A stretch of DNA of 30,541 nt from a virus. The position numbers and the translations under genes are program-made. Below, one piece after another: positions 1 to 30,541 of this stretch; within the stretch, counting starts at the first letter, position 1; each line of letters begins with the position of its first letter. Below the pieces are notes generated by a model. That model was not told the DNA's origin. It saw only the letters and a program-made list of their open reading frames with translations, and did no database searches. The stretch is taken from positions 1-30,541 of IMG/VR virus record IMGVR_UViG_3300046507_000231; one strand, written 5' to 3'.

Positions 1-223
1 CCTGATGGTTCAGCATGGCCTTGCCCACCCCACGCCGGATGATGCAAGCGCCGACGTGAAGCGGTGGAAATGGGCCAGCGCGAGCACTGAAAATGCCGAC
101 GCCCTCATGACTTTCCTGATTCAGCATAGCGGCGGCGACCGCGACGGTTTTCTTGTCGATGTGGATTCAGCCATCGACGCCGCCATCGACCGAGCAAGGC
201 AATCCGGGGAGGAAGGGAAATGA
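1..223 (+). CDS. Hypothetical phage early protein, 5' end possibly outside window
   Basis: I do not recognise this product. The frame is open to the window edge and ends in TGA at 221-223. The first ATG visible is at position 5, but only four bases precede it, so a ribosome site cannot be judged and the true start may lie upstream. The visible part is about 72 acidic, soluble residues with no membrane segment. The stop overlaps the next gene's ATG at 220, the tight packing typical of a phage early operon. Function unknown. Confidence 0.5.
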   Translation, partial: LMVQHGLAHPTPDDASADVKRWKWASASTENADALMTFLIQHSGGDRDGFLVDVDSAIDAAIDRARQSGEEGK

Positions 224-552
224 GCATCGACGCATGGATGAAGGCCGGCGAACACCTGCCGCGCGTCATGCGCGATTTCCACGATCAGAAAGACCTGTTC
301 AAGGCGATGCACGAGACGGTCGACGTGCGCGGTCACGAATACGCCGGAAAGGTCGATTGGGTCACCGGTCAGTGTTACGTGATCGACGTGTTCTTGTGGT
401 TCATGGCGCGCCGCGGATACACGCTGCAACGGAGCCGCGCGAAGCATGACTTCATGGACTTCAGCAACACGATCGACATGGCGAATCGTCGCAGGATGGA
501 TTCGTTGCGGCATGTGCTGTCAGGCTGGCAGAGCAGCGAGGATCAGAAGTGA
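220..552 (+). CDS. Hypothetical phage protein, 110 aa
   Basis: The start ATG at 220 has a strong Shine-Dalgarno (GGAGGAAGGG) a few bases upstream and overlaps the stop of the preceding gene, so the two are probably translationally coupled. The product is a soluble 110-residue protein rich in charged and aromatic residues, with no signal peptide or membrane helix and no motif I can name. It lies in a co-directional run of small genes leading toward parA, so an early or host-takeover role is possible but not shown. Confidence 0.6.
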   Translation: MSIDAWMKAGEHLPRVMRDFHDQKDLFKAMHETVDVRGHEYAGKVDWVTGQCYVIDVFLWFMARRGYTLQRSRAKHDFMDFSNTIDMANRRRMDSLRHVLSGWQSSEDQK

Positions 553-604
553 GCAGCCGAATCGAAACGATCCTGCGCTTGACGCGGAAACATTGGAAAG
601 TGAA

Positions 605-1123
605 ATGAGAAAGAGAACTGCAAGACGGCAGATCGTGCCGAAGGATGTCATCACATCGTTATTCAACGCCGACGCACCCATGCCGGAACCGGAGCGCATC
701 GAAGTTCTGACGCAAGTTCACGCAGCCGCCCTCGCCCTCTCGCGCGGTTACGGAACGGCCGGACATTGGGATGAACTGATCGTTGGGTTCAACATTGCCG
801 TGAACGTCTGCGCGATGGCGAACAACGCCCTACTCGGCCTGAACGCGGTGAACGAAGCTCGCAACGCTCTGATTGCTGTGCGTGAGCGCGCATACGAAAT
901 CGGCAGATTCACGTTCACTGGCGAAGAACTGACCGCGGTGAACGGCGGCATCCACGTCTATGAGCAGATCGTGACGACCGTGAGCCGGCGTCAGTATGTT
1001 CAGGCATGTGCGAAATACACGCGCGACCTGAACGCTGGCAAGGCGATGAAGATCAAGCATGGCAAGAACAATAAGCGGTTCGTGATGAAGGGGATCGAAG
1101 ATGAAAGGAGACTTGCCGCGTGA
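605..1123 (+). CDS. Hypothetical phage protein, 172 aa, mostly helical
   Basis: The open frame runs upstream to 446, but those residues are translated from inside the previous gene. The ATG at 605 has GGAAAG just upstream and begins a coherent protein (MRKRTARRQI...). The product is 172 residues, basic at both ends, with an alanine-rich helical middle (about residues 30-120) and a lysine-rich tail near HGKNNKR. No catalytic motif is recognised. Basic termini would fit nucleic-acid contact, but this is only inference. The end overlaps the next gene's start at 1101. Confidence 0.6.
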   Translation: MRKRTARRQIVPKDVITSLFNADAPMPEPERIEVLTQVHAAALALSRGYGTAGHWDELIVGFNIAVNVCAMANNALLGLNAVNEARNALIAVRERAYEIGRFTFTGEELTAVNGGIHVYEQIVTTVSRRQYVQACAKYTRDLNAGKAMKIKHGKNNKRFVMKGIEDERRLAA

Positions 1124-1361
1124 ATGCCCGTTGAGGGATCGGTGCGACGCGATCTTCGGCCAGTCGGTCGAGGCGCGCGTCGAGTATGTGCGAGAGTTGG
1201 AGGACGTGACGCGGGCGCGTGACTATTGGTGCGACCAAGCGACGAAAGCACTGCGCGCGCTCGCTGAGATAGCGGAGATGGTGGACTACGACGCGGATGA
1301 TGGCCTGCCGCTACACGCAGGCGTGCCCGAGGCAGTGCGGCAAGTCATCGACAACGGCTGA
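1101..1361 (+). CDS. Hypothetical small phage protein, 86 aa
   Basis: The ATG at 1101 lies inside the end of the previous gene and has AGGGG seven bases upstream, so coupling is likely. The acidic 86-residue product has an N-terminal Cys-Pro-Leu-Arg-Asp-Arg-Cys segment (two cysteines) followed by a helical region (about residues 25-65) that could form a short coiled coil. I do not recognise a family. It is the last gene before the putative centromere and promoter of parA, so it probably ends the first early transcription unit. Confidence 0.5.
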   Translation: MKGDLPRECPLRDRCDAIFGQSVEARVEYVRELEDVTRARDYWCDQATKALRALAEIAEMVDYDADDGLPLHAGVPEAVRQVIDNG

Positions 1362-1363
1362 TG

Positions 1364-1425
1364 CCCGTATGGCCATATTGACGTATAAGTGGCCAGATGG
1401 ACGTATGGACGCACATACGTATGGG
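1364..1425. repeat. Putative partition centromere / operator: four CGTAT repeats upstream of parA
   Basis: The pentamer CGTAT occurs at 1366, 1382, 1402 and 1418, at spacings of 16, 20 and 16 bases, so the array is two 36-bp units. Three of the four copies extend to CGTATGG, and GGCCA recurs at 1371 and 1391. Short spaced direct repeats immediately upstream of a parA-RHH operon are typical of the centromere that an RHH partition protein binds, which often doubles as the operon's operator. The repeats are seen; the role is inferred. Confidence 0.5.
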
Positions 1426-1449
1426 CGGTCGGGCGTGTTAAAGCATCGC

Positions 1450-1478
1450 TTGAAGTTCTGACGGCTCTCCATTATGCT
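1450..1478 (+). promoter_or_regulatory. Putative sigma-70 promoter of parA
   Basis: TTGAAG (1450-1455) and TATGCT (1473-1478) are separated by exactly 17 bases and lie about 30 bases upstream of the parA ATG at 1509. The CGTAT repeat array sits just upstream, a layout expected for an operon autoregulated by its centromere-binding protein. It also supports the 1509 start, because the longer open frame beginning at 1389 would put the promoter inside the coding region. Confidence 0.5.
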
Positions 1479-1508
1479 ACGCGGAAAACCACCACCAAGG
1501 AAGCCGAT

Positions 1509-2156
1509 ATGCTCATTGCTGTAGCCACGAGAAAGGGTGGCGTGGGTAAGACAACGCTCGCCACAAATCTAGCCGCATCGCGTGCCACGAAAGGGTATGC
1601 GGTAAAACTCATAGATGCGGACCATGACGAGTATGCGCACATGTGGGGGATGCTGCGCCGCCACAAAGAAATACAGCCGAACGTTCTCCTGTCGAAGATG
1701 ACGGGAAATATCTACTCCGACCTGATGGCAGAGAAAGATGCCGTGGATACGGTTGTAGTTGATGTCGGCGGGAAGCACTCTCCAGAACTAGTGTTCGCTG
1801 TTGGTGCGTGTGACGTGCTTGTTCTGCCTGTCAGGGCGGGGCAATTCGATGTCTGGAGCCTCACCGCTATGTCAACGATGGTTGCCGAGATGCACGCGAG
1901 CGGGAAGGCATTTCGCGTTGTCCCCGTCATGAATGCAATCTCGCCAGACGAGCGCAGCTCATTGACTGCTGGGCTGCAAGACGAGCTTGCAAAACTAAAG
2001 GAGATATTCGGAGAGGGCGTTCAGAAGGTCGTCCAGCGGAACGCGTTTTCGTGGGCGGCGATGGAGGGGAAGGGCGTTACAGAACTATCGCGAAACCGCG
2101 ACACAGAGAAGGCTCAAGATGAGATCGAGGCGCTTTACAACGAGGTGTTCAAATGA
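1509..2156 (+). CDS. parA: ParA-family partition ATPase
   Basis: This is a 215-residue Walker-type partition ATPase. The deviant Walker A motif RKGGVGKTT is at residues 8-16, the LIDAD (A') motif at about 34-38 and the hydrophobic Walker B strand TVVVDVGG at about 81-88. The short form without an N-terminal DNA-binding domain matches small ParAs that work with a separate RHH protein. ParA proteins use ATP to move or position low-copy replicons on the nucleoid before division. I chose the ATG at 1509 because AAGGAAG precedes it, the Walker A spacing from the N-terminus is normal, and a good promoter lies just upstream. The stop overlaps the next ATG (ATGA). Beside a rep gene in a phage genome, it points to a plasmid-like prophage. 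Confidence 0.9.
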   Translation: MLIAVATRKGGVGKTTLATNLAASRATKGYAVKLIDADHDEYAHMWGMLRRHKEIQPNVLLSKMTGNIYSDLMAEKDAVDTVVVDVGGKHSPELVFAVGACDVLVLPVRAGQFDVWSLTAMSTMVAEMHASGKAFRVVPVMNAISPDERSSLTAGLQDELAKLKEIFGEGVQKVVQRNAFSWAAMEGKGVTELSRNRDTEKAQDEIEALYNEVFK

Positions 2157-2470
2157 CAAAACGATCCTTCGCGGCGGTGCCCGATTTTATCAACAAGATG
2201 GCTGCGGAAGCGCCTGGCGGCAGGGAAGTGGTGGCGCCAACTCAAGTCGAATCGCCTCAGCAAACCGAGCTGAAAGCGCCTGAAGTTCGTCAAGAGGCGC
2301 GGCCGGTGTTTAGAGAGCGCGACGCAACACAGAAGATGACCGTCAACATGCCGAAAGGCTTGTATGAGGAATTGAGGGCGTACATGAAACTGACTGACAT
2401 ACCAATGTCGGACGTTATTGTCGAAGGGGCGCGGCGCGAATTGGCGCGGCTGAAAAAGCAGGAAGGATAG
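2153..2470 (+). CDS. Ribbon-helix-helix centromere-binding partner of ParA
   Basis: The 105-residue product overlaps the parA stop by four bases. Its N-terminal 60 residues are low-complexity and charged (Pro, Glu, Gln), as in flexible ParA-activating tails. The C-terminal part (about residues 60-100) has the RHH pattern: a beta strand QKMTVNMP followed by two helices containing a YEELRAYMK stretch and IPMSDVIVEGARREL. Small RHH proteins encoded directly after a short parA are normally the centromere-binding partner and operon repressor. Its likely target is the CGTAT repeat array at 1364-1425. The fold is read from sequence pattern, and the partition role comes from context. Confidence 0.7.
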   Translation: MTKRSFAAVPDFINKMAAEAPGGREVVAPTQVESPQQTELKAPEVRQEARPVFRERDATQKMTVNMPKGLYEELRAYMKLTDIPMSDVIVEGARRELARLKKQEG

Positions 2471-2493
2471 GGCGTCGATCACCCCCGCATGGA

Positions 2494-2550
2494 TAACTCA
2501 CCCGCCCACAGCGCAAGGCTGTGGACGGCCGCTGCGCGGTCCGTGAGTTA
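2494..2550. repeat. Nested inverted repeats downstream of the partition genes
   Basis: An outer inverted repeat, TAACTCAC (2494-2501) with GTGAGTTA (2543-2550), encloses a perfect 7-bp hairpin, CCACAGC (2506-2512) with GCTGTGG (2518-2524), with loop GCAAG. No T-tract follows, so this is not a standard intrinsic terminator. In the gene-free stretch between the par operon and rep it could be part of the origin, a protein-binding dyad or an mRNA 3' structure. Confidence 0.45.
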
Positions 2551-2708
2551 CCCACGCTTGAGCCTGACGCGCGCCTACGGCGCTTGCCCAAATGAGAAAT
2601 AAAACCGGCAAGTCAAAACCAGCCCCGCGAGGAAGGTTAACCAACATAAAGAAAGAGACTTCCCGTGTGTTGACGTAAACCATTGTAAACGCGCGACTTT
2701 CCAGTCAC

Positions 2709-2752
2709 GGTACCCCGACGCAAATGTCGGGGTACCCCGACACAAAAGTCGG
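2709..2752. repeat. Two tandem 22-bp repeats with internal dyads upstream of rep
   Basis: Positions 2709-2730 and 2731-2752 are the same 22-bp unit with two mismatches (GGTACCCCGAC, five or six variable bases, GTCGG). Each copy is itself an inverted repeat: CCCCGAC pairs with GTCGGGG across a CAAA-containing centre. They lie about 45 bases upstream of the rep promoter. They could be initiator-binding iterons or an operator bound by Rep or another dimeric repressor. Two copies is low for classical iterons, so an operator role is equally likely. Confidence 0.55.
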
Positions 2753-2795
2753 GTTGTGCCGACTCTCCAGACGCACGTATTCCCCAATTCGCTGC

Positions 2796-2824
2796 TTGTC
2801 GTTCGCGAATCGCGACCGTAGAAT
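2796..2824 (+). promoter_or_regulatory. Putative sigma-70 promoter of rep
   Basis: TTGTCG (2796-2801) and TAGAAT (2819-2824) are separated by exactly 17 bases. A start near 2831 would give a short leader containing GGAGG at about 2840-2844, four bases before the rep ATG at 2849. The tandem dyad repeats end 43 bases upstream of the -35 box. Confidence 0.5.
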
Positions 2825-2848
2825 CGCATAAAAGGAACCGGAGGCGCA

Positions 2849-3376
2849 ATGAGCGACACGCCGAAACTACCAAAACACCTCGCCACCGAGGCGGCCGGGC
2901 TGCGGGATATGGGCGGATGGCTTCAGGTCGAGAAGAAAACGCTTCGATCCATCACGCAGCTCTCCGTTAAATATCCAGTCGCGGCCGGGATGCTGCACTT
3001 GCTGGCGAGCAAGATGAACCGGACAAACGCCGTCGTCATGAGCAAGAAGGCGATCGCCGAGGAATTAGGCGTCGTGGAGAGAAGCGTTGAGCGAGCGGTG
3101 AACGTCCTGCGCGATGGTCTTTGGGTCCAAGTGGTCAAGGTCGGCACTCAGAACGCCTACGTCATCAATTCGCGCGTGTACTGGCAGGGCGAACGAGGTA
3201 AGCGCTTCGCAAACTTCTATGCGGCCGTCTCCGTGACCGAGACGGAGCAGGAGAAGGGCGCGGTAGATGATCAGACGCCGCTGCATCAAATTCCGGTCGC
3301 CGGGCCAGATGAGCGCATCTTGGTTGGAAACGAGGAAACGGACCCGCCCGATCAGCAGGAAATGTTTCTCTCATAG
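2849..3376 (+). CDS. rep: Winged-helix plasmid-type replication initiator
   Basis: The 175-residue product has a helical N-terminus (about 40-57, VAAGMLHLLASKMN), a helix-turn-helix at about 64-90 (MSKKAIAEELGV-ERSVERAVNVL) and a hairpin wing at about 91-107 ending in NAYVINSRVYW. This arrangement, including a Tyr-x-Ile/Leu-Asn strand followed by a Lys/Arg-rich KRFANF segment, matches small plasmid initiators of the RepL/RepA winged-helix type. These bind the origin and recruit host replication proteins. The C-terminal 45 residues are acidic and probably disordered. GGAGG four bases before the ATG fixes the start. The parA-RHH pair upstream and the DnaA-box dyad downstream support autonomous replication. 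A transcriptional regulator is the alternative. Confidence 0.7.
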   Translation: MSDTPKLPKHLATEAAGLRDMGGWLQVEKKTLRSITQLSVKYPVAAGMLHLLASKMNRTNAVVMSKKAIAEELGVVERSVERAVNVLRDGLWVQVVKVGTQNAYVINSRVYWQGERGKRFANFYAAVSVTETEQEKGAVDDQTPLHQIPVAGPDERILVGNEETDPPDQQEMFLS

Positions 3377-3415
3377 TTTCCCACGCAACTAATCATCTAT
3401 CGCCCCGACGCCTAC

Positions 3416-3438
3416 TTATCCACAAAAACCGTGGATAA
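3416..3438. promoter_or_regulatory. Inverted pair of DnaA boxes downstream of rep
   Basis: TTATCCACA at 3416-3424 is a perfect match to the consensus DnaA box. GTGGATAA at 3431-3438 is the same box on the other strand (TTATCCACG read in reverse), giving an 8-bp-arm inverted repeat with a short A-rich centre. It lies in the 77-bp gap after rep and just before the next gene. DnaA boxes beside a rep gene are a hallmark of plasmid origins; function here is inferred. Confidence 0.6.
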
Positions 3439-3453
3439 ACATGTGGAGCAAGC

Positions 3454-3687
3454 ATGTCCGAGCAGCCTGCAATAAAGGTTCAGCACCGCGAGTGGGAGAT
3501 TAGGTCGTTTCCCGAGCGCAAGGGGTTCTTGTGGCACGCGTGGGTCGAAGTCGAGCGCGGGCCGTGGGAAGACGAGGACAACGGGCAAATTTTCAACTTT
3601 ACCGACATCGGCTACTACGACACGGAGTCTGCGGCCGCCGAGCGCGGCGTCGATTGGGCGAAGGCGTGGCTCGACAGCAATTACTGA
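3454..3687 (+). CDS. Hypothetical small protein, 77 aa
   Basis: The start ATG at 3454 has GTGGAGCA upstream, though that sequence overlaps the DnaA-box dyad region. The product is acidic and rich in aromatic residues (several Trp, Phe, Tyr) with a predicted mixed alpha/beta pattern: strands around EWEIRSF and HAWVEVERG, then a C-terminal helix. There is no membrane segment. I do not recognise a family. The TGA overlaps the next gene's ATG (TGATG), so the two are coupled. Confidence 0.6.
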   Translation: MSEQPAIKVQHREWEIRSFPERKGFLWHAWVEVERGPWEDEDNGQIFNFTDIGYYDTESAAAERGVDWAKAWLDSNY

Positions 3688-3944
3688 TGCGCAGACTAGG
3701 GGCGGTTGCTCTCGGTGACGTCGCGGCGCGCGCAAAGACGCTCGATGTGGCCTGCACACGCTGCGATCGCCGCGGCCACTATCAGCTTGAGCGGCTCGTC
3801 GCGCGGCTCGGTCCAGATTTCCCAATGACCGATCTAGCTGGCAAACTAGCCGACTGCCCACGGCGCGCATCGCCGGGTTGGAGCGAGCGATGCGACGTCT
3901 ATTTTCCGGGCCTTGCCAAGATCATGATCGGCGACGAAGCATGA
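3687..3944 (+). CDS. Small zinc-ribbon-like protein, 85 aa
   Basis: Translation starts at the ATG overlapping the previous stop. Four cysteines are spaced for a metal site: C23-x2-C26 (CTRC) and, after a helical segment, C57 (DCPRR) and C69 (ERCDV). The pattern 'C-x2-C, basic Gly-x-Tyr helix, DCPRR, RCxVxFPGL' recurs in small uncharacterised phage proteins as far as I remember. It may bind nucleic acid or act as an adaptor. The role is unknown; the metal site is inferred from cysteine spacing alone. Confidence 0.6.
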   Translation: MRRLGAVALGDVAARAKTLDVACTRCDRRGHYQLERLVARLGPDFPMTDLAGKLADCPRRASPGWSERCDVYFPGLAKIMIGDEA

Positions 3945-3949
3945 TGTCT

Positions 3950-4588
3950 CTAGGTGCGGCCCCATCCGAGCGCACCGGGTCGGCTGTAATGCGGGTTCTT
4001 CATTTTGAGCCAGTCGCGTGTGCGGCCGGCAGTGTAGGGCGCATCAAGCCGCTTCGCCATCACACCCTCGAGATCGAGCGTCGCCGCGTGCTGGAACGCG
4101 AGGTCTCCATGTTCTTCGACGCCACTCGTGTAGACGATGACCTTCGTGTCCGCGAAGCTCTCACGCAGCATCGCCTTGCGTTCGATCAGCCGCATACGTC
4201 GCACGTCCTCTCGGCCGGATGCGAGCATGTCGAAAACATAGAGCCTAGCCGGGCGATCACGAGCAGCGGCACGAACGCGCATCGGCACTCGAATGCGTGC
4301 GCGCTGCTGGAGCAGCTCGAAGGACGGCCGCCCGTTCGCTTCGTCCACCGTGAGTTCGGCATCCCACACGAAACTACCCGGCACGGCCTCGAGCGCGGCG
4401 GCAATATCAGGGAACGATCCATTCAACGAGTTACCATTACGCGAGACGAGCGCCACCTGATCGCCGTCCTTGCGCACGAGGACGCGATAGCCGTCGTATT
4501 TGATTTCGAAGATCCAGCCTTCGCGTGTGAATGGCGCACGCGCGAGCGTCGCCAGCATCAGATGCGTATGGTCAATCGGCGGGATCAT
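3950..4588 (-). CDS. Minimal ATP-dependent DNA ligase (adenylation domain only)
   Basis: The 212-residue product carries the nucleotidyltransferase motifs of ATP-dependent ligases: motif I E-I-K30-Y-D-G-Y-R with the AMP-accepting lysine, a motif III region FVWDAEL, a motif IIIa-like YVFDML, motif IV LEGVMAKR and motif V WLKMKN. It resembles the ligase domain of LigD-type enzymes but ends right after motif V, so the OB-fold domain that normally closes over nicked DNA is absent. The start at 4588 is chosen because sequence upstream of it is not ligase-like; its ribosome site is weak and it overlaps the preceding stop by 17 bases. It could seal nicks during phage replication or repair, possibly with a partner. 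Truncation during transfer is the alternative. Confidence 0.75.
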   Translation of the reverse strand: MIPPIDHTHLMLATLARAPFTREGWIFEIKYDGYRVLVRKDGDQVALVSRNGNSLNGSFPDIAAALEAVPGSFVWDAELTVDEANGRPSFELLQQRARIRVPMRVRAAARDRPARLYVFDMLASGREDVRRMRLIERKAMLRESFADTKVIVYTSGVEEHGDLAFQHAATLDLEGVMAKRLDAPYTAGRTRDWLKMKNPHYSRPGALGWGRT

Positions 4589-4772
4589 TGACCGATTCCG
4601 GCAGCCTCGCACTGACGAAGGCGAGCTTCGCCCAGGCGTTGCCGGGATCGCAACCTGAATAGGCGCAGAAGTGCTCGAAGTCATCGAGCACGGTATGACC
4701 GGCAACGTTGGTCGTTAGCGTGCGGCCGTCGACTATTGTCGCGAGTAGTTCTGTCGGGTTTCCGTAGCACAT
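4572..4772 (-). CDS. Hypothetical small protein, 66 aa
   Basis: The ATG at 4772 has an excellent GGAGG five bases upstream, which decides this start over longer readings. The 66-residue acidic product has two cysteines and no recognised motif. Its end overlaps the start of the ligase-domain gene, so the two form a small leftward operon. Upstream lies a 113-bp divergent intergenic region shared with the rightward gene at 4886. Confidence 0.55.
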   Translation of the reverse strand: MCYGNPTELLATIVDGRTLTTNVAGHTVLDDFEHFCAYSGCDPGNAWAKLAFVSARLPESVNDPAD

Positions 4773-4885
4773 GGCAACCTCCGAAGCGTTCGAATACGAT
4801 CGGAGCAAGATGAGTTCCACCGGCAACAAAAAGTTTGATCATCAACGTTATGTCAACAAGTACAAATACAAGAGGCCAAACACGC
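4773..4885. promoter_or_regulatory. Divergent intergenic region with dyads
   Basis: This 113-bp AT-richer gap separates leftward and rightward genes and must contain their promoters or an operator. I see an 11-bp odd-centred dyad (TTGAT-C-ATCAA) near 4834-4844, AACGTT just after it, and TTGACA on the minus strand at 4851-4856. That TTGACA has no convincing -10 at the usual spacing. I cannot assign a specific promoter. Confidence 0.3.
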
Positions 4886-5104
4886 ATGAGCGCCATTTTC
4901 AGAAGCGGAGACGATGAATCGAGATCCGATTCAATGTCGGTGCTGCCCTACTCAGACGGGATGCTTGAGTTCATGATCGACTCGCCCTGGTACGGATCGT
5001 CCGAGACAGGGTTTGGAGCCGATCTTGAGTACACGATCACCCGCGAGGAAGCGATACGCCTGCGAGACGCGCTGACCAAGTGGATTGAGGCCAGCACTGC
5101 TTAA
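4886..5104 (+). CDS. Hypothetical small protein, 72 aa
   Basis: The frame is open from 4835, with ATGs at 4835, 4850 and 4886. I favour 4886 because AGAGG lies about ten bases upstream and the earlier ones have no ribosome site. The acidic product has a strand-rich middle (MLEFMIDSPW) and a C-terminal helix of the form 'TREEAIRLRDALTKWI' that recurs in small phage proteins of unknown role. It ends at 5104, directly against the convergent stop of the DUF1353 gene at 5105, with no visible terminator between. Confidence 0.55.
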   Translation: MSAIFRSGDDESRSDSMSVLPYSDGMLEFMIDSPWYGSSETGFGADLEYTITREEAIRLRDALTKWIEASTA

Positions 5105-5482
5105 TCACGCCGCGGCACCGTTCCAGTGCGATCCGCCGCCCCCGATGCGAACGCCAAGGTACATCGCCCACGCGCGCCACTTCGGAACGCCGGTCAGGAT
5201 CGACGCTTCCTTGAGCACCTTGTCGGCGACGTCGCGCGTAACCCAGTGATAGGTGTAGATCGCGTCATGAACAACTGACGCCATCGTACTCGTGTCGCCG
5301 CACAGCCAATAGACGAGCGGCGCTCGAGGTACTGAGGCGTAGTCAGTGACGAACCCTGCCGGAACGACGAACGTCTGCCCTGCCACGTCGGATTGGTAGA
5401 TCAGCGGCGCGGTAAGGCGCCACTTCCCGTCATCCATGCTGCTCGCGTTCTCGACCTGCAAATCCGTCAGAAACGCGCTCAT
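5105..5482 (-). CDS. DUF1353 family phage protein
   Basis: This 125-residue protein matches the DUF1353 pattern: a strand-rich N-terminus (WRLTAPLIYQSD...FVVPAGFVTDYASVPR) followed by a helical part with VVHDAIY, an HD-like dyad, and R-x2-AD near the C-terminus. DUF1353 proteins are frequent near phage tail and lysis genes and have no established biochemical function that I can cite. The start is fixed by GGAGG four bases before the ATG, which overlaps the stop of the lipoprotein gene upstream. It is the last gene of the leftward unit. Confidence 0.8.
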   Translation of the reverse strand: MSAFLTDLQVENASSMDDGKWRLTAPLIYQSDVAGQTFVVPAGFVTDYASVPRAPLVYWLCGDTSTMASVVHDAIYTYHWVTRDVADKVLKEASILTGVPKWRAWAMYLGVRIGGGGSHWNGAAA

Positions 5483-5904
5483 TGCGCCTCCGCGATCGCC
5501 GTCGAGATGGCGACCTGTGCCGCGGTGATCGCGATTTCAGCCGCCGTCTTCTGCGCCTGGTCGAGCGGCGACAGATCGATGATGCGGATCAGTGCCGGAA
5601 TCGACTGATTCGCGAGCGCTTGCACGTCAGCGAGCGAGAACGAAACGGAGACACCGGACGCGGCATTGCTGGCGAACGCGCAGACCTTCGACGCACCGGC
5701 TGAAGCCTGCGAGAGCTGCGCGATGGCGTCGGCCGACAGTTGCGATTGCATGGCCAGCATCGACGACATGAAGGGCCGCACGACAGCACATTGCTTGACG
5801 ACCTGTTTCTGCAGGTTCGCCGCGGCTTGCGAGGCCGGAACGGATGCACATGCGGATAGGATGAGCGCGACGAAGCCCGCCGCAAGCAGCGTAAGACGTT
5901 TCAT
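5479..5904 (-). CDS. Phage-encoded lipoprotein, 141 aa
   Basis: The N-terminus is a typical lipoprotein signal: positive MKR, a hydrophobic stretch, and lipobox LSAC with lipid-accepting cysteine at about residue 19. The mature part is alanine-, glutamine- and serine-rich, helical, and has two further cysteines. It would sit in the inner leaflet of the outer membrane or the periplasmic side of the inner membrane. Possible roles are an outer-membrane lysis factor (spanin-like) or a superinfection-exclusion lipoprotein. It is longer than usual Rz1 proteins and not proline-rich, so I do not call it Rz1. AGGAA precedes the ATG. Confidence 0.65.
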   Translation of the reverse strand: MKRLTLLAAGFVALILSACASVPASQAAANLQKQVVKQCAVVRPFMSSMLAMQSQLSADAIAQLSQASAGASKVCAFASNAASGVSVSFSLADVQALANQSIPALIRIIDLSPLDQAQKTAAEIAITAAQVAISTAIAEAQ

Positions 5905-5922
5905 GATGGGGTTCCTGAGAGG

Positions 5923-6234
5923 TTAAGCGGAGACGCCGAGAATGGTGCGAGTGCCGACTTGGACGACGATTGTGCGGCTGTCGGTGCGAAGGTTGGTTGT
6001 GACGGTAACGGTGACGTTGTACGTCTTGCCGCTCGTGCCGCCGCCTAGCCAGAACGTGACAATGCCGCCGTTAGTGCTAGTCGTCTTCCCTGCCGGGTTG
6101 ACGTCGATGCCGACATCAGCGGTGACATTGGCCGAACTGATGGTTTCGCCGGCCGCAAGCCATGCGGTCCAGTCCATCACGTAGTCGAGGATCGCTGCCG
6201 GCGCTTTGGGCGGAAGCGGAACAAGAAAAGCCAT
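5923..6234 (-). CDS. Fibre-tail adaptor protein (Gp77-like)
   Basis: The 103-residue all-beta product has the layout of phage fibre-tail adaptor proteins: 'DYVMDWTAWLAAGETISSANVT', then an Ig-like strand series with VTFWLGGGTSGKTYNVTVTVTT and RTIVVQV. These small proteins join side fibres or receptor-binding parts to the tail or neck. AGGGAA lies upstream of the ATG. It sits directly after the 512-residue repeat protein in transcription order, which suggests that protein is part of the same appendage. Family assignment is from remembered pattern. Confidence 0.7.
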   Translation of the reverse strand: MAFLVPLPPKAPAAILDYVMDWTAWLAAGETISSANVTADVGIDVNPAGKTTSTNGGIVTFWLGGGTSGKTYNVTVTVTTNLRTDSRTIVVQVGTRTILGVSA

Positions 6235-6242
6235 GTGGTTCC

Positions 6243-7781
6243 CTATGTTGTGACAGCGATGCGCCGCGATTCAGCGGCAACGAGGAAGCGCCGCGACTCT
6301 GATGCGACATAGACTCGGCGAGATTCACCCTGAACATCGACGCGCCGCTGCTCTGCATCGACAGACACACATCGCGATTCGGGATTGATCGGGAAGCGGA
6401 TAGAGTTCGATGCAGTTGCGATGACGACTACTGCCGAAAACGCGCCAGCGACACCGTCTAGCGACGCGGACAGCGTTGCCGATACGCTCGGACCGGTCTG
6501 AACCTGAGCCGAAAACGAACCGGATAGCCCGGTCAGCAAGCCAGCAAACGACGAGCTCGTGCGCTCTGATGCTAGGACCGCACCTGACACGCCAACCAGC
6601 GCACCAGCCATGGACCCCGGCAGGCTGATGGACGCCGAGAACGATCCGGCAACACCGGCCATCGCGCCGAATAGCTCGGCGCCGGCGCCATCGATCGCAT
6701 GAGCCGCGAAACTCCCAGACGCGCCAGAAAGAACGCCAGATAGCGAGCCGCCGATCGATTCGGAAGCGGCAGCCGATCCACCCACGCCAGCAAGCGCACC
6801 GCTCATTGCGCCGGGCATGGATTCGGCCCCTTGCAATGCGCCGCTGACGCCGGCCAGTGCGCCGGATATGGTCGATGACACGGCTTCAGATGCCGACATC
6901 GAGCCAGTAACGCCGACAAACGCGCCTGAAATGGACGCGCCGACCGTCTGCGCCGCAGATGCCGAGCCTGTCACGCCCGAAAGAGACGCAGAAATAGCCG
7001 CAGGCAACGTTTCAGCGCCAGAGATCGCCCCACCAATGCCGACAAGCGCGCCCGCAAACGACGCCTGCATGCTCTGCGAGCCCGACAGCGAACCAGTCAC
7101 GCCAGCCAACGCCCCGGCAGCAGCACCGGATATGGTTTCAGCCGCAGAAGCCACGCCAGAGACGCCAGACAACGCGCCTGAGATCGTGCCCGTATTGCTT
7201 GACGCTGACGCCAGATACTTGACCGCGTGCAGCATCACGTTGAACGACGAGCCAGAGTTCGTCGTTATCGTCGCCTTGATCGTCAGCGTCTGAGATGCCG
7301 AATTGGCCGCCCACGTGATCGTCGTCGAATAGAACTTCTGATTGCCGGCTCCGGTCGTGCCCGGCGCGACTGTGTACGCGGTCGCACTGCCGTCAGATAG
7401 CGTCGCGGTGAGCGTACAGGCGCTTGAATATGCCGCCCAATAGATAGTTGCCGTTCGGCTCGTCGTGTCGGCAGGCAGAACGATCTGATAGCCCTGCCCG
7501 GTCGCTGTCGTATTGTCGACGTAGATGCCGCCTGCGAGCGCCGTTGCCGATGCCGTTGGCGTGCCGTCCGTCCACGTCATCTTCGGACCGTCTGTGTAGC
7601 CCGTCCATGTAACGCCTGAGCCAATCAGCGTCGGCAATCCGATGGTCGAGCCGCCGCCATTCTTGCGGTTGACGGCCGTCGCAGACTGCGGAAATTGAAT
7701 CCAGTCCGTTTGCGCCGGTGAAGAGAGGTTGAATGTCTCAGTGCCGGCTAAGACTGTGTTGGAGCCGGTGAGAGTGCCCAC
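6243..7781 (-). CDS. Repeat-rich structural protein with 21- and 9-residue repeats
   Basis: The 512-residue product starts at GTG 7781, with AAGGGTG upstream. Three regions are visible. Residues 1-195 form a Thr/Ser-rich beta domain resembling phage appendage or carbohydrate-binding folds. Residues about 198-450 are roughly twelve copies of a 21-residue unit, consensus S-G-A-L-A-G-V-x-G-S-x-S-A-A-E-x. Residues 468-512 are five 9-residue units, E-S-R-R-x-x-V-x-x. There are no cysteines in the repeats. Between a structural protein and a fibre adaptor, a fibre or virion-decoration role is likely. The repeats probably build an elongated solenoid or shaft, but the fold is inferred and I know no named family for the whole protein. 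Confidence 0.7.
   Translation of the reverse strand: MGTLTGSNTVLAGTETFNLSSPAQTDWIQFPQSATAVNRKNGGGSTIGLPTLIGSGVTWTGYTDGPKMTWTDGTPTASATALAGGIYVDNTTATGQGYQIVLPADTTSRTATIYWAAYSSACTLTATLSDGSATAYTVAPGTTGAGNQKFYSTTITWAANSASQTLTIKATITTNSGSSFNVMLHAVKYLASASSNTGTISGALSGVSGVASAAETISGAAAGALAGVTGSLSGSQSMQASFAGALVGIGGAISGAETLPAAISASLSGVTGSASAAQTVGASISGAFVGVTGSMSASEAVSSTISGALAGVSGALQGAESMPGAMSGALAGVGGSAAASESIGGSLSGVLSGASGSFAAHAIDGAGAELFGAMAGVAGSFSASISLPGSMAGALVGVSGAVLASERTSSSFAGLLTGLSGSFSAQVQTGPSVSATLSASLDGVAGAFSAVVVIATASNSIRFPINPESRCVSVDAEQRRVDVQGESRRVYVASESRRFLVAAESRRIAVTT
6246..6380 (-). repeat. Coding array of five 27-bp repeats
   Basis: These bases encode five tandem 9-residue units at the C-terminus of the 512-residue protein: ESRCVSVDA, EQRRVDVQG, ESRRVYVAS, ESRRFLVAA and ESRRIAVTT. 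Alternating charged turn (ESRR) and hydrophobic strand (VxV) suggest stacked beta strands. Confidence 0.75.
6432..7190 (-). repeat. Coding array of about twelve 63-bp repeats
   Basis: This is the DNA encoding the 21-residue units of the 512-residue protein. The protein period is regular except for one copy lengthened by two residues (around residues 362-366) and looser ends. Nucleotide identity between copies is only moderate, so the array is diverged and under protein-level constraint rather than freshly duplicated. Confidence 0.65.
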
Positions 7782-7790
7782 GCTTCACCC

Positions 7791-8183
7791 TTATGCGTTA
7801 CCTTCCGTGAGACTGCCTGAGCTGATGGTGACGGTCGCGCTCGAGACGATCGAGGTCGTTGCCATCTGAACCTCACCAGCGCCGCCCGTCGTGCTGACGT
7901 CCATGTCGAGGATGAACGTTCCGCCCGACGTCGTGAGCCGCGCCCATGTCGCCGTGCCGGTGTTCGACGCCGTTGCGTTGCCGATCGCGCCGAACGTCAG
8001 CACGCCACTCGCCACTGTGCCGAGCGTTGCAGCGCAGGTATGCGCAGAAAGCGCAGTCGTCGCAGTGCCGCCCGTTGCCGGCCGCGTGCCGCTGTACAGC
8101 GTGAGAACCGCGCTCGCGCCGGCCGCAGTCACGATTGCGGAGAGACGGGAATTGCGCACGGTCGAGGAAAGGCCGATCGTCAT
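7791..8183 (-). CDS. Phage structural protein, 130 aa, Ser/Thr/Ala-rich beta protein
   Basis: The ATG at 8183 has GGAGC five bases upstream, following an intrinsic terminator; the longer open frame upstream is out of character and is discarded. The product has the recurrent phage pattern 'LSAIVTAAGASAVLTLYSGTRPATGG' followed by beta-rich Ser/Thr/Gly sequence. Proteins of this kind occur near fibre-adaptor genes in many phages. A virion or appendage role is inferred from context; biochemical function is unknown. Confidence 0.65.
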   Translation of the reverse strand: MTIGLSSTVRNSRLSAIVTAAGASAVLTLYSGTRPATGGTATTALSAHTCAATLGTVASGVLTFGAIGNATASNTGTATWARLTTSGGTFILDMDVSTTGGAGEVQMATTSIVSSATVTISSGSLTEGNA

Positions 8184-8199
8184 AGATGCTCCAGAAACG

Positions 8200-8221
8200 A
8201 AAAAGCCCGCACGAGGCGGGC
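8200..8221 (-). terminator. Intrinsic terminator between holin candidate and 130-aa structural gene
   Basis: On the minus strand GCCCGC, loop CTCGT and GCGGGC are followed by TTTTT. The T-tract runs via CGTTTCT into GGAGCATCT and the ATG at 8183, so the hairpin lies inside the leader of the downstream gene. Confidence 0.75.
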
Positions 8222-8244
8222 GATTGACTGCGATGAGAGGCGGA

Positions 8245-8454
8245 TTACTGAGCGGCGGCTTTCGATTCGGCGCGAGCAAGCACGTAGTTGTATGCGGCGT
8301 GGGCGGCGGAACCAACGAGCCCAGTCACCAGCACTGCGACGCTTTCCGGCACTGGCGCATGGAAAATCGCGCTCAACGCCCAACTAACGGCCGGCTCTAG
8401 CGTTGCAGCGCTGACGGCGATCCCGCCCGTAGGCAGGCTCGAGAGTTTATTCAT
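8245..8454 (-). CDS. Holin candidate, 69 aa
   Basis: The ATG at 8454 has AGGTG five bases upstream. The short product has two hydrophobic segments (about residues 10-32, GGIAVSAATLEPAVSWALSAIF, and about 36-61, VPESVAVLVTGLVGSAAHAAY) joined by a short turn, and a charged C-terminal tail (RAESKAAAQ). Size, two membrane segments and position beside endolysin fit a class II-type holin, which forms inner-membrane holes to release the endolysin. No sequence-specific holin motif exists, so this is topology plus context. Confidence 0.55.
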   Translation of the reverse strand: MNKLSSLPTGGIAVSAATLEPAVSWALSAIFHAPVPESVAVLVTGLVGSAAHAAYNYVLARAESKAAAQ

Positions 8455-8462
8455 GGATGCAC

Positions 8463-8942
8463 CTACAGATGGTCGTGATGGATGACGTCGGCAGGCGTGA
8501 ACTGCGTGCCGTCTTTGAGGTAGCGCTGCATGCGCCAGAGCGGGTATGGCAATGTGTGAATGCCAGTCCCCTTCCCTGTGTGATGCCGCTTGCAAAGCAG
8601 AAGACCCTGCGCCTGCATGTCGTCGACGAACGCATATGGGTCAGCCGGATTGAAGGTCGCCCAATCGAAGTTAGGGAAATCGGCCTTCACACGCTCCCAA
8701 TCGATCGCGCCTTCCGCGAATGACCGCTCGACACCGACGTGATGCGCTTCCAACGGTTCGCCGAGCTCGTCTTCCGTCTGATCGCAGATGAAGCAACGCG
8801 GCGGGCTTTGAGATGCCATCAGCGCCTTCTTCGATCGACGGAAAAGAGGCGTCGTTACGCGCGGCGCGTGGCCTGGCGTGATGACATCGACCGTCAACGT
8901 CTCGCGCAGCTCGTGCGCTTCGGTTACGTTTTGCGTGGACAT
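8463..8942 (-). CDS. HNH-type zinc-binding protein / endonuclease candidate, 159 aa
   Basis: Metal-ligand motifs are clear: C50-F-I-C53, H67-H68 (LEAHHV) and C117-K-R-H120-H121 (LLCKRHH). This is an HNH-like arrangement with structural zinc, followed by IHTLPYPLW. I recall phage proteins with the same N-terminal 'ELRxTLTxDVxTPGH' and zinc core, so I start at ATG 8942. That ATG directly follows the T-tract of a terminator and has no ribosome site; an internal ATG (8819) with GAAGG upstream is the alternative. HNH proteins cleave DNA and often act in packaging or as mobile endonucleases. Its place inside the lysis cassette is odd. Confidence 0.6.
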   Translation of the reverse strand: MSTQNVTEAHELRETLTVDVITPGHAPRVTTPLFRRSKKALMASQSPPRCFICDQTEDELGEPLEAHHVGVERSFAEGAIDWERVKADFPNFDWATFNPADPYAFVDDMQAQGLLLCKRHHTGKGTGIHTLPYPLWRMQRYLKDGTQFTPADVIHHDHL

Positions 8943-8966
8943 AAAAAAAGCCGCCCGAAGGCGGCC
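8943..8966 (-). terminator. Intrinsic terminator between endolysin and HNH gene
   Basis: On the minus strand GGCCGCC, loop TTC and GGGCGGC are followed by seven T residues, immediately followed by the ATG of the HNH-type gene. It follows the endolysin stop at 8986 by about 20 bases. Confidence 0.75.
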
Positions 8967-8985
8967 TGTGCTGATGCGGTTAATG

Positions 8986-9633
8986 TCAGATGCCGAGCGC
9001 GCGCTTAGAGGAGGCGAACCGGGCGTCGCGATCTGGCTTGCCGGCCATTGCGGGATTAATGCGTCGCGTGATCGTGTCGAACGATCCGGCGTCGGCGAGC
9101 GTGTTGCAGCCGTGCTCGACCCAGAACCAGCCGGCCACGAGCGCGGCAAGCGTCGGATCTGTGCGCACGCGGTCAGGATCGCCAGCAAGGTCTAGATGCA
9201 AGTCGCGCCCGCACTCGTCGAAATTGGCGTGGAAAGTAAGCTGAATGCAGCCTGACCCGCGGTACCGCCATCCATCACCGCTGCCGCTCTCGCCGTTGCC
9301 GTACTGGCTCGCATAAACGATGTTTGCGATGCGCTGCTGCCGCTCGAGCGGAACCACCTTCTCGCCATCCTGGCGGCCGAGCTTCGACGCCAGCGCAAAC
9401 GGCATCTTGCGCGGCCACGTCGCCATCAAGCCCGGCACCGAGTAGTTGAACGATTCGACGATCGACGACAGCCCCGCCGACTCGTGGCCTACCTGCGCGA
9501 AGAAGGCGGCGAGTCGTTGCGGCGTGTCGATGTGGAAGCGATCGCATGTGACTTGCAATGGAGCGACGAACTTTGCGGCGTTCGCGGCAGTTGCGCCGCA
9601 CGCAGCCTGGATGAGTGCGGGCGTGAGTGTCAT
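8986..9633 (-). CDS. GH19 endolysin (chitinase-like lysozyme)
   Basis: The 215-residue product is a glycoside hydrolase family 19 endolysin. It has the family's FFAQVGHES segment with catalytic Glu51, a second acidic residue Glu60 in VESFNYS, then GDGWRYRGSGCIQLT, the substrate-cleft signature. It would cleave the glycan strands of peptidoglycan at lysis. There is no signal peptide, so release depends on a holin. Lysis partners are the membrane-anchored 87-residue protein just upstream (overlapping by four bases) and the holin candidate downstream beyond the HNH gene. Length is normal for single-domain GH19 phage lysins. Confidence 0.9.
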   Translation of the reverse strand: MTLTPALIQAACGATAANAAKFVAPLQVTCDRFHIDTPQRLAAFFAQVGHESAGLSSIVESFNYSVPGLMATWPRKMPFALASKLGRQDGEKVVPLERQQRIANIVYASQYGNGESGSGDGWRYRGSGCIQLTFHANFDECGRDLHLDLAGDPDRVRTDPTLAALVAGWFWVEHGCNTLADAGSFDTITRRINPAMAGKPDRDARFASSKRALGI

Positions 9634-9893
9634 TTATCGGCCTTGCCGTCGAGTTTGTCTTCGATTCGATCCAGCTTGGCAAACACAGCTTTGAACGTCT
9701 CAGTCAAGCCCTGCAGCGCCTTCTCGAAGTTGTTCGCCGTTACGTAGGTCTCGGCGCAATGAAGCTTGAAGTCGGCCAACGCCCTTTCGTTGGCGTCTGC
9801 TTTCGCGTGAATGCTGCGAAAGAGCCACCAGAGAACGGCAGCCGCCGCGGCCGCAGCCGCAAGCAGCCAGCCGTTGAGAATGTCGAGGTTCAT
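9630..9893 (-). CDS. Single-pass membrane protein with coiled coil, lysis-associated
   Basis: The 87-residue product has one strong hydrophobic helix (about residues 8-28, an alanine run ending LWWLF) and then a long charged amphipathic helix that could form a coiled coil ending in KLDRIEDKLDGKADK. Organisation resembles XhlA-type or holin-accessory proteins and is encoded directly before the endolysin. GGAGC five bases upstream supports the ATG at 9893. It may act as holin, antiholin or a membrane anchor for lysis; sequence alone does not decide. Confidence 0.6.
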   Translation of the reverse strand: MNLDILNGWLLAAAAAAAAVLWWLFRSIHAKADANERALADFKLHCAETYVTANNFEKALQGLTETFKAVFAKLDRIEDKLDGKADK

Positions 9894-9910
9894 GACGCTC
9901 CAAAAAATGT

Positions 9911-9939
9911 TTGCATAAACGAATCTAATAAAGTATCGT
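9911..9939 (+). promoter_or_regulatory. Putative promoter of the moron island
   Basis: TTGCAT (9911-9916) and TATCGT (9934-9939) are separated by 17 bases in an AT-rich gap, 36 bases upstream of the lipoprotein ATG at 9976. It faces away from the leftward late operon, as expected for a moron expressed from the prophage independently of lytic transcription. Confidence 0.45.
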
Positions 9940-9975
9940 TAATGCGTGGCACAAACAAACAACTAAGAGGAAGAA

Positions 9976-10899
9976 ATGAATACGATTAGCGTGTTAAGCG
10001 CCGTGGCCGGCGCTATTTTTGCCGTTTCGCTCAGCGGATGCGGTGGCGGAGATGCTGGCGATGCAACGAAAAGTGATGCCGCAATAGCAAAGCCGGTTGC
10101 GCCGGTAGCAGTGATTCCGGTTGAGCCAGCATCGGAGACAGCGACAGCCGCGCCGATCGATGCACCCGCGCCAGTTGCGGCATCGGAACCGGCTGGAACG
10201 TCAGAACCGGCAGCGTCCGAACCGGTGACGGCATTAGCACCAGTAACGACTGCGCCACTATTGCCAGCATCAACGCCAGTCATCAGTATCGACGTCTACG
10301 GTGACGACGCATCAATGAGCTACCGCGCGTCACCGAACTACGGGCCACCGACCTTCGTCAAGACGTCGGCCGAATATCTGCAAGAAGCCCTTCAGAAGAA
10401 GTTCAACGATACGGGAATCACAGTGGCGAACCATGCAACAGGCGGAACGTCAGCCAGCCTTATGAACCTGCTAGATGGCATGGACGGCGGCGGATCTCCG
10501 TTCGCGAAGCGGCTTGCGGCGACGAATTCGTCGATCGTCATCATTAGCTACGCGCTGAATGAGATCTACGGAGGCGAGACAATCTCGGATTTCTCGGGAT
10601 ACCTCGCGCAAGCGATTCAGGTTGTGCGCGACGCCGGAAGAACGCCAGTGCTCGAAGAACCGGGGCCGACGTGCGACGGCGAGCACCCTAGGATGGCACA
10701 ATACGTTGATGCCATCGACGCAATTGGTAAGACGTACAGCGTCCCCGTCATCGCTCAATATAAGCAGATTATCGCAATCTCGGACTGGAAGTCGCACATG
10801 GATGCAACGTGCGAATTGCCAGATTATGAGATCAATGCCATCAAGGCAAAGAATGAACTTGAGATCGTCGCGGCGCTATTGACGGGCGCAGCTCGGTAA
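9976..10899 (+). CDS. SGNH/GDSL-hydrolase-like lipoprotein, probably degenerate active site
   Basis: The 307-residue product begins with a lipoprotein signal (lipobox LSGC, Cys22), then about 80 residues of Ala/Pro/Glu/Ser-rich linker, then a domain from about residue 105 with the SGNH layout. Block I is ISIDVYGDDASM, block II NHATGGTSAS with the oxyanion glycine, and block III YALNEI with the asparagine. Where GDS is expected the serine is aspartate, and the C-terminal Asp-x-x-His block is not evident. SGNH enzymes deacylate esters, often on glycans. This copy may be a non-catalytic surface lipoprotein. GAGGAAG precedes the ATG. It lies head-to-tail with the methyltransferase on the strand opposite the late genes. 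Confidence 0.7.
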   Translation: MNTISVLSAVAGAIFAVSLSGCGGGDAGDATKSDAAIAKPVAPVAVIPVEPASETATAAPIDAPAPVAASEPAGTSEPAASEPVTALAPVTTAPLLPASTPVISIDVYGDDASMSYRASPNYGPPTFVKTSAEYLQEALQKKFNDTGITVANHATGGTSASLMNLLDGMDGGGSPFAKRLAATNSSIVIISYALNEIYGGETISDFSGYLAQAIQVVRDAGRTPVLEEPGPTCDGEHPRMAQYVDAIDAIGKTYSVPVIAQYKQIIAISDWKSHMDATCELPDYEINAIKAKNELEIVAALLTGAAR

Positions 10900-10961
10900 C
10901 AATCCGAATGCCTTCCGCCAACTCAGGTCGTAGCCTTCCCGCTCTCATCTGGCTGGCATTG

Positions 10962-10967
10962 TATGAT
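10962..10967 (+). promoter_or_regulatory. Possible -10 element upstream of the methyltransferase gene
   Basis: TATGAT at 10962-10967 lies in the 132-bp gap between the two moron genes. No good -35 is visible at the right distance, so this is weak. The long AT-richer leader suggests the methyltransferase has its own signals rather than strict co-transcription. Confidence 0.25.
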
Positions 10968-11031
10968 GTAGCGCAAATTCTGCTGAACAGCATCGAACGC
11001 AAAAGCCACAAAACTAGAAGTTGGAGAAAAT

Positions 11032-12387
11032 ATGCAATTTCACCTTGACCAGATCTCTGCCGCCTTTATCGCCGGCTGGTGCAAAAAAGATGAACAACCG
11101 GCTCGCTTGTCGTTGAAGGTGAATGGTAGTCTCGTAGCAGAGACCACTTCTGACCGCTATCGCAAGGATCTGCAGGACGCTGGACTTGGATCCGGGAAAC
11201 TTGCGTACGTATTCCTTCTGATGCGGCCAGGGCTCGCTAACGGAGATGCGATCGAGATAATAGATAAGGAAACCGGATCAATCCTTCACTCCCGAGTTTT
11301 CTCATCGACAAATTCAGATTCCATTGAAAAAGCATATGACTTGATCGACGAGATACCTAAATTCGAATCGCCATATTGGCGACCGGTTCTCATTGACGCG
11401 TCCGATGACAGAGTAAGTCTGCAAGGTGAGTTGTTTGTTCCGGAAGCCGTAACAGAAGAAGTTCGTTTCTACAGCAACGGGTCGCCCGTGAAAGTTCAAT
11501 CCAAGCCCGCTCGCTCGGAAAGTTCTGACCGGTATTGGTTTATGGAAGGGTCCGTCCAACAAGCTAGTTACATCACAGAGATCTCAGAAGAAAGACAGAT
11601 AGTTCATTCTGCAACTCACTCGCGCCCGTTCACAAATATGGATCTCGCTTTCGGCGTCATCCCCAGCAGACGCGACGTCGAGATGTTCAAGTTCGCAGGA
11701 GCAGATCGAGCAAGACGAGTAGCCGGCGGCGACGACACTTTCATGCGTTTCGCGTCTGGAGGCTTGACTACCGCTACTCAACTCCTGCGCGTCATTGAGG
11801 CAAGCACCAACCTCCCGGATTCGGCTTCGGTGCTTGACTGGGGCTGTGGCGCGGCGCGGGTCTTGCAGTTCTTGGCTGCTGAACGACCGAACTGGAGATT
11901 TCACGGCGCGGACATCGACGGGGTCAACATTTCATGGTGCCTAGAGAACATTCCTGATGAGGTGGCCAAGTTCAAAAAGATCCCTCTCATGCCCAAGATG
12001 GATTATCAAGATTCCGAATTCGATCTCGTCTACGGGCTTTCCGTAATAACGCACCTTGAAGAGCGGACCCGAAATGCATGGCTAGCGGAGTTGGGGCGCG
12101 TCACAAAACGTGGCGGCCTCTGCGTCCTAAGCTTCATGTCTCCATTCCACGTTCTGCAAAACGGTATCAACGAATGGTCTCTGCCGATCGTCGAGGAGAT
12201 CTCCCGCCGAGGGATTGCCGACCACCTCCCCGATCATGCGCTTGGTCAGGAACTGAGCTCGTACTACAAGGCTGCCTACAATACGCTCCAGAACCTTACA
12301 TCAGCGGTGTCCGAGTCATTCGACCTCGTATCGTTTCACCCACGTTCGCTCTTGTTCCAAGACGCCGTCGTGCTGCGCCGTCGTTAA
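11032..12387 (+). CDS. Class I SAM-dependent methyltransferase with glycan-associated N-terminal domain
   Basis: The 451-residue product has two parts. Residues 1-90 contain IAGWCKKDEQPARLSLKVNGS...DRYRKDLQDAGLGSG, a small beta domain I remember from bacterial glycosyltransferase and capsule-type proteins. The C-terminal half is a Rossmann methyltransferase: motif I VLDWGCGAA (267-275), an acidic strand end GADID (292-296) and motif IV FDLVYGLSVITHLEE (330-344). The substrate is unknown; surface polysaccharide is likely from the N-terminal domain and the neighbouring lipoprotein. GGAG lies upstream of the ATG. Base composition is visibly more AT-rich than the phage genes around it, indicating later acquisition. 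Lysogenic conversion is the inferred role. Confidence 0.75.
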   Translation: MQFHLDQISAAFIAGWCKKDEQPARLSLKVNGSLVAETTSDRYRKDLQDAGLGSGKLAYVFLLMRPGLANGDAIEIIDKETGSILHSRVFSSTNSDSIEKAYDLIDEIPKFESPYWRPVLIDASDDRVSLQGELFVPEAVTEEVRFYSNGSPVKVQSKPARSESSDRYWFMEGSVQQASYITEISEERQIVHSATHSRPFTNMDLAFGVIPSRRDVEMFKFAGADRARRVAGGDDTFMRFASGGLTTATQLLRVIEASTNLPDSASVLDWGCGAARVLQFLAAERPNWRFHGADIDGVNISWCLENIPDEVAKFKKIPLMPKMDYQDSEFDLVYGLSVITHLEERTRNAWLAELGRVTKRGGLCVLSFMSPFHVLQNGINEWSLPIVEEISRRGIADHLPDHALGQELSSYYKAAYNTLQNLTSAVSESFDLVSFHPRSLLFQDAVVLRRR

Positions 12388-12409
12388 ATCAACCTGTGAA
12401 CTTATCTGG

Positions 12410-12493
12410 TAGAATGCGCGGCGCTTCCAGAAAGCTGGTCCATTCAGCGATTTGAGCGCAAAAGCCCCGGACTTCAAAGGTCCGGGGCTTTTC
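12410..12493 (+). ncRNA. Candidate short transcript ending at the bidirectional terminator
   Basis: TGGTAGAAT (extended -10, TAGAAT at 12410-12415) follows the methyltransferase stop by about 20 bases, and a strong terminator ends near 12493. Transcription starting near 12422 would give an RNA of about 70 nt without an open frame. The -35 is poor. It may equally be only the methyltransferase mRNA 3' region. Confidence 0.2.
12460..12492. terminator. Bidirectional intrinsic terminator between convergent genes
   Basis: A perfect 13-bp stem (AAAAGCCCCGGAC with GTCCGGGGCTTTT) and a 7-base loop TTCAAAG has T-tracts on both strands. It ends the rightward methyltransferase transcript and the leftward late transcript after the fibre chaperone gene (stop at 12515). 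Confidence 0.9.
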
Positions 12494-12514
12494 TGTAAAG
12501 TATTTGCGGACGTT

Positions 12515-12943
12515 TCAAACGGGAACCGACGGCCACGGAGGATCCGCTTTGGTCAAGTCAACACGGTTGACGGCGACGCGATACTGTTTCCATCTCTGCA
12601 AGAGCGCCGTCTCCGCGTCAGTGGCTTCTCCAAGATCGACCGCGTCCTGCAAAGGAGCAATGGCGAGTGAGGCAGCAGATAACATGCCGTCACGTGACGC
12701 AGCGTTTGTCGCAAGGATTTCAGCGGGGCTCGGTTGATACGGCACCGGAGGGACGAACGAGATGCCGTCATAGATCCATAGCTGATCAGGCTGCGGAGAG
12801 ATACTTGTGACATCAACGAGGCAACTCACGAACTCCGGCGTAAAGCGGTCTCCAACCGGCACGTCTTCTCCGTGATCGTTCGTGAATGGCAGAATAACCT
12901 CTCTCACAATTCCATCAACTACATACGCATAGGTCTTGGACAT
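12515..12943 (-). CDS. Tail fibre assembly chaperone
   Basis: The ATG at 12943 has GGAG six bases upstream, which decides it over the in-frame ATG four codons earlier. The 142-residue product starts with a strand-rich domain ([18 protein letters not shown]) and ends with the fibre-chaperone pattern '[25 protein letters not shown]...PPWPSVP', shared with Mu/P2-type tail fibre assembly (Caudo_TAP-like) proteins. Such proteins help fold or trimerise the adjacent fibre and attach it to the tail. It directly follows the fibre gene (stop at 12956) and is the last gene of the late operon. Confidence 0.85.
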
Positions 12944-12955
12944 GCGCGACTCCAA

Positions 12956-14260
12956 TTAACTGAATTCGAACACGATAACGATGCCGGGACCTCCGGCTCC
13001 GCCGCCAACTTGCGATTGACTTGCAAACGTCAATCCACCGCTTCCACCGGACCCGTATCCGAACCCTGCGATGCCGCCGCCAGAGGCGTTTATCGGCGTA
13101 CCCCCGCGACCGAACTGGCTGTTTGCTCCCGCGCCGCTATACCCGACCGTGAGCGACGCCACGAAGGCGATAATTGCGCGATTTCCGGGGATGCTCAAAA
13201 ACCCGCCCGTCGCGCCTGCGTCGCCGAAACCATTGTTCGCCGTCACCGGCGCCGAAGTTGGGCCGGCACTGTTTCCGCCAACTCCGCCAGCAGCCGTTAG
13301 AAGCGACCCGAAGCTCGACGCGCCTCCATTCCCTCCCGCCGTACCCCCGGCGGCCCCTGCTGCCCCTGCCGCACCGACAGTAATTGTCTGAGACACTGCT
13401 GGGCCATAATATTCTCCGTACGCACCCGAATTTCCACCTATTCCCACGCCGACTTGGCTGGCATTCGTAGTCGGAGCGCCCCCCCCGCCCCCTCCCGCGC
13501 CCTGAGCCTTGACCCAAACCTTCGAGGCGCCTGTCGTCGGTGTGTATGTCCCGCTTGACGTGAAGGTTTGTACATTGAGCAGCCGGCCGGCGGTCGGCAC
13601 AGCCTGAATCTGGCTCAGCAGGTTGTTGGTCAGGAACGGTGCGCCGGTGTACTGGCTGATGTTGCCCGACGTAATCGACGTGGCTCCAAACGGAACGGTG
13701 ATGACCCACAGACCGTTGAAGCCAGCGTCGGGCGTCGGCGTGACCTGCGAGCCGGTCGTTGCGGCCGTTCCGGCCTTCAACGACAATTGAACCGTGTTGT
13801 CGCGATACGTCGTGTTCGATGTGCCGGTGTTGTTTGGCCCGCTGTAGGCGGTAGCCGGGTTACTTGCGTTGTAGTATGGGAGAACCGTACTGCCGCCGTC
13901 CACCTCTTGAAACGCGCCTTGCACCAGGTAATTGATCGAAAACCCGGCAGTCGTAGGGGCGGGACACGAGAAGTTCACCGCGTCAAGCAGAATCCCCTGC
14001 TTCACAATCGTGTGCGCGTCAGCGGTAAGCGAAGAGTACGCGCCGGTATCGGTCGCTTGAAGCGAGTAAGCGCGGCCCGGATTTACGTTCACCGTCATGC
14101 CGGCCGGCGACGTCGGAACGCAGCCGAGTCCGGAGAACAGCGTAGATGTGCCGATCATGTCCTGCAGGACGTGGCCGATGGCGACCATGACGTTCTTGTT
14201 CAGATTGAGCAAGTCCGTCTCAAGCGGCACAGCTCCGGCGTAGTTGATAACTCGACGCAT
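12956..14260 (-). CDS. Tail fibre protein with glycine-rich C-terminal domain
   Basis: The start is ATG 14260 (MRRVINYAGAVPLETDLL), with GGAAG about eight bases upstream; the longer frame to 14302 crosses a terminator. The 434-residue product has an N-terminal tail-attachment part of a type common in Burkholderia phages, a beta-rich middle, and from about residue 245 a glycine-rich tip domain (KVWVKAQGAGGGGGG, ITVGAAGAAGAAGG, ending GGAGGPGIVIVFEFS). Glycine-rich tips of this kind can carry receptor specificity by variable loops. The following gene is its chaperone. It probably binds the host surface. Confidence 0.85.
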   Translation of the reverse strand: MRRVINYAGAVPLETDLLNLNKNVMVAIGHVLQDMIGTSTLFSGLGCVPTSPAGMTVNVNPGRAYSLQATDTGAYSSLTADAHTIVKQGILLDAVNFSCPAPTTAGFSINYLVQGAFQEVDGGSTVLPYYNASNPATAYSGPNNTGTSNTTYRDNTVQLSLKAGTAATTGSQVTPTPDAGFNGLWVITVPFGATSITSGNISQYTGAPFLTNNLLSQIQAVPTAGRLLNVQTFTSSGTYTPTTGASKVWVKAQGAGGGGGGAPTTNASQVGVGIGGNSGAYGEYYGPAVSQTITVGAAGAAGAAGGTAGGNGGASSFGSLLTAAGGVGGNSAGPTSAPVTANNGFGDAGATGGFLSIPGNRAIIAFVASLTVGYSGAGANSQFGRGGTPINASGGGIAGFGYGSGGSGGLTFASQSQVGGGAGGPGIVIVFEFS

Positions 14261-14278
14261 GTGTTGGCTTCCAAAAAG

Positions 14279-14300
14279 AAAAGCCCGCACGCGGCGGGCC
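14279..14300 (-). terminator. Intrinsic terminator upstream of the tail fibre gene
   Basis: On the minus strand GGCCCGCC, a short loop and GCGGGCTTTTCTTTTT. The T-tract leads directly into GGAAG and the fibre ATG at 14260. It follows the stop of the 220-residue baseplate protein at 14327. Confidence 0.75.
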
Positions 14301-14326
14301 AAATTGAATATCTAGCTTCTGATCGA

Positions 14327-14989
14327 CTACGAACTGATGCGGACCCAGGCTATCGTCCCCACCGGAATTACGTTCGCAATCGCAGCGTATATATCGGAAT
14401 CGCTCACGGACGCTTGAACCATGCTCAGGCTCGCATATTCGCCGCGTGATGCGATGCTGTAGCCTGATGGCGAACTGCCGTAGCCGGCGACATACGGGAT
14501 GCCGGTGCCGAGCGGCCTGTATGCGGTCACGAACGCCTGATACGGATGCACGAGCGAGCCATATGCGCCAGCGACGCCGTATCCGCATGCGACGCCATAT
14601 CCGCCCGTATCCGCAGGACGGCTAGGCTCGACGATGAGCGGCGCTCGACCAGTCAGCGTCGTGAGAACCTGCGTGACCGCCTTGCGGGTTGCGCGCTCAC
14701 GGAACAGGTTGATGATGATACGGTTGCGAAACGCAGAGTCTGACTCGTTCGTCTTTCGCGGCAGCGAAGTTCCGAAAAAGTCGGCGCTTATGACGTCGAG
14801 AAAGCCATCCGTTGCGGTAGCGATGCGAAGCTGCTGCTTGGCATACGCCAGCACCGAATAGACGTTCGCGAAGATCGCCGCGAAGCCGCCGAGAAGCGCC
14901 GTCAGGATCGTTGGCGAGTCTCCGAACCAGCCGCGCGGCAGGAGCGCTTGTAGGCGCTCGAGCATATCGTTTTGATCGCCTGTCGCCAT
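14327..14989 (-). CDS. Baseplate protein (Mu gp48-like)
   Basis: The 220-residue product lies immediately after the wedge protein J homologue, its ATG overlapping that stop (TGATG), exactly where Mu-like phages have gp48. It has an N-terminal helical part with LQALLPRGW, typical of this family, then a helical KAVTQVLTTLTGR segment and a Tyr/Gly-rich region (GGYGVACGYGVAGAYG). Its likely role is completing the baseplate and linking fibres. Assigned by synteny and N-terminal pattern. Confidence 0.75.
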   Translation of the reverse strand: MATGDQNDMLERLQALLPRGWFGDSPTILTALLGGFAAIFANVYSVLAYAKQQLRIATATDGFLDVISADFFGTSLPRKTNESDSAFRNRIIINLFRERATRKAVTQVLTTLTGRAPLIVEPSRPADTGGYGVACGYGVAGAYGSLVHPYQAFVTAYRPLGTGIPYVAGYGSSPSGYSIASRGEYASLSMVQASVSDSDIYAAIANVIPVGTIAWVRISS

Positions 14990-16119
14990 CAGTTCACCGT
15001 TACCGTGCTGGCCTTGATCGTTTGTTTTGACGTCGCCGCAAGATCAGACGTGCCGCCGTTGAGCGTGACGCCAGTCACGTTCGTGACAGCAGGCGACGCG
15101 TCATACGCGACCTGAGCGAGCCGCGAGTAAGCGAGCGATGTACCGAGCGGAAGTGCGTTGATATAAGACTGAAGTGCTGCCGTGACCGTCGCCACAATGA
15201 CGCTGTGCGTGTAGCCCGATGCGGTTGTGATCGTCATTACCACGGTCGCATTCACGACCACCGGCTTGTGAACATCAAACGTGACCGTGAACGGCCTAAC
15301 TGTATCGATCGCATTGGATACCGTGTTGAGCAGCGCATCCGATGGCGCGCCAGATCCATCGTCGAAGACAACCACGAAATTACCGGGCTGATACGCTCCG
15401 GCGTAGTTCGCGTTTTCTGTGATCGTGTACGTCAAGCCCTGCTGAATCGACGTGATAGCGTTGCCGATGGCCGCTTTCGTCGCTTTGGACAGGCTTTGCA
15501 GCCACGTCTGAAACCGGGCCAGCGCGTTCGCGTCGCTTTCGGCGTCTGCGCCGTTCGTGAAAGCCGCGGCATTCGTCACCGTGTCGACGCCCGGCACCGA
15601 CTGCGAAAGCTGGCTGATCGTGCCGGCGAGCACGTTGCCGCCCGAGCCGGCCGTTACAGCCGTCACCGTCACACTTACGCTCGCCGTACTGGCTGCCAGC
15701 ACATAGCCGCCGAGCGTCGCGCTGTAGGCGGGATTCGACGTGTCGAGATTGACCGTGAATTGCTGCGAGCCGTCCGTCGTCTGCACCACCGTTCCAACTG
15801 GCACGACCGCCTGAGCAGTGGGAGTGAAACGCGAGAACGTCACCGTACCTGTTGCGGCGACAGCAGCGAGGCGCGAGAAGCCGAAGTCGGCGAGCCACGA
15901 ATCGAGATCCGCGTCGGTCGACGTCGATGCGCGCGTCTTTGCGAGCAGGATCAGGATTTGACCCTGCAGCCAAAGCGCGATACCCGACACCGCCTCACCA
16001 AGCGCGCGCAGCACTGTGCCAATGTTGAAGTTCAGGATCGCGGACGTGACCGACCCCTGAACCGTAGACGCAAAGTTTTGAAGCATCTGCGTCAGCGATT
16101 GCGTCTGTACTTGTGCCAT
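14989..16119 (-). CDS. Baseplate wedge protein, J/gp47-like
   Basis: The 376-residue product matches the baseplate J-like family. It has the central segment 'DADLDSWLADFGFSRL.AATGTVTFSRFTPTAQAVVPVGTVVQTTDGSQQF' and the 'VTAVTAGSGGNVLAGTISQL' strand region, then '.ADAESDANALARFQTWLQSL' and the C-terminal VVVNATVVMTI domain. It forms wedges around the hub in contractile tails. It sits between gp46-like and gp48-like genes, the canonical order. Length is normal. Confidence 0.92.
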   Translation of the reverse strand: MAQVQTQSLTQMLQNFASTVQGSVTSAILNFNIGTVLRALGEAVSGIALWLQGQILILLAKTRASTSTDADLDSWLADFGFSRLAAVAATGTVTFSRFTPTAQAVVPVGTVVQTTDGSQQFTVNLDTSNPAYSATLGGYVLAASTASVSVTVTAVTAGSGGNVLAGTISQLSQSVPGVDTVTNAAAFTNGADAESDANALARFQTWLQSLSKATKAAIGNAITSIQQGLTYTITENANYAGAYQPGNFVVVFDDGSGAPSDALLNTVSNAIDTVRPFTVTFDVHKPVVVNATVVMTITTASGYTHSVIVATVTAALQSYINALPLGTSLAYSRLAQVAYDASPAVTNVTGVTLNGGTSDLAATSKQTIKASTVTVN

Positions 16120-16521
16120 TTATTGATCGATCTGGAATGAGAGGGTGCTGATGGAGCCAGTCACTGCGTCGGCATACTGGATCGTCACCGCGGCGCCATT
16201 GTTGAACGGCGTCACCGTCACAACCGGAGCGGGAGAAGCAGCGATGCCGGCAATCGTCTTGATCGTCTTTTGGATCGTGCCGCGCAGCTCGGAGACGTTG
16301 AGCGTCTTGCCGATTCGATACGGGATGCCGGCGCCGAAATCCGCGTGCCAGGTGTAGTCAGGCGATGCGAGCGGGTTGCCGGCAGAGTCCGTCCATCGCG
16401 GATTGGTCATCAGCGCGCGAAGCAATTCCTGCTGCGCGAGCGTGTCGTCGGCAGCGACGGCTAGATCGCCGTTTGCGGCGATCGATAGGTCGTTTTGCCA
16501 ATAATGGTCGAGATCCGCCAT
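16120..16521 (-). CDS. Baseplate wedge protein, gp46/gp25-like
   Basis: The 133-residue product carries the GP46/gp25-like lysozyme-fold wedge pattern: 'NDLSIAANGDLAVAADDTLAQQELLRALMTNPR' and a following DFGAGIPYRIGKTL. These small proteins polymerise with J at the sheath end of the baseplate. Start and stop abut the spike gene upstream and the J-like gene downstream without gaps. Confidence 0.9.
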   Translation of the reverse strand: MADLDHYWQNDLSIAANGDLAVAADDTLAQQELLRALMTNPRWTDSAGNPLASPDYTWHADFGAGIPYRIGKTLNVSELRGTIQKTIKTIAGIAASPAPVVTVTPFNNGAAVTIQYADAVTGSISTLSFQIDQ

Positions 16522-17195
16522 CAGCCACCCTTAACTGTTGATGTCATGTGCGACGCCGACATGGTTTGATTTGGCGTGCTCGTCGGCGACCCGGACGCGG
16601 CAGACGTGTGCGTGTGGCCGTTGAAAAGCGCCATGAACGCCGATGTCACGAACTGCAGCAGTGTCTGCCCGCTCGAGCCGAGCGTGATCGTCGGCGCCGT
16701 GATTGCTGCTGAAGCCGATGACGTGACAGATGCCGCGCCGGTCACGTTTGCGTTCAGTGCGCCGCCAACAGTAGCGTTCAGGTCAGACGCGGTGACGAGC
16801 TCGACAGCGCCGCTGGTCTTGAATTTCAACGAAGATCCAGACTTGTGGACGATCCACGTTTCACCGGCCGGCACCGCAGGCGGTACATTCACGTTCGAAA
16901 AAAACCGCCCTACCACCTTCGGCGCAGCGTTCGAACCGTCCGTGAACGCGATCATCACCATGTCGCCGATGTTCGGCGCGGTCAGCACGCCGAAGCCATT
17001 GCCGACGCCCACAGCGCCGAGCGGCAGCCATCCGGTTTCGATGACGTCCGAGTCGCCCACGCCCTGAAATGTGACCTTCACCGAATGCGTCGACGGGTTG
17101 TAGCTGCTCACCGTCGCCATGCGAGGTTTTGGCAGACGGCCAGCCGCCGCCTCCGCGTGCCCTCGCATCGCGTTTGCAAGTTCGTGATAGTTCAT
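16521..17195 (-). CDS. Baseplate central spike protein, gpV/gp45-like
   Basis: The 224-residue product has the OB-fold pattern of phage baseplate assembly protein V (PRMATVSSYNPSTHSVKVTF...TGWLPLGA), a pair of Gly-rich strands, then a Ser/Ala/Thr beta-helix and a C-terminal tip with N-G-H194-T-H196-T. The HxH motif in such spikes commonly binds an iron ion at the sharpened tip that pierces the outer membrane. It overlaps the hub gene by one base and lies in the normal Mu/P2 order (hub, spike, gp25-like, J). Confidence 0.88.
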   Translation of the reverse strand: MNYHELANAMRGHAEAAAGRLPKPRMATVSSYNPSTHSVKVTFQGVGDSDVIETGWLPLGAVGVGNGFGVLTAPNIGDMVMIAFTDGSNAAPKVVGRFFSNVNVPPAVPAGETWIVHKSGSSLKFKTSGAVELVTASDLNATVGGALNANVTGAASVTSSASAAITAPTITLGSSGQTLLQFVTSAFMALFNGHTHTSAASGSPTSTPNQTMSASHMTSTVKGG

Positions 17196-18346
17196 CAGAG
17201 AGAGGCTGCTTCAGAGGTTGCGGCGTGGTTCTTGCCGTGGACGTTCATCTCGAAACCGCCTTCGAACGACATGCGGCGCGTGATTTGCGACGGATAGTAG
17301 GTCTGATCCCATGCGGTGCCAGTGCCAGACACCTGAATGACAGTCTGCGTGTCGAGCGTCACGTCGCCCGGCAGGCGGCACGACATTTTCATCTCGTGCT
17401 TCACGATCAGATCGTATTTCTGCTGCGCAATCTGCAGCGCGCGCTGCTTGTCGATGTTCGGGTAAAAGAACGTGAACACCTGACCGTTAGCCGGCGTCGT
17501 CGATAGGCCCGGCTTGATGCTGCCGACCTTGTTCTGCGGATAGACGGCGTTGAATCCGTACTGCTGCTTGTCATTCCATGACCGCACCACCACCGTGACG
17601 CCGCGCGATACTGTCAGCGTGCGCTCGAAGCGCATGTCTTCGGCATTTCCTGCCATCGCACGGTATTGCGCCGTGCTAGGGTTGACTTGCGTCCAGACTA
17701 TCGGATAAGGCGCAGAATCAGCGGCAGGCGGCGGCCCGAAATACAGCGTCTTGTCTTTCACATAGACGACGAAACCCTCTTGCTGCGCGAGGAAGCACAG
17801 AATGTCCCATTCGGTGCGTTCGTCCATCAGGTTGACGTGCTCGATGTCGTAATACGCACCGGCTCGCGTCTTCGTGGCCGTGACTTGCGCGGTCAGTCCG
17901 CGGCGCTGCGCCAACGTAGTCGCGATCTGGCTCGACGTCTGGTTCTGAAACTTCTCGGTCGTCTTCGCGTCGATGAAAACGCGCGTCAGATCCCGGCCGC
18001 GCACGGTGATGACGTCCTGCGCCATGTCGTAGTCGATCGTGTCGGCCTGCCCATAGATCAATTTCGTCAGGTCGTCGGGGGTGTACGCGTCGAAATCGTC
18101 GGGGAAGCCGGCGAAAAGCTCGATGTACATGTCCTGCTGCTGGCTGAACCAGTTGACGTCTGTCGCGGCAGGCAAAGCCGAGCCGATGAACCGCACTTCG
18201 AACGTGTCAGCAGACGACAGTGCATTATTTTCGACCTCGTAATCGCTCCACGCCTGCGCAACCGTGCCGTTGATACGCACCAGACCCCGCGGCGCAGTCA
18301 CCAATCCGGCCGGCTGCGTCGTGGTAATCCGGTCCGCATTAGGCAT
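17195..18346 (-). CDS. Baseplate hub protein, gpD/gp44-like
   Basis: The 383-residue product matches the late-control gpD / Mu gp44 / T4 gp27 hub family: an N-terminal beta domain (VRINGTVAQAWSDYEVENNALSSADTFEV...), 'GQADTIDYDM..DVITVRGRDLTRVFIDAKTTEKFQNQTSSQIATTLAQRRGL' and 'TEWDILCFLAQQEGFVVYV'. It forms the trimeric adaptor between tail tube and spike. GGAG six bases before ATG 18346 supports the start; the gene overlaps the LysM-hub gene by eight bases. Confidence 0.9.
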   Translation of the reverse strand: MPNADRITTTQPAGLVTAPRGLVRINGTVAQAWSDYEVENNALSSADTFEVRFIGSALPAATDVNWFSQQQDMYIELFAGFPDDFDAYTPDDLTKLIYGQADTIDYDMAQDVITVRGRDLTRVFIDAKTTEKFQNQTSSQIATTLAQRRGLTAQVTATKTRAGAYYDIEHVNLMDERTEWDILCFLAQQEGFVVYVKDKTLYFGPPPAADSAPYPIVWTQVNPSTAQYRAMAGNAEDMRFERTLTVSRGVTVVVRSWNDKQQYGFNAVYPQNKVGSIKPGLSTTPANGQVFTFFYPNIDKQRALQIAQQKYDLIVKHEMKMSCRLPGDVTLDTQTVIQVSGTGTAWDQTYYPSQITRRMSFEGGFEMNVHGKNHAATSEAASL

Positions 18347-19301
18347 TCGCTACTCCGTCCGCTTCTGCGGCGTTGTTCGTTGGCGGAATCGCGATGTTCT
18401 GCGTGCCGCTGATGTTCGGATCTCCGCCGAGCGACGGATTGGCGCGGGAAATCGCAACCCAGCCAGTCGCATCCTTGTAATACTTGGCAGCCAGGTCGTA
18501 TAGATTGCCGCCCACGACCGTGATCGACTTCGACGCCGATCCGATCTGGCCGATGTTCGTGCCGACGCGCGAGAGCACGCCTTGCAACTGGAGCAATTGC
18601 GGCTGCTGCGTCATCGTGTTGACTTGCGCGCTCAGCCTCGATACTTGCTGCGCGATCGGATTGTTCGGCAGGAGTCCACCGACCGTCGAAACGCTCTGTA
18701 GCGTGTTCTCGCCGGCCGCGATCAGCGTCGAAACCTGAGCTTGAACCTGCGCGAGCGGTGCAAGCACCGTTTGCAGCGTGCTTTGCGTTGCTTTGGCGAA
18801 GCTCGAGACGGCGCCAATGGCCGACGTTAGCGTTCCCATCGAGCTCGTTAGGCCGGCGTTGCCAATGCTCGAGCAGATGCCGTTCGCCGTCGAAATGTCC
18901 GCGCCAATCAGATCGTCAATGCCCGGCGCTGCGTTCGGCCCTTGCGCTGCGTTGTCGGCGACGACTTCGAGCCGGATGCGATAGTAAATCTCGTATTCGC
19001 GCTGAAAGTCTTCGACGAACTCACAGATCACGACCGAATAGCTGTACTCACTGAACGTGAGACTCAGCATCTTCTGCGCAAGCGCCATCTGCTTGAGTGT
19101 GCGAGCTCGCTGCAGTGCGTTTTCGCCTAGCAACATGCCGGACCACTCAAGCGGCTGCGGATCGTAGCCCATCATGTTGACGTTGCGCGCCCCGCCGACC
19201 ATCTTGCGCACGACGGCGCGAATCGCCGTCGTCATCGTGATCCGCTCGGGGATTTCATACTCGGAGAACGTGAAGTCTCCGAGCTGTAGCGTTACAGCCA
19301 T
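18339..19301 (-). CDS. LysM-domain tail hub protein
   Basis: The 320-residue product has an N-terminal beta domain of a type seen in baseplate or tape-measure-adjacent proteins, a long Ala/Ser/Gln-rich helical middle (about 130-250) and a C-terminal LysM-like domain (about 261-307; TVVGGNLYDLAAKYYKDATGWVAISRANP). LysM modules in contractile phages link tape measure, tube and hub or bind peptidoglycan. It lies directly between tape measure (stop 19303) and hub genes, the usual place. A GGGG run precedes the ATG. Confidence 0.8.
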   Translation of the reverse strand: MAVTLQLGDFTFSEYEIPERITMTTAIRAVVRKMVGGARNVNMMGYDPQPLEWSGMLLGENALQRARTLKQMALAQKMLSLTFSEYSYSVVICEFVEDFQREYEIYYRIRLEVVADNAAQGPNAAPGIDDLIGADISTANGICSSIGNAGLTSSMGTLTSAIGAVSSFAKATQSTLQTVLAPLAQVQAQVSTLIAAGENTLQSVSTVGGLLPNNPIAQQVSRLSAQVNTMTQQPQLLQLQGVLSRVGTNIGQIGSASKSITVVGGNLYDLAAKYYKDATGWVAISRANPSLGGDPNISGTQNIAIPPTNNAAEADGVANA

Positions 19302-19302
19302 A

Positions 19303-21192
19303 TCAATGCCCCGTTACGAGTTGAGTAGGCGCCGATGCGTTCAGGTCGTAGAAACCGGAGCCGAGGCGCGTCGACGTCTTGCGAACGATGGAGTCGACGA
19401 CCTTGGTGTGGATCGGCGTGCCGTCCATCGTGGCATTAACGGTTACATTCATACCGCCGCCACCCGACGCAACGTACGGGCTGCCGCCGCGATTCATGGC
19501 GTCAATGCGTCGCTGCGCATCCGGCGTCAGTTTTGCGCCGCCCTGATCCTTGTACGAGTCGATCTCGCCTTGGCTCATCGGCCGGAACGCATACGCCGCT
19601 AGCGCCAACGTTCCGAGCGCAGCCACGGCAAGCCCGATCGGGTTCATCAGCGCCCCAATTGCGCCGAACAGTGACGCCTTGCTAGCCCCGCCGATCAGCC
19701 CGGCAATGCGAGATAGCCCCGCCGCACCGCCCACCGCTTGCATGGCGAGTGCCAGGCCGAGGCCACGCATCGCGGCCGTCAGCACAAGAACCGTGCCGCG
19801 AATCATCAGCGCGCCGGAGAGGCCAATCATTGCGTGCGTGAGCGCGCGGAACAGCGTCGGATGGTTCTGCACAACCTGCGACAGACGATCGAACACGCCG
19901 GCGAGCCTAAGAAGGCCGCTAGTGATCGTCGGCAGGTACACCGAGCCGAACACCGCGAGGAAGTTCTTGAACGCAGCCTCTGCGGCGATCTCGGCACCTT
20001 CCGGCGACTTGATGTATTGCTGGTAAGCCGCACTGAAGCCCTTAGAGCGCCCGAAAATGCCGGCGTCTTTCTCGTACTTGTGCTGACTGGTGATGAACGA
20101 ACCAATGAAGTCCGACGTATTGCGGTTCAGGTTCTGCATCACGATGCCGGCAACCTGCTCATCCGTCAGGTTCATGCCAAACCGCTCGCGAATGCGCGGC
20201 GCGACTACCTTCTGAATGAACTCATCAGGTCGATGCGATGCCATTTCGATGAACTGCGGAGCCAAGCCGCCAATGATCGGCGTCAGCATGTGCTGCTTCT
20301 TCAGCGCCGCCTTCAGCTCTGGATCTTTCCCGATGGCGTCATTCACCGCTCGCTGCATCATCTTCGCTTGCGGGCTGACATGCAGATCCCAAAGGCCAAG
20401 GCTTGTCAGGAAGCCCTTACCCTTGTTATCCATGTGACCGCCGAGAATGCTGCTGATGTACGTCATCGCCGCAGTACCGGCTGTCGGCCCCGTCTTCGCC
20501 TGCATGAAAGCCGCGAATTGGCCGTACAGGAACGCCGGATCAAACAGCGTGTAAGCCATCTTGCCAGTCTGCGACGCGTGGAAGTAGTCGCTTGGGCTTA
20601 CCTTTCCGCCCGATCCGGTGTACACCTTCGACATCATGTCGAGCTCGCGCCGCATTTCGGCCGGATTCTGCGCAACCTTGTCGCCGCGGTGCTCCAGCGC
20701 CTTGACAGCGTTATAAACGAGCCCTTCGACCGGCTTTCCGTCGTTTTGAATGCGTGCGGCAATGCTGAACTTCTGGAAATCCTCACTCATGCGCAGCGCG
20801 CCGGGCAAATCACCAAGCGCGGTATGCAGGTCGCGGATCATGGCGATGTTTTCGCCGATCGTCGAGCCAAGGTTCTTGTGCGCAAGCTCCTGCGCCTTCG
20901 CAAAAGCGAGTGCGTTGTCTGCAGCCGAAAGGTTCAGCGCTTGGAATTTCTGCCGCTCTTGCTCGAGCTTTTTGGCTTCCTCATATGGGCCTTTCAGCAT
21001 CCCAGCGATTGCGCCGCCAAGACCTAGCATCAGGCCGCCCTTCATGGCCTGTTTGTTGATACTATCGATACGCTTCTGGAGTGCGGCTGCTTGCGCCTCC
21101 GTACGCATGAAATCTTTCGCCAGTGCTGCCAAACCGAGTGCGGCGTGGTTGATAAGGCTGATACGGACGCCGATTTTAAATGCTTCGAAAAT
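19303..21192 (-). CDS. Tail tape-measure protein with unusual start
   Basis: The product of about 629 residues has the features of a tape measure. It has a helical N-terminus with coiled-coil character, a long mainly helical body, a hydrophobic region of several membrane-like segments (about residues 455-535 of this reading) and a beta-rich C-terminus. It sets tail length and is ejected first into the host. No ATG or GTG opens the frame: the only conventional start is TTG at 21234 with no ribosome site. An ATT at 21192 follows GGGGG by five bases and lies just past the stop of the endonuclease gene, so I give that start with caution. It is shorter than many tape measures. Confidence 0.8.
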   Translation of the reverse strand: MFEAFKIGVRISLINHAALGLAALAKDFMRTEAQAAALQKRIDSINKQAMKGGLMLGLGGAIAGMLKGPYEEAKKLEQERQKFQALNLSAADNALAFAKAQELAHKNLGSTIGENIAMIRDLHTALGDLPGALRMSEDFQKFSIAARIQNDGKPVEGLVYNAVKALEHRGDKVAQNPAEMRRELDMMSKVYTGSGGKVSPSDYFHASQTGKMAYTLFDPAFLYGQFAAFMQAKTGPTAGTAAMTYISSILGGHMDNKGKGFLTSLGLWDLHVSPQAKMMQRAVNDAIGKDPELKAALKKQHMLTPIIGGLAPQFIEMASHRPDEFIQKVVAPRIRERFGMNLTDEQVAGIVMQNLNRNTSDFIGSFITSQHKYEKDAGIFGRSKGFSAAYQQYIKSPEGAEIAAEAAFKNFLAVFGSVYLPTITSGLLRLAGVFDRLSQVVQNHPTLFRALTHAMIGLSGALMIRGTVLVLTAAMRGLGLALAMQAVGGAAGLSRIAGLIGGASKASLFGAIGALMNPIGLAVAALGTLALAAYAFRPMSQGEIDSYKDQGGAKLTPDAQRRIDAMNRGGSPYVASGGGGMNVTVNATMDGTPIHTKVVDSIVRKTSTRLGSGFYDLNASAPTQLVTGH

Positions 21193-21193
21193 T

Positions 21194-21850
21194 TTAGCCC
21201 CCTGCGTAGCATATACCTTTGCCGTTAAGGACAAAGGATATTGTGGCTATTGAGCAGTTCAACTGCTTCGCCATCGCACGATACGTCGCGCCCGTTGCAC
21301 GCATGGCTTTGATCTCCAAAACCTGCGCATCAGTGAACTTCCTAAATCTGTTCGGCGCCCATTCCCTCACGTCACTGCGAGGAACGCCGCGCTTCGTTGC
21401 GGCTATCTTTTCAGCCCACTCAGAACCTTTAGGCGCACCCTTGCGAGTCGCGCTCATTCTTCGCTTCGTTTCTTCAGAGTGCCGCTTCCCGATGTTTGCC
21501 TGCCTGACCTTTTCCTTCGTCTCGTCGCTCAGTTTCAGACCGTAGTTCGAATGCGCGAGCGGCCTTAGGTTATATCTATTCCCTATCGCGGCATCCATGT
21601 GCGTCTGCTCAGCAGCAGTAAGAAGCGCCTTATCTGAGACCACTTCAAGAACATCGAATCGGAACGAGTGCGCGCCGTCTCTGTTCCACGCACTTTGAAG
21701 GTGGCGATTGAAGTGGCGGCCCGCAAAAAGATGTGCTATATGCTGTCTTGCGCGAAGACGAAGACATGCAGCGGACCCGACATATCGCTTACCATCCTTC
21801 AGGTTGACGATCGCATAGATGCCACTTACACCCTTATAGGACTCAAGCAT
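21194..21850 (-). CDS. GIY-YIG homing endonuclease
   Basis: The 218-residue product is a free-standing GIY-YIG endonuclease. GIY is at residues 10-12 and YVG at 23-25, with catalytic Arg33 in RARQH, Glu81 in AAEQTHMD, and NLRP nearby. NUMOD3-type repeats follow at about 107-135 (SDETKEKVRQANIGKRHSEETKRRMS), then a C-terminal helix-turn-helix at about 171-215 (FTDAQVLEIKAMRATGATYRAMAKQL). Such enzymes cut intron- or cassette-less phage genomes and spread their own gene. GGAG six bases upstream supports ATG 21850. It sits between the gp10-like gene and the tape measure, and its end overlaps the tape-measure start region, so it is an invader of the tail operon. Confidence 0.92.
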   Translation of the reverse strand: MLESYKGVSGIYAIVNLKDGKRYVGSAACLRLRARQHIAHLFAGRHFNRHLQSAWNRDGAHSFRFDVLEVVSDKALLTAAEQTHMDAAIGNRYNLRPLAHSNYGLKLSDETKEKVRQANIGKRHSEETKRRMSATRKGAPKGSEWAEKIAATKRGVPRSDVREWAPNRFRKFTDAQVLEIKAMRATGATYRAMAKQLNCSIATISFVLNGKGICYAGG

Positions 21851-22091
21851 GGGCCGCTCCGTAAAATATCGAGTACAAGAATGGGCCGCCGACCGCTTTC
21901 AGTCGGTTCAATACCCTTCCGTCAAGTCGATGAATGACGCCGGCAATCTGCAGGCGCCTATCCGGTTCGCTCACGCGATGCCCTTCTGGCGCCGTGTGGA
22001 CATCATTCTCATCAGCCTGGGCGGCATCGTGATCGCGGGAATCGTGCTGTTCTTCCTGTGCCTGATCGCGTGGTCGCTGATCACCGGCTAG
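21849..22091 (+). CDS. Small membrane protein on the strand opposite the late operon
   Basis: The 80-residue product has a cytoplasmic-looking basic N-terminal half and one long hydrophobic segment (about residues 50-77, RRVDIILISLGGIVIAG followed by LFFLCLIAW). AGGA lies seven bases before ATG 21849. The frame fits exactly between the divergent endonuclease start and the convergent gp10-like stop, overlapping each by a few bases, and no leftward gene fills this space. It may be a moron such as a superinfection-exclusion membrane protein, co-inserted with the endonuclease. Function is unknown. Confidence 0.55.
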   Translation: MGRSVKYRVQEWAADRFQSVQYPSVKSMNDAGNLQAPIRFAHAMPFWRRVDIILISLGGIVIAGIVLFFLCLIAWSLITG

Positions 22092-22579
22092 TCGATCTCA
22101 GACTCATATCCGAGTGACGACGGCATGTTTCCGCGCCCCAACAGACCCGTGACGAACGCTCGCCCGAGGATCCGCTTGATGAGCTTTTCGTTATGCAACA
22201 CAGCCGGCCCGAGGAATGGGCGCGGCGGGATTTTGTCGGTCCCGAGTTCCTGATAGACCGCGATCTGGCTCGTCGAGCCAATCGTCGCCTCCATCCCCGA
22301 AACACTTTTGTCGATCGAATCGCGCATTTCACCAGTGCGCAGAAGCGGCTCGTCTGGCGAATATCCATTGGCAACACGATCGGCAACCGTCGATTCAGCG
22401 AGCGGCGCCCACGCAGGAAATGGCCCGATGGCTTTCTGATACTCGCCGATCTCGTCTTTGGCCTTTTCCTTGACCGCTGTCGCCACCTGATCCAGCCCGG
22501 CGCGCAATTCCAGCGCAACCGCAACTTCCAGAGTGGCAAGATGCCGCGCGAACTGCCCGAGACTCGTGAATTCCTTCAT
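22088..22579 (-). CDS. HK97 gp10-like tail completion protein
   Basis: The 163-residue product shows the gp10-like pattern: an N-terminal helix (MKEFTSLGQFARHLATLE), AVKEKAKDEIGEYQKAIGPFPAWAPLAESTVADR, and 'TGEMRDSIDKSV.GMEATIGSTSQIAVYQELGTDKIPPRPFLGPAV', in which the PPRPFLGPA ending is characteristic. Family members sit at the head-tail joint or cap the tail tube. The ATG overlaps the stop of the frameshifted chaperone (ATGA). Here it lies after the tube and chaperone genes, whereas it more usually precedes the sheath or tube genes. Confidence 0.88.
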   Translation of the reverse strand: MKEFTSLGQFARHLATLEVAVALELRAGLDQVATAVKEKAKDEIGEYQKAIGPFPAWAPLAESTVADRVANGYSPDEPLLRTGEMRDSIDKSVSGMEATIGSTSQIAVYQELGTDKIPPRPFLGPAVLHNEKLIKRILGRAFVTGLLGRGNMPSSLGYESEID

Positions 22580-23129
22580 TTCGGTTCCTCGAACTCCATC
22601 GTCGCGAAGTTGAATTTGTGCCCTTCGAACTCCGAGAACTTGATGGCGAATGCGGCGCGCGTCACATCGTCAAGCGCGAAGGCCACGTCGAACGGAATGC
22701 CGTTCCTGACGAGCCAAAGCGCCTCGCTGATCGGAACCGACTGCGCTAGTTTTTTATTTCTTCCTTCGCGCTCTCGGCACTCTCAGCGCCGAAGTGTTCC
22801 TGCACGCCCTGCATGACCGCGGAAACGCCCTCTTCGTCGAGGCGCACGATCAGCGCCTCGATTTCGCGCTCGCTGTTCGGCTGATTGACCGGCGCGCCAT
22901 CGATTTCGCAGACGTAGGTCAGCGGTAGAACCATCTGCACATAAACCGTGTTCTCTGCCGACTTGCCGAGGATCTTGACGAGGCGGAATTGCGCTAGCAC
23001 GCCGGGTTTTTGGAGCGCGATGGAGTGACCGTTTGGCGTTTGGATCGTGACGCGCTGAGCGGCTTGGCGAACAATCGCCGAGCTCGGAGTTTCGCCCTCG
23101 CCGGGCTGCTTGACAGTGACTTTTGCCAT
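22576..23129 (-). CDS. Tape-measure chaperone long form (GT), made by -1 frameshift
   Basis: At the last sense codons of the G reading frame the minus strand reads A AAA AAC followed by TAG. A one-base backward slip on this heptamer continues as L-A-Q-S-V-P-I-S-E-A-L-W and stays open for 57 codons until TGA at 22576, which overlaps the next ATG. The long form would be 184 residues. The extension has coherent coding sequence and no start codon or ribosome site of its own, so frameshifting is its only plausible expression. It is the counterpart of lambda gpGT or the P2 E+E' protein. Such fusions coat the tape measure during tail assembly. Confidence 0.85.
22746..23129 (-). CDS. Tape-measure assembly chaperone, short form (G)
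   Basis: The 127-residue product ends at TAG directly after the slippery heptamer. It begins MAKVTVKQPGEG, has a helical-plus-strand core (HSIALQKPGVLAQFRLVKILG) and an acidic helical C-terminus (FGAESAESAKEEIKN). Position between tail tube and tape measure and the overlapping second frame identify it as the G-type chaperone. The ribosome site before the ATG at 23129 is weak, and a stable hairpin (23156-23178) lies just upstream. Confidence 0.85.
   Translation of the reverse strand: MAKVTVKQPGEGETPSSAIVRQAAQRVTIQTPNGHSIALQKPGVLAQFRLVKILGKSAENTVYVQMVLPLTYVCEIDGAPVNQPNSEREIEALIVRLDEEGVSAVMQGVQEHFGAESAESAKEEIKN
22749..22755 (-). promoter_or_regulatory. Programmed -1 ribosomal frameshift site A AAA AAC
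   Basis: The heptamer A-AAA-AAC in the G frame is a classic X-XXY-YYZ slippery site, followed at once by the zero-frame TAG. Downstream a nested stem-loop is possible: GTTCC pairs with GGAAC, enclosing GCGAG with CTCGT, about 11 bases after the heptamer. A shorter AGCGC/GCGCT pair begins one base after it. Either could stimulate slippage. Confidence 0.85.
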
Positions 23130-23155
23130 GACTTTTTGGTGAGATTATTCGGGAG

Positions 23156-23178
23156 GCGACCGGCTTTTGACCGGTCGC
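23156..23178 (-). other. Stable hairpin between tube and chaperone genes
   Basis: GCGACCGG and CCGGTCGC form a perfect 8-bp stem with a 7-base loop. No T-tract follows on the minus strand, so it is probably not a terminator. It could stabilise or define the 3' end of the abundant tail-tube message, or dampen expression of the chaperone gene. Confidence 0.55.
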
Positions 23179-23185
23179 GCGCGCT

Positions 23186-23617
23186 TTACGCGAGCTTGAT
23201 GCGGCGGCTTGCTGACCAATCGATGGTCAGTTTGACCGTTTCATCGGCCATCGCGTCGCCGGCGTTCGTGAGATTCAGAACGACGCGCGTGTATTGGTAT
23301 TGCGAGATCGCGCCGCTCACTTCCGTGATGGTTTCCGTGATCGTGCCGGATTCTTGATTCTGGCCGGCGTAATAGCCAGCCTCGAGCGCAGCGAAGTAGT
23401 CGTCTACCGTGCTGTCTTGTCGCTCAATCTCGATGGCGCCGCTCCACCCATCCGGAAAGACGAGCGGATCAGTCACGCCATTGATCAACTTGACCTTCTT
23501 GTTGGTCGTGTCGCGCTTCTTCGTGAACTTCGTCACGCCGTTAAGCGTAAGCGGGCCGCTCGGCGTCTGGACGCAGATCACGATGTCGCGCCCTACGGTA
23601 TAGCCATTAACAGGCAT
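23186..23617 (-). CDS. Tail tube protein
   Basis: The start ATG 23617 is chosen over GTG 23626 because AGGTG lies six bases before it. The 143-residue mainly beta product (MPVNGYTVGRDIVICVQTPSGPLTLNGVTKFTKKRDT...WSGAIEIERQDSTVDDYFAALEAGYYAG...TETITEVSGAISQYQYTRVVLNL) matches contractile-tail tube proteins that polymerise into the inner channel. It directly follows the sheath gene after a terminator hairpin, the usual order. Confidence 0.85.
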   Translation of the reverse strand: MPVNGYTVGRDIVICVQTPSGPLTLNGVTKFTKKRDTTNKKVKLINGVTDPLVFPDGWSGAIEIERQDSTVDDYFAALEAGYYAGQNQESGTITETITEVSGAISQYQYTRVVLNLTNAGDAMADETVKLTIDWSASRRIKLA

Positions 23618-23636
23618 GAGTCGCACCTATGAAATG

Positions 23637-23659
23637 AAAAAAGCGCCCGGAGGCGCTTT
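23637..23659 (-). terminator. Intrinsic terminator between sheath and tube genes
   Basis: On the minus strand AAAGCGCC, loop TCCG and GGCGCTTT continue into a T-tract. The tube gene's AGGTG and ATG (23617) follow within about 20 bases. Confidence 0.8.
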
Positions 23660-23681
23660 GTGTGCTGATTGGGAGTGCGGC

Positions 23682-25241
23682 TTAGCCTGCCGACACGCTG
23701 CTCGACGACTTCACGGTGACCGTTTGACCGCCCGTCAAATTGATGACGAAGTAGAAAACGATGCTGAGATACTTCACAGCCACGTTGGCAGTCATGTAAC
23801 CGTTGGCGACTGCCTGATTGCTGTTGTTCGTCTCATCGAGGACAACCGTGAACGGCACCGCTTGCGGGTTGTTCACGTCGCCGATCATGCCGAGATCCGA
23901 AAGGTTCGACAGGAACGACTGCATCGCCGCTTTCGCAGCGTTGCGCAGATCAGTCGTCTGCGGCTTGCCGATGACGTAGCCGAACGCCGCCGAAAGCGTC
24001 AGCGCAAGATAGTTCGTCATCCGCGTGTAGTTGTCGCCACACGTTGCGGCATTGCTCGACGCGTTGCGGCCGGTCTGACACGCGAAGTAGTTGCCGCCCG
24101 GCGACGGATTCGTGATGACGTCCAGACGCGCGGTTGCGACTTGCCCAATTTCCGCCATGCTGTATGCGTTCTTCTGCGCGACGCGCTGCGTGCTCGCGAT
24201 GCCGAAAATCGCATCGTTCAGGCTCGACAGGTGCGGCGAGAGCATCGCTTGCTTGGCCGCCCAGAACGTCGTCGGGCCGAGCAGGCGCTGAACCTTGTTC
24301 GTGCCGTCCTGCCAGTAGATCCAGTCGCCGACCATGACCTTGATGCCGTAGCCATCGGCGCCGGCCGTGTTGAGCGCGGTCGATACGGTCGTGTACGACG
24401 CACCGGATGCGCCTTGCAGGCCGAAGTAGATGCCTTCCGACAGTGCGAACGCGAGAACCGTGCTGGCGGCTGTCAAATCGCTGTGATCGACCAGCGCAGC
24501 CACCTGAACGCCCGAGCCGCGCAGCGCATACATGCCCTTGCGCGTGGTGCTCGTGCCATCCACGCCGATGAGCGTCGTATCGACGACCGTGCTCGTGCCG
24601 TCGGTGCCGCCCGTAGCGGTGAACGTTGCCGACGTGCTCGGCGCTGCGGTGGACGAGCCGACCGTGGCCACGAACAGTTGCGACGGGCCGCGCTGATCCG
24701 ACAGACCGTTATTAACGGCGTTGACGAAGTTCGTCCAGAGCGCCGCGCCGGTGCCGGTCACGTTGTCGAACACCTCCGGCGTGAATCCCGGTCGCGTCAG
24801 CGTGAGCTTGAAGCTCGACGGTGCGGTGCCGGCCGTGATGGCTGCAGTCAGCGTGTTGCCAATCGTGCCGGTGTAGATCGCCGTCAGCGTCAGGCCGGTG
24901 ACCGTGCCTGCGGTGTCTTTGACTAGACACGATGCGGCCGCGTCGGTGCCGTCCGTGACGCGCACGTACTGGATCGCGCTTGCGCCAGCGGCGAGCGCCA
25001 CCTGAACAGCCGTCGACAGGTCGTACTTGCGAACCTGCGGCGAGCCGAGCCAGTTGGCTTGATCGTTTCCGGAGCCGATCAGCGTTGCGCTGTTGACCGG
25101 ACCCCAAGAACCTACGCCGACATAGCCGAGCAGGTTGGTTGCGACGCCGTTGATGATCGGCGGCGGCGGTTGAATTTGCAGGTAGACGCCCGGCGCGTTG
25201 AGCGCGCTGACATTGAGCTGCCCTGCCTGGTAGATCGGCAT
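23682..25241 (-). CDS. Tail sheath protein
   Basis: The 519-residue product is a contractile tail sheath. It has the N-terminal APGVYLQ segment, 'TNLLGYVGVGSWGPVNSATLIGS..', an inserted beta domain in the middle (Thr/Ala-rich), 'LDVITNPSPGGNYFACQTGRNASSNAATCGDNYTRMTNYLALTLSAAFGYVIGKPQT', and the C-terminal strand region used for handshake interactions. It polymerises around the tube and contracts at infection. GGAGC lies upstream of ATG 25241, right after a terminator T-tract. Length is normal. Confidence 0.93.
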   Translation of the reverse strand: MPIYQAGQLNVSALNAPGVYLQIQPPPPIINGVATNLLGYVGVGSWGPVNSATLIGSGNDQANWLGSPQVRKYDLSTAVQVALAAGASAIQYVRVTDGTDAAASCLVKDTAGTVTGLTLTAIYTGTIGNTLTAAITAGTAPSSFKLTLTRPGFTPEVFDNVTGTGAALWTNFVNAVNNGLSDQRGPSQLFVATVGSSTAAPSTSATFTATGGTDGTSTVVDTTLIGVDGTSTTRKGMYALRGSGVQVAALVDHSDLTAASTVLAFALSEGIYFGLQGASGASYTTVSTALNTAGADGYGIKVMVGDWIYWQDGTNKVQRLLGPTTFWAAKQAMLSPHLSSLNDAIFGIASTQRVAQKNAYSMAEIGQVATARLDVITNPSPGGNYFACQTGRNASSNAATCGDNYTRMTNYLALTLSAAFGYVIGKPQTTDLRNAAKAAMQSFLSNLSDLGMIGDVNNPQAVPFTVVLDETNNSNQAVANGYMTANVAVKYLSIVFYFVINLTGGQTVTVKSSSSVSAG

Positions 25242-25258
25242 ATGTGATGCTCCAAACG

Positions 25259-25284
25259 AAAAAACCGCCCGTAGGCGGCTCTTT
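25259..25284 (-). terminator. Intrinsic terminator upstream of the sheath gene
   Basis: On the minus strand GAGCCGCC, loop TAC and GGGCGG are followed by TTTTTT, then CGTTT-GGAGCATCAC-ATG of the sheath gene. It follows the small-gene stop at 25303. Confidence 0.8.
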
Positions 25285-25302
25285 CAGCGTTGAGGGGTGA
25301 CG

Positions 25303-25464
25303 TTACTGCGCTGCGGTCTTCACGCAATGCGAGGCGTTTTCGCCGGCCAGCACCGCGGAAACCTTGTCGGCGTCTTCGATGCGCGCGCCACGCTCGTAAT
25401 CACCGAACGGATGGATCACGACGAGCGCGAAATCTGCCTTCGCGGCAGCCTTGTTGTCAGCCAT
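25303..25464 (-). CDS. Small protein of the tail operon, 53 aa
   Basis: A 53-codon frame runs from ATG 25464 (AGGAG seven bases upstream) to TAA 25303, filling the gap between the tail terminator and the sheath genes. The product (MADNKAAAKADFALVVIHPFGDY...) reads as a coherent protein with a strand (FALVVIHPF) and a helical C-terminus. Similar small proteins precede sheath genes in other phages. Its role is unknown; its position suggests a tail assembly factor. Confidence 0.6.
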   Translation of the reverse strand: MADNKAAAKADFALVVIHPFGDYERGARIEDADKVSAVLAGENASHCVKTAAQ

Positions 25465-25472
25465 GACGGCTC

Positions 25473-26321
25473 CTAGTAGATGATTTGCTTGATGGTCGCG
25501 CCGCTTGTCGGCTCAACCAGGTTCGTGACCGTCACCGTGACGTCGGTCGCTTGCTGCGTGACTGTCGTCGGGAATTCGACCGAGTAGCAGAGATCGCGGC
25601 GATACAGGTTCGCTTTCTCCTGCAGGTCGACCAGATCCGAGTGGTGATACAGCAGCCGCCCGCCGAATCCGTCAGGCAGCGTCAAGAATTCGATTTGCGC
25701 GAGGAAAGCATCGAGCAGGCTCGCAACCTTGTCGCGAAGCGTCGGCGTCGGCGACCAGATGACGATTCGCACGACGCGTGATTGGCGCTTCACTTCCTTG
25801 GCGACAGTCGCATACCCACCGGTGCGCAGCGTTGGCTGCGGCGTGCCAGCGGGCAGCGTGATGACTGCGCCCGTCGAGCTCGTGCCCGGATATTGCGCAG
25901 CAATCAGCGCGGCGAGCGCACTGGCCACTGTTGCGAGCGTGTCGCTTGCCTGCACGGCATACGTGAACGCATGACCACCGATCAGTACGGCCGTGTTCTG
26001 CGCGTGAAATGGCGCCGAGATCGTGCCGCCTACCGTTATCGACCCGTCGATATCGCTCGTGAGCGTCACAGTCGGCGGGAATCGGTTGATTTCCTGCCAG
26101 TGCGGCATGTAGCGCGATGTTTTGTGCTCGATCGATGTCGGATAGACCGATACGTTGACGATGCCATGCGCCAGATCGGGGTCGAGCTGCGCTTTCGTGG
26201 GCCAGCCGGAGCCGACGCGGCACTGTGCGCCGACTGCGGAAGCTTGTCCGGTGCCGTTCGGATAGAGCGCGCCGGCAATGAGGCCGACGATGGTGTTGGA
26301 AACGTCGGAAATATCAGCCAT
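25473..26321 (-). CDS. Tail terminator / head-tail joining protein
   Basis: The start is ATG 26321 (MADISDVSNTIVGLIAGALYPNGTG), with GAGGG five bases upstream; an earlier in-frame ATG at 26333 lacks one. The 282-residue product begins like phage tail-terminator proteins, continues with 'VSVYPTSIEHKTSRYMPHWQEINR', carries a beta insertion (about 85-160), and returns to 'KRQSRVVRIVIWSPTPTLRDKVASLLDAFLAQIEFLTLPDGFGGRLLYHHSDLVDLQEKANLYRRDLCYSVEFPTT'. It lies between neck genes and the sheath. The family call is from pattern and order. Confidence 0.7.
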   Translation of the reverse strand: MADISDVSNTIVGLIAGALYPNGTGQASAVGAQCRVGSGWPTKAQLDPDLAHGIVNVSVYPTSIEHKTSRYMPHWQEINRFPPTVTLTSDIDGSITVGGTISAPFHAQNTAVLIGGHAFTYAVQASDTLATVASALAALIAAQYPGTSSTGAVITLPAGTPQPTLRTGGYATVAKEVKRQSRVVRIVIWSPTPTLRDKVASLLDAFLAQIEFLTLPDGFGGRLLYHHSDLVDLQEKANLYRRDLCYSVEFPTTVTQQATDVTVTVTNLVEPTSGATIKQIIY

Positions 26322-26547
26322 CCCAACCCTCATTCGTGCTCGCTCTAGCGATCACGCGAACACCCGGCGCGAAGTAATCTTGCGTGTAGCGACGCGGCGG
26401 CGCCATATCGATAACCGGCCCATGCGGATTTGCCGGCTGAGCGCCGCAGTTGCTGCACGTCGGCGTCGGAGGAAGAATCCCGCCCCACACTTGCGGCAGA
26501 GTTACCGCGCCGCGGCATTGGCTGCAAGTGCCGATGACTTGATACAT
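26314..26547 (-). CDS. Small zinc-ribbon protein, 77 aa
   Basis: ATG 26547 has a perfect AGGAGAG upstream, so the longer open frame is rejected. Two CxxC pairs, C8-SQ-C11 and C31-SN-C34, form a likely zinc ribbon in the N-terminal half; the C-terminal half is Pro/Tyr/Arg-rich. It overlaps both neighbours by a few bases in the head-to-tail part of the operon. A virion or assembly role is inferred. No named family is recognised. Confidence 0.7.
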   Translation of the reverse strand: MYQVIGTCSQCRGAVTLPQVWGGILPPTPTCSNCGAQPANPHGPVIDMAPPRRYTQDYFAPGVRVIARASTNEGWDG

Positions 26548-26555
26548 ATCCTCTC

Positions 26556-27200
26556 CTATGTCTGCGCCTGTTGCGCCGTACACCTGTACCCGAGATCCGT
26601 CAGTTCGACGCTCGAGAGCACATAGCGACGGTCGATGTCGTCTGCCACAAGGTCGCCAGATTGCAGGATCACGCCCGGAATCGCCGGCAGCAGGATCGCC
26701 CACCATGCGTTTCGCACGTCACCCGGCAAGCCGACGTCGTTTTTCTCGCCCTTCGTGCCTTGCAGCACCGATGCGTGCCAGCCAGCGGCAAGCGGCGTCT
26801 GCGTGTCAGGCGTGTTGCCCTCGTAATTCGTCACCGCGCCGAACTGCGCCTGCGTCTGCGGCCGTGCGAACGACAGAATGCGATTGCATTCGACCGCGAG
26901 GATCGGCAGAAGCGGCTGCTGCGCCGCGATGAAGAACGTGCCGGCCGCGCCGATCAGGTAATCACCGACTTGCGTCTGCGTGCCGTCGACCAGCGCGTAC
27001 CAAGTCGGCTTGGCGTACTTGTTCGGCCGGCTGTACGTCATGTCTTCAGCGTTGAAGCTGGCGAGCAATGACGTCGAGATTGGCGCGAGGCCGGTTAGAT
27101 CGGCGGATACGGGGCGATATTGCGTGTAGGCGGTTCCGATCTTGGATGCCGCGATGGCATAGCCGCGGTAGACCTTGGCTTGTGCTTTGGTTCCGTCCAT
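26556..27200 (-). CDS. Neck / head-completion protein, 214 aa
   Basis: The product has a beta-rich N-terminal half (AQAKVYRGYAIAASKIGTAYTQYRPVS) and later 'KPTWYALVDGTQTQVGDYLIGAAGTFFIAAQQPLLPILAVECNRILSFARPQ', ending with a strand-rich segment (DLVADDIDRRYVLSSVELTDLGYRCTAQQ). This arrangement, strands describing 'operate, quantity, display', recurs in phage minor head or neck proteins encoded after the coat gene. GGGGG six bases before the ATG supports the start. A joining role is inferred from position between connector and terminator genes. Confidence 0.6.
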   Translation of the reverse strand: MDGTKAQAKVYRGYAIAASKIGTAYTQYRPVSADLTGLAPISTSLLASFNAEDMTYSRPNKYAKPTWYALVDGTQTQVGDYLIGAAGTFFIAAQQPLLPILAVECNRILSFARPQTQAQFGAVTNYEGNTPDTQTPLAAGWHASVLQGTKGEKNDVGLPGDVRNAWWAILLPAIPGVILQSGDLVADDIDRRYVLSSVELTDLGYRCTAQQAQT

Positions 27201-27203
27201 CCG

Positions 27204-27599
27204 TTACCCCCGGATGATCTGACCGCCGCCGTTGCCGAGGAACGGGCCGGGCGCAATGCCGATGAATCCGCACATTTCGCGGCGCCACTGGTTGTAAAGC
27301 TTCGTACGGTCGCTGACTTCCGTCTTATTCCGCGTCCAGACGGCAGCCTGATCGGTGTCGAGGTTGTCGCCCGCGCCGACGATCGCAGATTCAAGCGTCG
27401 CCAAGTTCGTCAGATAGACGTTGATGAGCGTCGTTTCTTCTTCCGGCCGCAGATTCGTCAGCCGGTGCTGAAGCGTTTGCCACGTACCCGGCGAAACCCA
27501 GCCGTAAGCGAAGTCTCGAGAGTCGTCAGCAACGGTATCGCCCAGCATCGGATAACCGGCATAGCGGCGCGTGTCGGCCAACTGCTGAGCGGTCAGCAT
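27204..27599 (-). CDS. Head-tail connector / head completion protein, 131 aa
   Basis: The mainly helical 131-residue product (MLTAQQLADTRRYAGYPMLG...WQTLQHRLTNLRPEEETTLINVYLTNLATLESAIVGAGDNLDTDQAAVWTRNKTEVSDRTKLYNQWRREMCGFIGIAPG) has the features of small connector-ring subunits that follow the coat gene in many phages. The ATG sits one base after the stop of the 94-residue gene, so coupling is likely. Assigned by pattern and order. Confidence 0.65.
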   Translation of the reverse strand: MLTAQQLADTRRYAGYPMLGDTVADDSRDFAYGWVSPGTWQTLQHRLTNLRPEEETTLINVYLTNLATLESAIVGAGDNLDTDQAAVWTRNKTEVSDRTKLYNQWRREMCGFIGIAPGPFLGNGGGQIIRG

Positions 27600-27884
27600 T
27601 TATGCAATCTCCCAACCGCCAGGGCGGTAGTTTTCGACTTCGTCGGGATGAACTTGCGCGGTGTGCGGCTCGTTGTATAGCTCCGCGTCGCGCGTCATCG
27701 TGACGAAAGCGATTTCCTCGCCTTCATCGCCGCCGTCCCGGGCGTTTGCCTTGATGAGCGCCGCTTGCTCATCGGCGGAGAGCGCCGCGAACTGCTCTTC
27801 CGTCAGTCCGGCCGCTTCGAGCGCCTTTGCGCGCGCTTCTGCTTCCGCTTTTGCTGCTCGTTGTGCTTTCGTCAAACCTGCCAT
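27600..27884 (-). CDS. Small head-region protein with coiled-coil N-terminus, 94 aa
   Basis: GGAGAG three bases before ATG 27884 fixes the start. Residues 1-50 are Ala/Lys/Glu-rich and strongly helical (TKAQRAAKAEAEARAKALE), followed by an acidic linker and a short beta C-terminus (IAFVTMTRDAELYNEPHTAQVH...GGWEIA). Proteins of this organisation follow coat genes in several phages; the exact function is unknown. A terminator hairpin separates it from the coat gene. Confidence 0.65.
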   Translation of the reverse strand: MAGLTKAQRAAKAEAEARAKALEAAGLTEEQFAALSADEQAALIKANARDGGDEGEEIAFVTMTRDAELYNEPHTAQVHPDEVENYRPGGWEIA

Positions 27885-27897
27885 GTTCTCTCCAATG

Positions 27898-27930
27898 AAA
27901 AACGCCCACGGACCGGCCGCAGGCGTTTTT
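27898..27930 (-). terminator. Hairpin terminator after the major capsid gene
   Basis: AAAAACGCC and GGCGTTTTT form a 9-bp stem around a 15-base GC-rich loop, with T-tracts on both strands. It follows the capsid stop (27952) and precedes the next ribosome site (GGAGAG) by only a few bases. Confidence 0.8.
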
Positions 27931-27951
27931 GCTTGACGCTACGAAGCTCGA

Positions 27952-29082
27952 TTAGCCGAGCAGGATCGCCGAGTGCTCGGGCTTGATGTTCGCCTTGCCC
28001 CAAGCCGCTGCGATTTCGTAGCGGATACGGCGGTATTGGGCATACATCGACACTTCGAACGCGAGGCCGCTGCGCTCGTCGACGATGGTCGTGCGGTCGA
28101 CCGCCATATCGCCCTCTTGCGGGAGCGCCGGCAGACGGGTTGCAAGCACGAAGGCATTGCGCGAGAACGCGGCGTTGCCGGTGTAGGCTGCAGCGACGGT
28201 CACCGCAGCGCCCGTGTTGAGCGCTTGCATGAGGCCCGGAGCCGCGATGGTGAATGCGCCGCCCGACAGTGCGCCGGTCACGACGTACTTGCGCGTATCG
28301 CCGTTGAACGACACGACGTCGCCAGCGAGGACAGTGCCGGTGCCGGTCTGAACCGGGATCGACGTTGCGCCCTTGGCGAGTGCACCGTTGGTCACGTAGC
28401 TTGCGCCCGTACCTGCGACGTGCGATGCGACGCCAGCCGATTCACGCACTTGGAAGCCATGCAGTTCGAGCAGCGTGCCCTGAGCGCGCAGCGACGTCGT
28501 ACCAGCTTCGTTCGCCTTCGTGAGTTGAGCGAGCGTGCGCAGGTTCGCGCCTGCGGTCGTGTCGATCACGCACTGCATGTCCGACAGCGGGGCACCGTTG
28601 TCCGACAGGATCTTGCGAGCCTGTGCTGTATCGCCGAGCGCCGACGCAAACGGGGTCGTGCCAGCCGTGCCGGTAGCGCGCGAAGCCTGGAACACGAGCT
28701 GTCCCATGTCCGCTTCGATTTCGTTCACCAGCGTGCGCATTGCTTGCGCAATCTGGTTGTTGCGGATGCCAGCGTAGCCGGGACCGTGATTCACGCCCTT
28801 CTGCTCTTCGCCAGTCCAGCGGAACGGCACCATACGCGACTTGGTAATCACGATCGGCACGTTGCCGATGGTCTGATCACCGTCGTCGGGCGGGAGTTGG
28901 CCCGGCGACACGTCTTCGGCCGTTGCTGCCGGCGCGACGAACGAGCGAACGTTCTCACCGACCGCCGCGCGAGCGACTTGCGGATCGAGCGTAACTGCGG
29001 GGATGAAGCCGACCAGTTCGCGCGACACGACGTCGAGCGCTTCGTACAGGTCAGGAATCAGATTTGTAAGCGAGTTGGCCAA
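27952..29082 (-). CDS. Major capsid protein, P22 coat (gp5)-like
   Basis: The 376-residue product starts 'MANSLTNLIPDLYEALDVVSRELVGFIPAVTLD', the characteristic opening of P22-type coat proteins. It continues with the 'PGQLPPDDGDQTIGNVPIVITKSRMVPFRWTGEEQKGVN' arm, an inserted beta domain (about residues 235-290) and the HK97-fold C-terminus (DRTTIVDERSGLAFEVSMYAQYRRIRYEIAAAWG). It assembles the icosahedral shell on the scaffold encoded just upstream. The start codon is TTG with AGGAG six bases before it; an in-frame TAG lies four codons upstream, so no ATG alternative exists. Confidence 0.92.
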   Translation of the reverse strand: MANSLTNLIPDLYEALDVVSRELVGFIPAVTLDPQVARAAVGENVRSFVAPAATAEDVSPGQLPPDDGDQTIGNVPIVITKSRMVPFRWTGEEQKGVNHGPGYAGIRNNQIAQAMRTLVNEIEADMGQLVFQASRATGTAGTTPFASALGDTAQARKILSDNGAPLSDMQCVIDTTAGANLRTLAQLTKANEAGTTSLRAQGTLLELHGFQVRESAGVASHVAGTGASYVTNGALAKGATSIPVQTGTGTVLAGDVVSFNGDTRKYVVTGALSGGAFTIAAPGLMQALNTGAAVTVAAAYTGNAAFSRNAFVLATRLPALPQEGDMAVDRTTIVDERSGLAFEVSMYAQYRRIRYEIAAAWGKANIKPEHSAILLG

Positions 29083-29096
29083 GAAAGGCTCCTAGA

Positions 29097-29852
29097 TTAG
29101 TCGGTGATCTTCACGCCACCCCGAATCGCCTTGCCCTGTGCAATCGGGTCCAAAGCGTCGTAAGCGTCGCGAGTGATGGTTTTGCCGCCAGAGCCGCCAC
29201 CCGATCCGCCCGTTGCGCCGCCGCCAGATGCGCCGGTGCTCTTGAGGATCGAGTCGCGATACGGGTACTGATCGATGAGGATTTCGAGCGCTTCGTCGAA
29301 CTTGGCGACTTCGCCCGGATTGCTGCGGCTGAAGAGCTTGTTGCCCGACTTGTCGTAGGCGACGACATCGTTGCCCTCGACCTTGAAGGCTTCGCCGAAG
29401 CGCGCCTGCACAAGATCGGCAGGGATCGCGAGCTTGTCGGCGATCATCTTCGAGCGGGCGAAACTGCCGCCAACCTTCTCGTCGACGAGCGACTTGTGCA
29501 GGGCGTCACGCTCTTGCACGATCGGCGCGTACTTGTCTTCGACTGCCTTGATCGCTTCGGCGCGGATCTTGTCGACCTCGCCAGCGTCGACCAGCTTCTT
29601 TGCGTCGAGATTGGCAACCGTGGCGAGCGCCTTGCGTGCGGCGTCGGCGTCCGTGATGCCTTCGAATGCCTTGGCGATCTTCTCGGCCGCTTCCGCGCGT
29701 TCGCGGTGCGTCTTGGCTTCGCCGTTCAGGCGCGAGATCGTTGCAACCGTGCCCGCGACGTCGAAGGCGATTTCCTTGCCATCGTCGTTCACATAGACCG
29801 GCTTGCCGTCTTGCACTACCGCGAATCCGTCATCGTTCAGTTTGAGTTTCAT
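29097..29852 (-). CDS. Capsid scaffold-type protein (DUF6651-like)
   Basis: The 251-residue product has a short N-terminal beta part (LNDDGFAVVQDGKPVYVNDDGKEIAFD), a long helical coiled-coil stretch (about 30-135, AEAAEKIAKAFEG...AIKAVEDKYAPIVQERDALHKSL), a small mixed region (DLVQARFGEAFKVEGNDVVAYDKSGN) and a Gly-rich C-terminus ending ITRDAYDALDPIAQGKAI. This is typical of scaffold proteins encoded directly before the coat gene, which direct shell assembly and then leave. The stop at 29097 is 15 bases before the coat start. Confidence 0.8.
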   Translation of the reverse strand: MKLKLNDDGFAVVQDGKPVYVNDDGKEIAFDVAGTVATISRLNGEAKTHRERAEAAEKIAKAFEGITDADAARKALATVANLDAKKLVDAGEVDKIRAEAIKAVEDKYAPIVQERDALHKSLVDEKVGGSFARSKMIADKLAIPADLVQARFGEAFKVEGNDVVAYDKSGNKLFSRSNPGEVAKFDEALEILIDQYPYRDSILKSTGASGGGATGGSGGGSGGKTITRDAYDALDPIAQGKAIRGGVKITD

Positions 29853-29924
29853 AGGTCATCCAACCCGAGCTGTTAGGCCATCCGGCCGTGATTTGCACCG
29901 ACCCTCATCCGAGGAACCGGCAAA

Positions 29925-29950
29925 GAAAAAGCCGCCCGGATAGGCGGCTT
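29925..29950 (-). terminator. Intrinsic terminator between portal and scaffold genes
   Basis: On the minus strand AAGCCGCC, loop TATCC and GGGCGGC are followed by TTTTTCTTT. It lies between the portal stop (29976) and the scaffold ATG (29852), farther from the next start than the other hairpins. Confidence 0.8.
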
Positions 29951-29975
29951 CGTTTGATGCTGAAAACTTGTGGCG

Positions 29976-30541
29976 TCAGTCGGTTATGCCGACCGTGCCG
30001 GGCTTCTCTGCGTTCTGCTTGATGCGCTCCTTCTCGTCGTCCCACTTGCGTTCTGGCGAGATCACGCCGCGGCGTTGAGCTTCGTTGAACAGCGTCTCAT
30101 CCGAGAGCGTTCCGTCGACGTTCATGTCGCGCAGCAGTTCGAGCGATGCTTCGGCCAGCGTTGCGACGCCGAAATCTTTGAAGATTTGTACGTGGCCGCC
30201 AGCCTTCTCGCCGATCCATTCGGCGGTCAGTTGCAGCGCGCCGTCGATCGCGTCTTCGACGTCTTCGGCCAAGCGTTGCAGCGCGCACATGCCCTGCTCG
30301 TTGTCGGCCATCGTCGCGGCGACCGTCGTGTTGCCGGGCTTGATTACCAGCAGTTCAGCGCCAACCTGGCGCATCCGATCTTCGAGATCGAGCAGCGAGA
30401 GGCGGCCCGCTTCGATTGCTGCGCCAGAGTGCTCGACGTACTTCAGATCGCCCTTTTCGTCGTCAGACGTAACCATTGAGCCGGCACCGACAACGATTGG
30501 CGCTTCGCCGAGTTTTTTGCCGAACAGGATCGGCACGCGCG
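29976..30541 (-). CDS. Portal protein, DUF4055 type (C-terminal part)
   Basis: The frame is open to the window edge; GTG at 30536 is only the first possible start visible, and the preceding codons continue without a stop. The visible 188 residues contain the DUF4055 pattern 'GAGSMVTSDDEKGDLKYVEHSGAAIEAGRLSLLDLEDRMRQVGAELL' followed by a helical ring-forming region and a C-terminus rich in charged helices (NEAQRRGVISPERKWDDEKERIKQN). DUF4055 proteins act as portals, the dodecameric gate at the packaging vertex. Being followed by scaffold and coat fits. The terminase should lie just outside the window. Confidence 0.85.
   Translation of the reverse strand, partial: RVPILFGKKLGEAPIVVGAGSMVTSDDEKGDLKYVEHSGAAIEAGRLSLLDLEDRMRQVGAELLVIKPGNTTVAATMADNEQGMCALQRLAEDVEDAIDGALQLTAEWIGEKAGGHVQIFKDFGVATLAEASLELLRDMNVDGTLSDETLFNEAQRRGVISPERKWDDEKERIKQNAEKPGTVGITD

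What the first reader, a model, noticed from the sequence alone, without database searches (positions are those of the whole stretch)
6243..7781. 512-residue appendage protein with two unrelated repeat systems
About twelve 21-residue Gly/Ala/Ser units followed by five 9-residue ESRR-x-x-V units lie behind a 195-residue beta domain. The gene is beside a fibre-adaptor gene, far from the main fibre at 12956-14260, suggesting a second appendage or a decorated shaft. I know no named family with this architecture.
Basis: partly seen in the sequence, partly recalled or inferred. Interest (0 to 1): 0.6.

Follow-up and report, generated by a model that had tools for sequence, protein, structure and literature searches.

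The report
Rope protein of a beaded fibre
This phage gene most likely encodes a long flexible 'rope' that strings together copies of the small protein made by the gene in front of it, plugs into a ring on the virus at one end and carries a sugar-binding-like head at the other; the plan resembles a solved fibre of podophage GP4, but nobody seems to have shown that rope and bead evolve as matched pairs.

Summary
ORF 7781-6243 has a ~190-aa beta domain, twelve units on a 21-residue register (z 12.2; shuffle maximum below 4.8) and five 9-residue E-x-R units (z 7.6). The 'second trimeric fibre' reading is only partly right. The gene is the middle of a three-gene cassette: bead (8183-7791; profile match to the phage 7-7-1 garland dimer 9RKV, E 5.6e-13, TM 0.71), target, Gp77-type collar adaptor (6234-5923; GP4 8JOU chain D, E 5.6e-10). 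The same order occurs in Lessieviruses (GP4-type beads) and other phages. Across 46 dereplicated loci, rope sequence tracks the bead (Mantel r 0.87; 0.88 controlling for the N-terminal domain), although that domain, which tracks neither, is encoded between them. The C-terminal repeats track the adaptor. Repeat sequence and N-terminal domain change completely while the 21-residue register and ~11-12 units persist. Best model: a single-chain rope threading bead dimers, C-terminus docked on the collar, N-terminal carbohydrate-binding-like payload distal. It works like GP4 fibre I; membership is not claimed, because the bead's homology to GP4 gp80 was tested and not found. No structure of the complex or virion proteomics exists for this phage.

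The parts
7791..8183 (-). Bead protein gene (130 aa, ATG at 8183), directly upstream of the target
   Evidence: PHROG 3758 'virion structural protein' 3.6e-24; profile A2 matches PDB 9RKV_A (7-7-1 garland) 5.6e-13 and 44NX_B 4e-12; AF2 model pLDDT 88.7, Foldseek 9RKV_A E 4.2e-6, TM 0.71
6243..7781 (-). Rope protein, 512 aa, GTG start, ribosome-binding-like AAGGGTGA just upstream
7212..7781 (-). Residues 1-190: payload domain, beta-sandwich of carbohydrate-binding-module type (fold inference only)
   Evidence: pLDDT ~90; best PDB neighbours include CBM22, CBM4, CBM16, CBM6/35 and gingipain adhesin domains, probability up to 1.0 but E >= 0.01 and target TM <= 0.52; swapped for unrelated domains in relatives
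6408..7211 (-). Residues ~191-458: rope, twelve units of 21 residues (consensus SGALAGVSGALSASESISGS-)
   Evidence: periodicity, unit count, co-variation with bead
6246..6407 (-). Residues ~459-512: five (plus one degenerate) 9-residue E-x-R-x-x-x-V units, inferred collar-docking tail
   Evidence: periodicity; co-variation with adaptor, partial r 0.76 given rope
5923..6234 (-). Gp77-type fibre-tail (collar) adaptor, 103 aa
   Evidence: PF23148 5.8e-22; PDB 8JOU_D (podophage GP4) 5.6e-10

Best explanation
The 512-aa protein is the rope of a beaded neck/tail appendage. The 130-aa protein encoded just upstream is the bead, a dimeric garland/whisker-fold protein. The twelve 21-residue Gly/Ala/Ser units are bead-binding registers, probably one unit per bead subunit (so about six dimers), and their number sets the length of the chain. 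The C-terminal 9-residue E-x-R repeats dock on the Gp77-type adaptor ring encoded just downstream. The N-terminal carbohydrate-binding-like domain is an exchangeable distal payload that may make first contact with host-surface sugars. Shown here: the anatomy, the repeat registers, the bead and adaptor homologies, the conserved gene order, and pairwise co-variation rope-bead and C-terminus-adaptor. Inferred: threading, dimers per rope, polarity, the neck position and sugar binding.
For: (1) The bead-rope-adaptor order recurs: in most IMG/VR relatives of the payload or of the bead, and in named phages with sequence-distinct beads: Lessieviruses BcepIL02, DC1, JC1; Itty13; Microcystis phage Mae-JY04; DSL-LC06. 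(2) BcepIL02's bead matches GP4 8JOU_a, 10 chains in the entry, E 2e-48, and the gene after it is a ~11-unit rope with a C-terminal ENR repeat. (3) Rope~bead Mantel r 0.87, p at the permutation floor of 0.0005; partial r 0.88 given payload; payload~bead only 0.08, although the payload lies between them; no pair has bead similarity above 0.8 with rope similarity below 0.2. (4) C-terminus~adaptor 0.84 (0.76 given rope); rope~adaptor given C-terminus -0.12. (5) Repeat consensus changes completely but the 21-residue register stays; modal unit number is 11-12 across unrelated payloads. (6) Bead fold is nearest 7-7-1 garland and Sf14/Bas63 neck-connector chains; in Sf14 one gp30 chain threads two whiskers (PMC11821841); A511 BW3TFN dimers are strung on an extended chain (as described in PMC10811340). 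(7) JC1 virions contain bead gp53 and adaptor gp55 by MS (PMC9144972).
Against: No complex was predicted or solved (only monomers could be run). The window's bead and GP4-type beads show no detectable profile similarity (hhalign probability 0.4%), and GP4 is not among the 50 fold matches shown. JC1's rope gp54 was not detected in its virion MS. The bead's closest solved homologue sits at the baseplate, not the neck, and no 21-residue rope lies beside it in 7-7-1 or Milano. Some bead homologues have no rope after them (L084, L092, L099). Loci are related by descent, so the Mantel p-values are optimistic.
Confidence: 0.75

Rival explanations
1. A second homotrimeric tail fibre: the 21-residue repeats form a beta-structured trimeric shaft and the 9-residue repeats an attachment or tip.
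For: Beta-rich periodic Gly/Ala/Ser repeats are common in trimeric fibres (own knowledge); the monomer model places a regular short strand in each unit. A-1(L) neck fibres are trimeric bead chains (PMC10966104).
Against: It does not predict that repeat sequence tracks the neighbouring 130-aa protein (r 0.87) while an intervening domain does not. The repeats have low confidence as a lone chain. The solved relatives of the bead are dimers.
Confidence: 0.12
2. The repeat region is only a flexible spacer; rope and bead co-vary because both belong to the vertically inherited backbone while payloads are swapped between them.
For: Payload swapping is frequent, and exchange of the middle segment alone would leave bead and rope linked. 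In L014 the whole bead-payload-rope stretch is diverged or replaced as one block.
Against: The rope lies next to the C-terminus and adaptor, yet is decoupled from them once C-terminus similarity is held constant (rope~adaptor given C-terminus -0.12; C-terminus~bead given rope -0.33). A spacer would not hold a 21-residue register and 11-12 units through complete sequence replacement.
Confidence: 0.1
3. The same bead-on-rope machine, but attached at the baseplate as a garland (as in 7-7-1 and Milano) rather than at the neck. This is a variant of the best explanation, differing in position only, so its confidence overlaps with it.
For: Nearest solved bead relative is the 7-7-1 baseplate garland (PMC12796354).
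Against: The adaptor is of the GP4 fibre-tail type, and the other structural neighbours of the bead are neck-connector chains (Sf14, Bas63). 7-7-1 and Milano lack an adjacent rope.
Confidence: 0.25

Closest known systems
Ralstonia podophage GP4 fibre I (PDB 8JOU: gp80 beads, rope protein, gp77 fibre-tail adaptor) and its Lessievirus relatives (BcepIL02 gp55-57)
   Same: Adaptor homologous (E 5.6e-10); same gene order bead-rope-adaptor; rope of ~11 units of ~20-22 residues plus C-terminal E/ENR 9-residue repeats in the relatives
   Different: Bead has no detectable sequence homology to GP4-type beads; here the payload is fused to the rope N-terminus; 21-residue register; contractile-tailed phage. 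That GP4 has five gp80 dimers on a rope is from my own knowledge of the abstract; the 10 bead chains are from the PDB search.
Phage 7-7-1 gp014 / Milano gp125 and gp127 garland proteins (PDB 9RKV)
   Same: Bead is homologous (5.6e-13) with the same fold (TM 0.71); dimers in a bead-like chain
   Different: Garland lies at the baseplate; the proteins coded beside it (Milano gp126, 7-7-1 gp013 and gp011) have no 21-residue periodicity
Sf14 / Bas63 neck whiskers and connector (PDB 9C39, 9MT4)
   Same: Bead fold neighbours (Foldseek probability 0.93-0.99, TM 0.5-0.75, E 0.09-0.8); in Sf14 one gp30 chain threads two whiskers
   Different: Short whiskers of gp30 and gp31 dimers, no long repeat rope reported
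Alishewanella phage LSH1 gp34-gp36 module (PMC13243795)
   Same: Payload domain followed by an unexplained low-confidence region, a GP4-fibril-like dimer and an Ig-fold protein, always together
   Different: Payload is lyase-like; its sequence could not be checked here for a 21-residue register
Anabaena myophage A-1(L) neck fibre gp80-gp82 on pentadecameric gp5 (PMC10966104)
   Same: Contractile phage with flexible bead-chain neck fibres, many copies of one bead, terminal carbohydrate-binding module
   Different: Beads are trimers without a described rope; no sequence link tested

Membership tests
GP4 fibre I (bead-rope-adaptor) | Gp77-type fibre-tail adaptor encoded in the cassette | tested here: met
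   PF23148 5.8e-22; 8JOU_D 5.6e-10
GP4 fibre I (bead-rope-adaptor) | Bead homologous to GP4 gp80 | tested here: not met
   Profile-profile comparison A2 vs A5 gives probability 0.4%; GP4 not among the fold matches shown for the bead model
GP4 fibre I (bead-rope-adaptor) | Rope of ~20-residue repeats with C-terminal E/ENR repeats between bead and adaptor genes | tested here: met
   Target compared with BcepIL02 gp56, DC1, JC1, Itty13
GP4 fibre I (bead-rope-adaptor) | Sequence similarity to GP4's own rope protein | not testable with these tools
   GP4 genome not found in the collection; no PDB chain matched the rope profile
GP4 fibre I (bead-rope-adaptor) | 15-fold ring carrying five fibres | not testable with these tools
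   No multimer prediction or virion structure available
7-7-1/Milano garland proteins (for the bead) | Sequence-profile and fold similarity to 9RKV_A | tested here: met
   E 5.6e-13; TM 0.71, E 4.2e-6
7-7-1/Milano garland proteins (for the bead) | Homodimer | not testable with these tools
   Monomer prediction only
Carbohydrate-binding modules (for residues 1-190) | Match to a CBM family profile | tested here: not met
   No significant Pfam hit in the 30-member alignment; fold resemblance only
Trimeric tail fibres | Confident trimeric beta shaft in the repeat region | tested here: inconclusive
   Monomer model has low confidence in the repeats; trimer prediction not available

The most novel reading that the evidence does not exclude
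A general lock-and-key scheme: many phages of several tail types carry beaded appendages in which a rope with a fixed ~21-residue register is read by a cognate bead, one unit per subunit. Unit number acts as a ruler for fibre length and rope sequence specifies which bead it accepts, while payload and collar-docking ends are independently exchangeable. It would also explain the unassigned low-confidence tails next to such payloads, as in LSH1 gp34.
Probability: 0.5. Interest if true: 0.72.

Novelty: new variant of a known kind. Interest (0 to 1): 0.55.

Why it matters
It turns an unannotated low-complexity protein into a defined machine part with a testable code: rope register against bead subunit. 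It gives a likely meaning to a class of phage proteins that structure prediction leaves blank (the LSH1 authors state that they could not explain theirs) and that annotators sometimes miss altogether (unannotated rope ORFs in Atu_ph08 and VSN-002). The free exchange of payloads on a matched bead-rope pair shows a natural modular appendage platform in tailed phages.

Tried and rejected
tblastn of the whole protein and of its N-terminus against named phages found nothing, partly because low-complexity filtering is on. Pfam and PHROGs gave nothing significant. PDB searches with the target and with the Lessievirus rope profile gave only compositional hits (7TFM at 0.0038 judged spurious). Homology of the window bead with GP4-type beads was tested and not found. 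Milano gp126, 7-7-1 gp013 and gp011 were tested as possible ropes for the garland and showed no 21-residue period. A first automatic delimitation of the repeats failed where the phase shifts by one or two residues and was replaced by chained unit counting. L014 first looked like a double swap around a constant payload; nucleotide alignment shows that bead, payload (86%) and rope all differ as one block between 96-98% identical flanks, so it is described as block replacement. Slicko01 was opened to check an LSH1-like relative but the relevant gene was not located in the stretch read.

Full report
What is there. The window is a 30,541-base virus record of a contractile-tailed phage: tail sheath, baseplate J and wedge genes on the minus strand. 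Relatives come from metagenomic virus contigs and from Caballeronia and Pararobbsia genomes. The reported ORF is on the minus strand, 7781-6243, 512 aa, GTG start. Its three zones are real. Residues 1-190 are non-repetitive. Residues ~190-455 repeat every 21 residues (z 12.2) and the last ~55 every 9 residues (z 7.6), against shuffle maxima of 4.0 and 4.75. Chained unit counting gives 12 units. The C-terminal units start at residues 468, 477, 486, 495 and 504.

Neighbours. Directly upstream (8183-7791) is a 130-aa virion protein family member (PHROG 3758). A 20-member profile of it matches the phage 7-7-1 garland protein, PDB 9RKV_A, at 5.6e-13, and 44NX_B at 4e-12. Its AlphaFold model (pLDDT 88.7) has 9RKV_A as best fold match (E 4.2e-6, TM 0.71), followed by neck-connector chains of phages Bas63 and Sf14 (probability 0.93-0.99, but E 0.09-0.8). 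In 7-7-1 the garland is made of homodimers (PMC12796354). In Sf14 one whisker chain threads two whiskers (PMC11821841). Related-fold proteins of A511 form dimers strung on an extended chain (described in PMC10811340). Directly downstream (6234-5923) is a Gp77-type fibre-tail adaptor (PF23148) homologous to a chain of the GP4 fibre I structure 8JOU.

The same cassette elsewhere. BcepIL02, DC1, JC1, Itty13, Microcystis phage Mae-JY04 and phage DSL-LC06 carry a ~140-aa protein, then a Gly/Ala-rich periodic protein ending in E/ENR repeats, then the adaptor. BcepIL02's small protein is a close homologue of 8JOU_a, which has ten chains in that entry. Lessievirus ropes have a mixed 20/22-residue period and about 11 units, close to one unit per bead chain. 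JC1 virions contain the bead and the adaptor by mass spectrometry; the rope was not detected (PMC9144972). BcepIL02's three proteins are annotated as virion-associated. Two ropes are missed genes: Atu_ph08 (L053 3474-3986) and Sphingopyxis phage VSN-002 (L141 ~3882-5374).

Co-variation. Bead, rope, payload and C-terminus were compared over 46 dereplicated loci, with scores corrected for composition by shuffling. Rope and bead similarity correlate at 0.87, and at 0.88 with payload held constant; payload and bead at 0.08. Pairs with bead similarity below 0.3 never exceed rope similarity 0.06; pairs above 0.8 never fall below 0.21. C-terminus and adaptor correlate at 0.84, and at 0.76 given rope; rope and adaptor at -0.12 given C-terminus (27 loci). 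The order on the DNA is bead, payload, rope, C-terminus, adaptor, so simple linkage predicts the wrong pattern: the rope is largely decoupled from its neighbours on both sides and coupled to the more distant bead. These loci share ancestry, so the p-values (0.0005, the permutation floor) are optimistic; the pattern rather than the p-value carries the argument.

Invariant register. Entirely different repeat consensuses (SGALAGVSGALSASES.., SGAVAVSGSAASTQAPNVSSA, LAAAAATAAGAAHTKSAAHGA, GTLATTLDDATLAASGTV..) keep 21-residue spacing, with 11-12 units the mode, behind at least three kinds of payload: the window's beta domain, glycine-rich domains, and in L082 a LamG-like domain judged by eye. A spacer would not need this; a rope read by a repeated partner would.

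Payload. Residues 1-190 are confidently predicted beta. Fold neighbours are carbohydrate-binding modules and adhesin domains, with weak statistics (best E 0.01 for these, target TM <= 0.52) and no family-profile match. Sugar binding is therefore inference.

Interpretation. The best reading is a beaded appendage with this protein as its rope: C-terminus on the collar adaptor, twelve registers for bead subunits, payload distal. It works like GP4 fibre I. I do not file it as a member, because homology of its bead to GP4 gp80 was tested and not found; its bead belongs with the garland family instead. Neck placement is likelier than baseplate placement but not shown. That GP4 fibre I consists of five gp80 dimers on a rope protein is from my knowledge of that paper's abstract; the paper itself was not in the library. 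LSH1's authors describe a comparable three-gene module with an unexplained low-confidence region (PMC13243795), which this model would explain if the same register is present there.

Noticed in passing
window 1389-2156 (+) and 2849-3376 (+): ParA-type ATPase (AAA_31 9.4e-12) and a RepL-like replication protein (2e-5) beside tail genes: possible phage-plasmid.
   Followed up: no
window 3950-4705 (-): ATP-dependent DNA ligase domain gene (3.3e-30) just beyond the structural cassette.
   Followed up: no
window 9976-12387 (+): GDSL hydrolase and methyltransferase-domain genes on the opposite strand between endolysin and main tail fibre, like host-modifying morons.
   Followed up: no
L053:3474-3986: Unannotated ORF in Agrobacterium phage Atu_ph08 between bead and adaptor is a short rope with 20-residue period.
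   Followed up: partly
L141 about 3882-5374: Unannotated ORF in P22-like Sphingopyxis phage VSN-002: glycine-rich payload followed by a repeat rope, right after a bead gene.
   Followed up: partly
L139:1908-3125: Mycobacterium phage Charlie gp22 has 42/21-residue periodicity with a C-terminal glycine-rich domain, near a bead homologue (gp24): possibly the same machine in actinophages with reversed domain order.
   Followed up: partly
L030, L031 (ORF 777 aa): Rope carries extra C-terminal domains instead of the E-x-R repeats.
   Followed up: no
L084, L092, L111: Bead homologues followed by a ~330-aa protein without repeats, so some beads are used without a rope.
   Followed up: no
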